Below are positions 1-64,000 of a stretch of DNA of 64,000 nt, piece after piece; within the stretch, counting starts at the first letter, position 1; each line of letters opens with the position of its first letter. Origin of the DNA: Brucella rhizosphaerae (GTDB lineage: Bacteria > Pseudomonadota > Alphaproteobacteria > Rhizobiales > Rhizobiaceae); NCBI RefSeq assembly GCF_002252475.1, contig NZ_NNRK01000034.1, positions 496,001 to 560,000 on the forward strand, given 5' to 3'. The notes below the pieces were generated by a model that did not search any database, had not been told where the DNA came from, and worked only from the letters and a program-made list of their open reading frames with translations. The position numbers and the translations under genes were made by a program.

Positions 1-103
1 TTTCAATTTACGGTTAACGGCTGGTTAACAATACTACCGCATGTTTTCACATGAATGGGCGATTCGCTCCTGTTGACGGTATGAATCAATTGAGGGGAAA
101 TTC

Positions 104-724
104 ATGAAATCTCGCGTCTTGCAGCTGAGCGCAGCTCTTCTTCTTGGTGGTGTACTTGCTGGTTGCTCCACGGTTGGTGGCACCTTTTACACCGCGTCTT
201 ATTCTGCGGTCAGCGACGCTGGTTACACGATCCCGGCAATTCCCAATGAAAAGATTCCGCAGCAATATCGCCGACAGATCGTGAAATATCAGACCGACGA
301 AGCGCCGGGCACCATCATTGTTGAGACGCGCGAGAAGTTTCTCTATTACGTCATGCCGGACGGCAAGGCGATGCGCTATGGCATCGGCGTGGGCCGTGAG
401 GGTTTTGGCTGGTCAGGAACAGCACGCGTCGCCATGAAGCGCGAATGGCCAACATGGACGCCACCGGCTCCTATGATCAAGCGCCAGCCGGAACTGGCAA
501 AATATCGCAATGGCATGGGTCCAGGCCTGAAAAACCCGCTCGGAGCGCGCGCTCTCTATCTCTATAACAAGGGCGGAGACACAGGTTATCGCATCCACGG
601 CACGCCGGAATGGTGGTCGATTGGTAAAGCCATGTCGTCAGGCTGTGTGCGCATGATGAACCAGGATATCATCGATCTCCATGAACGCGCAGGGCAAGGT
701 TCCAAGGTTATCGTGAGGCAGTAA
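104..724 (+). CDS. L,D-transpeptidase (YkuD family) lipoprotein
   Basis: 206 aa. The C-terminal half carries the YkuD catalytic signature: His165-Gly, then Ser-Ser-Gly-Cys181-Val-Arg, the active-site cysteine of enzymes that make 3-3 peptidoglycan cross-links or attach outer-membrane proteins to peptidoglycan. The N-terminus is a lipoprotein signal with a lipobox ending Leu-Ala-Gly-Cys21, so the mature protein is probably lipid-anchored in the periplasm. The ATG follows a good GAGGGG ribosome site. The gene stands alone and is closed by a strong stem-loop with a T-run. Which of the two reactions it performs cannot be read from the sequence. Confidence 0.93.
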   Translation: MKSRVLQLSAALLLGGVLAGCSTVGGTFYTASYSAVSDAGYTIPAIPNEKIPQQYRRQIVKYQTDEAPGTIIVETREKFLYYVMPDGKAMRYGIGVGREGFGWSGTARVAMKREWPTWTPPAPMIKRQPELAKYRNGMGPGLKNPLGARALYLYNKGGDTGYRIHGTPEWWSIGKAMSSGCVRMMNQDIIDLHERAGQGSKVIVRQ

Positions 725-740
725 ACCTTACACCAAAATC

Positions 741-770
741 AAAAAGGCCGCTGAGAAGCGGCCTTTTTTC
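741..770 (+). terminator. Intrinsic terminator after the L,D-transpeptidase gene
   Basis: Stem AAGGCCGCT / AGCGGCCTT with a short GAGA-type loop, flanked by A-run and T-run, so it can work in both directions between the two convergent genes. Confidence 0.85.
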
Positions 771-780
771 TGGAAATGCG

Positions 781-838
781 TACAAACAAATAGCTGGAGC
801 GGTTACACCGATTCAATCTTAACTGGAACCGCTCTCAG
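781..838 (+). repeat. Partial copy of interspersed repeat family B
   Basis: This stretch (ACAAACAAATAG ... GGAACCGCTCT) matches the right half of the longer copies at 32058-32158, 23963-24064 and, in reverse, 61533-61634. It lies between a terminator and the 3' end of nfuA. The copies differ by several substitutions, so this is an old family member and not a recent duplication. Confidence 0.7.
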
Positions 839-846
839 AGTGGCTA

Positions 847-1419
847 TCAGATCTGTTCGACCTGCTGCACTTCCGGCACAAAGTGACGCAGAAGATTCTG
901 GATGCCATGCTTGAGTGTCGCCGTCGATGACGGGCAGCCAGAGCAGGCGCCCTTCATGTGCAGGAACACTGTGCCATTCTCAAAGCCTCGGAATGTGATG
1001 TCGCCGCCGTCCTGTGCAACAGCTGGACGCACGCGGGTTTCGATCAATTCCTTAATGGTTTCGACGATTTCGGTATCGGCTTCATCGAAGAATTCTTCAT
1101 CTTCATGAGCAGCGGCTGCATCCGCATTGGCATTACCAGCCATTGCGGGCAGGCCCGACATGAAATGTTCCATGATCGTGCCAAGGATGGCAGGCTTCAG
1201 ATGCTGCCATTCGCCGTCTTCTTTGGTGACTGTGATGAAATCATAGCCAAAGAAAACACCGGTTACGCCGGGTACCGCAAAAAGCTTTGCTGCGAGCTGC
1301 GAGGTGTTGCCTGCGCTTGACGCATCACGGAAATCTGCTGTTCCCTCAGGCATGACAACCTTGCCTGGCAGAAACTTCAGGGTCGCCGGGTTTGGCGTCG
1401 TTTCAGTCTGGATGAACAT
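847..1419 (-). CDS. nfuA: NfuA/NifU-like iron-sulfur scaffold protein
   Basis: 190 aa with the two-domain Nfu layout: an N-terminal Nfu_N domain (opening with FIQTETTPNPATLKFLPG) and a C-terminal NifU-like domain with the Cys159-Ser-Gly-Cys162 pair that holds a labile 4Fe-4S cluster for transfer to apoproteins. The two domains are joined by an acidic, Ala-rich linker (around residues 98-115). The ATG is preceded by GGAGAA. Length and motifs are those of alphaproteobacterial NfuA. The linker and the CxxC make the assignment firm; the client proteins are unknown. Confidence 0.93.
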   Translation of the reverse strand: MFIQTETTPNPATLKFLPGKVVMPEGTADFRDASSAGNTSQLAAKLFAVPGVTGVFFGYDFITVTKEDGEWQHLKPAILGTIMEHFMSGLPAMAGNANADAAAAHEDEEFFDEADTEIVETIKELIETRVRPAVAQDGGDITFRGFENGTVFLHMKGACSGCPSSTATLKHGIQNLLRHFVPEVQQVEQI

Positions 1420-1527
1420 GCCCGTTCTCCGCTTTCAACTCTGGATGGGTTCTAGTAAGCGCCAATGAGCGAGGAAGCAAGGCTTGCTTCGGTCAGCTGC
1501 ATATCTGTTACGATCAATATAGGGTGA

Positions 1528-2016
1528 TTATGTCACCGCATCAATGTCATCATTGGAAAGTCCTGCGGGGACCACGGTAACGGGGATCTGAAACAGTGCT
1601 CGTCCTGCAAGCGACTGGACCAGAGGGCCGGGACCTTCCTTGCCAGAACCAGCCGCCAGAACCAGAATGGCTATGTCCTGATCTTCTTCAATCAGGCTTG
1701 GCAACTGATCATTGGTGTTGCCTTCGCGGATGATCAGTTCCGGCTCGATACCCTGTTCTTCGCGCACAGTGGCAGCGAATTTTTCCAGCGTTGAACGTGC
1801 ACGTTCTTCTGCTTCCTGCCGCATGATTTCGCCAACGCCCAGGATTTGCTGGAAATCCGAATTGTCGATGACAAACAGCATGACAAGCGCGCCGCTTGTA
1901 TTCTTGGCACGGCGCGCGGCATAGGCGACAGCACGCTCGCATTCGGGCGTGTCATCAATAACAGCAAGAAACTTGCGTCGGTGGCCGGCTTCCCGGCTAA
2001 GTCGTTTGGATACCAT
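1528..2016 (-). CDS. Universal stress protein (UspA family)
   Basis: 162 aa from the ATG at 2016. A Usp fold is seen: the N-terminal beta strand FLAVIDDTPECERAV and a late glycine-rich nucleotide-loop region (VLAAGSGKEGPGPLVQSLAG) followed by PVTVVPAG, close to the ATP-binding pattern G-x2-G-x9-G. An upstream in-frame TTG at 2037 would lengthen it by seven residues, but it lies inside the trpS terminator stem and was rejected. Single-domain cytoplasmic protein; the family responds to growth arrest and stress, and its specific role here is unknown. Confidence 0.88.
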   Translation of the reverse strand: MVSKRLSREAGHRRKFLAVIDDTPECERAVAYAARRAKNTSGALVMLFVIDNSDFQQILGVGEIMRQEAEERARSTLEKFAATVREEQGIEPELIIREGNTNDQLPSLIEEDQDIAILVLAAGSGKEGPGPLVQSLAGRALFQIPVTVVPAGLSNDDIDAVT

Positions 2017-2036
2017 GGCGATAATGTGGCATTGCA

Positions 2037-2064
2037 AAGAGCCGCCCGCAAGCGGGCAGCTCTT
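2037..2064 (-). terminator. Stem-loop terminator after trpS
   Basis: Arms AAGAGC and GCTCTT plus GCCCGC and GCGGGC, with one mismatch and an AA loop, located just past the trpS stop codon on the minus strand and followed there by TTTG. Confidence 0.65.
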
Positions 2065-2073
2065 GATTATTTA

Positions 2074-3141
2074 TTAGTTCTGCAACCAGCCGATAATATC
2101 GCGGACGTGGCGCATGTTTGCCTCTGCAATCACGCTGGCGCGTTCGCCACCATCTTTCAGAACGTTGTCGATATAGGCAGGATCGGCCACCAGACGACGC
2201 ATTTCATGGGTGATTGGCGACAGCTTTGCCACTGCCAGATCAGCCAGTGCGGCTTTGAATTCGGAGAACTGACGCCCACCAAATTCGCTCAGGATTTCTT
2301 GCTTGGACTTCGACGACAGGGCTGCATAGATGCCAACCAGGTTGTCGGCTTCCGGACGCCCGGTGAGGCCATCGATTTCCGTAGGCAAGCCGTCCGAATC
2401 GGTCTTGGCCTTGCGGATTTTCTTGTTGATGGTCTCTTCGTCATCGATCAGGTTGATGCGCGAGAGGTCCGAAGGGTCGGATTTCGACATCTTCTTGGTG
2501 CCGTCACGCAGCGACATGATACGCATGGCCGGACCCGAAATCATCGGCTCGGTCAGCGGGAAAAAGCCGGAAACCTGTTCGTCGCCAACCTGCATGTCCA
2601 CACCAGTGCCCAGCGAGGCAATACGGTCTGAGTAGTCGTTGTTGAACTTCTGGGCGATGTCACGGGTCAGTTCGAGGTGCTGCTTCTGATCTTCGCCGAC
2701 CGGAACATGGGTCGCGCGATAGAGCAGAATGTCTGCAGCCATGAGGCTTGGATAGGCGAAGAGGCCGAGCGAGGCGTTCTCGCGGTCTTTGCCTGCCTTA
2801 TCCTTGAACTGCGTCATGCGGCTCATCCAGCCAATACGTGCGATGCAGTTAAAGACCCATGCGAGTTCCGCATGCTGCATAACGCGACTCTGGTTGAAGA
2901 CGATGCTCCGCTTGGGATCAATGCCTGCGGCGAGAAATGCCGCCGTGACTTCGCGGGTCGACTGAATGAGTTCAGCCGGATCGGGCGACACGGTCAGCGC
3001 GTGCATATCGACGACGCAGTAGATGCATTCCTGCGTCTCCTGAACCTCTACCCACCGCTTGATCGCACCCAGATAATTGCCGAGGTGAAGATTTCCGGTC
3101 GGTTGGACGCCGGAGAAGACAAGCGGTTTAAACGTGCTCAT
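2074..3141 (-). CDS. trpS: Tryptophanyl-tRNA synthetase
   Basis: 355 aa class I aminoacyl-tRNA synthetase charging tRNA-Trp. The HIGH-type signature is TGNLHLGN near residues 15-22 and the KMSKS loop is KKMSKSDP near residue 216. The core ADILLYRA and the [18 protein letters not shown] segment are typical of TrpRS. ATG preceded by AGGAT. Length is normal. It follows murJ on the same strand after a 300-base repeat-filled gap, so it may be transcribed separately. Confidence 0.97.
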
Positions 3142-3231
3142 GACTTTATCCTGATGTTGGCCTCCGCCGGTGGAGAGCGAAGGATTTTTGAATGCTGTTG
3201 CATAGTCCTACCCAAGATTGAAATCAACTTA

Positions 3232-3334
3232 GAGCTTAATCCGACCGGAGTGAAAAGAGGATCGATAAGATTATGCTTGAAGTAGAAGACGTTAGAGCGC
3301 CGATCTGATTTTATCAGATCGAAACGCGCTCTAA
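3232..3334 (+). repeat. Interspersed repeat family C, copy 1
   Basis: About 103 bases beginning GCTTAATCCGACCGGAGTGA and ending with an inner hairpin (GATCTGAT / ATCAGATC) and GCGCTCTAA. A second copy, roughly 90 percent identical by eye, lies at 14469-14570. A degenerate copy is at 42942-43000. Size and character resemble the Brucella Bru-RS palindromic repeats; that identity is inferred. Confidence 0.85.
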
Positions 3335-3405
3335 GGTAAGATTGTGCAACAAATCTAAATTGTTAGAGTGGCCTTTGTACGCTCAATGGGGCGTAGGGCG
3401 CTCTA
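3333..3405 (+). repeat. Interspersed repeat family D, copy 1
   Basis: This 70-base unit (GGTAAGATTGTGCAACAAAT ... GGCGTAGGGCGCTCTAA) matches 54990-55062 with moderate divergence, and its right half resembles 14424-14469. It abuts copy C1, giving a mosaic. Confidence 0.7.
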
Positions 3406-3443
3406 ATCTTTTTCGCAGAGCCACAACAGCCTTTCAAGAGCAA

Positions 3444-5033
3444 TTATATTTCGCTCTCCGGCTCCTTCTTGACAGCCCCACGCTTGATGCCGCGGCGGAT
3501 CATGCCGGTATTGGCACCGCCAAGTCCAAAGGCCAATGCAAAATAAACGACCATCGCTGCGACAACTATAGTCGTAACGGTGCCAGCTCTGACCGCGAAC
3601 GGTGCAGCAGATGAGAGCTCAAAAGCGAAATGCCCGACGGCAAAATAGATGCCCGTTGCCATCACGCCCGCAGCAATCAGCAGACGCGGAATGCGGGTGA
3701 GCAAAGGTATATCGCTCCCCCAATGGCCGCGCTTGACCAATGTTGCAAACAAGAGCGCTGCATTGACCCAACCGGCAGTGATTTCGGCAATCGCTATGCC
3801 GCTTGGTCCCATGCGTTGAAACAGCGTAATGGCCAGCGACACGTTCACCGCCACGGAAACCGCCGCGAAGATCATGGGTGTGCGGGTATCTTCACGCGCA
3901 AAGAAACCCGGAATGAAGGCCTTGATCAGAACGAAGGCCGGAAGGCCTAAACCATAAATCGCGAGAATGTTGGAAACAACGAGTGTCGATTCAGCACTGA
4001 ACTGACCGCGTTCAAACAGAAGCCGCACAATCGGCTCTGACATGACAAGCAAAGCAGCAGCAGCGGGAAGGGTAAGAAACAGCGTGAACTCGACCGAACG
4101 GTTCTGCAGGTTGGAGGCTTCTTTCATATGACCACCGCGCAATGCACGCGACAGTTCCGGCAAAAGCACGGTCGCAACCGCAATACCAACCACGCCGAGC
4201 GGCAACTGATAGATACGATCGGCATAGACGAGCGAGGACACAGCGCCTTGCATGCCCGATGCGATATTGGTGTTGATCAGCAGATTGATCTGCGTAATGC
4301 CGCCGGTAATCGCAGCGGGCAGCGCCAGCACCAGAAGTCTTTTGACATTTGTGGTGAGGCGCGGGCGACGGAAACCGATTTTGATACCCGCATTGCGCAC
4401 GGCAAGCCAGACGATTGCGAGCTGCACCACACCGGCCGCCATGACACCCCATGAAAGCCCATAGCCGACGGCAAGCGCGTCGTAGCCCTTCCACCAGGCG
4501 AAGGCCAGAACGCCGATGAGAATGATGTTGAGGAAAACCGGCGCGATGGCTGCCGCAAAATATCGATGCAGCGAATTGAGCATCCCGCCCATCATTGCTG
4601 AAAGCGACATACAGGCGAGATAGGGGAACATGATCACTGCAAGCCGCACGGTATTGTCGAACTTTACCGGATCGTCGGTGAAGCCGGGCGCAATGATCGT
4701 ACGCACGATAAACGGCATCGAGAGCTCCATCACGATTGTGATGAAAAGCAGCACCGTGAAAAGAACGCCAAACACTTCTTCAGAAAAGCGGCGAGCGCCT
4801 TCCATGCCGTTCTTTTCGATTTCCTTGGCAAAGAGTGGCACGAAGGCCGCATTGAACGCGCCTTCAGCAAAGAGCCTGCGGAACGTGTTCGGGAAACGAA
4901 AGGCAGCATTGAACGCATCCGCCACAGGACCGGTGCCGAGTGCCGCCGCCATGAACATTTCGCGCGTGAAGCCGAAAATGCGGCTCATCAGCGTGCCGGA
5001 CGCGACCGTTGCGAACTTTTTGACCAAACTCAT
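3444..5033 (-). CDS. murJ: Lipid II flippase MurJ (MviN)
   Basis: 529 aa, very hydrophobic, with about 14 predicted membrane segments of the MATE-like MurJ/MviN family. The opening MSLVKKFATVASGTLMSRIFGFTRE is diagnostic: it contains the arginine-bearing first helix of the family. MurJ moves the peptidoglycan precursor lipid II across the inner membrane. The start is 13 bases past the glnD stop on the same strand, so the two genes probably share a transcript, an arrangement known in rhizobia and Brucella. The C-terminal tail is Lys/Glu rich. Confidence 0.96.
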   Translation of the reverse strand: MSLVKKFATVASGTLMSRIFGFTREMFMAAALGTGPVADAFNAAFRFPNTFRRLFAEGAFNAAFVPLFAKEIEKNGMEGARRFSEEVFGVLFTVLLFITIVMELSMPFIVRTIIAPGFTDDPVKFDNTVRLAVIMFPYLACMSLSAMMGGMLNSLHRYFAAAIAPVFLNIILIGVLAFAWWKGYDALAVGYGLSWGVMAAGVVQLAIVWLAVRNAGIKIGFRRPRLTTNVKRLLVLALPAAITGGITQINLLINTNIASGMQGAVSSLVYADRIYQLPLGVVGIAVATVLLPELSRALRGGHMKEASNLQNRSVEFTLFLTLPAAAALLVMSEPIVRLLFERGQFSAESTLVVSNILAIYGLGLPAFVLIKAFIPGFFAREDTRTPMIFAAVSVAVNVSLAITLFQRMGPSGIAIAEITAGWVNAALLFATLVKRGHWGSDIPLLTRIPRLLIAAGVMATGIYFAVGHFAFELSSAAPFAVRAGTVTTIVVAAMVVYFALAFGLGGANTGMIRRGIKRGAVKKEPESEI

Positions 5034-5046
5034 TTAATCTAAAAAC

Positions 5047-7842
5047 CTATGCTGCTGCGCGACCGTTGGTCTTCGCGCTGTTTTCCCCGCCAAGAACGGC
5101 AAGGAGCTTGCGCCTGATATTGCCCTGTCGGGTTGCGTTTGAAATCTTGTGCCCGACGAGATCGGTTACATAGAAACTGTCGATCACCTTTTCGCCGAAA
5201 GTGGTGATGTGCGCCGAAGCAATATCCAGCGAAAGGTCAGAAATAAGGCCGGTCAGTTCCGAAAGAAGGCCGGGGCGATCAAGCCCTTCCACTTCGATGA
5301 CGGTGAACTTGTCGGAGAGCGTGTTGTTGATCTCGACATGCGGCTCTACCTTGAATGCTTTCGCGCCTCTCTTGGGCTTGGTGCGCTTGGCAAGAACATC
5401 CGGTAAATGGGATTTGCCGGAAAGCACATCTTCGATCACCTTACCGACGCGTTCTGCACGTCTGCGCTCATCGTCGTCAGTGTCGAACTCGCGGCTGATC
5501 AGGATTGTGTCGAGCGCGCGCCCATCACCTGTGGTGAAGATCTGCGCATCGACAATGTTGCCGCCAGCCGCAGCACAAGCGCCGGTAATGATCGACAGCA
5601 GACGTGGATGATCGGGTGCAAGCACGGTAATTTCCGTGACGGCCTCAAAAGTATGTGGCTTTGCCATTGTGGCAAGCGCACGACCATTACGGTCCGTTTC
5701 TCGTATGAAATGGGCGTGGCGCACCTGATCATCGAGACTGACGGTCAGGAAATAGTTGGTGTAATGCAGGCCAAGATAGGCATCGCGTTCTGCTGCTGGC
5801 CACTCGGACAATTTGTCTGCCAATGCTGCGCGCGCCTGCCGGTCACGGTCGGCACGGGGCAATTCAGAGAAGCCACCCGTCAGAACCAGTTCTGTTTCAT
5901 AGAAGAGAGTGCGCAGAAGCTGGCCCTTCCAGCCATTCCAGACGCCCGGGCCAACGCCTTTGATGTCACAAACGGTCAGGATGAGCAGAAGCTTCAGCCG
6001 CTCCATCGTCTGAACCGTATCAGCAAAGTCGACAATCGTTTTACGATCGTTGAGATCGCGAGACTGCGCAACCATGCTCATGGTCAGATGCTCGCGCACC
6101 AGCCATTCCACGGTTTCTGTTTCCGACGCAGACAGGCCGAAGCGCGGGCAGAGCCTGCGGGCAATGCGGGCCCCGGCGATGGAATGGTCTTCGGGTCGCC
6201 CCTTGGCGATGTCATGCAGGAGAATAGCCACATACAGTAAAACACGGTCACGCTTCATGGTGGTGACGAGATGGTTGGCCAGTGGGTGCTCGTTTTCGAG
6301 CTCACCGTGCTCGATTTCAGACATGACCTGAATGCAGCGCAGCAGATGTTCGTCCACCGTATAGTGGTGGTACATGTTGAACTGCATCATCGCGACGATT
6401 TTGCCAAAATCCGGGATGAATTTGCCCAGCACGCCCGATTCATTCATACGGCGCAGGATCAATTCCGGATTGCGCGGCGATGTCAGCACGTCAAGAAACA
6501 GGCGATTGGCTTCTGCGTTCTCGCGTAGTTCACCATTGATGAGCTTTAACGAACGGGTGAGCTGTTGCATTGCATCGGGATGAAATTCCAGCCCATGCTT
6601 GTCTGCAAGATGGAAGATGCGGATGATGTTGACCGGGTCTCGTTTGAAAACGTCAGGATCAGCGATGTTGATGCGGTGATTTTCGGAGACAAAATCTCCA
6701 CTGGCTGAAAGCTTGCGCTTGCGGCGTGAGAAGGTGAGGAAGATGCGGTTGAAACCCGGCACATGCTTGGCTTGCTCTTCTTCGAGCGCCGCACAAAGAA
6801 TGCGCGTCAGATCACCAACATCCTTAGCTACCAGGAAGTAGTGCTTCATGAAGCGTTCGACATAGTTCTGGCCCGGATGCGCGGTGTAACCAAGACGCTG
6901 TGCAATTTCCGGCTGGATATCGAAGGACAGGCGTTCTTCTGCTTTCAGCGTTGCAAAATGCATGTGGCAACGCACAGCCCAAAGGAAATCTTCGGCCTTG
7001 TTGAAAAGGCGCAATTCACTGCGTGACAATACGCCGAGCTTGATTAGCTCTTCCTTGCTTTTCACGCGGTAGAAGTATTTTGAAATCCAGAACAGCGTAT
7101 GCAGATCGCGCTGACCGCCTTTGCCTTCCTTCACATTAGGCTCGACCAGATAGCGCGTCTCGCCTGCCTTGCGATGGCGGGCATCGCGCTCGGCAAGCTT
7201 GGCCTGAATGAATTCAGGCCCGGTATTTTTGACCACTTCCTCGTCAAAGCGGGTGATGAGTGCGGTGAAAAGGTCTTTGTTTCCGATGATGAACCGTGCA
7301 TCCAGAATGGCTGTGCGGATCGTCATGTCTTCGCGCGAAAGACGAATGCACTCGTCGATATTGCGCGTCGAATGGCCGACTTTCAGCCCCATGTCCCAAA
7401 GCATGTAGAGCATATATTCGGCGACCTGTTCGCCCCAAGGGGTTTGCTTGTAGGGCAACAGGAACAAAAGATCGATATCGGAACCCGGAGCAAGCCCGCC
7501 GCGTCCATAGCCGCCAACGGCGACGACGGCCATGCTTTCAGCCTTTGATGGGTTCATCATCGGGTAGACTTTGGTGCTGGCAAATTCGAACAACGCGCTG
7601 ATAAGCGTGTCCATGAGATAAGACAGGCGTCGCACACAAAGTGTGCCTCCGCCATCTTTCATCAGCATGCTTTCCGCATTGGTACGACCGCGTATCAGGG
7701 CATCTTTAAGCGCGTGCAGCACGACTTTGCGCACGGACGGGCTTGTGTAGCTCTCGTCTGTGGAGTCAGCCAGTTCGTTCAGCTTGCGACGAATTGTTTC
7801 GGGATTGACGATTTCTTCAAGCTTCAGGTCGTGTGCGCTCAT
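5047..7842 (-). CDS. glnD: Bifunctional PII uridylyltransferase/uridylyl-removing enzyme
   Basis: 931 aa from the ATG at 7842 (protein begins [10 protein letters not shown], as I recall for Brucella GlnD); an in-frame ATG at 7917 would add 25 residues and cannot be ruled out, since neither has a strong ribosome site. Domains in order: nucleotidyltransferase with [17 protein letters not shown] (residues 110-126), HD hydrolase with [14 protein letters not shown] (near 543), and two ACT domains (near 734 and 844) that sense glutamine. GlnD adds UMP to PII proteins under nitrogen limitation and removes it when glutamine is high. It leads murJ in an apparent operon. Confidence 0.96.
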
Positions 7843-7960
7843 GCGGCTTTGATGTCCGGCTTGCAGGGAAGGGCTTGCGGTCATCATCCTATAGCCGGTT
7901 TTAGATATGGTGAACATACTTTCGCTTGTCGCGGAAAAGTGTGCCGATGGCTCAAACGAA

Positions 7961-7983
7961 AAGGCCGGGCATTTGCCCGGCCT
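7961..7983 (-). terminator. Terminator after maeB
   Basis: Stem AGGCCGGGC / GCCCGGCCT with a four-base loop; on the minus strand it is followed by TTTT, fitting termination of maeB. Confidence 0.8.
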
Positions 7984-8005
7984 CTGTCATGCGTTATTCG
8001 TCTTT

Positions 8006-10300
8006 TCAGTTGGTCGCGTTATAGGCTGCAATGGCTGCCATATTCACGATGTCTGTATCTTTTGCGCCGATATTGACGATCTGCGCGGGTTTGTCGAGAC
8101 CGACGAGCAGCGGGCCGATGATTGTCGCGCCGCCCAGCTCCTGCAACATATTTGCTGCAATCGAAGCCGAATGATTGTCGGGCGTGACGATAACATTGGC
8201 GGGACCCGACAGGCGGATGAACGGATAGCGGTCCATCAGTTTCGGGTTGAGGGCAACGTCTGCACTCATTTCGCCGTCGAATTCAAAATCGACATGACGC
8301 GTGTTGAGAATGCGGACTGCTTCCTGAATGCGTGCCGAGCTTTCGCCGACCATATGGCCGAAGGTCGAAAATGCAGTCAGTGCTACGCGCGGCACATAGC
8401 CCATGCGGCGTGCCATACCTGCGGCTTCAACAGCGATATCCGCAAGTTCTTCGGCCGTTGGTTGCTCGTGCACGGCAGTGTCTGCGATGAAGACTGTGCG
8501 GCCACGGCAAAGCGCAATGGACACCCCCACCAGACGATGGCCGGGCTTTGAATCGATCACACGGCGTACATCTTCAAGTCCGGTTGCGTAGTTACGGGTG
8601 ATGCCCGTTACCATACCATCGGCATCGCCGAGCGCCACCATGCAGGCCGCAAAATGATTGCGGTCATTGTTGATCAGGCGGTGGCAGTCACGCGTCAGAT
8701 AGCCTTTGCGCTGCAGTTTCTCATAAAGATAGTCGGCATAGACTGTGTTGCGGCTCGAAAGACGCGCATTGATAATTTCAATGCCCGGACGATCAAGATC
8801 AAGACCAGCAGCTTTTGCGGTTTCGGCAACACGCTCTTCACGGCCTACAAGAATGGCAGTGCCAAGGCCTTGATTAACGTAGGAAACAGCGGCGCGCATC
8901 ACCTGTTCTTCTTCGCCTTCGGCAAAGACGATGCGTTTTGGCTGACGGCGCACGCGCTCATAAATGCCGCGCAATGTTGAAGCAATCGGATCGCGGCGCG
9001 CCAGCAATTCACGCTTGTAGCCTTCAAGATCTTCAATCGCGCGACCGGCAACACCGGTTTCCATTGCAGCCTTGGCGACAGCTGCTGAAACGGTTGCGAG
9101 CAAGCGAGGATCGAACGGCACCGGGATGATATAACTCGGACCAAAGCGAGGGCGGCTGCCCTGATAAGCGGCTACCACATCGTCCGGTACGTCTTCGCGG
9201 GCGAGTTCGGCAATTGCATAGACCGCTGCGATTTTCATCTCGTCATTGATCGTGGTGGCGCGAACATCCAGCGCACCACGGAAAATATACGGGAAGCCCA
9301 GAACGTTGTTGACCTGGTTCGGGTAGTCCGAACGCCCCGTTGCAACAATCGCGTCATCCCGCACTTCCGCAACATCTTCAGGCGTGACTTCCGGGTCCGG
9401 GTTGGCCATCGCAAAGATAATCGGATTTGGTGCCATTGAACGCACCATCTCCTTGGTCAGTGCGCCCTTGGCGGAAACACCGAAAAAGATGTCAGCGTCC
9501 TGCATCGCTTCTTCGAGCGTGCGCTTTGACGTCTTGATGGCGTGGGCCGACTTCCACTGGTTCATGCCTTCTTCGCGGCCCTGATAAACTACACCCTTGG
9601 TGTCGCAGAGGGTGACGTTTTCAGCCGGGAAACCGATGGCCTTGATAAGCTCGATACAGGCAATGCCCGCAGAGCCTGCGCCATTGCAGACAAGCTTGGT
9701 GTTCCTGATATCGCGGCCTGTCAGATGCAGTGCGTTGATCATGCCGGCTGCAGCAATGATTGCTGTTCCGTGCTGATCGTCGTGAAAGACCGGAATGTCC
9801 ATCAGCTCGCGCAGGCGGCTTTCAATGATGAAGCAGTCTGGTGCCTTGATGTCTTCGAGATTGATGCCGCCAAAGGAGGGTCCGAGATAACGCACCGCAT
9901 TGATGAAGGCGTCGATATCGGTCGTGTCGATTTCAAGATCAATGGAATCCACGTCGGCAAAGCGCTTGAACAGCACAGCCTTGCCTTCCATGACGGGCTT
10001 GGATGCAAGCGCACCCAGATTGCCGAGGCCGAGGATTGCAGTACCGTTGGAAATGACAGCGACGAGGTTGCCTTTGGCGGTATAATCATAGGCCAGGGCA
10101 GGATTTTCCGCGATGGCCTTGACCGGCACGGCAACACCGGGCGAATAGGCAAGCGACAGGTCGCGTTGCGTCATCATGGGCTTGGTCGGATTGATTTCCA
10201 GCTTGCCCGGGCGGCCCTGAGCGTGAAAGTCGAGCGCTTCCTTCTCACTGGCTGTGGGTGTGCGTTCTGGCGTGTTGCCCTTCGGCGTCGAGGCTGGCAT
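8006..10300 (-). CDS. maeB: NADP-dependent malic enzyme with C-terminal phosphotransacetylase-like domain
   Basis: 764 aa from the ATG at 10300, chosen because GGAGGG lies six bases upstream; an upstream in-frame ATG at 10351 lacks one. The N-terminal half (about residues 1-430) is a malic enzyme: [18 protein letters not shown] and the NAD(P)-binding [16 protein letters not shown]. The C-terminal half is related to phosphate acetyltransferase ([16 protein letters not shown]-type opening, [16 protein letters not shown] later) but in this family it acts in regulation, not catalysis, binding acetyl-CoA. It converts malate to pyruvate and CO2 with NADPH. Divergent from mutS. Confidence 0.95.
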
Positions 10301-10455
10301 GTTCCCTCCGGGTTCATCTGCGGGACAAATTCGATAACGCCAGTGATGCACGGTGTAAACAGTGCATATTGGAACAGATGTTGATCCAAAAGTGATGAGT
10401 TGCGAAACTTTATGACTTTAAACGATTTAAATGAGCAATAAACGAAGGCTTCAGT

Positions 10456-13188
10456 ATGGAATCGAAAGCAGGCGACAATAACCCACAGGCAGATGAAAGC
10501 GCTGTGCAGGAAACCGCTGTTCGCCTCACGCCCATGATGGAGCAATATATCGAGATCAAAGCTGCGAATGTTGATTCGCTGCTCTTTTATCGTATGGGCG
10601 ATTTCTACGAGCTGTTCTTCGATGATGCGGTTGAGGCATCTCGCGCACTCGGCATCACGCTCACCAAACGTGGCAAGCATCTGGGCGAAGACATCCCGAT
10701 GTGTGGCGTGCCGTTCCATGCGTCTGACGATTATCTTCAGAGACTGATTGCCAAGGGCTATCGGGTTGCGGTTTGCGAGCAGATTGAAGATCCGGCTGAA
10801 GCAAAAAAGCGCGGCTCCAAGTCGGTTGTTCGCCGCGATGTAATCCGTCTTGTAACCCCCGGCACGATCACCGAAGAAAAGCTGCTTGATCCATCCGAGG
10901 CAAATTTCCTCATGACGCTCGGCCGCACCAAAGGTGATGGCGCGCTGGCACTCGCCTGGATCGATATTTCAACCGGCACTTTCCGCGTGGCTGAAACTGC
11001 CGAAGATCGGCTTTTTGCCGATATCATGCGCGTTGACCCGCGCGAGCTGATCGTGGCCGACACTGCATTTCATGACGCGGAGCTGCGCCCTGTTTTCGAT
11101 CTGATCGGGAAGGCAGTGTCTCCACAGCCTGCAACACTGTTTGACAGTGGCGCAGCGGAGACGCGCATTCAGCGTTATTTCAATGTCGCAACGCTCGATG
11201 GCTTTGGCCAGTTCAGCCGTTCTGAGCTTTCGGCCATTTCCGGTGCAATTGCCTATATCGAAAAGACGCAGATTTCAGAGCGCCCGCCATTGATGCGACC
11301 TGAACGCGAGCAGGAAGGCGGCACGATTTTCATCGATCCTGCCACCCGTGCCAGTCTGGAACTCGCTCGCACAATGTCCGGCAATCGCGAAGGCAGTCTG
11401 CTGAAAGCGATTGATCGAACTGTGACGGGCGGCGGTGCTCGCCTCCTGGCCGAACGGTTAACCGCGCCACTCACAAACCCTGTCGAAATAGCACTGCGCC
11501 ATGATTCTGTTTCTTGGTTCCTGCGCGAACAATCGCTCTGCGACGCTATGCGGCTTGAACTTAAAGGCGTGCCGGACATGCCGCGTGCGCTTTCGCGTCT
11601 GGCGGTCGGTCGCGGCGGTCCGCGCGATCTCGGCGCTTTGCAGCGGGGTTTTGAAGCAGCTGGCGGCATTGCCTCCTTGCTTGAAGGAGCGCTTCTGCCT
11701 GACGAGCTTCGTTTTGCCTGTGATGCGATTGAGAAAATACCGGCAAGCTTTGCAGCCCATCTCGACCGGGCCCTGGCCGATGAGATGCCGCTGTTGAAGC
11801 GCGACGGTGGTTTCGTGCGTCAGGATTACAACACTGAACTCGACGAGATGCGTGCGCTGCGCGATCAGTCGCGTCGCGTCATTGCGGGGCTTCAGGCTGA
11901 TTATATTGAGGAAACCGGCATCAGGTCGCTGAAGATCAAGCACAACAATGTGCTTGGTTATTTCATTGAGGTGACAGCGAATAATTCTGGTGCGATGACC
12001 GACACAGATGCGGCCAAAGGTCGTTTCATCCATCGTCAGACAATGGCGAATGCCATGCGCTTCACCACGACTGAACTGGCTGCGCTTGAAAGCAAGATTG
12101 CGAATGCTGCTGACCGGGCTTTGTCGATTGAGCTGGCGATTTTCGAGGAACTCACTGCGGAAGCAGTCAGCCACGCGGATAGCATTCGTGCTGCCGCAGC
12201 AGCACTGAGCGTGTTCGATGTTTCCGCGTCTCTTGCTGTTCTGGCCGATGAGCAGGGTTATTGTCGTCCGCTGGTCGATGACAGCCTGTCGTTCAATATC
12301 GTTGCCGGGCGCCATCCGGTGGTTGAACAGGCGTTGCGCCGTCAGGCAGCCAATCCATTTGTCGCTAATGATTGCGATCTTTCTCCGCAAACGGTGGGTG
12401 GAAATGGTGCGATCTGGCTGCTTACCGGTCCCAATATGGGCGGTAAATCGACCTTTCTGCGCCAGAATGCACTGATCGCGATCATGGCGCAGATGGGGTC
12501 GTTCGTTCCAGCAGGGTCGGCTCAGATCGGCGTCGTGGATCGGTTGTTTAGCCGGGTCGGGGCATCAGATGATCTGGCGCGCGGGCGTTCGACTTTCATG
12601 GTGGAAATGGTTGAAACCGCCGCGATTCTCAATCAGGCCGGCGAACGTTCATTGGTCATCCTTGATGAGATCGGTCGTGGAACGGCAACCTTTGACGGAC
12701 TTTCCATCGCATGGGCTGCGGTTGAATATCTGCATGAGAAAAACCGCTGCCGCGCACTTTTTGCCACGCATTTCCATGAAATGACGGCGCTGTCGGAAAA
12801 GCTCGACCGACTTTCGAATGTCACCATGCGGGTCAAGGAATGGGACAATGACGTTGTCTTCCTGCATGAAGTGGCAAAGGGAGCCGCTGATCGTTCTTAT
12901 GGCGTGCAGGTCGCGCGTCTCGCCGGTCTGCCGGAAGCGGTGGTCAATCGCGCGCGCGATGTGCTTCATCAGCTTGAGGCGGGTGAAACATCCGGCAAAG
13001 CCGATAAGCTGATTGATGATCTGCCGCTGTTTTCCGTTGTACTGCAACAAGAGAAGCCAAAAGCCCAAGCTGCCGCAAAGGACAGCGAGCTGGCCAGGGC
13101 TGTTGCAGCCATCAGCCCGGATGAACTGACCCCGCGCGAGGCGCTTGATCTGGTTTACAAACTGAAGGAACTGGCGGGCAGGGCATAA
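10456..13188 (+). CDS. mutS: DNA mismatch repair protein MutS
   Basis: 910 aa. The mismatch-reading Phe-x-Glu is in GDFYELFF (near residue 48). The ATPase has Walker [10 protein letters not shown] (near 658), the [14 protein letters not shown] segment, Walker [16 protein letters not shown] and the ATHFHE switch. The protein binds mispaired bases and recruits MutL. ATG preceded by GAAGG. Length is slightly above the E. coli protein, as usual in Rhizobiales. It is divergent from maeB and ends at a strong terminator shared with the convergent acyltransferase gene. Confidence 0.98.
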
Positions 13189-13192
13189 AACT

Positions 13193-13222
13193 AAAAAGGC
13201 GAAGCAGATGCTTCGCCTTTTT
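13193..13222. terminator. Bidirectional terminator between mutS and olsB
   Basis: Perfect stem AAAAAGGCGAAGC / GCTTCGCCTTTTT with an AGAT loop, flanked by A- and T-runs on both sides, between two convergent genes. Confidence 0.9.
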
Positions 13223-13224
13223 GC

Positions 13225-14118
13225 TTATACAAAGCGGTTCGCTTCTGCACCGTAATAGGTGATGTAGCGGCTGGAAATACGCTCAATCGGCAGAATGATG
13301 AATACATCCGTTGTGCCAAAGGCTTCATCAATCACAGCGCCATCGCCAATCATTGCACCAAGGCGCAAGTAACCCTTCACCAATGGCGGCATTGAGAACA
13401 GGGCAACCTTGTTGTTGATTGCTTCCTTCGGCATCAGATCCATCGGCTGATAGCGATGTGGCAGCGCACGAACATCCCAGTCTGGTGTTGCGCGGCAGTT
13501 CTGATGCAGGAAGGACAGACCCAGCGCATGTGCGGCAGGCACTGCACCGTGGAATGATGCGCAGCCAAACATCACGTCAATGGAATGACGGCGGCAATAG
13601 GCCCATGCCCCCTGCCACAAGAGCTCAACCGTTCGCTTGGAGCGATATTCTGCCTTAACGCAGGAGCGACCAAGTTCCAGAAGCTTGAGGTTCGGACGTG
13701 AAAGTGTCAGACGCTGAACGTCATATTCATCCGCCGAATAGAAACCGAGCGCCTTTTCGGCCTGATCACTACGCATCAGGCGATAGGTACCAACGATTTG
13801 CTGATGTTCGGTAACCGGCAATGAGGTATCATAAACCAGCAGATGATCGCAGATCGCGTCGAAGCGATCGGAATCGCGCAGTTCTACTTCTTCGATGGTT
13901 TCCTTGCGTGCGCCCAGTTCTTCAAAGAAGACGCGGAACCGCAATTCCTGCGCCGCATCAATCGCGTCGCGAGAATTTGCAAGTCGTACTTCCAGTGACC
14001 CGATACGACCCAGAACAATGGGGTCGCTTTCGGATGTGAAGAGCGTTGGTTGTGCTTCTATGCCCGACATGACCGTATCATCAATGATTTGCTGGCCCAT
14101 TCCAAGCAGTACTGACAT
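13225..14118 (-). CDS. olsB: OlsB-like ornithine N-acyltransferase (GNAT fold)
   Basis: 297 aa from the ATG at 14118, chosen for the AGGAG nine bases upstream; an in-frame ATG at 14238 would add 40 residues of poor composition. Family signs: RLANSRDAIDAAQELRFRVF, the LELGRSCVKAEYR acceptor segment and MFGCASFHG, typical of the 'hemolysin-like' GNAT acyltransferases. In rhizobia and Brucella this enzyme moves a 3-hydroxyacyl chain from ACP to ornithine, making the lyso-ornithine lipid that OlsA then finishes. No olsA is next to it. Ornithine lipid function is inferred from the family. Confidence 0.85.
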   Translation of the reverse strand: MSVLLGMGQQIIDDTVMSGIEAQPTLFTSESDPIVLGRIGSLEVRLANSRDAIDAAQELRFRVFFEELGARKETIEEVELRDSDRFDAICDHLLVYDTSLPVTEHQQIVGTYRLMRSDQAEKALGFYSADEYDVQRLTLSRPNLKLLELGRSCVKAEYRSKRTVELLWQGAWAYCRRHSIDVMFGCASFHGAVPAAHALGLSFLHQNCRATPDWDVRALPHRYQPMDLMPKEAINNKVALFSMPPLVKGYLRLGAMIGDGAVIDEAFGTTDVFIILPIERISSRYITYYGAEANRFV

Positions 14119-14566
14119 GATGATTCGCTCCTGATCCTGTTGTTCACGCATTCCTGAATGGTTTTCCGACTGATAATTCAGCTGGAGATAACCAATTCCG
14201 AATTTCTTACGGTCTGGTTGCGTGGACATGACGTCCAATCTGACCGCAGCAATACAGATTCAGTGCTACGCGAGGATGACAGAAGCGTGTCACCAATGTG
14301 TCATTTGGGGTGGGTGAAGCTTATCCCCTTCAAAAATCAGTTAAATTTCATAGGCAAAATAGGGGAAAGCTTGAGTGTGATCAAGCGTTTCGCATTGGGG
14401 GCAAAAAAGGGCCCGTAAAACGGCTGCAGCATCGTCCTTTGTGCGCCCAAAATGGCGCACGGCGCTTTAGCATAATCCGACCGGAGTGAAACGAGGATCG
14501 ATAAGATTATGCCTGAAGCAGACGAAGTCAGAGCGCCGATCTGATTTCGTCAGATCAAAACGCGCT
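14119..14566. other. Upstream region of olsB, right half made of repeats
   Basis: No gene is supported. The left part is leader and promoter sequence of olsB on the minus strand (no clear -35/-10 assigned). From 14424 on it is repeat DNA (families D and C). Confidence 0.6.
14424..14469 (+). repeat. Partial family D repeat
   Basis: Resembles the right half of the family D unit; contains an inner hairpin GTGCGCC / GGCGCAC and ends in GCGCTTTAG. It abuts the family C copy, the same C/D pairing as at 3232-3405 but in the opposite order. Confidence 0.55.
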
Positions 14567-14570
14567 CTAA
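14469..14570 (+). repeat. Interspersed repeat family C, copy 2
   Basis: Near-copy of 3232-3334: GCATAATCCGACCGGAGTGA at one end, hairpin GATCTGAT / ATCAGATC and CGCGCTCTAA at the other. Its right edge contains the TAG stop codon of lspA, read on the minus strand. Confidence 0.85.
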
Positions 14571-15049
14571 CGCGCCGCCCGTTCGCGTCGCCAACCGAGA
14601 AACTCTTCCAGAATAATAAGTGCTGCACCAATGGTGATAAAAGTGTCGGCCAGATTGAAAACGGCGAATGACCATGTCGGCAGATGGAACAGAATGTAAT
14701 CGACTACATAGCCATGCATGACGCGATCAATGAGGTTGCCAATTGCTCCGCCGACCACAAGCGCAAATCCATAGCGCGCAAAAATACGTTCAGACGGATT
14801 TGTCCACCAGAGATAGAGCACAAAAAGGATGACGGCGGCGGTTATAGCGACCAGGCCCCAGTCATGCAGCCATGCCAGCATTGAGAAGGCGATGCCTTCA
14901 TTATGCGTGCGGAACAGCGCGAGAAATGGCAGCAGATCGATCTGTTGCCCATAGCCCATGCGGGTTTCGACCAGAAACTTGATGCCCTGATCAATCAGGA
15001 CTGCGATGATGACAACGAGAAACGAGGACAAAACCGCATGACGCTTCAT
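14567..15049 (-). CDS. lspA: Lipoprotein signal peptidase (signal peptidase II)
   Basis: 160 aa with four membrane helices. The catalytic aspartates are Asp117 in [14 protein letters not shown] and Asp135 in FNLADTF; the N-terminal DQGIKFLVE and the [10 protein letters not shown] segment are also family marks. It cleaves signal peptides of diacylglyceryl-modified prolipoproteins in the inner membrane. Its ATG overlaps the TGA of the preceding methyltransferase gene by four bases (ATGA), so the genes are translationally coupled. The stop codon lies within repeat C2. Confidence 0.96.
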
Positions 15050-15933
15050 CCGCTGGACCTTTCATCGAGAGTGAGTGCCTCACGGCGGATTTCATAAAGC
15101 ATGACACCGGTTGCGATCGCCAGATTAAGCGAGTCTGCGCGGCCAGCTTGCGGGATGCGTGCAAGCTTGTCGCAAGTTTCCGCCAGATTATCCGGCAAGC
15201 CCTGCTGCTCATTGCCCATCATCAATATGACTGGCTTTTTGGCATAGGGGATCGTGCGATAATCGACAGCACCTTTGAGGTGTGTACCGACGACCAAGCC
15301 CGAAAAGCCTTTGCGCCAGTTGAGAAATTCGGTTTCCGTCACCTTATAGAGCGGAACGGAGAAGACCGATCCCATGGTGGCGCGTACCGTTTCCAGCGAA
15401 TAGGGGTCGGTGGTGTCGCCAATCAGGATCACGCCTTTGGCGCCGACGGCATCAGCCGTGCGGATTACTGTGCCGAGATTACCGGGGTCACGCACGCGGT
15501 CGAGTGCGATATAGACATCGTTGCTCTTCGGCTTAAGGCTTGCAAGCGACTGATATTGCTGCTCGAAAACGCCAACCACGACTTGCGGATTGTCACGGCG
15601 GGTAATCGCGGAAATAACCTTTTCAGTAACTTCCAGTACCAGGCCACCCTTGGCAAAAGTACGGGCAGCAACCTGCTCGACCATCTTGTTGCCTTTGCCA
15701 GACTTGGCAAACACCAGTGTCTTGATGCGCCAGTCCTGCTCAAACGCGTCAATGACGAGCTTGAGCCCTTCGGCCAGAAACACACCCTGCTGATCGCGAA
15801 ACTTTTTCAGCGCAAGCGAGCGGAGATCTTTAACGATGGGGTTGGTGAGGCTGGTGACTTCCTTCACCTGACCCACGCGCGGGCTCGAATGCTGCTGATT
15901 GCCGCTTTTGGAAAATTCGTCGTTTCGGCTCAT
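15046..15933 (-). CDS. TrmH/SpoU-family RNA 2'-O-methyltransferase
   Basis: 295 aa. N-terminal substrate-binding domain ([31 protein letters not shown], typical of SpoU_sub_bind) followed by the SPOUT knot: [23 protein letters not shown], then [10 protein letters not shown] and [19 protein letters not shown]. These are motifs 1-3 of enzymes that methylate ribose 2'-OH in rRNA or tRNA. The exact target (23S rRNA is most likely) cannot be told. It overlaps lspA and the upstream methyltransferase by four bases each, forming a coupled three-gene unit. Confidence 0.92.
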
Positions 15934-17066
15934 TTTGCTACCCAGCGGCTGAACATGGATGTGGAAAGCGCACGCTTGGCTGAGCGTTCGCGCAGAATAA
16001 GTTCACCTGATTCGACCGTGCCGCCAAGACCAGTAAAACGGTCACGCATCAACTCATGGATGGCGAAGAAAGACGCACGGATCGAATAAGCGGTCAGAAT
16101 GACAGCCAGTGGTTTGGATGTCAGAATTGAGCGGCAAGTATCAACCATTGCAGGCAGGTGTTCAAACAATTGCCAGATTTCACCACTCGGACCACGGCCA
16201 TAGGCTGGCGGGTCGAGCAGGATAATGTCGTAAAAACTGCCGCGGCGTTCTTCGCGCTGTACGAATTTCATTGCGTCTTCGCAAATCCAGCGGATGGGTT
16301 TATCGGAAAGGCCAGCCATTTCCTGATTTTCACGCGCCCAGTTGATAGCTTTTTTGGAAGCGTCGACATGGGTTACTTCGGCTCCCGCACGTGCTGCAAC
16401 CAGTGACGCAACACCCGTATAACCAAACAGATTTAGCACCTTGACGGTGCGGCCAGATTTCGCTGCTTCGCGGATCAGGCTATCCATATAGGACCAGTGT
16501 GCGGCCTGTTCGGGAAAGACACCAACATGGCGGAACGAAGTGAAACGGCCATGAAACGAGATGCCGTCATGCTGCATCGGCCATGTTTCGCCAAGCGGCA
16601 TATGTGGGAACGCCCAGCGTCCCATACCCTCTTCATCGGTATTACCGGTAAAGACCGCATCCGCCTTATCCCATTCGCTTTTCGGCAGGCTTGGAAGCCA
16701 GATCGCCTGACCTTCCGGGCGTACGATGCGATAGGGGCCATATTGCTCAAGCTTGAGACCGTCACCGCTGTCCAACAGCGCGTAATCGTTTGATGGCTCT
16801 GTTTCGAGGATGACAGGCAAGCGTTCGCCGGGACGTGCGCCTTCATAAGGCCTGATCTCGCGAAGCGCCGTTGCCGTCTTTTCTTCCGCAGGCTTGGGTG
16901 CTGCTTTGGCGAATTGTGGACGCGGTTTCTTGAAAAACGCACTCTTGTCGTCAGGCTTGTTTCCATGCTTGGCAGCCGAGCGCGGCTCATCATGCTTCGC
17001 GCGACCGAAGCCACGTTGCTCTTTACTGCCTGTCGGCTTTTTGCCTTTTCCTTTTGCCGCCTTCAC
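15930..17066 (-). CDS. Class I SAM-dependent rRNA methyltransferase (RlmI/RsmD-like)
   Basis: 378 aa with a GTG start (GGAG upstream). The first 65 residues are very Lys/Arg-rich and disordered (KAAKGKGKKPTGSKEQ...), fitting RNA binding. The catalytic domain shows motif I VLNLFGYTGVASLVAARAGAEVTHVDASKKAI and the DPPAYGRGPSGEIW loop, as in the RlmI/YccW group that methylates 23S rRNA cytosine; the substrate here is inferred. The end overlaps the TrmH-like gene by ATGA. A perfect 12-base inverted repeat lies 15 bases upstream of the start. Confidence 0.88.
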   Translation of the reverse strand: MKAAKGKGKKPTGSKEQRGFGRAKHDEPRSAAKHGNKPDDKSAFFKKPRPQFAKAAPKPAEEKTATALREIRPYEGARPGERLPVILETEPSNDYALLDSGDGLKLEQYGPYRIVRPEGQAIWLPSLPKSEWDKADAVFTGNTDEEGMGRWAFPHMPLGETWPMQHDGISFHGRFTSFRHVGVFPEQAAHWSYMDSLIREAAKSGRTVKVLNLFGYTGVASLVAARAGAEVTHVDASKKAINWARENQEMAGLSDKPIRWICEDAMKFVQREERRGSFYDIILLDPPAYGRGPSGEIWQLFEHLPAMVDTCRSILTSKPLAVILTAYSIRASFFAIHELMRDRFTGLGGTVESGELILRERSAKRALSTSMFSRWVAK

Positions 17067-17080
17067 CCGAAACTCCGCTT

Positions 17081-17110
17081 ATTATTTGGCCTGTAGGTAG
17101 GCCAAATAAT
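17081..17110 (-). promoter_or_regulatory. Perfect 12-base inverted repeat upstream of the methyltransferase-lspA operon
   Basis: Arms ATTATTTGGCCT and AGGCCAAATAAT with a six-base spacer. It sits between the lapA-like stop and the GTG start at 17066. No T-run follows it on the minus strand, so an operator or an mRNA hairpin is as likely as a terminator. Confidence 0.5.
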
Positions 17111-17145
17111 GCCGGAACGAAAGTGAAAAAGAAAAAGCGCCGCTA

Positions 17146-17475
17146 TCAGGCTTTGGAAACTGTATTCGGCACATGGCGTTTTTCAGCCGATTCAGCACGT
17201 TCCAGAAGTTGGGACGCTTCTTTTTTATAGCGGCGTTCCCGACGGCGATGTTTGCCCTGCGTCAGCCAGGTGACCGCAGCACCGATCAAAGCGCCAAGGA
17301 CAAGCGTACCAAACAGCCAGATAAACAACGGTGCCTGATAGGTCAGCGCAGGATTGCCGGGATTGAATGGATCAATTGTCAGACTGACTGTTTCGCGATT
17401 GGCGACCGAAAGTGCGATCAGAATGACCGCCAACGGAACCAGAATGACAATTGTTATGACGCGCTTTGCCACCAT
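17146..17475 (-). CDS. LapA-like inner-membrane protein (DUF1049)
   Basis: 109 aa. Two membrane helices: VITIVILVPLAVILIALSVAN near the N-terminus and LFIWLFGTLVLGALIGAAVTWL in the middle, then a basic cytoplasmic tail with RRRERRYKKEASQLLERAE, predicted coiled coil. This is the layout of LapA/YciS, which with LapB controls LPS synthesis in E. coli; in alphaproteobacteria it commonly sits next to ihfB as here (nine bases away). No lapB is in the window, so the role is inferred. Confidence 0.85.
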   Translation of the reverse strand: MVAKRVITIVILVPLAVILIALSVANRETVSLTIDPFNPGNPALTYQAPLFIWLFGTLVLGALIGAAVTWLTQGKHRRRERRYKKEASQLLERAESAEKRHVPNTVSKA

Positions 17476-17484
17476 GACGATCGA

Positions 17485-17769
17485 TCAGATGGCGCCGTTG
17501 AGACGGTCGCGGAGTTCTTTACCGGTCTTGAAGAACGGCACCCACTTTTCTTCGACGTCCACCGTATCGCCGGTGCGTGGATTGCGGCCGCTGCGCGCTG
17601 GACGGTTTTTCACAGAGAAAGCGCCGAAGCCGCGTAATTCTACGCGATTGCCGTCAGCAAGGGCATTGGTGATCTCTTCAAACACTGCGCCGACGATATT
17701 TTCGACATCGCGCTGGAAAAGATGCGGATTACGGCTGGCGATAACCTGAACGAGTTCCGATTTAATCAC
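17485..17769 (-). CDS. ihfB: Integration host factor subunit beta
   Basis: 94 aa, HU/IHF fold. The opening [22 protein letters not shown], the DNA-bending arm [29 protein letters not shown] and [10 protein letters not shown] are typical IhfB. It starts with GTG after AGGGG. IHF-beta pairs with IHF-alpha (ihfA, not in this window) to bend DNA in transcription, replication and recombination; it is a usual helper at sigma-54 promoters. Confidence 0.96.
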
Positions 17770-17809
17770 GGCTTTAAACCCCTGTGTTTATGTCTGTCCG
17801 GTGAAAGAC

Positions 17810-18799
17810 TCATTTATTTGCCGGAGTGATGCCCGGCGTTCCGTCAACGTGCCAAACCGAAAGAAGTCCGTCAAGGAAGATACGATCCTTGGCGATTTCC
17901 TTCAACATAGCATCGGCCTCTTGTGGCACGCCAATAAGGCGCGCACCGGCATGAATAATCAGATCACGCAGAGAAAAACCGGTATCGCTGCCGACAGGCT
18001 TCCATTCGAGCTTTGGCAAATCCTTGGAAACGCCTTTGCTGGCAAGCCATGTAATAGCTTCTTCCTCGCCGCCAAGGCCATCGATTAATTTCTTTTCGAG
18101 TGCCTGACGCCCGGTAAAGACCGCACCATTGGCCAAAGCCAAGGCTTCTTCATGGGTGAAGGAGCGGCGTTCTTCGACGATTCCGACGAACCAGTCATAG
18201 GAATCCATGATCATGTTGCGGATCATGGCTTTGGCTTCGTCGCTTGCCGGGCTGAAATAGTTCGGCTCTGCCTTTAACGGCGACGACTTGATGGTTTCAA
18301 CCTTCACGCCAATCGTGTCGAGCAGCTTGGACAGATCAGGATATTGGAACAATACGCCAATCGAGCCTACAATCGATGTCTGACGCGCCAAAATATGATC
18401 GGACGCGCTGGCAATCATATAACCAGCTGATGCTGCAAGTGTCCCAACCTGCGTGACGACTGGCTTCTTTTTAGCGATTTTACGCACGGCTTCGTAAATT
18501 GATTCGCCCCCGACGGTGGTTCCGCCGGGTGAATCGAGAACCAGAATGACGCCTTTGACCGCATCATCGTCAGCAATTTTGTTAAGGCGCTTCAACAGCT
18601 CTTCGTTTTCGAAGATCGTGCCTTCAATGCGCACTTTCGCAACATGGGGCGTCGCATAATTGGCGCCTCGCATGGAGTAGGATGCAATTCCAGCAATCAG
18701 GGCCGCCAGCAAAAGCAGAAAAGCGATGCGCCAAACTGTGAGTTTTCTGCGCAGCTTGCGTCTTTCGATCAGTGCTTCGGCGTCCTGAGCCATCCTCAT
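17810..18799 (-). CDS. sppA: Signal peptide peptidase SppA (short form)
   Basis: 329 aa, one N-terminal membrane anchor (WRIAFLLLLAALIAGIAS, about residues 23-40). Catalytic Ser124 is in GTLAASAGYM and the partner Lys176 in KSSPLKAEPN, giving the Ser/Lys dyad of family S49; GVILVLDSPGGT shapes the oxyanion hole. It degrades leftover signal peptides in the inner membrane. The length fits the 36-kDa type SppA, which assembles as an octamer, not the tandem-domain E. coli type. Two in-frame ATGs (18799, 18793) are equally possible. It lies 40 bases upstream of ihfB. Confidence 0.94.
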   Translation of the reverse strand: MRMAQDAEALIERRKLRRKLTVWRIAFLLLLAALIAGIASYSMRGANYATPHVAKVRIEGTIFENEELLKRLNKIADDDAVKGVILVLDSPGGTTVGGESIYEAVRKIAKKKPVVTQVGTLAASAGYMIASASDHILARQTSIVGSIGVLFQYPDLSKLLDTIGVKVETIKSSPLKAEPNYFSPASDEAKAMIRNMIMDSYDWFVGIVEERRSFTHEEALALANGAVFTGRQALEKKLIDGLGGEEEAITWLASKGVSKDLPKLEWKPVGSDTGFSLRDLIIHAGARLIGVPQEADAMLKEIAKDRIFLDGLLSVWHVDGTPGITPANK

Positions 18800-19202
18800 C
18801 CATCCATTTCTTCAAAACGAAGTGCAGTCGATGTTCTTTAATCTATGACCCGCGATAGGGGAAGGCTGCAAGCTTCCCCGATAATTTTGCCAGCTAGTGC
18901 CGAGACTATAATCAAATTCAGTTGTATGTTAACAATGAAGTGATCGGTCTTTTGTCGCTGTAAGAGGCCGAATAAAAGCCAGTTTTTCGAGCTTCCGCAA
19001 TGTTCATGTCATTTTTGCATGGCAGGTGCGGTGTTTTGTGACGTGTATTGGACTTGAGTGTCAGGGTATTGCACCCCAAATAAACCGCATTGAACAAAGA
19101 TAGCATCGCCTGAAAAAAAATTCTGCTGGATGTTTCTGTAAACAGTTGAGCAATAAAGCAGCATTAAAAGATGCTTTATTAGTTGAGTAATTGAAAGACA
19201 CT
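18800..19202. other. Divergent intergenic region between sppA and lptC
   Basis: 403 bases, AT-richer than the genes, holding the promoters of both divergent units. A seven-base-pair hairpin (GGGGAAG / CTTCCCC, 18858-18879) lies about 60 bases upstream of sppA. No gene, repeat copy or convincing promoter hexamers could be supported. Confidence 0.5.
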
Positions 19203-19916
19203 ATGAGCGCTGACACACCACATATCCATGCTTCGCAGGGATCCGCTTCCGCGGCACCCAATGGCGGTGGCATGCATTTTGGAGCGTCTGAGAAAGCAGC
19301 TTCGCTTTTTCGAGCTGCACAGCGTCATTCGATCCGCGTGCGGGTGCTGAAAACGGCTTTGCCTGTTGCAGCAGTTGCGCTTGCAGCGGTCTTTTCCTGG
19401 TACACGTTTCTGGCCACGCCATCTGCGCCTGTGAAGGTCGAAGTCAATGATGGCGGCGAGAGTGGAAAGCTCGTGATGAGCAATCCGCAGCTTAACGGTT
19501 ATACCAAAGACAATCGTCCATATTCGATGATTGCGGCAAAGGCCGTGCAGGACGCCAAAAACAGCGGTGCAATTGCGCTTGAAGGTATTTCTGCCGAGCT
19601 GCCGGTTGGTGACAATGGTAGCGCCAAGGTAGAGGCCGCTTCAGGCATTTACGATAATGCGAACGGCCGTTTGCAACTTGATAAGGATTTTACTGTTACG
19701 ACGAATGAAGGATTGCACGCCGTCATGCACTCTGCAGATGTTAATCTGAAGAGCGGTCAGGTGACGACGGACAAGCCTGTCGATATTCGTAATGGCAGCA
19801 CGCAGATCAGCGCTGACAGCATGCAGATCAAAGAGAGCGGAAAGATCGTGATCTTTGAAAACAAGGTGCGTGTTGTCATTGACGGTGGCGCGGTTTCGGG
19901 CAACAACACGCCTTAA
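19203..19916 (+). CDS. lptC: LPS export protein LptC
   Basis: 237 aa from the ATG at 19203 (GAAAG six bases upstream); an in-frame TTG twelve bases earlier was rejected. One N-terminal membrane helix (VLKTALPVAAVALAAVFSWYTF) followed by a periplasmic beta-jellyroll of the LptC/YrbK family: MSNPQLNGYTKDNRPYSMIAAKAVQ, then repeating strands ending GSTQISADSMQIKESGKIVIFENKVRVVI. LptC takes LPS from LptB2FG and passes it to LptA. It is the first gene of the conserved lptC-lptA-lptB-rpoN block. Confidence 0.92.
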   Translation: MSADTPHIHASQGSASAAPNGGGMHFGASEKAASLFRAAQRHSIRVRVLKTALPVAAVALAAVFSWYTFLATPSAPVKVEVNDGGESGKLVMSNPQLNGYTKDNRPYSMIAAKAVQDAKNSGAIALEGISAELPVGDNGSAKVEAASGIYDNANGRLQLDKDFTVTTNEGLHAVMHSADVNLKSGQVTTDKPVDIRNGSTQISADSMQIKESGKIVIFENKVRVVIDGGAVSGNNTP

Positions 19917-20170
19917 TATTTGAGATGTAAAGCACACCTGCTTTAACGAATATCGTATGGCGCAGATTGCTGCGGGCTTTGTTTTCTTTTCTGCGCAGTC
20001 AGATATTTCTATCTGGCTGCGTTAAGTTTAAGATCGGGGCCGAATGATTGTGGCTTGAGGTGTAGGTCTGAAAGGTTGATAGACTTTTTGGACATGTTTA
20101 TGCGTCGGGCAAGAATTTGATGTGCTCGGCCTGATTCCTGAAACAGGACGTGTAGGGGAGCTGGAGAGTA

Positions 20171-20818
20171 ATGGAACGCGAGACGGGCAAGATGAACAAG
20201 AGCATGAAGACCCGCACTTTGCGGATGGGATTTGCAGCTTTGGCGCTTGGCCTCGTTGTTGCGCCAGTCTCCGCTCTGGCTCAGGACAGCCAGCAGGTGC
20301 CATTTGGCAGCCTCAAGCTCTCCGGTGGCAAGGATCCGATCAAGATCGACGCTGACAAGCTCGAAATGCTCGACAAGGAAGGCAAGGCCATTTTCACTGG
20401 TAATGTCTCCGTGGTGCAGGGCGACGCGCTTTTGAAGTCCGGCAAGATGATCGTCTTTTATAACAAAGATTCGCAAGGCGAAGGCGGTCAGGCCGCTGGC
20501 GGTACCGCTGGCCTGAGCGGCTCCGGCATCGATCGTCTCGAAATTAGCGGCAAGGTTTACCTCAAGTCCGGCACACAGGTCGCAACCGGCGACACTGGAA
20601 ATTATGATGGCAAGAGCCAGATCATGGTCTTGCAGGGCCAGAAGGTTGTGCTGACAGACGGCGACAATGTTGCGACCGGTTGCAAGCTCACGGCCAATAT
20701 GAGCACTGGCAAGGCTTTCCTCGAAAGCTGCAAGGGCCAGAGCAAGGGCCGTGTATCCATCATCATGGCGCCGCAGGATCAACAGAAGCAGGGCGGTGCC
20801 GCGCCCAAATCGAATTAA
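20171..20818 (+). CDS. lptA: LPS transport periplasmic protein LptA (OstA-like)
   Basis: 215 aa. Signal peptide MKTRTLRMGFAALALGLVVAPVSALA with cleavage after Ala-Leu-Ala; the GGAG ribosome site favours the ATG at 20171, but ATG 20192 is possible. The mature part is an OstA/LptA domain: DPIKIDADKLEMLDKEGKAIFTGNVSVVQGDALLKSGKMIVFY, then a Gly-rich insert and VYLKSGTQVATGDTGNYDG. LptA filaments carry LPS across the periplasm. It ends 11 bases before lptB. A 254-base gap separates it from lptC, so it may have its own promoter. Confidence 0.93.
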   Translation: MERETGKMNKSMKTRTLRMGFAALALGLVVAPVSALAQDSQQVPFGSLKLSGGKDPIKIDADKLEMLDKEGKAIFTGNVSVVQGDALLKSGKMIVFYNKDSQGEGGQAAGGTAGLSGSGIDRLEISGKVYLKSGTQVATGDTGNYDGKSQIMVLQGQKVVLTDGDNVATGCKLTANMSTGKAFLESCKGQSKGRVSIIMAPQDQQKQGGAAPKSN

Positions 20819-20829
20819 CCGGAGCGCGC

Positions 20830-21669
20830 GTGGGATTGTTCTGGAACAAGAAAGCCGACGAGCATCAGGGCATGTCTGAAAATGCAGCCACTATTGAGGG
20901 TGCAGATGGCATGATGCCGTCACAGCCCGGTAAAACGACCCGTCTCAAAGGGACGCTGGTTGCCCGGGGCCTGTGCAAAAGCTATCGCGGACGGCAGGTC
21001 GTTAACGGCGTGTCGTTTGGCGTTCGCGCAGGTGAAGCCGTGGGCATTCTTGGTCCAAATGGTGCTGGTAAGACAACTTGCTTCTATATGGTGACAGGAC
21101 TTGTTCCAGCGGATGCAGGTACCATTGAAATCGATGGTTACGATGTAACGTCGATGCCGATGTACCGTCGTTCGCGTCTTGGTATCGGGTATCTCCCGCA
21201 GGAAGCATCGATCTTCCGCGGCCTTTCCGTTGAAAACAACATCAAGGCAGTGCTGGAAGTTGTCGAAAAAGACCGCAAGAAGCGTGCAACCGAGCTCGAT
21301 GCCTTGCTTGAAGAGTTTCACATCGCGCATCTGCGCAAGGCACCAGCCATCTCCCTTTCGGGCGGTGAACGTCGCCGTCTGGAAATTGCCCGTGCGCTGG
21401 CATCACGCCCGAATTTCATGCTGCTCGACGAACCGTTCGCCGGTGTGGACCCGATTGCGGTGTCTGACATTCAGCAGCTCGTGCGTCATCTGACCAGCCG
21501 TGGCATTGGCGTGCTTATTACCGACCACAATGTGCGTGAAACGCTCGGGCTGATTGACCGTGCCTATATCATTCATGCTGGTCAGGTTCTGACCCATGGT
21601 CGTCCTGCTGAAATCGTCGCTAATCCAGACGTTCGCAGACTTTATCTCGGCGACCAGTTTACGCTCTGA
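20830..21669 (+). CDS. lptB: LPS export ABC transporter ATP-binding protein LptB
   Basis: 279 aa with a GTG start five bases after CCGGAG. Walker A GPNGAGKTT near residue 75, signature LSGGERRRLEIARAL near 175, Walker B LLLDEPFAGVD near 197 and switch TDHN near 231. An extra N-terminal segment of about 45 residues precedes the ABC domain, as in Brucella homologues. LptB drives LPS extraction with LptF and LptG (not in the window). Coupled closely to lptA. Confidence 0.96.
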   Translation: MGLFWNKKADEHQGMSENAATIEGADGMMPSQPGKTTRLKGTLVARGLCKSYRGRQVVNGVSFGVRAGEAVGILGPNGAGKTTCFYMVTGLVPADAGTIEIDGYDVTSMPMYRRSRLGIGYLPQEASIFRGLSVENNIKAVLEVVEKDRKKRATELDALLEEFHIAHLRKAPAISLSGGERRRLEIARALASRPNFMLLDEPFAGVDPIAVSDIQQLVRHLTSRGIGVLITDHNVRETLGLIDRAYIIHAGQVLTHGRPAEIVANPDVRRLYLGDQFTL

Positions 21670-22081
21670 TCACAATCATCGCAAAAATTTAGAGTGCCTC
21701 CCGAAAACTGTGAAACGGTTTTCGGGTAAGTGCGCGCTGAAAAATGTGGGATCGTAATCTGTGCGCTCAGTGGCGATCTGTGCCTCTATGCGGGTGTTTG
21801 ATATTCTCGCAATTCCCCAAAGCGCGTCATTTCTGCGACTATTTTCCTCTTTTGTCAGAAAAACGCACATTCTGAATTGACAAGCAAGGTTCATACCAGT
21901 TTTCATAAACAGAACATAGCGGCTGGAACGATAGCCGCAAAAAGGCATTTTCTGGCTCACACACAAAGTAAGCCGGTTAAAAGCCATCATAAGCGGGAAC
22001 GTCGCCAAAATTAGACTGAGGGCACGGTTTATGTGCGCCTTGGCTGTTGGCAGGGGGTAAATCGGGGGAATTACGCAACGC
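21670..22081. other. Intergenic region between lptB and rpoN
   Basis: 412 bases without a supportable gene. It holds a family A palindromic repeat at 21691-21742 just past lptB, which could end the lptB transcript. The rest likely includes the rpoN promoter; no confident hexamers were found. Confidence 0.5.
21691..21742 (+). repeat. Interspersed palindromic repeat family A, copy 1
   Basis: Core hairpin CCGAAAAC / GGTTTTCGG (21700-21726) followed by GTAAGTGCGCG. The same core recurs at 42347-42400 and 51115-51165 and in weaker form at 23865-23909, 34736-34771 and 49917-49965. Similar 'CCGAAAAGTG...CGGTTTTCGG' units are widespread in Rhizobiales. Confidence 0.8.
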
Positions 22082-23611
22082 ATGGCCCTTTCGCCGAAGC
22101 TTGATTTTCGCCAGTCGCAATCGCTGGTGATGACGCCTCAACTGATGCAGTCGATCAAACTGCTACAGATGACGCACATCGAGCTGGACCAATTCATCGA
22201 TCTTGAAATTGAAAAGAATCCGCTGCTGGACAGAATAGAGGCAGCGAATGATGATTTTGCAGACGCTGAGCCCCAGCGCGAAGATGATGATGCGGGCGCG
22301 TCGGATGCATCTGCCGATGAAGACTGGTTCAAGACTGGCGCTGTCGATGATGCGCAAAACCTCTCTGCCACATTCGACAGCTCGCTTGAAAATATCTTTC
22401 CTGATGATCCCGGTCGCACTGATGATGCGCATGCCGACCTTGCTGCGCAATGGAGCACCTCCGCCGGCGAGACCTATAGCGCGGGCGGCAGCTACGACAT
22501 AGATCAGGTAACGGCAAGCCGTGTATCGCTGAGCGAACATGTCACTGAGCAAATAGCGCTGACGTTTTCCACACCGGCTGATCGTTTTATTGCAACGGCT
22601 TTGGCGGATGCGCTGGATGAAAGCGGTTATCTGCGTGCCGATGTGTCATTGCTTGCGCAGAATCTTGGCGTCGAAACCGTACATGTCGAACGCGTTCTGC
22701 ACGAAGTACAAAGCTTTGATCCGGCCGGACTTTTTGCGCGCGACCTGCGGGAATGCCTGGCGATTCAGCTTCGTCTCAAGGACCGGTTTGACCCTGCAAT
22801 GGAAGCGCTGATAGATAATCTCGATCTGCTTGCGCGCCGTGATTTTGCGACACTTAAAAAACTTTGCGGTGTTGATCAATCGGACATTCTCGACATGCTG
22901 ACCGAGATCAGGATGCTCGATCCCAAGCCTGGAACCCAGTTTGAAGTTTCTGTTGCAGATGTAATCATTCCAGATGTGCTGGTTGCAGCTACGCGCGATG
23001 GAACATGGGGAATTGAGCTTAATCCCGCAGCTCAGCCACGTCTTATTGTGAATAACGAATATTATGCGGAAGTGAACACTTCGATCAAAGGCGAGGAAAA
23101 GACGTTTTTGTCTGATTGCATGCAATCGGCCAATTGGCTGGTGCGTAGCCTGGATCAGCGGGCACGTACAATCCTGAAAGTGACACAGGAAATCGTGCGT
23201 CAGCAGGATGGATTTCTGCGTTACGGCGTAACGCATCTCAAGCCATTGAACCTGCGCACAGTTGCCGACGCTGTCGGTATGCATGAATCAACCATCAGTC
23301 GCGTGACAGCCAACAAGTTTATGGCAACGCCGCGTGGCGTATTTGAATTGCGCTATTTCTTCAACGCATCCATTGCCTCTTCCGAGGGTGGCGACGCCCA
23401 TTCATCTGAAAGTGTACGCCATCGTATCCGTCAGATGATTGATGCGGAAAAGCCGGACGATGTCTTGTCCGATGATGCAATCGTGGATGCTCTGAAGAAG
23501 GACGGTGTGGATATCGCGCGCAGAACAGTCGCAAAATATCGGGAATCGATGAATATTGCTTCTTCAGTCCAGCGCAGACGCGAGAAAAAAGCCAGATTAT
23601 CGGCAGGCTGA
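22082..23611 (+). CDS. rpoN: RNA polymerase sigma-54 factor
   Basis: 509 aa. N-terminal region I is Gln-rich (LDFRQSQSLVMTPQLMQSIKLLQMTHIELDQFI), contacting AAA+ activators; region II (about 45-135) is acidic and Asp-rich; the C-terminal half has the helix-turn-helix (NLRTVADAVGMHESTISRVTANK) and the RpoN box ARRTVAKYRES that reads the -24 promoter element. It directs nitrogen and other activator-dependent genes. Together with downstream hpf and ptsN it forms the conserved rpoN neighbourhood of proteobacteria. Confidence 0.97.
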   Translation: MALSPKLDFRQSQSLVMTPQLMQSIKLLQMTHIELDQFIDLEIEKNPLLDRIEAANDDFADAEPQREDDDAGASDASADEDWFKTGAVDDAQNLSATFDSSLENIFPDDPGRTDDAHADLAAQWSTSAGETYSAGGSYDIDQVTASRVSLSEHVTEQIALTFSTPADRFIATALADALDESGYLRADVSLLAQNLGVETVHVERVLHEVQSFDPAGLFARDLRECLAIQLRLKDRFDPAMEALIDNLDLLARRDFATLKKLCGVDQSDILDMLTEIRMLDPKPGTQFEVSVADVIIPDVLVAATRDGTWGIELNPAAQPRLIVNNEYYAEVNTSIKGEEKTFLSDCMQSANWLVRSLDQRARTILKVTQEIVRQQDGFLRYGVTHLKPLNLRTVADAVGMHESTISRVTANKFMATPRGVFELRYFFNASIASSEGGDAHSSESVRHRIRQMIDAEKPDDVLSDDAIVDALKKDGVDIARRTVAKYRESMNIASSVQRRREKKARLSAG

Positions 23612-24362
23612 ACGCGTATTTCTGCAACATGAAGTTGCGCGTTTGCTTATATATGCATGCGAAAACGACCGGATCGATACCGGTTTTTGAAACACTATTA
23701 CGCTATATCCACGAAATTCGATCTTATAGAGGGAATTGGCTGCACTGCATTGTCTGTTGCTGGAAGAAGGTGCAATTGACAATTGACGTTTCAGTCAATA
23801 GAAGCCCCGCTCGCATCACGGTCTGCACCCGTAAAGACCGGAATTACGGTGTCTGAAGATTTATAGCATCCCGAAAAGTATGAAATGGCTTTCATACAAG
23901 AGATGCGGAGAAACGAACAATTGGAGCGCTGACTGGATTCAATCGGATCGAAAGCGCTTCAGAGCATTCCCAGCAAAAGTGCCAAGCGGTTTTGTGCGGG
24001 GTAATGCGCGAGAACAAACAGATAGCGCGGTTTCAGCGATTCAGTATCAACGGAAACCGCTCTGAACGAAAGGCAAGGTAATATTTCGGGAAACGCTTCT
24101 GCGTCTCCGGCGTTACATAAAAGAACGAAGTGCAGCGATCATCTCAGGCATGTGTCTTAAAGGCATGTGAAGGGGAAATTACTCGAATAGTCGCGATAAA
24201 GAGCGCATTCTGGACAGTGTTTAGTCATCTGATCTGAACGCGGGAAGCGGGGCTGGAAATTAGCACAGGACGAAAAGCAGAATTGATGCTGGTTCGCTTT
24301 GCGCTTCGCTCACCTTGTGATTAGACTACGTCCTGTTGTGTAACGCAAATGAGGTGTACCAA
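23612..24362. other. Long intergenic region between rpoN and hpf
   Basis: 751 bases without a supportable gene. A mosaic of repeats occupies 23865-24066 (families A, F and B in a row). The remaining stretches show no coding pattern. The segment 24070-24362 probably carries the hpf promoter. An sRNA cannot be excluded by reading alone. Confidence 0.5.
23865..24066 (+). repeat. Mosaic of three repeat units (A-F-B)
   Basis: In order: a diverged family A unit (ATCCCGAAAAGTATGAAATG, to 23909); a family F unit with GGATTCAATCGGATCGAAAGCG (about 23922-23962), shared with 49976-50021; and a family B unit from AGCATTCCCAGCAAAAGTGC to ACCGCTCTGA (23963-24064). The composite build is like the rhizobial intergenic mosaic elements (RIME). 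Confidence 0.75.
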
Positions 24363-24956
24363 ATGACTCTGCGTGTATCTGGAAAGCATATGGACGTCGG
24401 CGAAGCTTTCACGGCCCGGATTATTGATCGGGTTAATGAAGCGGTCGGCAAATATTTTGATCATGGCTTTTCCGGGCAGGTAACGGTCACCAAGTCCGGA
24501 TCGCGATTTAGCGCGGATTGTACCTTACATCTTGATAGCGGTGCTACCTTGCAGAGCACCGGAGATGCACAGGACCCGCAACTGGCGTTCGATGCGGCTG
24601 CGGACAAGATTGAAACACGGCTGCGTCGTTACAAGCGCCGTCTGAAATCACGTCCAGCGACTGCACCAAATGCGATCTATGATGATGTGGCATATCGTGT
24701 TATGGCACCGCTGCCGGAAGAAGAGGAGGACCTTCCGGTTGATTACGCACCGACTATCGTTGCGGAATCGTCTGTCGCCCTTCGCACTCTTTCGGTCGCG
24801 TCGGCGGTTGTGGAACTTGACCTGATCGAAAATCCGGTTCTGGTCTTCCGCAATGCGGGCAATGATGAAGTAAATATCGTCTACCGTCGTGCGGACGGCA
24901 ATATTGGCTGGGTGGACCCATCGACGGTTACCCGCCAGGCCACTCCCCGCGCTTGA
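24363..24956 (+). CDS. hpf: Ribosome hibernation promoting factor (long form)
   Basis: 197 aa from the ATG at 24363, which has AGGTG seven bases upstream; an earlier TTG/GTG-type start was rejected. N-terminal S30AE domain (MTLRVSGKHMDVGEAFTARIIDRVNEAVGKYF) that blocks the decoding site, and the C-terminal dimerisation domain (NDEVNIVYRRADGNIGWVDP) found only in long HPF, which pairs 70S ribosomes into 100S dimers in stationary phase. Its place between rpoN and ptsN is conserved. Confidence 0.95.
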   Translation: MTLRVSGKHMDVGEAFTARIIDRVNEAVGKYFDHGFSGQVTVTKSGSRFSADCTLHLDSGATLQSTGDAQDPQLAFDAAADKIETRLRRYKRRLKSRPATAPNAIYDDVAYRVMAPLPEEEEDLPVDYAPTIVAESSVALRTLSVASAVVELDLIENPVLVFRNAGNDEVNIVYRRADGNIGWVDPSTVTRQATPRA

Positions 24957-25045
24957 CGGCAAACCTGAAGCGCACGCAGTTTTCGCTGTCGTGCGCTTCC
25001 CTAAACCGGGCCTTCGATGGCCTGATTGAAGAAGGAACGGAGAGA

Positions 25046-25510
25046 ATGGATCTTAGTGATCTGATTCAGCCAGGGGCGATTATCCCTGCGCTGAAAGCCA
25101 GCTCCAAAAAGCAGCTTTTGCAGATATTGTCTGAGAAGGCTGCGGAACTGACCGGTCTCCCTGAGCGTGAAGTTTTCGAAACAATTCTCCAGCGTGAACG
25201 CCTCGGTTCCACCGGGGTTGGCAATGGCGTAGCCATTCCGCACGGCAAGCTGGCAAGCATTGATAAGATTGCAGGAATTTTTGCGCGCCTTGAAACTCCA
25301 GTGGATTTTGAAGCACTGGACGATCAGCCCGTCGATCTCGTCTTCCTGCTTCTGGCGCCGGAAAATGCTGGCGCAGATCACTTGAAAGCCCTGTCACGCA
25401 TCGCCCGCATGCTGCGCGATGCCGATACAGTAGCAAAGCTGCGCGGAACGCATGACGCGCAGGCACTTTATTCATTCCTGACATCACAGCCAGCGTCCAA
25501 CGCTGCCTGA
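25046..25510 (+). CDS. ptsN: PTS IIA-like nitrogen regulatory protein PtsN (EIIA-Ntr)
   Basis: 154 aa from the ATG at 25046, with GGAGAGA directly upstream; this is the usual family length, while the longer open frame from 24953 overlaps hpf. The phospho-accepting His66 is in GNGVAIPHGKLASID. PtsN is the end of the nitrogen phosphotransferase chain (PtsP-NPr-PtsN) and in alphaproteobacteria modulates potassium, carbon and (p)ppGpp signalling. The gene ends at a strong terminator. Confidence 0.95.
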   Translation: MDLSDLIQPGAIIPALKASSKKQLLQILSEKAAELTGLPEREVFETILQRERLGSTGVGNGVAIPHGKLASIDKIAGIFARLETPVDFEALDDQPVDLVFLLLAPENAGADHLKALSRIARMLRDADTVAKLRGTHDAQALYSFLTSQPASNAA

Positions 25511-25532
25511 GTTCAAATGGTGTCTCGTAAAC

Positions 25533-25563
25533 AAACCGCCGTTCTTCCTGAACGGCGGTTTTT
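25533..25563 (+). terminator. Terminator after ptsN
   Basis: Stem AAACCGCCGTTC / GAACGGCGGTTT with a TTCCT loop and a T-run; closes the rpoN-hpf-ptsN block. Confidence 0.9.
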
Positions 25564-25681
25564 GTTTGTCGTGATATCGTTGCGGGTCAGGATTTTGTCC
25601 CTCATTCTGTCGATTTCCAAGAAGATACGATGGCGATAAGCCTCTGACATTCAAGGTCGTGAATTCGATGAGAGGTATTTT

Positions 25682-25921
25682 GTGATTTTTCCCAGAACAA
25701 TAGCAGTTGCAGCAATTTCACTGTTCCTGATTTCCGGTTCAGCCTTTGCTGGAGCGGCGCCAACAAATATGTCGCGCATAGTAAAGTCAGCGACTTCTGA
25801 TCAGTGCAGACAAGTAGCCGAGATCCTTTGCCGGAATTACAAGAAAAAGAGCGAAAAATGGTATCAATGGTGCCTGCGCGAACAATACGGCAATTGCATG
25901 CACCAGAACCCGCCAAGATGA
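25682..25921 (+). CDS. Small secreted protein with four cysteines, unrecognised
   Basis: 79 aa, GTG start with GAGAGGT five bases upstream. A clear signal peptide (residues 1-23: IFPRTIAVAAISLFLISGSA then Phe-Ala-Gly) leaves a mature peptide of about 55 residues with four cysteines: one in DQCRQVAEILC (two), one in WYQWC and one in GNCMHQ. The spacing suggests two disulfides of a small helical hairpin in the periplasm or outside the cell. I do not recognise a family. It stands alone between ptsN and the convergent DUF1150 gene. Confidence 0.7.
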   Translation: MIFPRTIAVAAISLFLISGSAFAGAAPTNMSRIVKSATSDQCRQVAEILCRNYKKKSEKWYQWCLREQYGNCMHQNPPR

Positions 25922-25985
25922 TCGTTTGAAGCAGGATCGCAATACCGGCCCACATTGTGTTGTGGGCCGGTATCGTCTGAACGAC

Positions 25986-26234
25986 TTAGTGCAGCATGAC
26001 AGTGCGCAGTTCGTGTTCATGTGCGCCCTGCAATGCAGTGGCGCGGACGTCTGAAAGCACAATCGGCTCGCCGCTTGCGCCAAACAGCGCCCAGAGATCA
26101 AGGCCTGGCGCAATTGGGGGGAGGGCAGGGAAGGTGCGGGTAAGATCATCAGAACGAATCTTGCGCACGTAAGCCACTTCACCTTCACCCAGATGAGCGA
26201 ATTCATGTTCGGTGAGAATGTGTCTGTTCATCAT
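25986..26234 (-). CDS. DUF1150 family protein
   Basis: 82 aa from the ATG at 26234 (GGAGG five bases upstream; an adjacent ATG at 26231 is also possible). The sequence EFAHLGEGEVAYVRKI and PGLDLWALFGASGEPIVLSD matches the alphaproteobacterial DUF1150 family, which is usually found just downstream of an Hsp20 gene, as here (100 bases). No catalytic motif is visible. The pairing suggests it is heat-induced with Hsp20; its biochemical role is unknown. Confidence 0.88.
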   Translation of the reverse strand: MMNRHILTEHEFAHLGEGEVAYVRKIRSDDLTRTFPALPPIAPGLDLWALFGASGEPIVLSDVRATALQGAHEHELRTVMLH

Positions 26235-26334
26235 CGTAGCCTCCATTCTAGCGGCATATCATTTGCGATCATGGCGCTTAAGAGCTTAATAATTCACTAT
26301 AGCGGCTTTAGCCTGAACCCAGCCTGAACCGGTT

Positions 26335-26757
26335 TCATTCTTTCACTGCTATATTTATACGTTTGATTAGGCGTTCTGGTTCAGGTCGATCGAGATCAAT
26401 AGCAAGCAAGCCATTTTTCAGTTCGCAACCCACCACCCGCATGCCATCGGCCAGAACGAAGACGCGTTGAAACTGACGGGCCGCGATGCCACGGTGCAGA
26501 AACTCGCGTTCGGTATCGTCTGTCTGGCGTCCTCGGATGACAAGCTGATTGTCTTCCGTCATGACTTCAAGATCGTCGCTGGCAAATCCTGCAACAGCCA
26601 GCGTAATACGCAGGCGTTCAGAACCGGTCTCGCCGCGCAGACGCTCGATATTATAAGGCGGGTATCCATCGCCGGATTTGGCAATCCGTTCCAGCGTCTT
26701 TTCCATTGTATCGAATCCGAGCAATAGCGGGCTCGAAAACGGTGTCATTCTTGTCAT
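26335..26757 (-). CDS. Small heat shock protein, Hsp20 family (IbpA-like)
   Basis: 140 aa from the ATG at 26757, preceded by AAGGA. The alpha-crystallin domain runs from about residue 35 (YNIERL, then LRITLAVAGFASDDLEVMTEDNQLVIRGR) to LKNGLLAIDLDRPEP near the end, the conserved G-x-L motif with the C-terminal tail that caps oligomers. Holdase chaperone that binds unfolding proteins. A match to an RpoH promoter lies about 67 bases upstream, and DUF1150 follows, likely on the same mRNA. Confidence 0.94.
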   Translation of the reverse strand: MTRMTPFSSPLLLGFDTMEKTLERIAKSGDGYPPYNIERLRGETGSERLRITLAVAGFASDDLEVMTEDNQLVIRGRQTDDTEREFLHRGIAARQFQRVFVLADGMRVVGCELKNGLLAIDLDRPEPERLIKRINIAVKE

Positions 26758-26823
26758 TGCATCAGTCCTTATCGAAGCGACCGTCATGGAAAGCACCCTT
26801 TCGGCGTGTCTTTCACTTAACTG

Positions 26824-26852
26824 ATATGGCTTGTGAAAAGCGCGACTTCAAG
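26824..26852 (-). promoter_or_regulatory. RpoH (sigma-32) heat-shock promoter of the hsp20-DUF1150 pair
   Basis: On the minus strand: CTTGAA (26852-26847), a 17-base spacer, then CCATAT (26829-26824). This fits the RpoH consensus (CTTGAA ... CCATNT type) and stands 67 bases before the hsp20 start, a sensible distance for a 5' leader. Confidence 0.75.
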
Positions 26853-27054
26853 GGCCGAAATCGGATTCATGTCGTTGCATGCTAAAACTGATGTCCCGTG
26901 GACAAAAGCCGTAAACATATGTGGAAAATTTGGCGTGTCGTGAGCGTTGAAACGAAATGCGGTCACTCGTTTCATAAACTTGCCAGTGGTCCTTTTAATT
27001 CCGACATTTGTCCAACGCCTGTGGCCGAGGGATGCAAATATCGGAATCAAACCA

Positions 27055-27552
27055 CTAGCGACGCGCTTCGCTCAGCGCATTGCCAAAGGCTGCAGCAAAA
27101 TTTTCGCGATCATCGGGATTGAGAAAGCCACCAACCAGAACGCTGTTTTCACGGCTTTCCACGCGCATCGTTGTGATGCCGATATCCGGCTTTCTGGCAA
27201 CATTGAACCTGGTCCAGAAAGGGTTGAACAGATGGGTTGTGATTTTACCGGAGGCTTCATATTTGCGAATTTGTAGTGCCGAGCGGGAAACGGATATCTC
27301 TTCGCGCGCCCGCGCCGCCCGGTAATTCCATCGGAAAGCCAGGTAGACAAGCAGCACATCGAGGCCAAAAAAGCCAAAAATGGGCCATGCGCCGATCGAC
27401 AGGAACAGGATGCCGACAAAAAGCCAGCAGCTGATCAAGGCGCCCATGAGAATGTAAAAGCCGTTCCGTCCGAGCGAACGATAAGGCGTTAGCAAGGCTT
27501 CAAATATCGGGGTATCAAACCGGTCTGGGGTGGCGCCATCCGGATGGTGCAT
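27055..27552 (-). CDS. DUF2244 family membrane protein
   Basis: 165 aa from the ATG at 27552, chosen for GGAGGG eight bases upstream; a longer frame to 27609 would run into the nth leader. Two adjacent membrane helices (GFYILMGALISCWLFVGILFLSIGAWPIFGFFGLDVLLVYLAF) are followed by WNYRAARAREEISVS and a soluble C-terminal domain with FNPFWTRFNV, the DUF2244 pattern. The function is unknown; the family is widespread in alphaproteobacteria and is often, as here, divergent from nth. Confidence 0.88.
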   Translation of the reverse strand: MHHPDGATPDRFDTPIFEALLTPYRSLGRNGFYILMGALISCWLFVGILFLSIGAWPIFGFFGLDVLLVYLAFRWNYRAARAREEISVSRSALQIRKYEASGKITTHLFNPFWTRFNVARKPDIGITTMRVESRENSVLVGGFLNPDDRENFAAAFGNALSEARR

Positions 27553-27622
27553 GCAAAATTCCCTCCGGGCTGCGTCAAGCTGTGAACTGTTTTCCGAAGA
27601 TGAGGGCAATTATAGAGAGAAA

Positions 27623-28378
27623 ATGGAAAACGACAAAATCAAATCGCCCGTGAACGTTCCTGTTGCGACACCTGCCCGTCGTCCGCGCCGGGTGCCTGGC
27701 ACACTTTATACGGCTGATGAGATCCACGAGATTTTTCGCCGTTTTTCCGTTTTGCGCCCGGAGCCCAAAGGCGAGCTTGAGCATGTGAACGCATTTACAC
27801 TGCTGGTGGCTGTCGTTTTGTCAGCACAGGCAACAGATGCGGGTGTGAACAAGGCAACGCGCGGGCTGTTTGCGATTGCCGATACGCCGCAAAAGATGCT
27901 GACACTGGGTGAGGAAACTGTCGGCAATTATATCCGCACCATTGGTCTTTGGCGCAATAAAGCCAAGAACGTCATTCTTCTGTCGGAAGCGCTTATTCGT
28001 GATCATAACGGCGAAGTTCCGAATGATCGCAACGAGCTGATAAAATTGCCGGGCGTCGGGCGCAAGACTGCCAATGTGGTGCTTAGCATGGCTTTCGGTC
28101 ATTCGACGATGGCAGTGGATACCCACGTGCTGCGCATTGGCAATCGCATTGGTCTGGCGCAAGGCAAGACACCTGATGCGGTGGAAGATATTCTCATGCG
28201 GGTTATTCCGACTGAATATTTGTTCCATGCACATCACTGGCTGATCCTTCACGGGCGCTATACCTGCAAGGCCCGCAAGCCGGAATGCGAGAAATGCGTG
28301 ATTGCGGATATCTGCAAATTCCCCGGCAAGACTTGCGATGTGCCTGCGGCGCTCATTCCGTTACCGCCGCAGTTTTAA
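27623..28378 (+). CDS. nth: Endonuclease III
   Basis: 251 aa from the ATG at 27623 (AGAGAG upstream). The helix-hairpin-helix LPGVGRKTANVVLSMAFG and the catalytic Asp in MAVDTHVLRI are present, with the 4Fe-4S cysteines near the C-terminus (CKARKPECEKCVIADICKF). It removes oxidised pyrimidines from DNA and nicks abasic sites. The N-terminal extension of about 35 residues is basic and Pro-rich. Its 3' end overlaps the convergent CysZ-like gene by 18 bases. Confidence 0.97.
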   Translation: MENDKIKSPVNVPVATPARRPRRVPGTLYTADEIHEIFRRFSVLRPEPKGELEHVNAFTLLVAVVLSAQATDAGVNKATRGLFAIADTPQKMLTLGEETVGNYIRTIGLWRNKAKNVILLSEALIRDHNGEVPNDRNELIKLPGVGRKTANVVLSMAFGHSTMAVDTHVLRIGNRIGLAQGKTPDAVEDILMRVIPTEYLFHAHHWLILHGRYTCKARKPECEKCVIADICKFPGKTCDVPAALIPLPPQF

Positions 28379-29077
28379 GATCTCTCGCTGAGATATGGCC
28401 TTATGCAGATGGATCATCATTGCGGCCGCAAAGAGCGGTGTCAGCAGATTGACAATCGGAATTGCCATGAAGCCGGCAATCGGCAGTCCAGCAAGAAATA
28501 CCGTCACACCATATTGCGAGCGAAGTGCCTTGGCCTCACGCTCTGATCTGTGGCGCATGGCGGCAAATTCAAAGAATTCCCGACCAAGCAGATAGGCGTT
28601 GATCACGAAAAAGGCGATCAGGTTGATGCCCGGAATGAACAGCAGAACCAGTGCCACGATATTGCCGAGAATGACCACGCTGAGGAACTTGAGCGAAACA
28701 ATCACAGAGCGTCCAAGCGGCAGGGGGGTGCCAGCAGGCTCTCCCGGATAGTCTTCGCGTTCGACAACATCGGCGACGTCATCAAGGAAAATACCGGCGA
28801 CGAGCGCTGTTACTGGTGCAATCATCAATGCGAGAACAAGTGCAAGCCCAAGGCCCGCCACAATGGCTGCAGCGATACCGAGCCAACCTGCCCATTCAGG
28901 CATTCCGGGCAGCAATTGTTCCATCCAGGGCCAGGCGAACATAAAAAATATTTGCCGTATCGCAGCCCACAGCCCGACGAGAAGCAAAAGCGTCAAGCCC
29001 AGCGTTTTCCATAAAACAGAACGAAATTCTGGCGTTGGAAGGCGCCTAAGTGCCTTTAACGCAGCATCAATGATCAT
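28361..29077 (-). CDS. CysZ/EI24-like membrane protein
   Basis: 238 aa with four to five hydrophobic segments (LGLTLLLLVGLWAAI, IAAAIVAGLGLALVLALMIAPVTALVAGIFL, LKFLSVVILGNIVALVLLFIPGINLIAFFVINAYLLG, AGLPIAGFMAIPIVNLLTPLFAAAMMIHL). The PGINLIAFFVINAYLLGREFFE stretch is the EI24/CysZ hallmark. CysZ is a sulfate channel in E. coli, but many members of this family have no proven link to sulfate, and no cys gene is next to it; treat the substrate as unknown. The last 18 bases overlap nth. Confidence 0.82.
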   Translation of the reverse strand: MIIDAALKALRRLPTPEFRSVLWKTLGLTLLLLVGLWAAIRQIFFMFAWPWMEQLLPGMPEWAGWLGIAAAIVAGLGLALVLALMIAPVTALVAGIFLDDVADVVEREDYPGEPAGTPLPLGRSVIVSLKFLSVVILGNIVALVLLFIPGINLIAFFVINAYLLGREFFEFAAMRHRSEREAKALRSQYGVTVFLAGLPIAGFMAIPIVNLLTPLFAAAMMIHLHKAISQREILKLRR

Positions 29078-29445
29078 TTTGGGTCCATTCTCCGCACTTT
29101 CATGCGATCAAAATAGGAAGGCGCCTGAACATGCACAAGACACTTAGCCCACAAGTGGCAGTACTGTCGGACTAGCCAAAAACTTTTCAAACGGCTAAAC
29201 CGACCCCACATAAATGCCACTGGTGGACTGAAGTTGACATTTGAAACGCAACAGCATGAACGCTGTCTCAAACGTCAAATTGAAAAATCCGCCAGATCGA
29301 TAAATTTATTGGTGGTCTGCTTCCGACATGTGCTCGGCTCCCGCATCTGAGGGATGCAAATGTCAAAAGCTGACCACCAGCTCGTTGCCACAATGCTTCA
29401 CTCGAAGATGGGCAGCAGATAAAAAGGGGAGCTCCAGACCAGCTC
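29078..29445. other. Intergenic region with a family E repeat
   Basis: 368 bases between two divergent genes. Repeat E1 (29230-29290) lies in the middle. The right end (from about 29340) is the leader of the kinase gene. Nothing else is supported. Confidence 0.5.
29230..29290 (+). repeat. Interspersed palindromic repeat family E, copy 1
   Basis: GAAGTTGACATTTGAAACGC ... GTCTCAAACGTCAAATTGAA with inverted arms around ACAGCATGAACGCTG, followed by AAATCCGC. It matches 32166-32235, including the flanking AAATCCGC, with several substitutions. Confidence 0.7.
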
Positions 29446-30441
29446 ATGGCTACATTCGACGTTCTTTGCATTGGCAACGCCATTGTCGATATTATCTCGC
29501 GCACTGAAGATGCATTTCTCGAAGCCAATGGCATCATAAAAGGTGCTATGAACCTGATCGATGGTGACCGGGCAGAACTGCTCTATAGCCGCATCAAGGG
29601 ACAGGTCACCGAAATGTCCGGTGGCAGCGCAGGCAATACGGCTGCAGGCGTCGCAAGCCTCGGTGGGCGTTCCGCTTATTTCGGCAAGGTCGCAACCGAC
29701 CATCTCGGCCGGGTATTTGCCCATGACATTCGTGCCCAGGGCGTGGCCTTTGATACACGTGCTTTGGAAAAAGGTTCGCCAACTGCGCGTTCGATGATTT
29801 TCGTCACAGCGGACGGCGAACGTTCGATGAACACCTATCTTGGTGCCTGTATTGAGCTCGGGCCGGAAGACGTTGAGACCTCCAAGGTTGCTGATGCCCG
29901 CGTCATCTATTTTGAAGGCTATCTGTGGGATCCGCCACGCGCCAAGGAAGCCATCGTTCTGGCTTCCAAAATTGCGCATGATCATGGCCGCCAGGTGGCT
30001 ATGACCTTGTCCGACCCGTTCTGCGTAGATCGTTATCGCGACGAGTTTCTGGATCTGATGCGCAAGCGAACCGTCGATATCGTCTTTGCTAACGAAGACG
30101 AGGCAAAGTCGCTTTACCAGACCAAATCGCTTGATGAAGCCGTGGAAGCCATCCGCAAGGATTGCCCTCTCGCAATCATCACGCGTTCGGAAAAAGGCGC
30201 AATCGTTATCACAGCCGATCAGACGCTGCATGTACCAGCGATTGAGATTGAAGAACTGGTCGACACCACCGGGGCTGGCGATCTTTATGCTGCCGGTTTC
30301 CTCTATGGCTACACCAAAGATCGTTCGCTCGAGGATTGCGCACGTCTGGGATCGCTTGCCGCAGGCATGATTATCCAGCAGATGGGTCCGCGTCCGCTTG
30401 TTGATCTTCAGGCTGTCGCTAGCCAGGCCAAACTCATCTAG
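29446..30441 (+). CDS. PfkB-family kinase, probably adenosine kinase
   Basis: 331 aa ribokinase-fold kinase. N-terminal GNAIVDIISRTEDAFL and the GGSAGNTAAGVASLGG substrate loop, then the C-terminal PfkB signature DTTGAGDLYAAGFLYG holding the catalytic Asp. Close relatives in Brucella and rhizobia are annotated as adenosine kinase or sugar kinase; the SGGSAGNTA and CIELGPEDVE segments fit the adenosine kinase branch but do not prove it. It stands alone. The TAG stop codon is the start of a repeat-like TAGAGCG sequence. Confidence 0.85.
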   Translation: MATFDVLCIGNAIVDIISRTEDAFLEANGIIKGAMNLIDGDRAELLYSRIKGQVTEMSGGSAGNTAAGVASLGGRSAYFGKVATDHLGRVFAHDIRAQGVAFDTRALEKGSPTARSMIFVTADGERSMNTYLGACIELGPEDVETSKVADARVIYFEGYLWDPPRAKEAIVLASKIAHDHGRQVAMTLSDPFCVDRYRDEFLDLMRKRTVDIVFANEDEAKSLYQTKSLDEAVEAIRKDCPLAIITRSEKGAIVITADQTLHVPAIEIEELVDTTGAGDLYAAGFLYGYTKDRSLEDCARLGSLAAGMIIQQMGPRPLVDLQAVASQAKLI

Positions 30442-30494
30442 AGCGTTTCTGGATTAAGTTGAATCATTGGAAATGTTCCGAGGAAATGTTCTGA

Positions 30495-31154
30495 CTATTT
30501 GTCTTCTCTGACAATCCGGTCGCGCTTGAGTTCTTCTTCTGTGCGGCCGGGACGGCTTTTATAAACCGGCAGATTCCAGCCAAAGTGGAGCGCACCGCCG
30601 CGCACGATGAATGCGGTCAGCGCCGCCGCAATGGCTGCGAATATCGGATCAAGGCCAAAGCGTTCCAGCACCACATAAAGACATGCGCCCGCGAGTGCTG
30701 CCGAAACATAGATTTCCCGGCGCATCAGAACGGATGGTTCTCCCGCCACCATATCGCGCAAAATGCCGCCAAGCGTGGCGGTGAAAATCCCGGTCACAAT
30801 TGCAACTGAAGGCCCGAAGCCAAGCGCTAGCCCCTTGGCAGCGCCCACGACCGTATAGGCCGACATACCAATCGCATCACACCACAGCAAAAGCCGATAG
30901 CGCGATTCCACCAGATGGGCAGTGAAATAGACGATGACAGCGGCTGATGTGCCTGCCAGCAGGTAAAAAGGCTGAATGACCCAGAAGACGGGCGCGCCCA
31001 ACACCAGGTCGCGCATCGTGCCGCCACCAATGCCTGTAATATTGGCGAGGAAAATGAAGCCGATAATGTCAAGCTGGCGACGTGATGCGGCAAGAGCACC
31101 GGTGGCAGCGAAGACGAAAACACCTGCAAAATTTGCAAAATCAAAGATCGTCAC
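30495..31154 (-). CDS. TRIC-like cation channel family protein (UPF0126)
   Basis: 219 aa from a GTG at 31154, chosen because GGGAGG is seven bases upstream. Seven hydrophobic segments arranged as two repeats, each with a glycine-rich kink: ANITGIGGGTMRDLVLG in the first half and TATLGGILRDMVAGEP in the second. These duplicated motifs define the prokaryotic TRIC/YadS family, trimeric potassium-permeable channels in the inner membrane. Its physiological role is unknown. It follows grpE past a terminator. Confidence 0.9.
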   Translation of the reverse strand: MTIFDFANFAGVFVFAATGALAASRRQLDIIGFIFLANITGIGGGTMRDLVLGAPVFWVIQPFYLLAGTSAAVIVYFTAHLVESRYRLLLWCDAIGMSAYTVVGAAKGLALGFGPSVAIVTGIFTATLGGILRDMVAGEPSVLMRREIYVSAALAGACLYVVLERFGLDPIFAAIAAALTAFIVRGGALHFGWNLPVYKSRPGRTEEELKRDRIVREDK

Positions 31155-31200
31155 GCGCAGGCCTCCCAACTGATATTTTGTCGATATTCCAACGGATAAG

Positions 31201-31239
31201 GACAAAAAGAAAGAGCGGCGAGATATCTCGCCGCTCTTT
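31201..31239 (-). terminator. Terminator after grpE
   Basis: A 30-base perfect palindrome (arms AAAGAGCGGCGAGAT / ATCTCGCCGCTCTTT, 31210-31239) followed on the minus strand by CTTTTTG; it closes the grpE transcript. Confidence 0.9.
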
Positions 31240-31272
31240 GTTGAATACGTCCGCGATTATTGAGTGCGCGAA

Positions 31273-31953
31273 TTAAGCATCACCCTCAGGTGCAGTTTCA
31301 GCAGCAACCTTCGGGCCGCCCTTGGAAACGCCAACCATGGCTGGACGCAATACGCGGTCACCGATGGCAAATCCTGCCTGCATAACCTGTACAACCGTAT
31401 TGGCCGGTAGTTCTGGGTTTGGCACTTCAAAAATAGCCTGATGGAAGTTCGGATCGAATCTTTCACCTTCAGGATTAAGCTTGGTTACGCCATGACGTTC
31501 CAAAGCCTGCAGCATGGCACGTTCGGTCATTTCCACGCCCTCAGCCAGTGACTTGAGGTTGGCATCGGTTTCCAGCGCATCGGCAGGAATAGCGTCGTGC
31601 GCACGGCTCAGATTGTCGGAGACCGACAGCATATCGCGAGCGAAATTGGTCACAGCATAGGTGCGTGCGTCCTGTACATCGCGCTGGGTACGCTTACGCA
31701 GGTTTTCCATCTCGGCAACGAGACGCAGCATCTGGTCCTTGAGTTCAGCATTGTCGGCTTCAAGCGCTGCAATCGTATTTGCAGCCAAACTATCGGCATC
31801 AACGGCTTCCTCTTCGGCTTCAGCGCGTGCCTCAGCCTTGCGGCTTTTCAGAAAATCATCGGCAGCACGCTTCAGCGCATCACGATCACGAGGATTGTTG
31901 ATATCGCGCTGCTCAAGATCGGGATTCTGGGTTGGGTTTTTTTCATCAGCCAT
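31273..31953 (-). CDS. grpE: Nucleotide exchange factor GrpE
   Basis: 226 aa from the ATG at 31953 (GGAAGAAG upstream; the open frame extends 21 codons further but without a ribosome site). A long N-terminal coiled coil (acidic and Ala-rich, then [27 protein letters not shown]) is followed by the beta domain with [24 protein letters not shown] and [19 protein letters not shown], which is the GrpE signature. It exchanges nucleotide on DnaK. It lies downstream of hrcA on the same strand, separated by a repeat-filled gap of about 280 bases. Confidence 0.96.
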
Positions 31954-32057
31954 AATGCTTCTTCCGTCTTGAATAGTGTTTGGGCCGGATATCGAGTTTC
32001 GCGGCATTAAAATCAAGGTCTAATTTCTTAGCCTTGGCAAGTCTGGCACTGCATATC

Positions 32058-32158
32058 AGCATTTCCAGCAAAAGTGCGAAGCGGTTTTGCGTTGGATAGT
32101 ACGCTAAAACAAATAGATAAAGCGGCTCCAACGATTCAGTCTTAACAGGAACCGCTCT
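32058..32158 (+). repeat. Interspersed repeat family B, copy 1
   Basis: From AGCATTTCCAGCAAAAGTGC to GGAACCGCTCTGG. The reverse strand of this copy and the forward strand of 61533-61634 both encode the same chance peptide opening MEPLYLFV, which shows the kinship of the two copies. Confidence 0.85.
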
Positions 32159-32165
32159 GGTGAAT

Positions 32166-32235
32166 TGAATTTAACGTTTGAATCCCGACTGACATACATG
32201 CTGTTTCAAACATCAAACTCGAAAAAATCCGCTAG
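32166..32235 (+). repeat. Interspersed palindromic repeat family E, copy 2
   Basis: Matches 29230-29290 in both arms and in the trailing AAATCCGC. It lies directly against the hrcA stop codon (TAG at 32234-32232 on the minus strand). Confidence 0.7.
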
Positions 32236-33302
32236 CGCAGCAATCGGGATACGATCTGAGCCGTGTAATCGACCATCGGTACGATGCGTGCATAATTGAG
32301 CCGCGTCGGGCCGATCACACCAAGAGCACCAATAACCCGCTGCTCGCTGTCACGATAGGGCGCTACAACAAGTGAAGATCCTGAGAGGGAGAACAGCTTG
32401 TTTTCGGAGCCAATGAAAATTCGCACCCCAGAGCCCGATTCAGCAAGATCCAGCAGCTGGATCATACCGTCCTTGGTTTCAAGATCATCGAAGAGATGAC
32501 GCAGGCGTTCAATATCTTCCTGTGCATGAATATTTTCAAGCAGATTGGCGCGTCCGCGTACGATAAGCCGCGCTGGCTGGTCGGCCCCTGCGCCACTCCA
32601 TACGGCAAGCCCCTGTGCCACCAGTTCCTGTGAGAGCTGATCAAGCTCTTGCCTGGTTTCTTCAGACAGCTTTTCGAGTTCCGATTTTGCTTCCGACAGC
32701 GTATGCCCATGGATATGGGCATTGAGAAAGTTCGATGTCTCCACGAGCTGCGAGGCGGAAATGCCGGCAGGCAGATTGATGACGCGGTTTTCAACATCGC
32801 CATTCTGCATCACAAGGACAGCAAGCGCTCGTGTCGGTTCAAGGCGCACAAATTCGATGTGTTTAAGCGCACCTTCCGCTTTGGTGGCGAGCACAAGACC
32901 TGCGCCGCGCGAAAGCCCCGACAAAACCTGACTGGCTTCGGTCAGAACGCTTTCGACAGAATTGCTGGTGCCTGCGGAGCGCACTTGCGCTTCAATGGAT
33001 GAGCGTTCATCGGGTGGCAGGTCGCCCACTTCCATGAAAGCATCTACAAAAAAACGCAGACCAATCTGCGTTGGTAACCGCCCGGCAGAGATGTGTGGTG
33101 CATAGATGAGGCCCAACTGTTCCAGATCGCTCATCACATTGCGAATGGTGGCCGGAGAAAGACTGTGCGGCAGCAGACGCGACAGATTGCGTGAGCCGAC
33201 CGGGTCGCCATCATTGAGGTAGCTATCGACGATCAGCCGAAAAATATCACGCGACCGCTGGTCGAGCGCACTAAGCAGCTGATGTTCCGGTGATTTGATC
33301 AT
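32232..33302 (-). CDS. hrcA: Heat-inducible transcription repressor HrcA
   Basis: 356 aa from the ATG at 33302, giving a protein that starts [21 protein letters not shown], the usual HrcA N-terminus; the frame is open 44 codons further upstream but that part is unlike the family. A winged helix (residues about 20-75, [31 protein letters not shown]) reads CIRCE operators; a GAF-like domain and the C-terminal [19 protein letters not shown] follow. HrcA represses groESL in alphaproteobacteria. No CIRCE inverted repeat is visible in the surrounding leaders. Confidence 0.96.
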
Positions 33303-33487
33303 TGTCTCAATGCGCGCCTGTTGAATTGCATGTGTTAGATATAAGACTGCTACCGAAGGCGTCAAAGGCTTTGCGCCTATAATGACAGGTGTCTTAACAC
33401 CTCTCTTGGGTGATCTTGCGAAATTCCTTTCCATTCTTGTGCGACAGGCCTAAAAAGCCGCAACGAAAAACGAATTGAGGAATTACC

Positions 33488-34204
33488 ATGCGTCCATCCA
33501 AGCGCGCCGTCGATGAAATGCGCGCCGTGTCTTTTGAGCGCGGCGTTTCCAAACATGCTGAGGGCTCTTGCCTCGTGAAGTTTGGCGACACCCATGTTCT
33601 GTGTACGGCAAGTCTTGAGGAAAAGGTCCCGGGCTGGATGCGTAACAGCGGCAAGGGCTGGGTTACGGCCGAATACGGTATGCTTCCACGCTCGACGGGC
33701 GACCGTATGCGCCGTGAAGCCGCGAGCGGCAAGCAGGGCGGTCGCACGCAGGAAATCCAGCGTCTGATCGGGCGTTCGTTGCGTGCTGTTGTTGATCTGC
33801 AGGCGCTTGGCGAATTCCAGATCACGGTTGACTGCGACGTCATTCAGGCCGATGGCGGCACGCGCACTGCAGCCATCACAGGTGGCTGGGTTGCACTGCA
33901 TGATTGCCTTCGCTGGATGGAAGCGCGTCAGATGATCCGCATCGAGAAGGTTCTCAAAGATCATATTGCAGCTATTTCCTGCGGCATTTATGAAGGTGAG
34001 CCTGTGCTCGATCTCGATTATGCAGAGGATTCGGCGGCTCAAACCGACAGCAATTTCGTCATGACCGGACAGGGCGGCATCGTCGAAATTCAGGGCACGG
34101 CTGAAGGCGCACCGTTCTCGGAAGAAGAGTTCGCATCGCTTATGAAGCTTGCACGTGGTGGTGTTAACCAGCTCGTCGAGTTGCAGAAGGCAGCCATTGC
34201 TTAA
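33488..34204 (+). CDS. rph: Ribonuclease PH
   Basis: 238 aa. Opening [19 protein letters not shown], the [31 protein letters not shown] phosphate- and RNA-binding region, and the [19 protein letters not shown] active-site segment are all typical. It trims tRNA 3' ends by phosphorolysis. Divergent from hrcA, as in many alphaproteobacteria. Confidence 0.98.
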
Positions 34205-34330
34205 TTAAAGCATGGATTTCCGGGGGCTTCAGCGCGCCGTCGGAAATTCATCAGTTGAGACCGCAAAATGATCATGAAGCTGTTATAGGCCCATGATCAT
34301 TTATCTCTGTTGAAGCGAAGGGCTATAAAC

Positions 34331-34741
34331 ATGCAGCCGAGACAGATACTTGAAACGGCGCTTTATGTGAGGGACGTTGAGGAGGCGGTACGGTTTTACC
34401 GCGATACTCTCGGAATGAAACTTGTTCATCCCAACAGCTCGCGCAGTGCGTTTTTTCATTGCGGCAACGGTGTTTTGATTTTGTTTAATGCGGAACTCAC
34501 CCGGCTTTCCCACGAGGGTGATCCATTGCCCGTTCCGACCCATGGTGCAAGCGGTGAAGGTCACACGTGTTTCACAGCCACACACGACGAAATGGATGAC
34601 TGGCGCAAGCATCTTGAAAAGCGTGGTGTTGCCATCGAGGCTGATTTCGAATGGCCAAACGGCGCACGTTCGATCTATTTTCGCGATCCTTCAGGGAATT
34701 CGCTGGAGTTTGCCGAACCGAAACTTTGGGGTAAAGCATAA
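34331..34741 (+). CDS. VOC (glyoxalase/bleomycin resistance) superfamily protein
   Basis: 136 aa from the ATG at 34331. Paired beta-alpha-beta-beta-beta modules: ILETALYVRDVEEAVRFYRDTLGM at the start, and DDWRKHLEKRGVAIEADFEW ... SIYFRDPSGNSLEFAEPKLWG at the end, the DPxGNxxE metal-site signature. Metal-dependent lyase, dioxygenase or resistance protein; the substrate is not deducible. The stop TAA lies within GCATAATCC, the start of a family A repeat. Confidence 0.87.
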   Translation: MQPRQILETALYVRDVEEAVRFYRDTLGMKLVHPNSSRSAFFHCGNGVLILFNAELTRLSHEGDPLPVPTHGASGEGHTCFTATHDEMDDWRKHLEKRGVAIEADFEWPNGARSIYFRDPSGNSLEFAEPKLWGKA

Positions 34742-34771
34742 TCCCGAAAAGTGGGGACTGGTTCTTGGACT
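34736..34771 (+). repeat. Partial family A repeat at the end of the VOC gene
   Basis: GCATAATCCCGAAAAGTGGGGACTGGTTCTTGG resembles the left arm of family A. It supplies the TAA stop codon of the VOC gene. Confidence 0.5.
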
Positions 34772-34800
34772 GGACCATTTGTTAGCAAAGTAGGACTGAA

Positions 34801-35463
34801 ATGAGAGCACTCGAAAAAGGCAAACTGATCGTCGCATCGCACAATGCGGGCAAGCTCAGAGAATTTGATGGGCTGATCGCCCCGTTTGGCTTTGAGATCA
34901 GTTCTGTTGCAGCTCTCGGTCTGCCTGAGCCGGAAGAAACGGGCACGACTTTCGAGGAAAACGCTTACATCAAGGCGTTGGCTGCGGCAAAGGCCACCGG
35001 CCTGCCATCGCTTTCCGACGACTCTGGCATGGCTGTGGACGCGCTTGATGGCGCGCCCGGCGTTTACACGGCCGATTGGGCCGAGACAGAAGACGGTACC
35101 CGCGATTTTGATATGGCGATGCAAAAGGTCGAAGATCTTTTGCAGGAAAAGGGTGCAACCACACCCGATAAGCGCAAAGCACGCTTCGTATCTGTCATCT
35201 GCCTTGCATGGCCGGATGGTGAAGCACAATATTATCGTGGTGAAGTGGAAGGCACGCTGATCTGGCCGCCGCGCGGCAATATCGGCTTCGGTTATGATCC
35301 GGTTTTCAAGCCAGACGGCTATGAGAAAACCTTTGGTGAAATGACTGCCGATGAAAAACACGGCTGGAAGCCTGGTGATGCATCGGCGCTTTCGCACCGT
35401 GCGCGCGCTTTCAAGCTTTTCGCTGAAAAGGCACTCGATGTTGTTTCGGACCCTGCTGAATGA
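34801..35463 (+). CDS. rdgB: dITP/XTP pyrophosphatase (HAM1/RdgB)
   Basis: 220 aa. Substrate loop [30 protein letters not shown] and [25 protein letters not shown] contain the conserved Lys, Glu and Asp of the family; [19 protein letters not shown] and LSHRARAFK end it. It removes deaminated purine nucleotides from the pool. Its stop overlaps the hemW ATG by four bases. Confidence 0.96.
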
Positions 35464-36668
35464 ACCATCATTTTTCACCATCTGATGCTCAAGCGAATAT
35501 TCTGCCGATTGCACGCGCGGATGGGGAAACTGCGTTTGGTGTTTATGTGCATTGGCCGTTTTGTCTGGCCAAATGCCCCTATTGCGACTTCAACAGTCAT
35601 GTGCGCCATCAGCCGGTTGATCAGCTGCGCTTTGCGCAAGCCTTTAACCGTGAGATGGACACGTTGCGTGAGAGAACCGGTCCACGCACCATCACCAGTA
35701 TCTTTTTGGGCGGAGGCACGCCGTCGCTGATGCAGCCTTCGACGGTCGGCAGTCTGCTCGACGGCATTGCATCGCGCTGGTCGGTCGCACCTGATATCGA
35801 AGTGACACTTGAAGCCAATCCGACAAGCGTGGAAGCAGAGCGTTTTCGCGGATATCGTGCAGCCGGCGTCAATCGCGTGTCGCTCGGTATTCAGGCCTTG
35901 AACGATCCCGATCTGCGCCGTCTTGGCCGCATGCATTCGGTTGAGGAGGCGAAGGCCGCAATCCGACTGGCTCGCGAGATTTTCCCGCGTCTCTCCTTCG
36001 ATCTCATTTATGCGCGCCCAAACCAGACGATTGAAGCATGGCGTGAAGAACTGAAAGAAGCCATTGATCTGGCGGCCGATCATCTGTCGCTCTACCAGCT
36101 GACGATTGAGGAAGGAACGCAGTTCTATAATCTGTGGAAGGCCGGCAAACTGACCACTCCTGACCCGGATCACGCTGCGGCTCTCTATGAGGAAACGCAG
36201 AAGATCACGGCTGAGTGCGGTCTTCCGGCTTACGAAATTTCGAACCATGCCGTGCCCGGACGTGAATCGCAGCATAATCTGGTTTACTGGCGCTATGGGC
36301 AATATGTCGGGATTGGGCCCGGCGCGCATGGCCGTTTCGTGGAGAATGGCGCTCGCACTGTAACGATTACGGAAAAGCATCCGGAAACATGGCTCGAAAA
36401 GGTCGAGCAGCGTGGCCATGGCATCAATGAAGAAGAATATCTCAAAGGTGATCAGGAAGGCGATGAATTCCTGATGATGGGCCTGAGACTGCGTGAAGGC
36501 ATTGATCTTGATCGCTATCGCCGTCTGACGGGACACGATATCGACAGACAGCGGCTTGCGAGACTGGTTGCATCCGGCATGATCGAGCCCCTGGGTGGCA
36601 ATTTCATCCGCGCGACCCCAGATGGTGCTTTGGTGCTTGATGCGCTGTTGGCTGATCTTGCGGCGTAA
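35460..36668 (+). CDS. hemW: Radical SAM protein HemW (HemN-like)
   Basis: 402 aa. The radical SAM cluster motif is Cys-x3-Cys-x2-Cys in [16 protein letters not shown], followed by [11 protein letters not shown]. The absence of the extra HemN-specific N-terminal region and the C-terminal HemN_C domain with [13 protein letters not shown] place it with HemW, a haem-binding chaperone for respiratory enzymes, and not a coproporphyrinogen dehydrogenase. Coupled to rdgB by a four-base overlap, a conserved pairing. Confidence 0.92.
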
Positions 36669-36693
36669 ATACAGGCCTGCATAAGGATACGGA

Positions 36694-37602
36694 ATGACCG
36701 AATTATATGACGATGTGAAGCGCGAATTTGTTGTGGGGGGCACCGCTCAGCGTGCCCGACCGATTGAATCTGCGCTCTATATCGTCTCGACCCCCATCGG
36801 CAATCTTGGCGACATGACCTTGCGCGGACTGGAAACGCTTGCGAGCGCTGACATTGTGGCCTGTGAAGACACCCGCGTTACCCGTGTGTTGCTGGATCGC
36901 TATGGTATTGTGCGTCGTCCGATCAGCTATCATGAGCATAATGCCAATGAAGCGGGTCCGAAGCTGATTGCGGCCTTGCAGGCTGGCAAGAGTGTTGCGC
37001 TTGTATCAGATGCCGGAACGCCACTCGTCTCCGATCCGGGTTTTCGGCTGGTTGGTGAAGCGCGTGATGCGGGTATCCGGGTTGTGCCAATTCCTGGTGC
37101 ATCGGCGCTTCTTGCTGCACTTGCGGCTTCAGGGCTACCAACCGATGCTTTCATGTTTTGCGGATTTCTACCGGTCAAGCATGGCCAGAAAACATCAAAG
37201 CTTGAGAGCCTGAAGAACATAGATGCAACGCTTGTATTCTATGAATCGCCCAATCGTGCGGCAGCAACGCTTGCCGATATGGCAGACGTTTTTGGCGATG
37301 CGCGTGAGGCTGCTCTCTGCCGCGAGTTGACCAAGGCTTATGAAACCATTGTCACTTCCACTCTGGGTGAGCTGAAACAGCAATTCGATGGCGAAGATCG
37401 CATTCGCGGCGAGGTCGTGCTGCTGGTTGGTCCGCCTTCAGGTGAAGGTGTGCCGCAAAGCGAAGAAGACATTGATAAGCTGCTTCTGTCACTTTCACAG
37501 GAACTGCCACCGTCCAAAGCCGCAGGCGAAGCAGCCCGCATGACCGGTGGTCAGAAGTCGGTGCTTTATCAGCGTTTGATGCAGTTGAAGGCACAAGGCT
37601 GA
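36694..37602 (+). CDS. rsmI: 16S rRNA 2'-O-ribose C1402 methyltransferase RsmI
   Basis: 302 aa tetrapyrrole-methylase fold. [46 protein letters not shown] is the RsmI signature; [19 protein letters not shown] and [28 protein letters not shown] follow. With RsmH it modifies C1402 of 16S rRNA. It shares one base with the yraN start, a common pairing. Confidence 0.96.
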
Positions 37603-37982
37603 TGAGTGAATTCCGCGAGAAAAAGCGCGTTGCTTTCTTTCGCGGACACAGCGCCGAGCGTCTGGCCGCTTTCGCGCTTATGCTTAAAGGCTTTCGCATC
37701 GTTGCGCGCCGGTATCGCACGCGGCTTGGCGAAATCGATCTTATTGCCCGACGCGGACATCTCGTTCTTATTGTTGAAGTCAAAGCGCGTATCAGCGTTG
37801 AAGCGGCGCAACTGGCTGTCACGCCGCAGGCCATGCGCCGCATCGAGGACGCCGCAGATATGTGGCTGCAACGCCAGCCGGATTACGCAAAACTGTCGCT
37901 GCGGTTTGACCTTGTGGCTGTCCTGCCACGTCGCTGGCCTAAACATGTACCCGCCTTTTTCACATCGGGCAATTATAGCTAG
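37602..37982 (+). CDS. yraN: YraN family protein (UPF0102)
   Basis: 126 aa with the endonuclease-like fold: [49 protein letters not shown]. The Glu...Asp...Glu-x-Lys residues resemble a PD-(D/E)xK nuclease core, but no activity is established. It overlaps the rsmI stop by one base and is probably co-translated. Confidence 0.93.
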
Positions 37983-38161
37983 CTGATTGATAATCCTACA
38001 AAAATTATGGGATATAATTTGAGGCAAACAGGAATTAAAATCCTCAAAATGCCTTTCTTGAGAAAAAGTGATGCTCCGCGTGATTTGCCCGCGCAAGCCC
38101 GTTTCTTATAAAATTTCACCAGTCCGGGAATAATAGCGGCTATCTGAAAAAGGATGGTCTC

Positions 38162-39589
38162 GTGTCCCAATCGCAAACGCGTCTTCTTGCTGATTTTCCT
38201 GTCTTCTTCCGTGTTTCGGAAGAGGTGGTCGTGATTGTTGGCGGTGGCGAGGAAGCGCTCAACAAAGCGCGTCTCGTGGCGCAGACCTCTGCTCGCTTGC
38301 GCATTATTGCGGAGGATGCAGAAGCGGCTCTTGTTGCTTTCATTGAAAACCATGGTGCGGAGCACGTAGAAGAAGCTTTTGAGCCTCGGCATCTTGTGGG
38401 TGCAAAGCTGGTTTTTGTCGCAACCGGCAATGAGGAACAGGATCGCGCGATTGCAGCATCCGTCAAAACGCAGAGAATCCCGGTCAATGTCGTGGATCGT
38501 CCCGCACTTTGTGATTTCCTGACGCCAGCCATTGTTAATCGCGCACCGATTGCAATCGCAATTGGCACCGAAGGCTCGGCTCCTGTTCTGGCGCAGATGG
38601 TGCGTGCACGTATCGATGCTGCCTTCTCGCCCCGTCTTGGTGAATTGGCGCACTATGCCGAGAGCTGGCGCCCACTGGTCGAAAAGCTTTTGCCAAAGGG
38701 TCTGGCACGTCGCAGCTTCTGGCGTGGTTTCTTTTCCGGCTCTGTTGCTCGCGCTGTTGAAAATGGCGACCGCGAGGAGGCGTACAAAGCTGCAAATGAA
38801 TTAATTGGACAAAGAGAACATGGCGCCGGTTATGTCTGGTTGGTTGGCGCTGGACCGGGTGCGGAAGACTTGCTGACATTGCGCGCGCATCGCGTTTTAA
38901 TGGAAGCCGATGTCATTGTGCATGATGCATTGGTTCCGGAAGGCGTAATCGCCATGGGGCGTCGCGATGCTGAACGCCTTGCCGTGGGTAAACGCAAGGG
39001 TTGTCATTCCAAGAGCCAGAACGAGATCAATGATCTGCTCGTGAGCCTCGGACGTGAGGGCAAGCGTGTGGTGCGTCTTAAGGCTGGCGATCCACTGGTC
39101 TTTGGTCGTGCAGGTGAGGAAATGGCTGCATTGCGTGCCGCTGGTATCGGTTTTGAAATTGTGCCGGGCATTACGTCGGCTTTTGCTGCTGCAGCCGATA
39201 TGGAGTTGCCGCTGACATTGCGCGGTGTCGCTTCCTCGCTGGTGTTCACCACCGGTCACGACATGGCTGGAGATGTGCTTCCCGGCTGGGCCAGGCTTGC
39301 AGTTTCCGGTGCAACAATCGCCGTCTACATGGGATCAAGCGTTGCAGCATCGGTCGCAAGCCGTCTCATCTCTGCGGGTCTGCATGAAGATACTGCGGTA
39401 GCTGTGATTGAGAATGCCAGCCGCAAAGATAAGCGGCTGTTCCATGGAACATTGAAAGACCTGCCTGTTCTTGAAGACAGAAAAGAGTTGTCCGGTCCGG
39501 TCATGGTTATCATCGGCGACGCCGTTGCAGGTGCCGCTATCGACAAGGCGCAAGCATTGGCGCGCAAGCCAATCCCCGTAGCCGCTTAA
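38162..39589 (+). CDS. cysG: Siroheme synthase (trifunctional)
   Basis: 475 aa, GTG start with AAGGA eight bases upstream. The N-terminal CysG_N domain (about 1-210) has the NAD-binding VVIVGGGEEALNKARLVA and acts as precorrin-2 dehydrogenase and ferrochelatase; the C-terminal SUMT domain (from GYVWLVGAGPGAEDLLTLRAHRVL, about residue 222) methylates uroporphyrinogen III using SAM. Product: siroheme for sulfite reductase CysI. First gene of a five-gene same-strand run (cysG, DUF2849, cysI, cysH, DUF934). Confidence 0.96.
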   Translation: MSQSQTRLLADFPVFFRVSEEVVVIVGGGEEALNKARLVAQTSARLRIIAEDAEAALVAFIENHGAEHVEEAFEPRHLVGAKLVFVATGNEEQDRAIAASVKTQRIPVNVVDRPALCDFLTPAIVNRAPIAIAIGTEGSAPVLAQMVRARIDAAFSPRLGELAHYAESWRPLVEKLLPKGLARRSFWRGFFSGSVARAVENGDREEAYKAANELIGQREHGAGYVWLVGAGPGAEDLLTLRAHRVLMEADVIVHDALVPEGVIAMGRRDAERLAVGKRKGCHSKSQNEINDLLVSLGREGKRVVRLKAGDPLVFGRAGEEMAALRAAGIGFEIVPGITSAFAAAADMELPLTLRGVASSLVFTTGHDMAGDVLPGWARLAVSGATIAVYMGSSVAASVASRLISAGLHEDTAVAVIENASRKDKRLFHGTLKDLPVLEDRKELSGPVMVIIGDAVAGAAIDKAQALARKPIPVAA

Positions 39590-39606
39590 GTTCAAGGAGT
39601 TTGGAA

Positions 39607-39909
39607 ATGGTTGTAAAAGTTCTCACCGCAAACCGGCTCATCGATGGACAGGCTGTGTGGCTCGGCGCAGACGGATCGTGGCAGGAAACCATTGATGGTG
39701 CGCTCGTTGCCCGTCATGCTGAGGCGGTCAGCGCTCTTGAAGAGGCGGGTAAGATCGCAGCCAAAGCCAATCTGGTTGTCGATGTGAATGTCATCGATGT
39801 CGAAGAGCGTGACGAAGGGCTTTATCCCATTCGCCTGCGCGAGCGCATTAGGCTTTCTGGCCCCACCATCATTACGCTTGGTCAACCAACGTTGAAGCAG
39901 GCCTCCTGA
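39607..39909 (+). CDS. DUF2849 family protein, sulfite-reductase partner
   Basis: 100 aa from the ATG at 39607 (AAGGAG upstream). The sequence VKVLTANRLIDGQAVWLGADGSWQETIDGALVA and VIDVEERDEGLYPIRLRERIRLSGPT matches DUF2849, a small alphaproteobacterial family found between cysG and cysI. No Fe-S or flavin motif is visible. The fixed position implies a role with sulfite reductase, perhaps in electron delivery or assembly, since no flavoprotein CysJ is encoded here; that is inference. Confidence 0.88.
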   Translation: MVVKVLTANRLIDGQAVWLGADGSWQETIDGALVARHAEAVSALEEAGKIAAKANLVVDVNVIDVEERDEGLYPIRLRERIRLSGPTIITLGQPTLKQAS

Positions 39910-39929
39910 TCTGAATATCGGAAGTAGAT

Positions 39930-41600
39930 ATGTATCGTTATGATGAATTTGACCGCGACTTCGTTGCGGCCCGTGTTGCACAGTTCAAGGATCAGGTTGA
40001 GCGTCGCCTTTCTGGCGAGTTGACGGAAGATCAGTTCAAGCCGTTGCGTCTGATGAACGGTCTTTATCTGCAATTACACGCCTATATGCTGCGTGTCGCG
40101 ATCCCCTATGGCACGTTATCGAGCCGACAGCTGCGCAGGCTTGGGTCGATCGCGCGCGATTATGATCGTGGCTTCGCGCATTTTACCACGCGTCAGAATA
40201 TCCAGTATAACTGGCCGGCATTGAAGGATGTGCCACAAATTCTGGAAGAGCTCGCGAGAGTCGAAATGCATGCGATCCAGACGTCTGGCAATTGCATTCG
40301 CAATGTGACGGCCGATCATTTTGCAGGGGCTGCGCACGACGAAGTGGCAGACCCGCGTCCCCTGGCGGAAATTCTGCGCCAGTGGTCGTCCCTGCATCCG
40401 GAGTTTTCATACCTGCCGCGTAAGTTCAAAATCGCGATTGTTGGTTCCGAGCATGATCGCGCGGCCATTCAGGTTCACGACATTGGCTTGCAGCTCAAAA
40501 AGAATGAAGCAGGTGAACTGGGTCTTGCCGTCTATATCGGTGGTGGACAGGGGCGCACGCCGATGGTTGCCAAGAAAATCCGCGACTTCCTGCCGCTTGA
40601 GGACATGCTGACCTATGTTACGGCAATTGTCCGCGTTTATAACCTCTACGGGCGCCGCGATAACAAATATAAGGCACGCATCAAAATCCTCGTGCATGAA
40701 ACGGGCGTTGAACCGCTTGTGGAGGAAATCGACGCCGAGTGGGAACAGATCCGTTACGGCGATCTGAAGCTACCGCAGCGCGATATCGACGCGATTGAAA
40801 GCTATTTCCGGATGCCGGACCTGCCGCAGCGTCCCGAGGGTTGGGAAGTTCTTGCTGTCACGCAGAAATCCGATGCGGATTTTGCGGCCTGGACCAAGCG
40901 CAATGTCACACCGCACAAGAACCCTGATTATGCTGTCGTTACGATTTCCTTGAAGCCGATTGGCGGCATTCCGGGTGACGCGAGCGCTGAACAGATGGAA
41001 CTGGTGGCGGATATCGCCGAAACCTATTCGTTCGATGAAATCCGCGTCAGTCACGAGCAGAACCTGGTTCTGCCACATGTGGCCAAGGCCGATCTCCCAG
41101 CAGTCTATGATCTGCTGCAATCAGACGGTCTGGTTACGGCGAATGCCGGTCTGATCACCGATATTATCGCATGCCCCGGCCTTGATTATTGTGCGCTTGC
41201 CAATGCACGCTCAATCCCTGTCGCGCAACGTATTTCAGAGCGCTTTGGCGATCAGCAGCGCCAGCTTGAAATCGGCGATCTTAAGATCAAGATTTCCGGC
41301 TGCATCAATGCCTGCGGTCATCACCATGTCGGCCATATTGGCATTCTCGGCGTCGAAAAGAAGGGCGAAGAACTCTACCAGATCACGCTTGGCGGTTCGG
41401 CTGACGAACACACTGCCATCGGTGACATTACGGGGCGTGGCTTTTCTTCGGAAGAAGTCGTCGATGCCATTGAAACTGTGGTCGATACTTATCTCGGTTT
41501 GCGGGAGAGCGGTGAGGAGACATTTCTCAATGCTTATCGTCGGGTGGGCATGGAGCCATTCAAACGCGCGCTTTATGGCGAGGTGAGCCGTGCTGCCTGA
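39930..41600 (+). CDS. cysI: Sulfite reductase hemoprotein (siroheme, 4Fe-4S)
   Basis: 556 aa nitrite/sulfite reductase. Two ferredoxin-like half domains (GTLSSRQLRRLGSIARDYDRGFAHFTTRQNIQYNWP) with the cluster-and-siroheme cysteines ACPGLDYC and ISGCINACGHHHVGHIG in the C-terminal half. It reduces sulfite to sulfide with six electrons. The lack of a CysJ gene suggests ferredoxin or another partner as electron donor. The 3' end overlaps cysH by 11 bases, giving coupled translation. Confidence 0.95.
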   Translation: MYRYDEFDRDFVAARVAQFKDQVERRLSGELTEDQFKPLRLMNGLYLQLHAYMLRVAIPYGTLSSRQLRRLGSIARDYDRGFAHFTTRQNIQYNWPALKDVPQILEELARVEMHAIQTSGNCIRNVTADHFAGAAHDEVADPRPLAEILRQWSSLHPEFSYLPRKFKIAIVGSEHDRAAIQVHDIGLQLKKNEAGELGLAVYIGGGQGRTPMVAKKIRDFLPLEDMLTYVTAIVRVYNLYGRRDNKYKARIKILVHETGVEPLVEEIDAEWEQIRYGDLKLPQRDIDAIESYFRMPDLPQRPEGWEVLAVTQKSDADFAAWTKRNVTPHKNPDYAVVTISLKPIGGIPGDASAEQMELVADIAETYSFDEIRVSHEQNLVLPHVAKADLPAVYDLLQSDGLVTANAGLITDIIACPGLDYCALANARSIPVAQRISERFGDQQRQLEIGDLKIKISGCINACGHHHVGHIGILGVEKKGEELYQITLGGSADEHTAIGDITGRGFSSEEVVDAIETVVDTYLGLRESGEETFLNAYRRVGMEPFKRALYGEVSRAA

Positions 41601-42369
41601 CACTGAATCCGATTTGGATCCCAATTCAGATCCGGTTGCAGAACAGCGCGCGGCTGCCGAAGCTCGTCTTCTTGAAGGAAGTCATGGAGCTTCATCTCCG
41701 CAGGAGGTAATTGCGCTGAGCACGCGCGAACTCTTTGAAGGACGCATCGCGGTCGTTTCATCCTTCGGAGCGGAGTCTGCCATTCTGTTGCACATGATCG
41801 CGCAAATCGATCCGGCGATGCCTGTTCTGTTTCTTGATACCGGCAAGCACTTTCGCGCAACACTCGACTATCGGCATGATCTCGCCGACCGGCTCGGCCT
41901 GACCGATGTGCAGGATATTTTGCCGATCGAGGAAAGTGTGAAGGCTGATGATCCGTTTGGCGCTTTGTCGATGACCGACAAGGATCGCTGCTGTTTTATT
42001 CGCAAGGTGGAGCCGATGGCACGGGCCGTGGCTCCGTATCGCGCATGGATGACAGGCCGCAAGCAATTTCAGGCCTCGACCCGCAATGCTTTGCCGATAT
42101 TTGAATCAGTTGGTCCGCGTATCCGCATCAATCCTCTAGCGCGTATGCGGTCGGAAGACTTGCTTGCCTACGCGCAAAAGCACGACCTGCCCGTCCACCC
42201 CCTGACGACACAGGGTTACCGGTCTATCGGCTGCATGCCTTGCACGCGGCCGGTGAGCGATGACGAAGATCAGCGCGCAGGACGCTGGGCAGGATCGGAA
42301 AAGACCGAATGCGGTATCCATCTGACTGGCCTTGCCGATAGCCTGAAGCGCATCCCGAAAAGTGTGTAG
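41590..42369 (+). CDS. cysH: Adenylyl-sulfate (APS) reductase, CysH type
   Basis: 259 aa, GTG start inside the end of cysI. PAPS-reductase fold with SSFGAESAILLHMI and FLDTGKHF. The cysteine pattern Cys134-Cys135 (DRCCFIRK) and Cys215-x2-Cys218 (IGCMPCTR) binds a 4Fe-4S cluster and marks the APS-using branch; Cys241 in ECGIHL is the catalytic residue. It yields sulfite. The last residues (RIPKSV) and the TAG stop are encoded by a family A repeat starting at 42347, so the C-terminus is a repeat-derived tail. Confidence 0.93.
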   Translation: MLPDTESDLDPNSDPVAEQRAAAEARLLEGSHGASSPQEVIALSTRELFEGRIAVVSSFGAESAILLHMIAQIDPAMPVLFLDTGKHFRATLDYRHDLADRLGLTDVQDILPIEESVKADDPFGALSMTDKDRCCFIRKVEPMARAVAPYRAWMTGRKQFQASTRNALPIFESVGPRIRINPLARMRSEDLLAYAQKHDLPVHPLTTQGYRSIGCMPCTRPVSDDEDQRAGRWAGSEKTECGIHLTGLADSLKRIPKSV

Positions 42370-42400
42370 CGGTTTTCGGTTAAGATGTGCGTGAAAAAAT
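42347..42400 (+). repeat. Family A repeat overlapping the cysH 3' end
   Basis: GCGCATCCCGAAAAGTGTGTAGCGGTTTTCGG and the GATGTGCGTG tail match 51115-51165. The cysH stop codon (42367-42369) is inside it. Confidence 0.8.
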
Positions 42401-42423
42401 AACCTTGGAGCTTTGGACCAGAA

Positions 42424-42948
42424 ATGAGTGAAACAACAGCTGAAACAAAACTCTGGTCCGAGCAAGGCTTTCGCGAAGACGACTATATTTTTGCCGATGA
42501 TCTGGAAGCGGCAGGCGATGCACCTGCGATCATCATTCCATTGGCGGTCTGGCTGGGGCTTGATGAAGAGCTGCGCCGTTCTTCCAACCGTCGTATCGGC
42601 GTATCGGTAACGCCCGGTGAAAAAATCGAACCTTTGCTGGATCATCTTGAAAGCCTGCCAGTCATTGCATTGCAGTTTCCGGCCTTCAATGATGGTCGCT
42701 CCTATTCAAAAGCCGAAGTTTTGCGCCGTGCAGGATTTGAAGGCGAATTGCGTGCGACAGGCGATGTGCTGATCGATCAGGCAGCCCTTATGCTGAGAAC
42801 TGGATTTGACAGCCTGCTGGTGACCAACAAGGTCGCGCAAAGCCGTCTTGGCGAGCAGCGTCTGGTCGATACGCCCGGTTATTATCAGCCCGGACGCGGG
42901 TCGGTGCAGCAGGAGGGCGGGTTCGCCTGGCGGCGGGTAAAGGCATAA
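42424..42948 (+). CDS. DUF934 family protein, sulfur assimilation partner
   Basis: 174 aa. IIIPLAVWLGLDEELRRSSNRRIGVSVTPGEKIEPLLDHLESLPVIALQFPAFNDGRSYSKAEVLRRAGFEGELRATGDVLIDQAALMLRTGFDS is the DUF934 pattern. The family travels with cysI/cysH in proteobacteria. No catalytic residue is evident; a role in sulfite reduction is inferred only from context. The TAA stop is inside GGCATAATCCGG, the beginning of a family C-like repeat. Confidence 0.88.
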   Translation: MSETTAETKLWSEQGFREDDYIFADDLEAAGDAPAIIIPLAVWLGLDEELRRSSNRRIGVSVTPGEKIEPLLDHLESLPVIALQFPAFNDGRSYSKAEVLRRAGFEGELRATGDVLIDQAALMLRTGFDSLLVTNKVAQSRLGEQRLVDTPGYYQPGRGSVQQEGGFAWRRVKA

Positions 42949-43040
42949 TCCGGCCTGAACGCAGCGAGGTCACTAAGATCATACTTCAGGTAAACTGCCT
43001 TAAAGCCGCGATGCGCCCAAAAGAGACAGGTGCTTTAAGA
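42942..43040 (+). repeat. Degenerate family C/D repeat after the DUF934 gene
   Basis: GCATAATCCGGCCTGAACGC ... AAGATCATACTTCAGG parallels the family C copies; the right part (GATGCGCCCAAAAGAGACAG, then GCTTTAAG) parallels the family D right half. Strongly diverged. Confidence 0.5.
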
Positions 43041-43088
43041 CTGGCTAAATCTCAGCAATCACCTTTTTGTGGTTTTGCTTGTCGGCTT

Positions 43089-43110
43089 GATGGGGTAGAT
43101 ACGCCCCATC
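43089..43110 (+). promoter_or_regulatory. Hairpin just before the Dabb gene ribosome site
   Basis: Arms GATGGGG / CCCCATC with an eight-base loop, ending about six bases before the GGAG of the next gene. It may shape the leader mRNA or be a repeat remnant. Confidence 0.35.
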
Positions 43111-43128
43111 AAGATTTGGAGACAAGAA

Positions 43129-43422
43129 GTGATCCGCCACATTGTTTTCTTCAGCGTCAAGCCTGATCAGGACGTTGAAATCGTCCGTAAAGGTTTGGAG
43201 CAGTTGGGCACCATTCCGCATTCCGACGTGTTTGAAGTTCTGCCGAACTCCAAGGTAGACCCGATGGGCAACGATATTGATCTCGTTGTCTATGCCGAGT
43301 TCAGGGACGAAGCAGCGCTTTTCGCTTTCAAGCAGCATCCAACTTACGACGCGACGACACAGCATGTTCGCCCTATGCGTGAGCTGCGGTTCTCCGCAGA
43401 TGTCGTAACTGACAAAGGCTGA
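43129..43422 (+). CDS. Dabb (stress-responsive A/B barrel) family protein
   Basis: 97 aa, GTG start after GGAG. IRHIVFFSVKPDQDVEIVRKGLEQL ... VYAEFRDEAALFAFKQHPTYDATTQHVRPMRELRFSADV is the dimeric A/B barrel pattern. Small cytoplasmic protein; members range from stress proteins to cyclases, so no reaction is assigned. It is followed by a P-loop kinase gene on the same strand. Confidence 0.85.
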   Translation: MIRHIVFFSVKPDQDVEIVRKGLEQLGTIPHSDVFEVLPNSKVDPMGNDIDLVVYAEFRDEAALFAFKQHPTYDATTQHVRPMRELRFSADVVTDKG

Positions 43423-43464
43423 CACACTCTGTCTGACCTGGTTCTTACAGAAGGTGGCTAGCAT

Positions 43465-43977
43465 ATGTTTATTGTATTTGCAGGCTTGCCGGGTGTTGGG
43501 AAAAGCACGATTGCGCATAAACTGGCGGGCCTTTTACCCGCCTTTTATTTGCGCATTGATACAATTGAAAATGCCATTGCGAGCTCCGATGCGCTTTCCA
43601 AGTCGGGAGTTCCGGGAGCCTCGGGCTATTTGACCGCTTACCGCCTGGCTGCGGAGAATTTGGCGCTTGGGCATATGGTGATTGCAGATTCCGTAAATTC
43701 TCTCAAAATTACGCGCGATGCCTACAGATCAGTGGCGATTGCCGCAAACGTTCCACTGACCGAAGTCGAAGTCATCTGCTCCGACGTCACTGAACACAAG
43801 AGGCGTGTTGAATCGCGCCGCGAAAAGTCTCAGGATAGAACTCAGCCGACATGGAATGATGTGCAATCCCGCCAGTATGATCCTTGGGAGAGGTCGCCTC
43901 TCGTGATCGATACGGCGCTGATCTCAGCCGATGAGGGCGTTGACATGATAATCGACGCATTGCGTAAGTTGGGCTAG
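43465..43977 (+). CDS. AAA/P-loop small-molecule kinase-like protein
   Basis: 170 aa. Walker A is FAGLPGVGKSTIAHKLAG at residues 5-22; RIDTIENAI and VIADSVNSLKITRDAYRSVA hold the expected acidic and base residues of zeta-toxin/chloramphenicol-phosphotransferase-like kinases. The substrate is unknown and no antitoxin-like gene is adjacent. Ends just before convergent ogt. Confidence 0.8.
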   Translation: MFIVFAGLPGVGKSTIAHKLAGLLPAFYLRIDTIENAIASSDALSKSGVPGASGYLTAYRLAAENLALGHMVIADSVNSLKITRDAYRSVAIAANVPLTEVEVICSDVTEHKRRVESRREKSQDRTQPTWNDVQSRQYDPWERSPLVIDTALISADEGVDMIIDALRKLG

Positions 43978-44010
43978 CCGGGCGTAAGTTACGCTGGCCG
44001 AAGTCCGCCG

Positions 44011-44601
44011 CTAATTTTCTATTGAGGGTCGGGCCTGTAATGGCAGGCCACCGAAGAGGTCTGGCTCTACCGATGTTCTGGCGCGCTCAATATTGAGAAG
44101 CCGTAATTTTGTAACTGTGCCGCCCGCAGCCGAAAACCCACCGACTTTGCCATTGGAACCCAGAACCCTGTGGCACGGTACAATAATCGGAAACGGGTTT
44201 TTGCCGAGTGCATAACCGACTGCTTGCGAAAGACTGACATCGCCCAGCCTTCGCGCAATTGCACCATAGGTGATGGTTTCCCCAGCTTTTAGTTCCAGAA
44301 GGATTTCGTAGACCCGGCGGTTGAGATCGGGGACCGAATCAAGCGCGAGTGGCGTCACGGAAAAATCCGGGTCGCCTCCCTCAAGGAGTACGCAAACCTT
44401 GTCGATGGCTTCTATGACGAATGAGGGCGGAGTGGAGACTTCTGTATCGGAAAACCGGCTTTTCAGCCTGTAGCGGGTTTCGTTTTCATCTGCGTCACCG
44501 ATTTCCACGCCGACGATTTTGTCTGCATGCCAAGCGATGCCGCAAGGGCCTATCGGTGTTTCAAATATGTTGAGACCAGACGATTCCATAACCGCAATCA
44601 T
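44011..44601 (-). CDS. ogt: Methylated-DNA--protein-cysteine methyltransferase
   Basis: 196 aa. The C-terminal domain has the alkyl-acceptor Cys143 in PIIVPCHRVLGSNGKVGGFS and the DNA-binding helix TITYGAIARRLGDVSLSQAVGYALGKNPFP. It repairs O6-alkylguanine by suicide transfer. An in-frame ATG at 44589 would shorten it by four residues. It lacks the Ada regulatory domain, so it is the Ogt type. Confidence 0.93.
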   Translation of the reverse strand: MIAVMESSGLNIFETPIGPCGIAWHADKIVGVEIGDADENETRYRLKSRFSDTEVSTPPSFVIEAIDKVCVLLEGGDPDFSVTPLALDSVPDLNRRVYEILLELKAGETITYGAIARRLGDVSLSQAVGYALGKNPFPIIVPCHRVLGSNGKVGGFSAAGGTVTKLRLLNIERARTSVEPDLFGGLPLQARPSIEN

Positions 44602-44814
44602 AACATGAGTTGGTGGCTTCTGTGAAAACGCTTGCGCGAAAGTCGCAACAATTGCAGCGAATGGCGCAGCGAAATGGTTGAAGAACGGCGCAAATAGTGA
44701 TTGTGTGAGAGTGACCCGCCAGTGACATGGTTATTTGCCATGTCTTTAAATGGCCAAATGATTGAGCGATATCTTCCGGCGCGCGCTTGGTGTGATCGGA
44801 ACGAGGAATTTTAG

Positions 44815-45060
44815 ATGGACGATTACGAACGCTATGCCACAGGGCTGATGATCGTTTTTGGTGCGCTGATCGTAGGCGCACTGATGGCAGCCAATCTTTA
44901 TCATGGCGACAAGCCGGGTTTTCTCTTTGCGCTGGGCGCTGCAGTGGTGGCGTGGTTCTCCGCTTTTGCTGTGCTTTTTGATAAGCCCCGCGTCTACGGT
45001 GTTATGATCGCCATTGCGATCGGACTGGTCGCGGCTTCGATCGGCGCTTTCGTAACCTGA
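44815..45060 (+). CDS. Small three-helix membrane protein, unrecognised
   Basis: 81 aa with three hydrophobic stretches (YATGLMIVFGALIVGALMAANLY, LFALGAAVVAWFSAFAVLF and VMIAIAIGLVAASIGAFV), no charges inside them, probably an inner-membrane protein. The start follows AGGAATTTTAG. No family was recognised. A terminator follows. Confidence 0.72.
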   Translation: MDDYERYATGLMIVFGALIVGALMAANLYHGDKPGFLFALGAAVVAWFSAFAVLFDKPRVYGVMIAIAIGLVAASIGAFVT

Positions 45061-45083
45061 TTTCCGAAGCGTAAAACATTATG

Positions 45084-45112
45084 AAAAAGCCCCGGATTGC
45101 CCGGGGCTTTTC
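45084..45112. terminator. Bidirectional terminator
   Basis: Stem AAAAGCCCCGG / CCGGGGCTTTT with a short loop between convergent genes. Confidence 0.88.
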
Positions 45113-45115
45113 TGT

Positions 45116-45538
45116 TTAGATATATGGCGAATAGCACTGGCGCCGTGGTCCATAATTGGGCTGGAATGTGTTGTCGTATGCGCGGTAGGAGCGGTAGCGA
45201 TTGTAACACCAGCGCACATGCGCATTGCCACCACGATACATCGGGGCTGACCGATAACGCGGCGGATGGCGATAGACCGGTGGCGGTCCCCAATGCGGAC
45301 GATAGTGTGGCCGGTAATGCCTGTAGCCATCGCGGTAACGCGGCGCAGGACGACGCCAATCGCGCCTATCTCCGCGATATTCGTAATATTGTACATTCTC
45401 GACCGGAGCCGTTACGCCGCTCGTTGTTGTGGGCGCTATCAAAGCGGATGGCTGAGCAGCATTGGCAGATGTTGCCGCTGGCATGCCAAACCCAAGCGCA
45501 AGACACGCTGCCAGTAAGGAAGATGCAAGCCTCTTCAT
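45116..45538 (-). CDS. BA14K family secreted protein
   Basis: 140 aa. Signal peptide [27 protein letters not shown]. The middle is rich in Arg, Tyr, Pro and His (repeated [17 protein letters not shown]-like units); the C-terminal BA14K domain is [20 protein letters not shown] then [11 protein letters not shown] with two cysteines likely disulfide-bonded. BA14K proteins of Brucella are immunogenic, lectin-like cell-surface proteins. Surface exposure here is inferred. Confidence 0.9.
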
Positions 45539-45872
45539 CGGTTTCTCCCAAATATAGTGATTTCGCCTTTAACGTCACTAACAAGGATTTAGCTCCCGCA
45601 ATGTGGCGGGTAGGTGGCTGCGGAAGCTCACTTTTTCTTCCCTCTGGCAATAGTCGAGTGAAGGCAATTCGAAAGGTTCAACGCAAGTGTTCCGAATTGA
45701 CATAAAGATATGTTTATGTCATTAAGCGTGACTTGTGCGCTCGGGTTCATGCAGAATTCTTAAGCGTGCGTGATGTGAAGTGTTCTGCACACCGGAATAA
45801 ACGAAAACCCTTTGTGGATTTCGGGCGGTGTTGTAGCGATGAAGCGTATCTGAATACAGGCGGTAATCCCCT
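45539..45872. other. Divergent region between the BA14K gene and metH
   Basis: 334 bases with the promoters of both genes. It contains the SahR-like operator at 45699-45720. No repeat copy or gene is supported. Confidence 0.55.
45699..45720 (+). promoter_or_regulatory. Candidate SahR operator upstream of metH
   Basis: 22-base inverted repeat: left arm GACATAAAGAT, right arm ATGTTTATGTC, with one mismatched pair. It resembles the motif known for SahR, the ArsR-type S-adenosylhomocysteine sensor that controls methionine genes in proteobacteria, and lies 152 bases before metH. No sahR gene is in the window. Confidence 0.65.
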
Positions 45873-48800
45873 ATGACGTCTTCCCTCGATAATCTTTTTG
45901 GTGCAACGGCAGCAAAGCCAGACGGCTCGGAAGTGCTTGAAGCACTGACGCAGGCCGCAAGAGAGCGCATTCTGATTCTCGACGGTGCGATGGGTACGCA
46001 GATTCAGGGGCTTGGCTTCCACGAAGAACATTTTCGCGGCGAGCGGTTTGGTGCTTGCGACTGCCAGCTTCAGGGCAATAACGATCTGCTGACTCTCACG
46101 CAGCCAAAGGCGATTGAAGAAATTCATTATGCCTACGCCATGGCTGGCGCAGATATTCTTGAAACCAATACGTTCTCCTCAACAACCATCGCTCAGGCTG
46201 ACTATGGCATGGAAGATGCCGTTTACGAGTTGAACCGGGATGGTGCGCGCCTTGCCCGTCGCGCAGCCTTGCGCGCGCAACAAAAAGACGGTCGTCGCCG
46301 TTTTGTTGCCGGCGCGCTCGGACCGACAAACCGCACGGCTTCGCTTTCGCCGGATGTGAACAATCCGGGTTATCGCGCTGTCACATTCGATGATCTGCGT
46401 ATTGCCTATGCCGATCAGATACGCGGACTGATGGATGGTGGCTCCGATATCATTCTGATTGAAACCATCTTTGATACACTGAACGCAAAGGCTGCAGTTT
46501 TTGCTGCCGAAGAAGTGTTCATCGAGAAGGGCGTGCATCTGCCGGTCATGATTTCCGGCACGATTACCGATCTTTCAGGACGCACTCTCTCTGGTCAGAC
46601 GCCGACGGCGTTCTGGTATTCACTGCGTCACGCCAGGCCTTTCACCATCGGGCTCAATTGCGCTCTTGGCGCCAATGCGATGCGCGAACATCTGGCTGAA
46701 ATCGCTGGCATTGCTGACACGTTTGTTTGCGCCTATCCAAATGCCGGTTTGCCGAATGAATTCGGTCAGTATGACGAAAGCCCGGAAGCGATGGCCGCGC
46801 AGATCGAAGATTTTGCGCGCGAAGGCCTTGTGAATGTGGTTGGCGGCTGCTGTGGCTCGACGCCTGATCATATTCGCGCAATCGCTGCGGCTGTCGCAAA
46901 GCATCCGCCACGCAAGCCGGTCAAAGTGCCGCCGCTGATGCGGCTGTCGGGCCTTGAGCCTTTTACGCTGACCAAGGACATTCCTTTCGTCAATGTCGGC
47001 GAACGCACCAACGTCACGGGTTCGGCACGCTTCCGCAAGCTGATCAAAGCTGGCGATTATTCGGCAGCACTCGTTGTTGCCCGCGATCAGGTGGAAAACG
47101 GCGCGCAAATCATCGACATCAATATGGATGAAGGTCTGATCGACTCACAGAAGATCATGGCCGAATATCTCAACCTGATTGCCGCCGAGCCTGATATTGC
47201 TCGCGTGCCAGTGATGATCGACAGTTCCAAGTGGGACGTGATCGAGGCTGGTCTTAAATGCGTACAGGGAAAGCCGATCGTCAACTCGATCTCGCTGAAA
47301 GAAGGCGAAGAAGCCTTCCTGCATCATGCGCGTCTGGTGCGTGCTTATGGTGCGGCTGTGGTCATTATGGCGTTTGACGAAACCGGACAGGCGGACACGG
47401 AACAGCGCAAGGTCGAAATCTGCACCCGCGCATACAAGATCCTCACCGAACAGATAGGGTTCCCGCCGGAAGACATCATTTTCGATCCGAACGTCTTCGC
47501 TGTTGCGACCGGTATTGATGAACACAATAATTATGGCGTCGATTTCATCGAGGCGACACGTAAGATAACTCAAACGCTACCGCATGCCCATATTTCCGGT
47601 GGTGTATCCAACCTGTCGTTCTCGTTCCGCGGCAATGAGCCGGTGCGCGAGGCGATGCATGCGGTGTTCCTCTATCATGCCATTCAGGTTGGCATGGATA
47701 TGGGTATCGTCAATGCGGGCCAGCTCGCGGTCTATGATACCATCGATCCGGAATTGCGCGAGGCTTGCGAGGATGTGGTCCTCAACCGACGTCCTGACGG
47801 AACTGAACGCCTGCTGGAAATTGCTGAGCGCTTCCGAGACAGCGGTACCAAAGAAGCCAAGGTACAGGATCTGAGCTGGCGCGAATGGTCAGTTGAAAAG
47901 CGACTTTCTCATGCGTTGGTCAACGGCATTACCGAGTATATCGAAGCCGATACTGAGGAAGCTCGTCTGGCTGCTGCCCGCCCGCTGCATGTGATCGAAG
48001 GTCCGCTGATGGCTGGCATGAATGTGGTCGGCGATCTGTTTGGGTCAGGCAAGATGTTCCTGCCACAGGTGGTCAAATCCGCACGTGTGATGAAGCAGGC
48101 TGTTGCGGTGCTTCTTCCTTACATGGAAGAGGAAAAGCGTCTGAGCGGCGGTGAAGGTCGTCAGACTGCCGGCAAGGTGTTGATGGCAACCGTCAAGGGT
48201 GACGTGCATGACATTGGCAAGAACATTGTCGGCGTTGTGCTGGCCTGCAACAATTACGAGATCATCGATCTTGGCGTTATGGTTCCTACGCAGAAGATTC
48301 TTGATACAGCGCGTGCTGAAAATGTCGATGTGATCGGACTTTCGGGCCTTATTACGCCGTCTCTTGATGAGATGGTGCATGTGGCTGCGGAAATGGAGCG
48401 CGAGGGCTTTAACGTGCCGCTGCTGATTGGTGGCGCGACAACCAGTCGTGTTCATACAGCCGTGAAAATTCACCCGCGTTACGAGCAGGGGCAGGCGGTT
48501 TATGTGATCGATGCCAGCCGTGCGGTTGGCGTCGTTTCCAATCTGCTGTCGCCTGAAAATAAAGAAGGCTATATCGAAGGCATTCGAGCGGAATATGCCA
48601 AGGTTGCAGCAGCGCACGCCCGCAGCGAAGCGGAAAAGAAGCGCCTGCCATTGGCTCGGGCACGCGAGAACGCGCATAAGCTCGATTGGGATGCTTATAA
48701 TCCGCCGAAGCCCACATTCCTTGGCACCAAGACATTTGAGAACTACGATCTTGCGGCAATCGCTCGCTATATCGACTGGACGCCTTTCTTCCAGACCTGG

Positions 48801-49655
48801 GAGATGAAAGGGCGCTATCCGGCAATTCTCGAAGATGAAAAGCAAGGCGAAGCCGCCCGTGCTCTTTGGGTGGATGCGCAGGCAATGCTTGCCAAGATCA
48901 TTGATGAGAAGTGGTTTGCACCACGTGCTGTGATCGGCTTCTGGCCCGCCAATACGGTGGGGGATGATATCCGTCTCTTTGCCGATGAGAGCCGTAAGGA
49001 GGAACTGGCGACCTTCTTCACGCTGCGCCAGCAACTTTCCAAGCGCGACGGTCGTCCAAATGTGGCTATGTCCGACTTTGTAGCCCCTGTCGATAGTGGC
49101 AAGCAGGATTATGTCGGCGGCTTTGTTGTGACCGCAGGCATTGAGGAAGTGGCGATTGCCGAGCGTTTTGAACGGGCCAATGACGACTATTCGTCGATTC
49201 TGGTTAAAGCGCTGGCTGACCGTTTTGCAGAAGCTTTTGCGGAACTGATGCACCAGCGGGTGCGCAATGAGTTCTGGGGCTATGCACCTGGCGAAGAGCT
49301 GTCGACTGATGATCTTATCCATGAGCGATATGCAGGTATCCGCCCGGCACCGGGCTATCCGGCACAGCCCGATCACACCGAAAAATCGACGCTGTTTGAG
49401 CTGCTGGATGCAACTGCTCAAACGGGTGTTGAGCTGACGGAAAGCTATTCCATGTGGCCGGGTTCGTCCGTTTCAGGGCTCTATATCGGTCATCCGGATA
49501 GCTACTATTTTGGCGTCGCCAAAGTGGAACGTGATCAGGTCGAAGACTATGCTGAGCGCAAGGGTATGAGCGTGGAAGAGGTTGAACGCTGGTTAGGGCC
49601 GATCCTCAATTATATACCGGGACAGAATCCTGAGCCGGTTGAAGCTGCTGCGTGA
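45873..49655 (+). CDS. metH: Cobalamin-dependent methionine synthase
   Basis: 1260 aa, full length. Order: homocysteine-binding barrel ([13 protein letters not shown] at the start; zinc ligands in [10 protein letters not shown] near residue 325), folate-binding barrel ([18 protein letters not shown]), cobalamin cap and binding domain with the [14 protein letters not shown] motif whose His coordinates cobalt (near 779), and the C-terminal SAM-activation domain. It moves the methyl group from methyltetrahydrofolate to homocysteine. ATG after AGGCGG. A SahR-like operator lies upstream and a terminator follows. Confidence 0.98.
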
Positions 49656-49678
49656 GTAACCTGTAAAGTAGCGTTTAA

Positions 49679-49704
49679 AGAAGCCCCGCAATGCGGGGCT
49701 TCTT
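49679..49704 (+). terminator. Terminator after metH
   Basis: Stem AAGCCCCGC / GCGGGGCTT with a short AATloop and following TCTTTATTT. Confidence 0.88.
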
Positions 49705-50090
49705 TATTTAATTTACTAAAATTCTATTTATATAGAATAATATTTGTTTTCTGAAAACGCGATAAGATATTGAAATCATTATGTATAGCTGACCTGTAAA
49801 TCATGTGTTATGTAATACAGGTGGCTTACGGTTTTGTAGTCGATGAATAGAATTCACGGATTCCGGCGCCATCGAATCCCTTCAATTTATATGTGTTTGT
49901 CTGGCTGAGTTTTTGCGCGCATCCCCAAAAGTGTGAAACATCTTGGGGCTCAAGATGCGTGTCAGGCTATTTGTCGGAACGCCCGATTTGATTCAATCGG
50001 ATCGGATGCGTTCTGATGTCTGAGTGTGCCTGCTTGTAGAGTTTTTTAGAGTAAATATTGCTTCATAGGGACAATGTTGGGATTTACGCA
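49705..50090. other. Intergenic region between metH and the LuxR-type regulator
   Basis: AT-rich at first, with a small palindrome ATTCTAT / ATAGAAT at 49721-49738. Repeats of families A and F lie at 49917-50021. The remainder is the regulator's leader; it has no clear lux box. Confidence 0.5.
49917..50021 (+). repeat. Mosaic repeat (families A and F)
   Basis: A variant family A hairpin (ATCCCCAAAAGTGTGAAACA, then TCTTGGGGCTCAAGATGCGT, 49917-49965), then family F (GATTCAATCGGATCGGATGC, 49976-50021). The A-then-F order is the same as in the 23865-24066 mosaic. The stem bases are changed on both sides (CCCCAA / TTGGGG), a compensatory change that keeps the hairpin. Confidence 0.7.
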
Positions 50091-50798
50091 ATGAAATGGG
50101 AAGTTTTATACGAAAAGATACAATCATCCGATAATGCAGAACACCTATTTGAACATGTTAGGTCTCATGCTGAAGAGCTCGGCTTTCAATACGCGTCCTA
50201 TGCAATGTGTGTGCCGTCTCTGAACAGTGTTGCTCGCTGGGTGCGTTATGAATCATTGCCTGCCGACTGGCAGAAGCATTACGCGGCGCATAAATATGCC
50301 GAAATTGATCCGGTCATCAGGCGTGGCAAAAATAGCATCGAACCTTTGATCTGGTCCAGCAGGCTGTTTGCAGAGGCGCCACAAATGTGGCTCGACGCTC
50401 AGAAGTTCGGGCTGAAAGCCGGCATCTCTCAGCCGTGCTGGGCGGCCCAGGGCGTCTTTGGAATTCTTACATTCCTGCGTGAGAAACCAGCCTTGTCAGA
50501 CGGTGAAATCTCGAGGCTGCGTCGGCAGATGCAGATCGTAACCAATCTTCTGCATCTTGCTATGTATGAACATGTCGATGTTCCAAGCATTAATTGTGTG
50601 GCTGAGGTTAATCTGACAGCGCGCGAGCGTGAGATCCTGCGGTGGACGAGCGAAGGAAAGACTGCCGAGATTATCGGCAAAATCCTCAATATCTCGACCC
50701 GGACTGTCAATTTCCATATCAGCAACGTTCTCATCAAACTTGTTGCGGTCAACAAGGTGCAGGCCGTTGCCAAAGCGCGGACCTTCGGTCTGCTTTAA
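50091..50798 (+). CDS. babR: LuxR-family regulator, BabR/BlxR-like
   Basis: 235 aa from the ATG at 50091; a TTG start at 50058 is possible. N-terminal autoinducer-binding domain with the conserved Trp/Tyr/Asp pocket (LGFQYASYAM, WVRYESLPADWQKHYAAHKYAEIDPVI) and a C-terminal GerE helix-turn-helix (NLTAREREILRWTSEGKTAEIIGKILNISTRTVNFHISNVLIKL). Position after metH matches the Brucella quorum-sensing regulator BabR/BlxR, as I recall it. No luxI-like synthase is in the window, so its ligand is unknown. Confidence 0.8.
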   Translation: MKWEVLYEKIQSSDNAEHLFEHVRSHAEELGFQYASYAMCVPSLNSVARWVRYESLPADWQKHYAAHKYAEIDPVIRRGKNSIEPLIWSSRLFAEAPQMWLDAQKFGLKAGISQPCWAAQGVFGILTFLREKPALSDGEISRLRRQMQIVTNLLHLAMYEHVDVPSINCVAEVNLTAREREILRWTSEGKTAEIIGKILNISTRTVNFHISNVLIKLVAVNKVQAVAKARTFGLL

Positions 50799-50880
50799 TA
50801 AATTATATCCCTCGGCGGTTTGGTCCGAAGGATGCTTCAATCCTTGTTTGACAAAAATTTTACTCATCAAAAATTGCTTT

Positions 50881-50903
50881 AATACTACAAATTTAGTAGT
50901 ATT
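50881..50903 (+). terminator. AT-rich hairpin after babR
   Basis: Arms AATACTAC / GTAGTATT with a seven-base loop, followed by TTCC. It is 80 bases past the stop codon. Weak as a terminator, so it could also be a binding site. Confidence 0.4.
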
Positions 50904-51114
50904 TTCCGTGGTTTGACCCAAAATCCTGTTTCTTGATGCAGCGCAAGTTTGTTCCTGCTTCTGGCCTAAAACTGGCAAGTTTTCGCTTAAGCCTCTCGCA
51001 AAACGCGATAGCATACTTTTCCTTTTATCCGGTCTTTCACGACAATGCGCTCAGAGTGGTTTCCCCACGCTAGCGCCGGGTCAAGGTATCTGCCCACCCT
51101 CCCGTCAGTACAGA

Positions 51115-51165
51115 GCGCATCCCGAAAAGTGTGAAGCGGTTTTCGGACAAGATACGCGTCAGAGT
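51115..51165 (+). repeat. Family A repeat in the cysD leader
   Basis: GCATCCCGAAAAGTGTGAAG CGGTTTTCGG plus GATACGCGTC: hairpin CCGAAAA / TTTTCGG. Matches the copy at the end of cysH; both copies flank sulfur-assimilation genes. Confidence 0.8.
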
Positions 51166-51202
51166 TAAAGTTAGATTGATCCGGATTCCGGGAGAAACAG
51201 AC

Positions 51203-52123
51203 GTGCATCACGCATCCCTGACCAAAAACCTGACGCATCTTGAGCGTCTGGAAGCAGAAGCAATCCATATTTTCCGCGAAGTAGCTGCCACCTTCTCCAA
51301 CCCGGTCATGCTCTATTCGGTAGGCAAGGACTCGTCGGTGATGCTGCATCTGGCGATGAAGGCATTTTATCCCGCACCTCCGCCATTTCCATTCCTGCAT
51401 GTCGACACGACATGGAAATTTCGCGAAATGATCGAGTTCCGCGATGCACAGGCGCGCGAAAAGGGCTTTGAACTGCTGGTGCATATCAATGAAGATGGGG
51501 TGCGTGATGGCGTTGGCCCTTTCACACATGGCTCCAATGTTCACACCCATGTCATGAAAACGGTAGGACTGCGGCAGGCGTTGGACAAATACAAGTTCGA
51601 TGCAGCTTTCGGCGGCGCGCGCCGTGACGAGGAAAAATCCCGCGCCAAGGAGCGCATTTTTTCGTTCCGTAATGCACAGCATGGCTGGGACCCGAAGAAC
51701 CAGCGTCCCGAAATGTGGAAGGTCTATAACACGCGGGTTTCAGCTGGTGAATCGATCCGCGTCTTTCCGCTTTCCAATTGGACTGAGCTGGATATCTGGC
51801 AGTATATCCTGCAGGAAAATATCCCGATCGTGCCGCTCTATTTTGCTGCAAACCGTCCGGTGGTCGAGCGCGATGGCATGCTGATCAAGGTCGATGATGA
51901 CCGCATGACGCTTCGTCCCGGTGAAAAAGTCGAGGAACGACTGGTGCGCTTCCGCACACTCGGCTGCTACCCGCTGACGGGTGCGATTGAATCAAGCGCA
52001 ACCAATCTTTCCGATGTTGTCGAAGAAATGCTGATTGCCCGCACCTCGGAGCGTCAGGGTCGTGCCATTGATCGCGATGAAGCAGGTTCAATGGAAAAGA
52101 AGAAGCGTGAGGGCTATTTCTGA
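51203..52123 (+). CDS. cysD: Sulfate adenylyltransferase subunit 2
   Basis: 306 aa from a GTG at 51203, with GGGAGAA seven bases upstream; the frame is open to 51131 but that part is repeat [24 protein letters not shown] is the PP-loop (SGGKDS-type) motif; [35 protein letters not shown] and [11 protein letters not shown] follow. With CysN it makes APS from sulfate and ATP. Its stop overlaps the cysN start by one base (TGATG). Confidence 0.97.
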
Positions 52124-54057
52124 TGAATGCGACAATCAAGCCTTCAACAGTAAGCGCTGCTGTCAGCGATTTCCTTGCCGATCAGGAGCGAAAAACGCTA
52201 CTGCGCTTTCTCACCTGCGGTTCTGTTGATGACGGTAAGTCCACGCTGATCGGCCGTCTTCTTTATGACACCAAGCTGATTTTTGAAGATCAGCTGGCCA
52301 CACTGAAGAATGACAGCCGCAAATTTGGCACGACTGATGACGATTTCGACTTTGCACTTCTGGTTGATGGTCTGGAAGCTGAGCGCGAGCAAGGCATTAC
52401 GATTGATGTCGCCTATCGCTTTTTCTCGACCCCACGCCGTAAATTTATCGTCGCTGATACGCCTGGCCACGCGCAATATACGCGCAATATGGCGACCGGT
52501 GCTTCGACTGCTGATCTGGCAGTTGTGCTGATTGATGCGCGTCAGGGTGTGCTGACGCAGACGCGTCGCCATTCCTTTATCGCGTCGCTCCTCGGCATCC
52601 GGCACATCGTGGTGGCGGTCAACAAGATCGATCTGGTTGATTTTTCGCAGGAAGCGTTTGATGGAATTGTCGCTGACTATATGAGCTTCGCCAAAGACTT
52701 AGGCTTTGCGAGCATTCAGGCAATACCGCTTTCAGCGCGCTACGGGGATAATGTCACCAGCCTGTCTCCACGCATCGGCTGGTATGAAGGTCCATATCTG
52801 CTTGAACATCTGGAAACTGTGCGTATCGATACGGAAGCCAACGCCAGGCCGTTCCGCTTTCCGGTGCAGTATGTGAACCGTCCCAATCTTAATTTTCGTG
52901 GTTTTTCCGGCACTGTTGCTTCTGGTGTGATCGCCCAAGGCGATACGGTTGTCATTGCAAAGTCGGGCAAGCAATCGCGGGTTAAACGCATTGCCACTTA
53001 TGATGGCGATTTGCCGCGCGCTTCAGAAGGGCAGGCCGTAACGCTGGTTCTCGAAGACGAGATCGAGGTCTCCCGCGGCAATATGCTCGTTGGCACAGAA
53101 GCGCGCCCTGAAGTGGCAGATCGCTTTGCTGCCAGTATCGTTTGGTTTGGCGATGAGGCTTTACAGCCCGGACGCTCCTATCTCCTGCGCACTGAAACGG
53201 ACCAGACGCCAGTCACGATCAATGCGATCAGGTACCGAACTGACGTCAATACATTTGCGCGCGAAGATGCGGCACAGCTTGATCTGAATGAAGTTGGTCT
53301 TTGCCATCTCCAGACGGCAGACCAGATCGTTTTTGATCCTTATGTCGACAATCGTGTCACTGGCGCTTTTGTACTGATTGATCGACTGACCAATGCGACA
53401 GTTGGTGCTGGCATGATCGATCACGCGCTGCGTCAGGCGACGAATGTGCATTTGCAGGCTTTCGATCTTGATAAGCAGGCGCGTGCTACACAGAAATTCC
53501 AGAAGCCTGCCGTGCTTTGGTTTACGGGGCTTTCGGCGTCGGGCAAGTCAACCATCGCCAACCGGCTGGAACAGCGACTTCACGCGCTTGGCAAGCATAC
53601 TTATCTGCTCGACGGCGATAATGTGCGCCATGGTCTCAATAGCGATCTCGGCTTTTCCGACGAAGATCGTGCAGAAAACATCCGCCGTGTCGGTGAAGTG
53701 GCGGGGCTGATGGCCGATGCGGGATTGATTACGCTTGTGTCTTTTATCTCGCCGTTTCGTGCCGAACGTGATCGCGTGCGTTCACGGCTGCTGGACGGAG
53801 AGTTTATCGAAATCTTTGTCGATACATCGATTGAGGAATGCATGGCGCGTGATCCGAAAGGGCTTTATGCGCAAGCGTTGCGGGGTGAGATTAAAGCCTT
53901 CACCGGAATAGATTCTCCTTATGAAGCGCCTCTTTCACCCGAGCTGCATCTCAGCACCGCAGGGCGTGACATTGACGAACTGGTCGCAGAGGTGGAAAAG
54001 TATCTCGCCGAACGCGGTGTTATCGGCAGCTATGGCAGCGATTCTTGGTCGATTTGA
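52123..54057 (+). CDS. cysNC: Fused sulfate adenylyltransferase subunit 1 / APS kinase (CysN-CysC)
   Basis: 644 aa bifunctional protein, as in rhizobial NodQ. The CysN GTPase (about 1-440) has the P-loop CGSVDDGKSTLIGRLL (near 31), DTPGHAQYTRNM and NKIDLV; the CysC kinase (from about 455) has FTGLSASGKSTIANRLEQRL with the Walker A near 470 and DGDNVRHGLNSDLGFSDEDRAENIRRVGEVA. It drives APS synthesis with GTP and phosphorylates APS to PAPS. Coupled to cysD. Confidence 0.97.
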   Translation: MNATIKPSTVSAAVSDFLADQERKTLLRFLTCGSVDDGKSTLIGRLLYDTKLIFEDQLATLKNDSRKFGTTDDDFDFALLVDGLEAEREQGITIDVAYRFFSTPRRKFIVADTPGHAQYTRNMATGASTADLAVVLIDARQGVLTQTRRHSFIASLLGIRHIVVAVNKIDLVDFSQEAFDGIVADYMSFAKDLGFASIQAIPLSARYGDNVTSLSPRIGWYEGPYLLEHLETVRIDTEANARPFRFPVQYVNRPNLNFRGFSGTVASGVIAQGDTVVIAKSGKQSRVKRIATYDGDLPRASEGQAVTLVLEDEIEVSRGNMLVGTEARPEVADRFAASIVWFGDEALQPGRSYLLRTETDQTPVTINAIRYRTDVNTFAREDAAQLDLNEVGLCHLQTADQIVFDPYVDNRVTGAFVLIDRLTNATVGAGMIDHALRQATNVHLQAFDLDKQARATQKFQKPAVLWFTGLSASGKSTIANRLEQRLHALGKHTYLLDGDNVRHGLNSDLGFSDEDRAENIRRVGEVAGLMADAGLITLVSFISPFRAERDRVRSRLLDGEFIEIFVDTSIEECMARDPKGLYAQALRGEIKAFTGIDSPYEAPLSPELHLSTAGRDIDELVAEVEKYLAERGVIGSYGSDSWSI

Positions 54058-54061
54058 GAAC

Positions 54062-54901
54062 ATGAAAACATTCGCCTCACCAACAGCCGATATGGATGGC
54101 CAGACACTTCTTGCCGTTTTGCAGGAAGCGACGCTTGAAGCCGGGCGTGTGATCATGAAGCACTATACCAATGGCTGTGCTGTCAGCGCCAAGAAGGATC
54201 AGTCGCCGGTCACTGAGGCGGACCATGCGGCAGAAGCCATTATCCTGTCGGCGCTCGCCTCTGTTGCTTCCGATATTCCGGTGGTGGCAGAAGAGGAAGC
54301 AGCGGCAGGGCGTCTGCCTGCGCATTTGGGTCGAAGATTCCTACTGATCGATCCACTGGATGGGACGCGGGAATTCCTGCTGCGCAATGGCGATTTCACA
54401 GTGAATATCGCGCTTATAGAGGATGGTGCGCCTGTGGCTGGACTGGTCTATGCGCCCGTACGCAATCTCCTTTATGTCGGAAGCCTTGACGGCGCGGTTG
54501 AAATCGTGACGAGTGCTGATCATATCGTCAAAAGCCAAAGACCGATTAAGGCGCGTATTGCACCCTCCAAGCGCGTTGTCGTGTGCAGCCGGTCGCATAT
54601 TACAACGGAGACAGAACAGTTTCTGAAAGCCAACCAGATCGGCGATAGCGTTTCCGTTGGATCATCGCTCAAGTTCTGCATGATTGCGCGCGGGGAAGCC
54701 GATTTATATCCCCGCTTTGGCCCGACAATGGAGTGGGATACGGCGGCGGGTGATGCGGTGCTTCGTGCCGCTGGCGGGATGACGACGACCTTTGATGCGC
54801 GTCCGCTGACTTATGGCCAGCGTTCCGATGGCACAGTGCAAGGCTTTGCAAATCCCGATTTTGTCGCTTACGGCGCGGGGGCAGCGCCTGTTTTTGCTTA
54901 A
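54062..54901 (+). CDS. cysQ: 3'(2'),5'-bisphosphate nucleotidase CysQ
   Basis: 279 aa from the ATG at 54062, four bases after cysNC; the longer frame overlaps cysNC. Inositol monophosphatase fold: PVTEADHAAEAIIL, VVAEEEAA, LLIDPLDGTREFLLRNGDFTVNIALI (the metal-binding DPxDGT motif) and the second metal site MEWDTAAGDAVLRAAGG. It hydrolyses PAP, relieving inhibition of sulfur and RNA enzymes, and can turn PAPS back to APS, which fits an operon containing an APS kinase. Confidence 0.95.
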   Translation: MKTFASPTADMDGQTLLAVLQEATLEAGRVIMKHYTNGCAVSAKKDQSPVTEADHAAEAIILSALASVASDIPVVAEEEAAAGRLPAHLGRRFLLIDPLDGTREFLLRNGDFTVNIALIEDGAPVAGLVYAPVRNLLYVGSLDGAVEIVTSADHIVKSQRPIKARIAPSKRVVVCSRSHITTETEQFLKANQIGDSVSVGSSLKFCMIARGEADLYPRFGPTMEWDTAAGDAVLRAAGGMTTTFDARPLTYGQRSDGTVQGFANPDFVAYGAGAAPVFA

Positions 54902-54956
54902 ATTAAGCGGCCTCAAAGCCTCTCTTTGGAACTGATAAGCCAGCTAATCGGACCGC

Positions 54957-55004
54957 TGCATAATTTCACCTCAGATTTTTATCAGGCTAAGGTGAAATTA
55001 TGCA
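54957..55004 (+). terminator. Large hairpin after cysQ
   Basis: Perfect 15-base arms TGCATAATTTCACCT / AGGTGAAATTATGCA with an 18-base loop that itself contains CAG...ATCAGG. It lies 55 bases past cysQ, overlaps the family D repeat (54990-55062), and could end the cysDNCQ transcript. Confidence 0.55.
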
Positions 55005-55062
55005 GCAAATTTAAGCTGTTATGGTGACGTTTATGCGCACAATAGGGCGCAGGGTGCTCTAT
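54990..55062 (+). repeat. Interspersed repeat family D, copy 2
   Basis: AGGTGAAATTATGCAGCAAA ... GCGCAGGGTGCTCTATG parallels 3333-3405 along its length. Confidence 0.65.
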
Positions 55063-55168
55063 GCTTTCAAAAGAGTGGAAAAAAAGCGAATACGCCCCTT
55101 GCGACTTGAAAACAGCGGCGCTATAAGCCGCGTCACGGTCGGGCTTAAGGGTCACGATTATATGGACA

Positions 55169-55245
<77 letters not shown>

Positions 55246-55297
55246 TTTTCTTCCCGGGAAATATCTCAAAATCTAATCTCTTGGTGATCCGACGAAG

Positions 55298-56062
55298 CTA
55301 ATTTGTTTTGTCGAAGACTGACATTCGCATGAATTCGCCGTCATATTCGGCAATGTCGACCAGTCTGTGCCGGTCGAGTATTTCGACCTTATAGGATCGG
55401 AACATCACCAGACCTTCCTCGCGCAGCTCACGCATCATGCGATTGAGGTGAATGGGCGTCAGGCCGAGCGCATCTGCCAGCTGATATTGGGTCAGTGGGC
55501 AATAAAAAGAGTCCGGTTCACCCATTCCGCAGGATTTAACCCGATCGGATAGTTCGAGCAGAAGGTGCGCTGTGCGGACGAAAGCGCTTCGGCAGCCAAC
55601 ATTCGTCAAATGTTCAATGAGCATAGAGCGCTGTCTTGAAAGCAACTCGATGAAGATCATGCTCAGCTTTGGAATCTGCCAGATGGTCTTCTCCAGCGAG
55701 GCCAGCGGTATCTCATAGACTGACATGGGAGTGATCGTCTTGATGGTATTGTAGCTGTAGCCGTTTGCGGTGCGTAGCCCAACGAAGTCACACCGCATGG
55801 GGAAATCAATGATCTGGCGCTCACCACTGGACAGATCGCGATAAACACATCCCCATCCCGAGCGCACCAGATGGATGCTTCTGATCGAGGCCCCCTGTTC
55901 GATGATGACGGTATCAGCAGGATAGCTGCTCTCGGAAATGACGAGAGACTGCAAGGATTCTTTTTCCTGCGTGTTCAGTTTGGCTAGAATTGGAGGAGAT
56001 TCCAATAGGCTAACCAAGCCGTCGATCAGTAGGGCGGTGGCGTTCAGATTACCACTATGCAT
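55298..56062 (-). CDS. Crp/Fnr family transcriptional regulator
   Basis: 254 aa. N-terminal cyclic-nucleotide-binding-like barrel (YPADTVIIEQGASIRSIHLVRSGWGCVYRDLSSGERQIIDFPMRCDFVGLRT) and a C-terminal HTH_Crp helix-turn-helix (LTQYQLADALGLTPIHLNRMMRELREEGLV). The N-terminal Fnr-type cysteine cluster is absent, so it is not an oxygen-sensing Fnr; the effector is unknown. Such genes are numerous in Rhizobiales. It is divergent from the CsgD-like regulator gene, with 245 bases between them. Confidence 0.88.
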   Translation of the reverse strand: MHSGNLNATALLIDGLVSLLESPPILAKLNTQEKESLQSLVISESSYPADTVIIEQGASIRSIHLVRSGWGCVYRDLSSGERQIIDFPMRCDFVGLRTANGYSYNTIKTITPMSVYEIPLASLEKTIWQIPKLSMIFIELLSRQRSMLIEHLTNVGCRSAFVRTAHLLLELSDRVKSCGMGEPDSFYCPLTQYQLADALGLTPIHLNRMMRELREEGLVMFRSYKVEILDRHRLVDIAEYDGEFMRMSVFDKTN

Positions 56063-56307
56063 TCGCTGACTATGCCCAACGAAAGTTATAGGATCTATAA
56101 CTTTATGTTCCTGAAGTCGTTCTTATGGCGATTAATTTTTTTTATGAAGTGCTAACATAAGTTAATGACACGTTTATTTGGTGATAGCAATATTTAGACC
56201 AGTCTTCATCGGGATTGGCAATGAAAATCCTAATAAAATGGCGCGGTTTCTATGATGACTAGTGTTTTGTGTTGAGAGAAAACCTGAGTAACAGGGGAAA
56301 CTAAGCA

Positions 56308-57069
56308 ATGTTGGAAGTGAGAGAACGATACTTATGGACAGCAGCTGACAGTAGTGGTGATGGAGCTTCCATCGCGGCTGGTGAAAGAAAGAAAAATGAA
56401 GACTATGCAGCCGGTTTGCCTGTGCAGAATGAGCCACACCTGATGCTCGTCTGTAAAAGCAATCTGGAGCGGGAGTGCCTCTTCAACGGATTGATGATGA
56501 ATGGGCTTAAACTTCCTGTCGTCAGCTGCGCTGCTATCGACAAAAACATGGCGTTGAATGGGGCAATTGTTGTCCTGATGCATATTGGCTCAAAACGCCT
56601 CGCCGACCCGTTTTTTTCCGATGAGGTGGAGGCCGCGGTTAAGGCATGGCATCCGATACCGCTTGTGCTTCTTGCCGAACGCGAAGAGTGGTCGCAGGTT
56701 CTGCGTGCGATGGAAATCGGAGCGCGTGGCTATATTCCGACATCGGTCGATATCAGGATTTGCGTGGAGGCAATTCATCTCGCCCTGGCGGGCGGCATGT
56801 ATGTGCCAGCTTCGATGCTTATGAAGCCGCCGTCGCAGGACTTGAGCGATGACGTGCTGGGTGAGTTGTTGACTGTACGCGAGATTGAGGTTGTTCATGC
56901 AATCCGGGTGGGAAAATCCAATAAGATCATCGCGTTTGAACTTGGCATGAGTGAAGGGACGGTAAAGGCACATGTCCACAACATCATGAGAAAGATCGGT
57001 GCCGCCAACCGCACCGAAGTCGCTTGCAAGCTGCACAAGATGTACGGCAATAAATTCAGCGGAGAATAA
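56308..57069 (+). CDS. LuxR/NarL-type regulator with a degenerate receiver (CsgD-like layout)
   Basis: 253 aa. After a 45-residue unmatched N-terminus, a receiver-like domain (HLMLVCKSNLERECLFNGLMMNGLKLPVVSC ... PLVLLAEREEWSQVLRAMEIGARGYIPTSVDIRICVEAI) ends in a GerE helix-turn-helix (LTVREIEVVHAIRVGKSNKIIAFELGMSEGTVKAHVHNIMRKIG). At the usual phospho-acceptor position the sequence reads AIVVLMHIGS, with His in place of Asp, so classical phosphorylation is unlikely. CsgD and related biofilm regulators share this plan. The ribosome site (AGGGG) is rather far, 12 bases. Confidence 0.82.
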   Translation: MLEVRERYLWTAADSSGDGASIAAGERKKNEDYAAGLPVQNEPHLMLVCKSNLERECLFNGLMMNGLKLPVVSCAAIDKNMALNGAIVVLMHIGSKRLADPFFSDEVEAAVKAWHPIPLVLLAEREEWSQVLRAMEIGARGYIPTSVDIRICVEAIHLALAGGMYVPASMLMKPPSQDLSDDVLGELLTVREIEVVHAIRVGKSNKIIAFELGMSEGTVKAHVHNIMRKIGAANRTEVACKLHKMYGNKFSGE

Positions 57070-57103
57070 AGTTACTCGCATGCAGACATACCCATTCTGG
57101 AAA

Positions 57104-57145
57104 CTATGAAGCGCCGGACTGACAGGATCAGCCGGCGCTTCATAG
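57104..57145. terminator. Strong hairpin after the CsgD-like gene
   Basis: Arms CTATGAAGCGCCGG / CCGGCGCTTCATAG with a 14-base loop, 35 bases past the stop codon; no long T-run. Followed by a second hairpin GTAGGGGCAG / CTGCCCCTAC (57196-57223). Confidence 0.6.
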
Positions 57146-57223
57146 CTTTCGGGCCATGGAACAGAGCAAAGCTTGCTGCTCGTAAAAATAAAGGGGTAGG
57201 GGCAGATTTTCACCTGCCCCTAC

Positions 57224-57265
57224 AGAATGAGAGTGGGTATCCTTTGAGGGGTCTCTCATTCTTTT
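57224..57265 (+). terminator. Terminator-like hairpin
   Basis: Arms AGAATGAGAG / CTCTCATTCT followed by TTTCC; the last of three hairpins between the convergent genes. Confidence 0.45.
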
Positions 57266-57379
57266 CCACGCGGAATGACGCGTAACTGTCTTCCGCTGCA
57301 GTCACTTGAGTGAGGCGAATAATCCGTCGAGCCGTTGGAACGATGGTTTTCGCTTAACAAATATCCGCTCCAATTCCAT

Positions 57380-57778
57380 TCAGGGGCGAAGGCTGATACT
57401 GCCGGATGATCCGCCAGATGTGGTGCCGAAGGCGGTGCCCGCTGAGCTGCCACCGAGAAACCCGGTTCCTGACTGCGCCATGGCTGCAGTCTGACCACCG
57501 GAGCCGGAAGTGAAATAGCCTGAACCTATACCGGCGCTTGCCCCGTAATGGCCGATTTTACCGCCGAGCCCGACGACGGTGCCTTTGCCTTCTGCCCAGC
57601 CAGTGGTTGCTGCCTGGCCAGCCGCCGTCGAACCTGCGCCGAATGCGAAGCCACCTGTTACGGCGGAACCAGCACCACTGGCGCCGCCAAAGCTGCCATT
57701 CCAGTTGACGGTTTGCGCCGCAGCGGGCAGGGCGCCGGCCGCGAGAAGTGCGATAGATGCGATGATGATTTTCTTCAC
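57380..57778 (-). CDS. Secreted glycine-rich low-complexity protein, unrecognised
   Basis: 132 aa, GTG start with a strong AGGAGG. Signal peptide KKIIIASIALLAAGALPAAAQ; the mature 110 residues are mainly Gly, Ala, Ser and Thr (SFGGASGAGSAVTGGFAFG, then GSGGQTAAMAQSGTGFLGG), with few charges, one Trp pair and no Cys. The composition and the alternating G-x-G/A-x-G pattern resemble extracellular fibre or matrix proteins, but no repeat consensus of a known amyloid family was seen. Divergent regulators lie next to it. Confidence 0.72.
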   Translation of the reverse strand: MKKIIIASIALLAAGALPAAAQTVNWNGSFGGASGAGSAVTGGFAFGAGSTAAGQAATTGWAEGKGTVVGLGGKIGHYGASAGIGSGYFTSGSGGQTAAMAQSGTGFLGGSSAGTAFGTTSGGSSGSISLRP

Positions 57779-57942
57779 GATGTACTCCTCCTGTTTTCGA
57801 CAAAGCCGGGTTAAATCCCACTATTGCCTGGCATATCTTGACGATATACCCCGCTACCCATTCGATGCTGGGCCAGTACGTATGAGTAAAAGGCTGTATC
57901 GGTGATATGGATTTGGGCTCAACGGCCCATTGCATCGGCAGT

Positions 57943-57977
57943 GGGCATCGGTTCAAAAGAGTTTGAAACCGATGCCC
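57943..57977 (-). terminator. Hairpin after the Cys-rich secreted protein gene
   Basis: Arms GGGCATCGGTT / AACCGATGCCC around AAAGAG-type loop, about 17 bases past the stop codon on the minus strand. Confidence 0.55.
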
Positions 57978-57994
57978 TTAGCCGCCCCCCGGCT

Positions 57995-58678
57995 TTACAT
58001 GACCGGTCCTGGACAATGCCAGGCGCGGCTGTTCTCGGTTGTTGTACGCAGAACGCACCCTTTGGCACGCAACTGATCGGAACTAAGACCAAGTGCCTTG
58101 GCAGAATAAGTACGCTTGCGGCTGGCTGCTTGCGGTGAAGGCGTCGTTCCATTTGTACTGGCAGGAATTGACGCAGGTTCTTCATTGGAAACAGACGCCA
58201 AAAGCGGTGCCTGCCTTGCCCGACGCGGTGCCGATGCCGAGCGCGCCGCAGCACCTTGCGATGGGCAGTAAACGCCGGTCGCATTCAGAGACGCTCTGAC
58301 TTCCTTGTTAAGACAGATCAGATCAAGTGCCGCCCCATTTTGCCCCATGCCCAAGAGTGCTGCTGCATAGGCGCGCCGATTGCATTCACGCATTTCATAT
58401 GTGCTGCCGAAGCCTAAGCCCCAGCCCGTTGCCCCGACACCGACACTTGTCGAACCTGCGCAGGAATGTACGCCTGCTGCGACGAGTCCCGGTGCAAAAG
58501 CAGGTACAGTCGTCTTGATTTTATCTGGCGAGTTGGACCCACCACCAATAGCGATGGCCGTAGCGCCAGCCTGGGATGATGAGTTTGTATTGTTGTCCAC
58601 ATTAACAGCTTGAGCGAATGCATTTCCTCCGAAGAGAAGAAGTGTGCCAGATAAGCAAAGGATACCCAGTTTAGACAT
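57995..58678 (-). CDS. Secreted protein with six or more cysteines, unrecognised
   Basis: 227 aa, ATG after GGAAGGGG. Signal peptide SKLGILCLSGTLLLFGGNAFA. The mature part has a Ser/Asn/Gly-rich start (VDNNTNSSSQAGATAIAIGGG), a middle domain APGLVAAGVHSCAGSTSVGV then GSTYEMRECNRRAYAAALLGMGQ and ALDLICLNKEVRASLNATGVYC, and a Pro/Ser/Arg-rich linker before a C-terminal part with KGCVLRTTT and WHCPG. Cysteines come at about 72, 99, 122, 138, 209 and 222 and are likely disulfide-bonded. I do not recognise the family. It is upstream of the glycine-rich gene on the same strand. Confidence 0.72.
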   Translation of the reverse strand: MSKLGILCLSGTLLLFGGNAFAQAVNVDNNTNSSSQAGATAIAIGGGSNSPDKIKTTVPAFAPGLVAAGVHSCAGSTSVGVGATGWGLGFGSTYEMRECNRRAYAAALLGMGQNGAALDLICLNKEVRASLNATGVYCPSQGAAARSASAPRRARQAPLLASVSNEEPASIPASTNGTTPSPQAASRKRTYSAKALGLSSDQLRAKGCVLRTTTENSRAWHCPGPVM

Positions 58679-59137
58679 AGCTAACCCCTTCCACTTTTAC
58701 TTTGTATTTCTGAAGTTGTATTATGATAAAGGCGCCATTATCATCTATTTTTTATTTTCCAGTTTGCACGCATAAAAGATTGTTTCGATAGTATTTAAAA
58801 AGCAGATTATGAGAATATAAATGTTGTGCTATTTTTTACCTACAATGTGTAAGCAGTTTATTATTCTTAATCTATATTGTTATCGTTCGGATATTTTTGG
58901 ATTGGAAACTCTGACCTTAGTTTTGCTTCTAAACGGAAGTTTATAGCTGTTTGGTTGAGGCGAAGGCCCCGTATTGAGTGATGAAGGCCAAGAAAGCGTG
59001 CAAACCTCGGAGGGTGATGAAAATTGCTGCATCGGGGCGGCACTTTCCGGCTGTTTTGTCATCAAGCGGTTGCTTTCTCTTGCAAAACAGCGAAATTACC
59101 AACTTGTAGTTAGAACAATTCCATTGCCGGGCACAAA
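58679..59137. other. AT-rich intergenic region
   Basis: 459 bases, AT-rich from 58700 to 58960 and unlike the neighbouring GC-richer genes. It carries the near-palindrome at 58723-58744 near the secreted-protein gene and the glpR leader at the right. A 79-codon frame (58974-59213) overlaps glpR and was not accepted. Confidence 0.55.
58723..58744 (-). promoter_or_regulatory. 22-base near-perfect palindrome upstream of the Cys-rich secreted protein gene
   Basis: ATGATAA / TTATCAT around a GGCGCC core; only one central pair is mismatched. It is 45 bases upstream of the ATG at 58678, a typical operator distance. Confidence 0.55.
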
Positions 59138-59929
59138 ATGCAGCTTACCCCTCGCCACAATGCAATTCTCGACATCGCTCGCCGACAGGGGCAGGTATTG
59201 GTCGATGACCTAGCAGCCGCGTTCGATGTGACACCACAAACCGTACGCAAGGATCTCAATGATCTTTGCAAGGCGCGTTTTCTGCGCCGCATTCATGGTG
59301 GCGCGCTCTATCCGTCCGGCGTTGAAAACATGGAATATGAGGCTCGCCGCCGGATCGCTGCGCATGAGAAGGAACTGATCGGGCGCGCTGCTGCTGAAAT
59401 GATCCCCGATGGGGCATCGCTGTTTATCAATATTGGCACTACGACCGAAGCCGTCAGCCACGCGCTTATTGACCACAATCATCTCATGGTCATCACCAAC
59501 AACATCAATGTTGCCAATACGCTGCGTGTCTATCCCGAAATAGAGGTCGTTATTGCTGGTGGTGTCGTGCGAGCATCAGATGGCGGTATTGTTGGTGAGG
59601 CTGCGGTTGATTTCATCCGTCAGTTCAAGGTCGATTATGCAATCATTGGCGCGTCAGCGATGGATGAAGATGGTGCGCTGCTTGATTTCGACTTCCGCGA
59701 AGTGAAGGTCGCTCAGGCTATCATCGCCAATGCGCGCCATGTGATTCTGGTAACCGACTCAACCAAGCTGGAGCGAACCGCGCCGGTGCGACTTGGTCAT
59801 ATATCGCAGGTCCACACTTTTATCACCGATCGCTGTCCATCACAGCAATTGCGTGATTTGTGCCGGGAGAATGAGGTTGAACTCATTGAAACGTCGGTTG
59901 AGTTGCCTGTCGAACAGAAAGAATCGTAG
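59138..59929 (+). CDS. glpR: DeoR-family repressor, GlpR-like
   Basis: 263 aa. N-terminal HTH_DeoR (LTPRHNAILDIARRQGQVLVDDLAAAFDVTPQTVRKDLNDLCKARFLRRIHGGALYPSG) and the DeoR sensor domain (SLFINIGTTTEAVSHALIDHNHLMVITNNINVANTLR), which has the sugar-phosphate-binding loop. Being directly upstream of glpD (about 80 bases) makes it the likely glycerol-3-phosphate-responsive repressor of glycerol catabolism. Confidence 0.9.
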   Translation: MQLTPRHNAILDIARRQGQVLVDDLAAAFDVTPQTVRKDLNDLCKARFLRRIHGGALYPSGVENMEYEARRRIAAHEKELIGRAAAEMIPDGASLFINIGTTTEAVSHALIDHNHLMVITNNINVANTLRVYPEIEVVIAGGVVRASDGGIVGEAAVDFIRQFKVDYAIIGASAMDEDGALLDFDFREVKVAQAIIANARHVILVTDSTKLERTAPVRLGHISQVHTFITDRCPSQQLRDLCRENEVELIETSVELPVEQKES

Positions 59930-60010
59930 TTTCATTTCATTTTCGTTTTGCTTTCGTATGAAATGAATTATATTCGCTTTGGTGGTTGGAGAAGGTCTTC
60001 AGGGTTCGCC

Positions 60011-61534
60011 ATGGCGCAGAATAAAATATTCGATAAAACATTCGACATTTTCGTAATCGGTGGCGGCATCAACGGATGCGGCATTGCAAGAGACGCGGTG
60101 GGGCGTGGCTTCTCCGTGGGTCTTGCCGAGATGAACGATCTGGCAAGTGGCACCTCGTCACGTGCTACCAAGCTCATTCATGGCGGTTTGCGCTATTTGG
60201 AGCATTACGAATTCCGTCTGGTGCGCGAAGCGCTGATGGAGCGGGAAGTGCTTTGGGCCAACGCGCCGCATATCATTCATCCGATGCGCTTTGTGCTGCC
60301 TTTTCATAAGGGTGGTGTGCGTCCGGCATGGCTTTTGCGCCTTGGCCTGTTTCTGTACGATCATCTCGGTGGCCGCAAGAAACTGCCTGCGACGCGCACG
60401 CTCGACATGCGAACGGACCCCTCAGCTGCGCCGCTGAAGCCACTTTTCACCAAGGCTTTTGAATATTCCGATTGCTGGGTGGATGACGCTCGCTTCACGG
60501 CCTTAACCGCACGTGATGCCGCAGATCGTGGTGCAATGATCCGCACGCGCACCAAGGTTGTATCGGCTCGTCGCGACCACGAAGCATGGACAGTGACGCT
60601 GGAAAACATCGACACAGGTGCGCGCGAAGAGGTTCGTGCGCGTCTGCTGGTCAATGCAGCCGGCCCATGGGCCGATAAAGTATTGCAGGGCGTTGAGGGT
60701 GATCGGCAACTGCATAATGTGCGCCTGGTTCAGGGCAGCCATATCGTCGTGCGCAAAAAGTTCTCCGATCCACGTTCCTATTTCTTCCAGAACAATGACG
60801 GACGTATCATCTTCGCCATCCCTTACGAAGACGATTTTACACTGATTGGTACCACCGATCAGGACTATCATGGCGATCCGGCCAAGGTCGCGATCAGCGA
60901 TAAAGAAACCGATTATCTCTGCGCGTGTGCCAGTGAGTATTTCAAGGAGCCGGTGCGCCTTGAGGATATCGTCTGGACCTATTCCGGCGTGCGTCCGCTC
61001 TATGATGATGGTGCGAGCAAGGCGCAGGAAGCAACCCGCGATTACGTCTTGAAGGAAGATGCACCGCAGGGCGCAGCACCGCTGATCAACGTCTTTGGCG
61101 GTAAGCTCACCACTGCGCGCAGGCTTGCGGAGCATATGCTTGAGAAGATCGAGCATCATCTGGGCAAAAAAGCAGCACCCTGGACCCATGCCGCAGCACT
61201 GCCGGGCGGTGATTTTGAGGCAACGGCCTTTGATCGTGAACTGGAAAAACTGAAAGCTGCCTATCCGTTCCTTTCGTCCATCCACGCTCGGCGTCTGTTT
61301 CGGCTCTATGGAACACGTGCACGGGTTCTGCTCAGCAAAGCCACGTCACTGGCTGATCTTGGGCGGCATTTTGGCGGAGATCTTTATGAGGCAGAAGTGC
61401 GCTATCTCATTGAAAATGAGTGGGCGCACACGGCAGAAGATATTCTGTGGCGGCGCACAAAGCTTGGTCTTCGTTTGAACGCTTTGGAAGTTTCTGCGCT
61501 GGAGTCTTTCCTGAAGCCGGTTAAGGCCGCTTAG
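60011..61534 (+). CDS. glpD: Aerobic glycerol-3-phosphate dehydrogenase
   Basis: 507 aa from the ATG at 60011; earlier in-frame starts lack support. FAD-binding FDIFVIGGGINGCGIARDAVGRG, then LASGTSSRATKLIHGGLRYLEHYEFRLV and the DAO-type core with RPLYDDGASKAQEATRDYVL. Membrane-associated flavoenzyme oxidising glycerol-3-phosphate to DHAP and feeding quinone. Its TAG stop is the first base group of family B repeat copy 61533. Confidence 0.96.
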   Translation: MAQNKIFDKTFDIFVIGGGINGCGIARDAVGRGFSVGLAEMNDLASGTSSRATKLIHGGLRYLEHYEFRLVREALMEREVLWANAPHIIHPMRFVLPFHKGGVRPAWLLRLGLFLYDHLGGRKKLPATRTLDMRTDPSAAPLKPLFTKAFEYSDCWVDDARFTALTARDAADRGAMIRTRTKVVSARRDHEAWTVTLENIDTGAREEVRARLLVNAAGPWADKVLQGVEGDRQLHNVRLVQGSHIVVRKKFSDPRSYFFQNNDGRIIFAIPYEDDFTLIGTTDQDYHGDPAKVAISDKETDYLCACASEYFKEPVRLEDIVWTYSGVRPLYDDGASKAQEATRDYVLKEDAPQGAAPLINVFGGKLTTARRLAEHMLEKIEHHLGKKAAPWTHAAALPGGDFEATAFDRELEKLKAAYPFLSSIHARRLFRLYGTRARVLLSKATSLADLGRHFGGDLYEAEVRYLIENEWAHTAEDILWRRTKLGLRLNALEVSALESFLKPVKAA

Positions 61535-61634
61535 AGCGGTTTCAGTTCAGACCAAAACGTTGGAACCGCTCTATCTGTTTGTTTTTGCGCATTATCCGAC
61601 GCAGAACGGCTTCGCACCTTGCTGGAAATGCTTT
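61533..61634 (-). repeat. Interspersed repeat family B, reverse copy
   Basis: Reverse orientation of 32058-32158; it begins with AGAGCGGTTTCAGTTCAG at the glpD stop and ends GCTGGAAATGCT. It may act as a 3'-end hairpin for the glpD mRNA. Confidence 0.85.
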
Positions 61635-61713
61635 AATCGCTCACTTGCAACCCTCGATATAAAAAGTCATTATCTTTCCAGCAGGCGGTTTCCAGCCTTT
61701 CTGGGAGGAAAAC

Positions 61714-62682
61714 ATGGGTGCACCGCAAGACAGAATTCATGCTGACCGCATCCACTCGGCTATCGACACGGGTGGTGCGGCCCGCTCAGCGCTTGTCGCG
61801 TCCTGGCGGCGTTCCGCGCAATTGCATGGATTGGATCCGGCAGAGCTGGGGTCCGTTCAAACCCTCTCTGATGGTGAATTTCGCAATGTGCGTCAGCGTA
61901 TGGAGCGTGTTGTCCATATAGCGCAAGCGAGTATGGATCGCCTTTATATGGCGGTCGGCGGCGTTGGCTGCTGTGTGCTTCTGGCTGACAGCGATGGTGT
62001 TCCGGTGGAGCGACGGGGTGCTGCAGGCGATGACGATACATTCTACGACTGGGGTCTGTGGACCGGTGCCGTGTGGAGCGAAGCCGTTGAGGGTACCAAC
62101 GGGATCGGTACATGCATTGCCGAACAGCGTGCGCTGACCATCCATCGCGATCAGCATTTTCACACCCGGAATATTGGCTTGTCCTGTACGGTTGCGCCAA
62201 TTCATGACCATCAGGGTCGGTTGATGGCAGCTCTTGATGTCTCGTCGTGTCGCAGTGATCTGACGGAAGCTTTCGTGCAGCTCATCTCCGTGGCCGTTAT
62301 TGATGCCGCGCGCCGGATAGAAGCCGAAAATTTCCGACAGGCTTTTCCCCAAGCGCGCATCATGCTGGCACCAAGCGCGGATCGTACCGGCGGCGCGCTG
62401 ATTGCCGTCGATAAGGACGATCTGGTGATTGGTGCGACGAGGGCTGCGCGGCTTTCACTCGGTCTTACCGATGAAGCTCTTTCTACAGCACTTCCGGCTG
62501 CCGATCTTTTGGGTTGGCATGCCGATCCGCGGGAGGATATGGCGGAATCCGAGCGCAGCGTTATCCTGCGGGCTATCGCTCGTTCAGACGGCAATGTTTC
62601 CTCTGCTGCCAAGCTTCTTGGCATCAGTCGTGCAACGCTTCACCGCAAGCTCAATCGGCTGAAAATCATTCGTCCGAACTAA
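61714..62682 (+). CDS. AcoR-like regulator without a sigma-54 AAA+ domain
   Basis: 322 aa. A GAF domain (about 70-200: AVGGVGCCVLLADSDGVPVERRGAAGDDDTFYDWGLWTGAVWSEAVEGTNGIGT then CTVAPIHDHQGRLMAALDVSS) and a C-terminal Fis-type helix-turn-helix (ERSVILRAIARSDGNVSSAAKLLGISRATLHRKLNRLKI). The central AAA+ domain of AcoR is absent, so it cannot activate sigma-54 polymerase in the standard way. Next gene is aldehyde dehydrogenase, its probable target. Confidence 0.88.
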   Translation: MGAPQDRIHADRIHSAIDTGGAARSALVASWRRSAQLHGLDPAELGSVQTLSDGEFRNVRQRMERVVHIAQASMDRLYMAVGGVGCCVLLADSDGVPVERRGAAGDDDTFYDWGLWTGAVWSEAVEGTNGIGTCIAEQRALTIHRDQHFHTRNIGLSCTVAPIHDHQGRLMAALDVSSCRSDLTEAFVQLISVAVIDAARRIEAENFRQAFPQARIMLAPSADRTGGALIAVDKDDLVIGATRAARLSLGLTDEALSTALPAADLLGWHADPREDMAESERSVILRAIARSDGNVSSAAKLLGISRATLHRKLNRLKIIRPN

Positions 62683-62705
62683 AATCTTCATTCGGTTTTC
62701 CAAAC

Positions 62706-62723
62706 TGTCTCATTATTGAGACA
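62706..62723 (+). promoter_or_regulatory. Inverted repeat before the aldehyde dehydrogenase gene
   Basis: Perfect seven-base arms TGTCTCA / TGAGACA with a TTAT spacer, about 105 bases upstream of the ATG. Candidate operator for the upstream AcoR-like regulator. Confidence 0.6.
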
Positions 62724-62827
62724 CATTGATACAGCATAGTCATAAGTGTGGATGACTCCTCCCAAGAGCCGCGCCATCTTGAAACAATAAACGTCGTAGG
62801 AGCGGCGTTGTCTTTGGGAGGAATGTC

Positions 62828-64000
62828 ATGAACAAGGTAGAATTTCATCGCTCCGTAAAGCCGGAGTTTGCCAAACGCTATGGCAATTTCATTGGCGGTA
62901 AATGGGTAGAACCCAAGTCTGGCCGCTATTTCGACAATACATCCCCAATCAATGGTCAGGTTTTGTGCGAAGTCGCACGTTCAGATGCAGCCGATGTTGA
63001 TGCGGCGCTTGATGCAGCCCATGCAGCCAAGGATGCCTGGGGCAGAACAAGTCCGGCAGAACGCGCTGTGATCCTCAACAAGATCGCAGACCGTATGGAG
63101 GAGAACCTGCCGAAGCTTGCAGCCGCCGAAACATGGGACAATGGCAAGCCGATCCGCGAAACCACCAATGCCGATCTCCCGCTCGCAATTGACCACTTCC
63201 GTTATTTCGCTGGTGCTATCCGTGCGCAGGAAGGTGGAATTTCGGAAATCGACCATGATACGGTCGCCTATCATTTCCATGAGCCGCTGGGTGTTGTTGG
63301 TCAGATTATTCCGTGGAATTTCCCAATTCTTATGGCCGTGTGGAAACTGGCGCCAGCTCTTGCCGCGGGTAACTGCGTGGTGCTGAAGCCAGCCGAACAG
63401 ACGCCTGCATCCATCCTGGTGCTGATGGAGGTCATTGGTGATCTTCTGCCTGCCGGCGTGCTTAACGTGGTCAATGGTTTTGGTCTGGAAGCAGGCAAAC
63501 CACTGGCATCAAGTCCGCGCATTGCTAAGATCGCCTTCACCGGTGAAACGACAACCGGCCGCCTCATCATGCAATATGCCAGCCAGAATCTTATTCCGGT
63601 TACGCTGGAACTGGGTGGTAAATCGCCGAACATCTTCTTCTCCGATGTGACTGCCGAAGACGATGATTATTTCGACAAGGCCATTGAAGGCTTCGTCATG
63701 TTCGCCCTCAATCAGGGCGAAGTCTGCACCTGTCCCAGCCGCGCGCTGATCCATGAAAAGATCTATGACAAGTTCATGGAACGCGCATTGAAGCGCGTTG
63801 AAGCCATTGTTCAGGGCGATCCGCTTGATCCCGCAACCATGATCGGTGCACAGGCTTCAAGCGAGCAGCTCGAAAAGATCCTGAGTTATATCGATATCGG
63901 CAAGCAGGAAGGCGCAGAAGTACTGACTGGCGGTGGGCGCAATGAACTGGCTGGTGATCTGGCGGGAGGCTATTACGTCAAGCCAACCGTCTTCAAGGGC
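62828..64000 (+). CDS. Aldehyde dehydrogenase (AldB/ExaC-like), cut by the window end
   Basis: 391 codons present; the gene runs off the right edge. ATG after GGGAGGA. NAD(P)-dependent aldehyde dehydrogenase: [23 protein letters not shown], catalytic Glu261 in [11 protein letters not shown] and nucleophile Cys300 in [12 protein letters not shown]. The pairing with an AcoR-like regulator fits acetaldehyde or alcohol metabolism, as with AldB/ExaC; the true substrate is inferred. Confidence 0.93.

What the first reader, a model, noticed from the sequence alone, without database searches (positions are those of the whole stretch)
55298..58744. Candidate secreted-matrix system: two regulators and two orphan secreted proteins
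A Crp-type regulator, a divergent CsgD-like regulator whose receiver lacks the phospho-acceptor Asp, and two unrecognised exported proteins (one Gly/Ala/Ser-rich without Cys, one with six or more Cys) form a compact block in a stretch with AT-rich intergenic DNA, many hairpins and a strong palindrome. CsgD-like regulators often control surface fibres and biofilm matrix. The combination suggests an undescribed surface or matrix system; the function is not proven.
Basis: inference. Interest (0 to 1): 0.7.

Follow-up and report, generated by a model that had tools for sequence, protein, structure and literature searches.

The report
Secreted protein pair beside biofilm-type regulators
Two small secreted bacterial proteins of unknown families, one mostly glycine, serine and alanine and one with a four-cysteine domain, sit together here beside two regulators whose duplicate copies sit at sugar-polymer (slime) genes, and similar pairs recur in distant bacteria and some phages, so they look like an undescribed surface or matrix module, though what they do is untested.

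Summary
In detail: a Crp-type gene, a divergent LuxR/FixJ-type gene whose receiver has His in place of the phospho-acceptor Asp, and two Sec-like exported proteins without Pfam or NCBIfam match (S1, Gly/Ala/Ser/Thr-rich, no Cys; S2, seven Cys). The genome belongs to the Brucella/Falsochrobactrum group. S1 and S2 occur in the same genomes (own plus 11 of 34 same-genus genomes), beside this regulator pair in 12 of 12, under purifying selection. The regulator pair is paralogous to a second pair directly upstream of exopolysaccharide-type genes; both share an 18-bp site whose zero-mismatch copies in 10 genomes (16 of 16) all lie between such regulators. S2 carries an undescribed four-Cys domain found also in Methylobacterium, Bradyrhizobium, Novosphingobium, Burkholderia, Variovorax and phages; 38 of 49 S2 loci tested (not independent) have an S1-like low-complexity secreted protein within 3 kb, against 4 in about 490 kb of farther flanks; some also have LuxR-type regulators, a VpsR-domain activator or a diguanylate cyclase nearby. 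Best reading: a two-gene surface/matrix module under CsgD-class control. Function is inferred: no localisation or expression is known, the structure models are poor, S1-like proteins of other clades are not demonstrably homologous, and the shared site was not found before S1 or S2.

The parts
55298..56062 (-). Crp/Fnr-type regulator (P0001, 254 aa)
   Evidence: Pfam cNMP_binding and HTH_Crp_2; nearest solved relatives FNR/FixK2/CRP by sequence; paralogue at the EPS locus 49% identical
56308..57069 (+). LuxR/FixJ-type regulator with degenerate receiver (P0002, 253 aa)
   Evidence: GerE 1.4e-16; acceptor Asp replaced by His, no W[FLM][TS]R motif; paralogue 42% identical at the EPS locus
57380..57778 (-). 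S1: Gly/Ser/Ala/Thr-rich protein with Sec-like N terminus, 132 aa, no Cys
   Evidence: composition and dN/dS; occurs in the same 12 genomes as S2
57995..58678 (-). S2: protein with Sec-like N terminus, 227 aa; N/S/T/G-rich segment, four-Cys domain (residues about 52-142), two further Cys at the C terminus
   Evidence: phrog_20531 1.5e-8
56153..56170 (+). Operator-like site TAAYHTADRTTAATGACA shared with the paralogous regulator pair; overlaps a -35-like hexamer of the LuxR gene
   Evidence: present in 26 of 26 Crp-LuxR intergenic regions examined; 16 of 16 zero-mismatch hits in 10 genomes lie in such regions; -35-like at 56165 (a consensus match only)
56082..56104 (.). Perfect 10+10 palindrome just upstream of the Crp-type gene; in several relatives both arms changed together
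   Evidence: not found intact in all relatives (for example L035, L049, L057)
58725..58742 (.). Palindrome GATAANGGCGCCNTTATC in the S2 upstream region
   Evidence: complete in 4 of 8 aligned upstream regions; the looser pattern matched in 5 of 11 S2-bearing loci scanned and 0 of 7 others
57196..57223 (-). Terminator-like stem after S1
57101..57148 (.).

Best explanation
S1 and S2 form a small secreted module. Both have Sec-like signal peptides (inferred from sequence); S1 would be a low-complexity structural polymer or matrix protein, and S2 its partner: a low-complexity Asn/Ser/Thr-rich segment that could mix with S1, followed by a probably disulfide-stabilised four-Cys domain that caps, nucleates or anchors it at the envelope. 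Shown: the genes are conserved as a pair, under selection, and S2 recurs with an S1-like neighbour in distant taxa. Expression is set by the adjacent Crp-type and LuxR-type regulators, the latter acting without phosphorylation like CsgD; the paralogous pair sits directly upstream of exopolysaccharide-type genes, so the two pairs would coordinate protein and sugar parts of one matrix. Shown: paralogy, a shared DNA site, adjacency. Inferred: that the regulators bind the site, that S1-S2 are their targets, and the matrix role.
For: Pairing and synteny 12 of 12. Purifying selection. Paralogous regulator pair followed by polysaccharide genes in 6 of 6 fetched loci with the LuxR paralogue; in the own genome Poly_export 1.9e-18, GDP_Man_Dehyd 1.3e-150, Epimerase 5.9e-62 and two glycosyltransferases, and a Wzc/Wzz-like protein with hits below their cut-offs. 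Shared 18-bp site. Four invariant Cys in 19 of 19 aligned S2 domains. S1-like protein within 3 kb in 38 of 49 S2 loci against 4 in about 490 kb of farther flanks; 0 of 176 overlapping control windows, these from Brucella-group DNA only. GerE within 3.5 kb of S2 in 5 of 11 genera against 0.26 expected. One Burkholderia locus: VpsR-domain sigma-54 activator, 2.1e-19. Variovorax and G580 loci: GGDEF cyclase near. CsgD acts unphosphorylated; CsgD and VpsT are biofilm activators (PMC10333796, passages).
Against: The shared site was not found before S1 or S2 (window scan with 3 mismatches gives only the Crp-LuxR site). The LuxR gene persists in 19 of 31 genomes without S1-S2. Many S2 loci have no LuxR-type gene near: 12 of 26 have one within 5 kb, one of them (L084) weak and unconfirmed; density 12 in 250 kb near against 4 in 188 kb farther, only about twice. 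S1 is no closer to S1-like proteins of other clades than shuffled S1 is, so 'S1-like' is a composition class. Models are poor (pLDDT 48.8 and 41.6). No route across the outer membrane was recognised among the neighbours read; none was searched for. S2 also occurs in phages, 4 of the 6 tested without an S1-like gene by the rule. Five S1-S2 genomes show no LuxR paralogue, so the EPS pair is not needed for keeping S1-S2.
Confidence: 0.5

Rival explanations
1. S1-S2 are a genuine secreted pair, but their neighbourhood with these regulators is only inherited linkage: the two regulators serve themselves and the EPS locus, and S1-S2 have their own promoter and another role in the envelope.
For: S1-S2 can be absent while the regulators stay, with alignable flanks on both sides in two relatives; S2 has its own upstream palindrome and the operator-like site is absent there; Crp-type and LuxR-type genes each in 31 of 35 genus genomes, both in 30 (counted).
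Against: 12 of 12 S1-S2 carriers keep the linkage, and S2 loci of other genera have LuxR-type genes near more often than expected.
Confidence: 0.27
2. S2 is a phage-born envelope protein (for instance one that alters the infected cell's surface or blocks further adsorption), domesticated in bacteria; S1 is an accessory of it, not a matrix polymer.
For: S2 relatives in Agrobacterium phage JP1 (with an S1-like gene next to it), several pelagiphages, Achromobacter phage JWDelta and a 141-kb viral contig.
Against: In the Brucella group the pair sits at a fixed place between the same regulator and, in 10 of 12, glpR, with no phage gene recognised among the neighbours read, and is kept by selection.
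Confidence: 0.13
3. S1-S2 are a contact-dependent bacteriocin pair with aggregating Gly-rich proteins, like CdzC/CdzD of Caulobacter.
For: Gly-rich; GxxxGxxxG 5 times against a mean of 2.6 in shuffles; Cdz proteins aggregate on the producer's surface and close relatives sometimes lack them (PMC5380434, passages).
Against: [quoted passage not shown] neither was recognised among the neighbours read here (no profile search for them), and S1/S2 have Sec-like N termini.
Confidence: 0.05
4. Only S2 matters; S1 is a fast-evolving low-complexity companion of little function.
For: Cross-clade similarity of S1 is no better than shuffles.
Against: dN/dS of S1 0.01-0.24 within the group and the same 12 genomes as S2.
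Confidence: 0.05

Closest known systems
Curli system (CsgD with csgBAC / csgDEFG)
   Same: LuxR/FixJ-type regulator with non-canonical receiver beside low-complexity secreted proteins, one of them possibly a nucleator or anchor
   Different: No Pfam or NCBIfam hit for S1 or S2, no CsgG/E/F-like genes recognised nearby, S2 has a four-Cys domain; roles of the csg genes are recalled
Vibrio cholerae VpsR/VpsT matrix control
   Same: A VpsR-domain activator in one Burkholderia locus; LuxR-type regulators with non-canonical receivers beside the module (Brucella group, L065) and at EPS-type genes
   Different: The LuxR-type proteins here lack the W[F/L/M][T/S]R c-di-GMP motif named in PMC10333796; the VpsR domain was tested in one locus and not sought in the others
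Burkholderia bep EPS control by BerA (CRP/FNR) and BerB (enhancer-binding protein)
   Same: A Crp-family regulator working with a second regulator next to an EPS cluster (PMC5552954, passages)
   Different: Second regulator here is LuxR-type; c-di-GMP binding by the Crp-type protein untested; the passages seen mention no such secreted pair
PHROG 20531
   Same: S2 and its relatives match this family: window 1.5e-8, others from 2.6e-12 to 2.8e-18
   Different: Annotated unknown function; built from viral proteins; no paper found by its number
Cdz glycine-zipper bacteriocins
   Same: Gly-rich, surface-aggregating secreted proteins in pairs
   Different: Type I secretion and immunity genes in the cluster there, none recognised here

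Membership tests
CsgD/VpsT subgroup of LuxR/FixJ regulators | LuxR-type C-terminal helix-turn-helix | tested here: met
   GerE 60.3 bits, cut-off 23.5
CsgD/VpsT subgroup of LuxR/FixJ regulators | Non-canonical receiver without phospho-acceptor Asp | tested here: met
   His in 7 of 8 orthologues aligned including the window, Asn in one; Asn in 3 of 3 paralogues
CsgD/VpsT subgroup of LuxR/FixJ regulators | W[F/L/M][T/S]R c-di-GMP motif (VpsT) | tested here: not met
   Absent in 14 of 14 aligned regulators; CsgD itself does not bind c-di-GMP (PMC10333796)
CsgD/VpsT subgroup of LuxR/FixJ regulators | Reaches the curated CsgD model (NF007505) | tested here: not met
   46.5 bits against 250
Curli | Curlin repeats in the secreted protein | tested here: not met
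   No Pfam hit for S1 or S2 at E 1, none for a GNGN-rich protein of L065 at 0.01
Curli | CsgG-type outer-membrane pore encoded nearby or elsewhere | not tested
   Not searched; none recognised by eye among neighbouring ORFs
Crp/Fnr family | Cyclic-nucleotide-binding fold plus Crp helix-turn-helix | tested here: met
   PF00027 and PF13545 over cut-off
Crp/Fnr family | Ligand (cAMP, c-di-GMP, iron-sulfur or none) | not testable with these tools
   No curated NCBIfam model reached its cut-off
Cdz-type contact-dependent bacteriocin | Type I secretion genes and immunity gene in the cluster | tested here: inconclusive
   None recognised by eye among neighbours; flanking genes checked by Pfam are sulfate, inositol-phosphatase-like, DeoR and FAD oxidoreductase genes; no profile search for transporters
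phrog_20531 | Profile match over the conserved domain | tested here: met
   Residues 22-149, E 1.5e-8

The most novel reading that the evidence does not exclude
S1-S2 is one branch of an undescribed, widely scattered extracellular polymer system of Pseudomonadota, also carried by phages: a fast-changing low-complexity Gly/Ser/Ala/Asn polymer defined by composition rather than sequence, paired with a conserved four-Cys partner that nucleates or anchors it, switched on by whichever biofilm regulator the lineage has (CsgD-class LuxR, ordinary LuxR response regulator, VpsR-type activator), and in the Brucella group wired through a shared operator to exopolysaccharide synthesis.
Probability: 0.38. 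Interest if true: 0.8.

Novelty: new variant of a known kind. Interest (0 to 1): 0.6.

Why it matters
If true, it gives a marker (the four-Cys S2 domain) by which a class of secreted low-complexity proteins, which ordinary homology searches cannot follow, can be found in genomes and phages, and it links them to known types of biofilm regulator. It also makes a testable wiring: duplicate Crp-LuxR pairs sharing one operator-like site, one copy at exopolysaccharide-type genes and one at the secreted pair.

Tried and rejected
AlphaFold of S2 (19-sequence alignment) and S1 (8 sequences) gave mean pLDDT 48.8 and 41.6, so no fold search was run; the 7 strands drawn for S1 are not evidence. Solved-structure sequence search with S2 gave 3 hits, best E 0.35. 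S1 similarity to S1-like proteins elsewhere looked strong without composition correction (E about 1e-10), but 45 of 60 shuffles score as high (30 of 60 with correction), so homology is unproven. Operator-like site upstream of S1 or S2: not found. At up to 2 mismatches that pattern has 40 hits in 10 genomes against 34 for its reversed control, so only the zero-mismatch hits mean anything, and the pattern was written from the regions it marks. VpsT-type c-di-GMP motif: absent. Rfam on 50000-64000: only tRNA-Pro. Viral scan with the Burkholderia-type domain found no relative. Literature: nothing on this pair seen in the listings of searches (open-access library only).

Loci counts: one search used 31 S2 loci (23 with an S1-like protein within 3 kb) and another 18 (15 with one), so 38 of 49. 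The 11 misses: L082 and L084 (each has S1-like ORFs 4-7 kb away), L090, L091, L097, L124, phages L105-L108, and L077, where a true S1 (98% identical) was missed by my signal-peptide rule. The 49 are not independent: 8 are from the Brucella group, and several are near-identical copies (for example L098-L103). Shorter or other copies of the same places (L001-L024, L028-L038, L058-L062, L068-L074, L089 against L067 both kept, L109-L118) were otherwise left out. In one search, 26 loci were used. In one search the listing was cut, so missing GerE rows make the 5 of 11 a lower bound.
Full report
What is there. The four genes of the finding are real and at the stated coordinates. Left of them lie sulfate-assimilation genes (PAPS_reduct; APS_kinase with an EF-Tu-type domain), an inositol-phosphatase-family gene and tRNA-Pro; right of them a DeoR-type regulator and a glycerol-3-phosphate-oxidase-type FAD gene, called cysDNQ and glpR/glpD below by recall. 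The window is G000:C27:496001-560000 of a 4.9-Mb genome.

The secreted pair. S1 (132 aa) and S2 (227 aa) have Sec-like N termini and no Pfam or NCBIfam match at E 1. S2 matches phrog_20531, unknown function. Among 60 genomes (own, 34 same-genus, 25 others) both occur in exactly the same 12: the own one and 11 of the 34, 0 of 25 others. In 12 of 12 the order and orientation Crp-LuxR-S1-S2 is kept; glpR follows in 10 of 12. dN/dS is 0.01-0.24 for S1 and 0.08-0.11 for S2. In two relatives without the pair (L044, L045) the window's DNA aligns on either side of it, up to 57266 and again from 58716 (L044) or 58810 (L045); L045 also has a 39-base, 79% match at the S2 start, 58651-58689 (E 1.7e-4, and 8 residues of S2 at E 5.7), a weak hint of loss rather than gain there.

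The regulators. The LuxR-type protein has lost the acceptor Asp (His, or Asn in one orthologue) and lacks the VpsT c-di-GMP motif. It and the Crp-type protein have paralogues in the own genome, 42% and 49% identical, in the same divergent layout. In 6 of 6 fetched loci with the LuxR paralogue, polysaccharide-type genes follow. In the own genome these are a Wzc/Wzz-like protein (GNVR and Wzz hits just below cut-off) and a Poly_export protein, 1.9e-18, on the LuxR strand, then a GDP_Man_Dehyd protein (1.3e-150), an epimerase and two glycosyltransferases. A seventh fetched locus, of G018, has the Crp paralogue only. Five genomes with S1-S2 (G004, G018, G025, G027, G032) show no LuxR paralogue at E 1e-30.

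A shared site. Both kinds of intergenic region carry TAAYHTADRTTAATGACA, in 26 of 26 examined, 130-154 nt (secreted-pair locus and its orthologues) or 160-183 nt (EPS locus) before the LuxR start. The pattern was written from these regions, so its presence there is by construction; what is informative is that the two diverged loci share it and that in 10 whole genomes all 16 zero-mismatch hits fall between such regulators. At up to 2 mismatches there are 40 hits against 34 for the reversed pattern, no real excess. It overlaps a -35-like hexamer. It was not found before S1 or S2. A second palindrome stands before the Crp gene, with both arms changed in several relatives.

Beyond the genus. Profile searches found the S2 domain in 6 of 397 genomes of the order, 7 of 398 of the phylum, 4 of 300 of the order of G717, 1 of 21 in a small repeat and 6 of 299 of the family of G502; the samples overlap. 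Named hits are 18 loci (7 of the Brucella group; the rest Methylobacterium, Bradyrhizobium, an Afipia MAG, Xanthobacteraceae and other Hyphomicrobiales or alphaproteobacterial MAGs), records of Burkholderia, Novosphingobium and Variovorax, and phages. Four Cys are invariant in 19 of 19 aligned domains. Next to S2 there is usually a secreted low-complexity protein: by a fixed rule (signal-like start, at least 60% G+S+A+N+T, at least 12% G, at most 2 Cys) 23 of 31 loci and 15 of 18 others have one within 3 kb, against 4 hits in about 490 kb of flanks farther out. A second control, 0 of 176 overlapping windows, used Brucella-group DNA only. In the pairs measured, gaps run from an overlap of 4 bases to a few hundred, mostly under 110. 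Agrobacterium phage JP1 has the same adjacent pair. The similarity of S1 to S1-like proteins elsewhere is compositional.

Regulators beyond the genus. Mapping GerE in 17 genomes places one within 3.5 kb of S2 in 5 of 11 genera, 0.26 expected, P about 2.5e-6 if genera are independent (distances read from the listing, which was cut). In 26 fetched loci, 12 have a LuxR-type gene within 5 kb, one of them weak (L084); farther out there are 4, so density is only about twice as high near S2. L065, of an unnamed genus of the same order, has a LuxR-type protein with Ser at the acceptor column, upstream and on the same strand as S1-like ORFs and S2. One Burkholderia locus has a VpsR-domain sigma-54 activator (2.1e-19) and a LuxR-type gene. 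Variovorax and G580 loci have GGDEF cyclases near. The Bradyrhizobium, Novosphingobium and G580 loci have no LuxR-type gene within 5 kb where that much sequence was available.

Reading. CsgD-like regulators with non-canonical receivers activate biofilm genes, CsgD in its unphosphorylated state (PMC10333796, passages; VpsT background PMC3359988, passages). In Burkholderia a CRP/FNR protein and an enhancer-binding protein together control an EPS cluster (PMC5552954, passages). By that analogy and the paralogy with the EPS-locus pair, S1-S2 most likely belong to surface or matrix formation. That is inference; localisation, expression and structure are not shown, and the AlphaFold models are unusable.

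Novelty. The parts are of a known kind (CsgD-class regulator, low-complexity secreted protein); the S2 domain and its pairing are, as far as the searches named in Tried and rejected go, undescribed.

Noticed in passing
54982-55269 (-): The 95-aa ORF opposite tRNA-Pro looks like the familiar spurious product of an antisense tRNA gene, not a protein (familiarity recalled).
   Followed up: no
54955-55006: 20-nt-arm inverted repeat, 95% complementary, just after the inositol-phosphatase-family gene.
   Followed up: no
50058-50798 (+): Another LuxR-type regulator (GerE 67 bits) beside the sulfate genes, about 5.5 kb before the finding's LuxR gene.
   Followed up: no
L045 (G034): A relative without S1-S2 has a 39-base match at the S2 start, perhaps a deletion scar; weak.
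   Followed up: partly
L135, L140, L144, L146, L148, L154: A palindrome-like 2-mismatch version of the shared site recurs in 8 of 10 genomes at another place; in 4 of the 6 loci looked at it lies about 50-120 bases downstream of an ORF of 162-196 aa.
   Followed up: partly
L105, L106, L108: In three pelagiphages the S2 relative is followed by a 430-470 aa protein, without Pfam match in the two tested; in HTVC023P the S2 relative follows a purM gene.
   Followed up: partly
L095, L099, L101, L104, L120, L121: A third short secreted protein (about 110-130 aa; no Pfam match in the three tested) follows S2 in these loci, one of them a 141-kb viral contig.
   Followed up: partly
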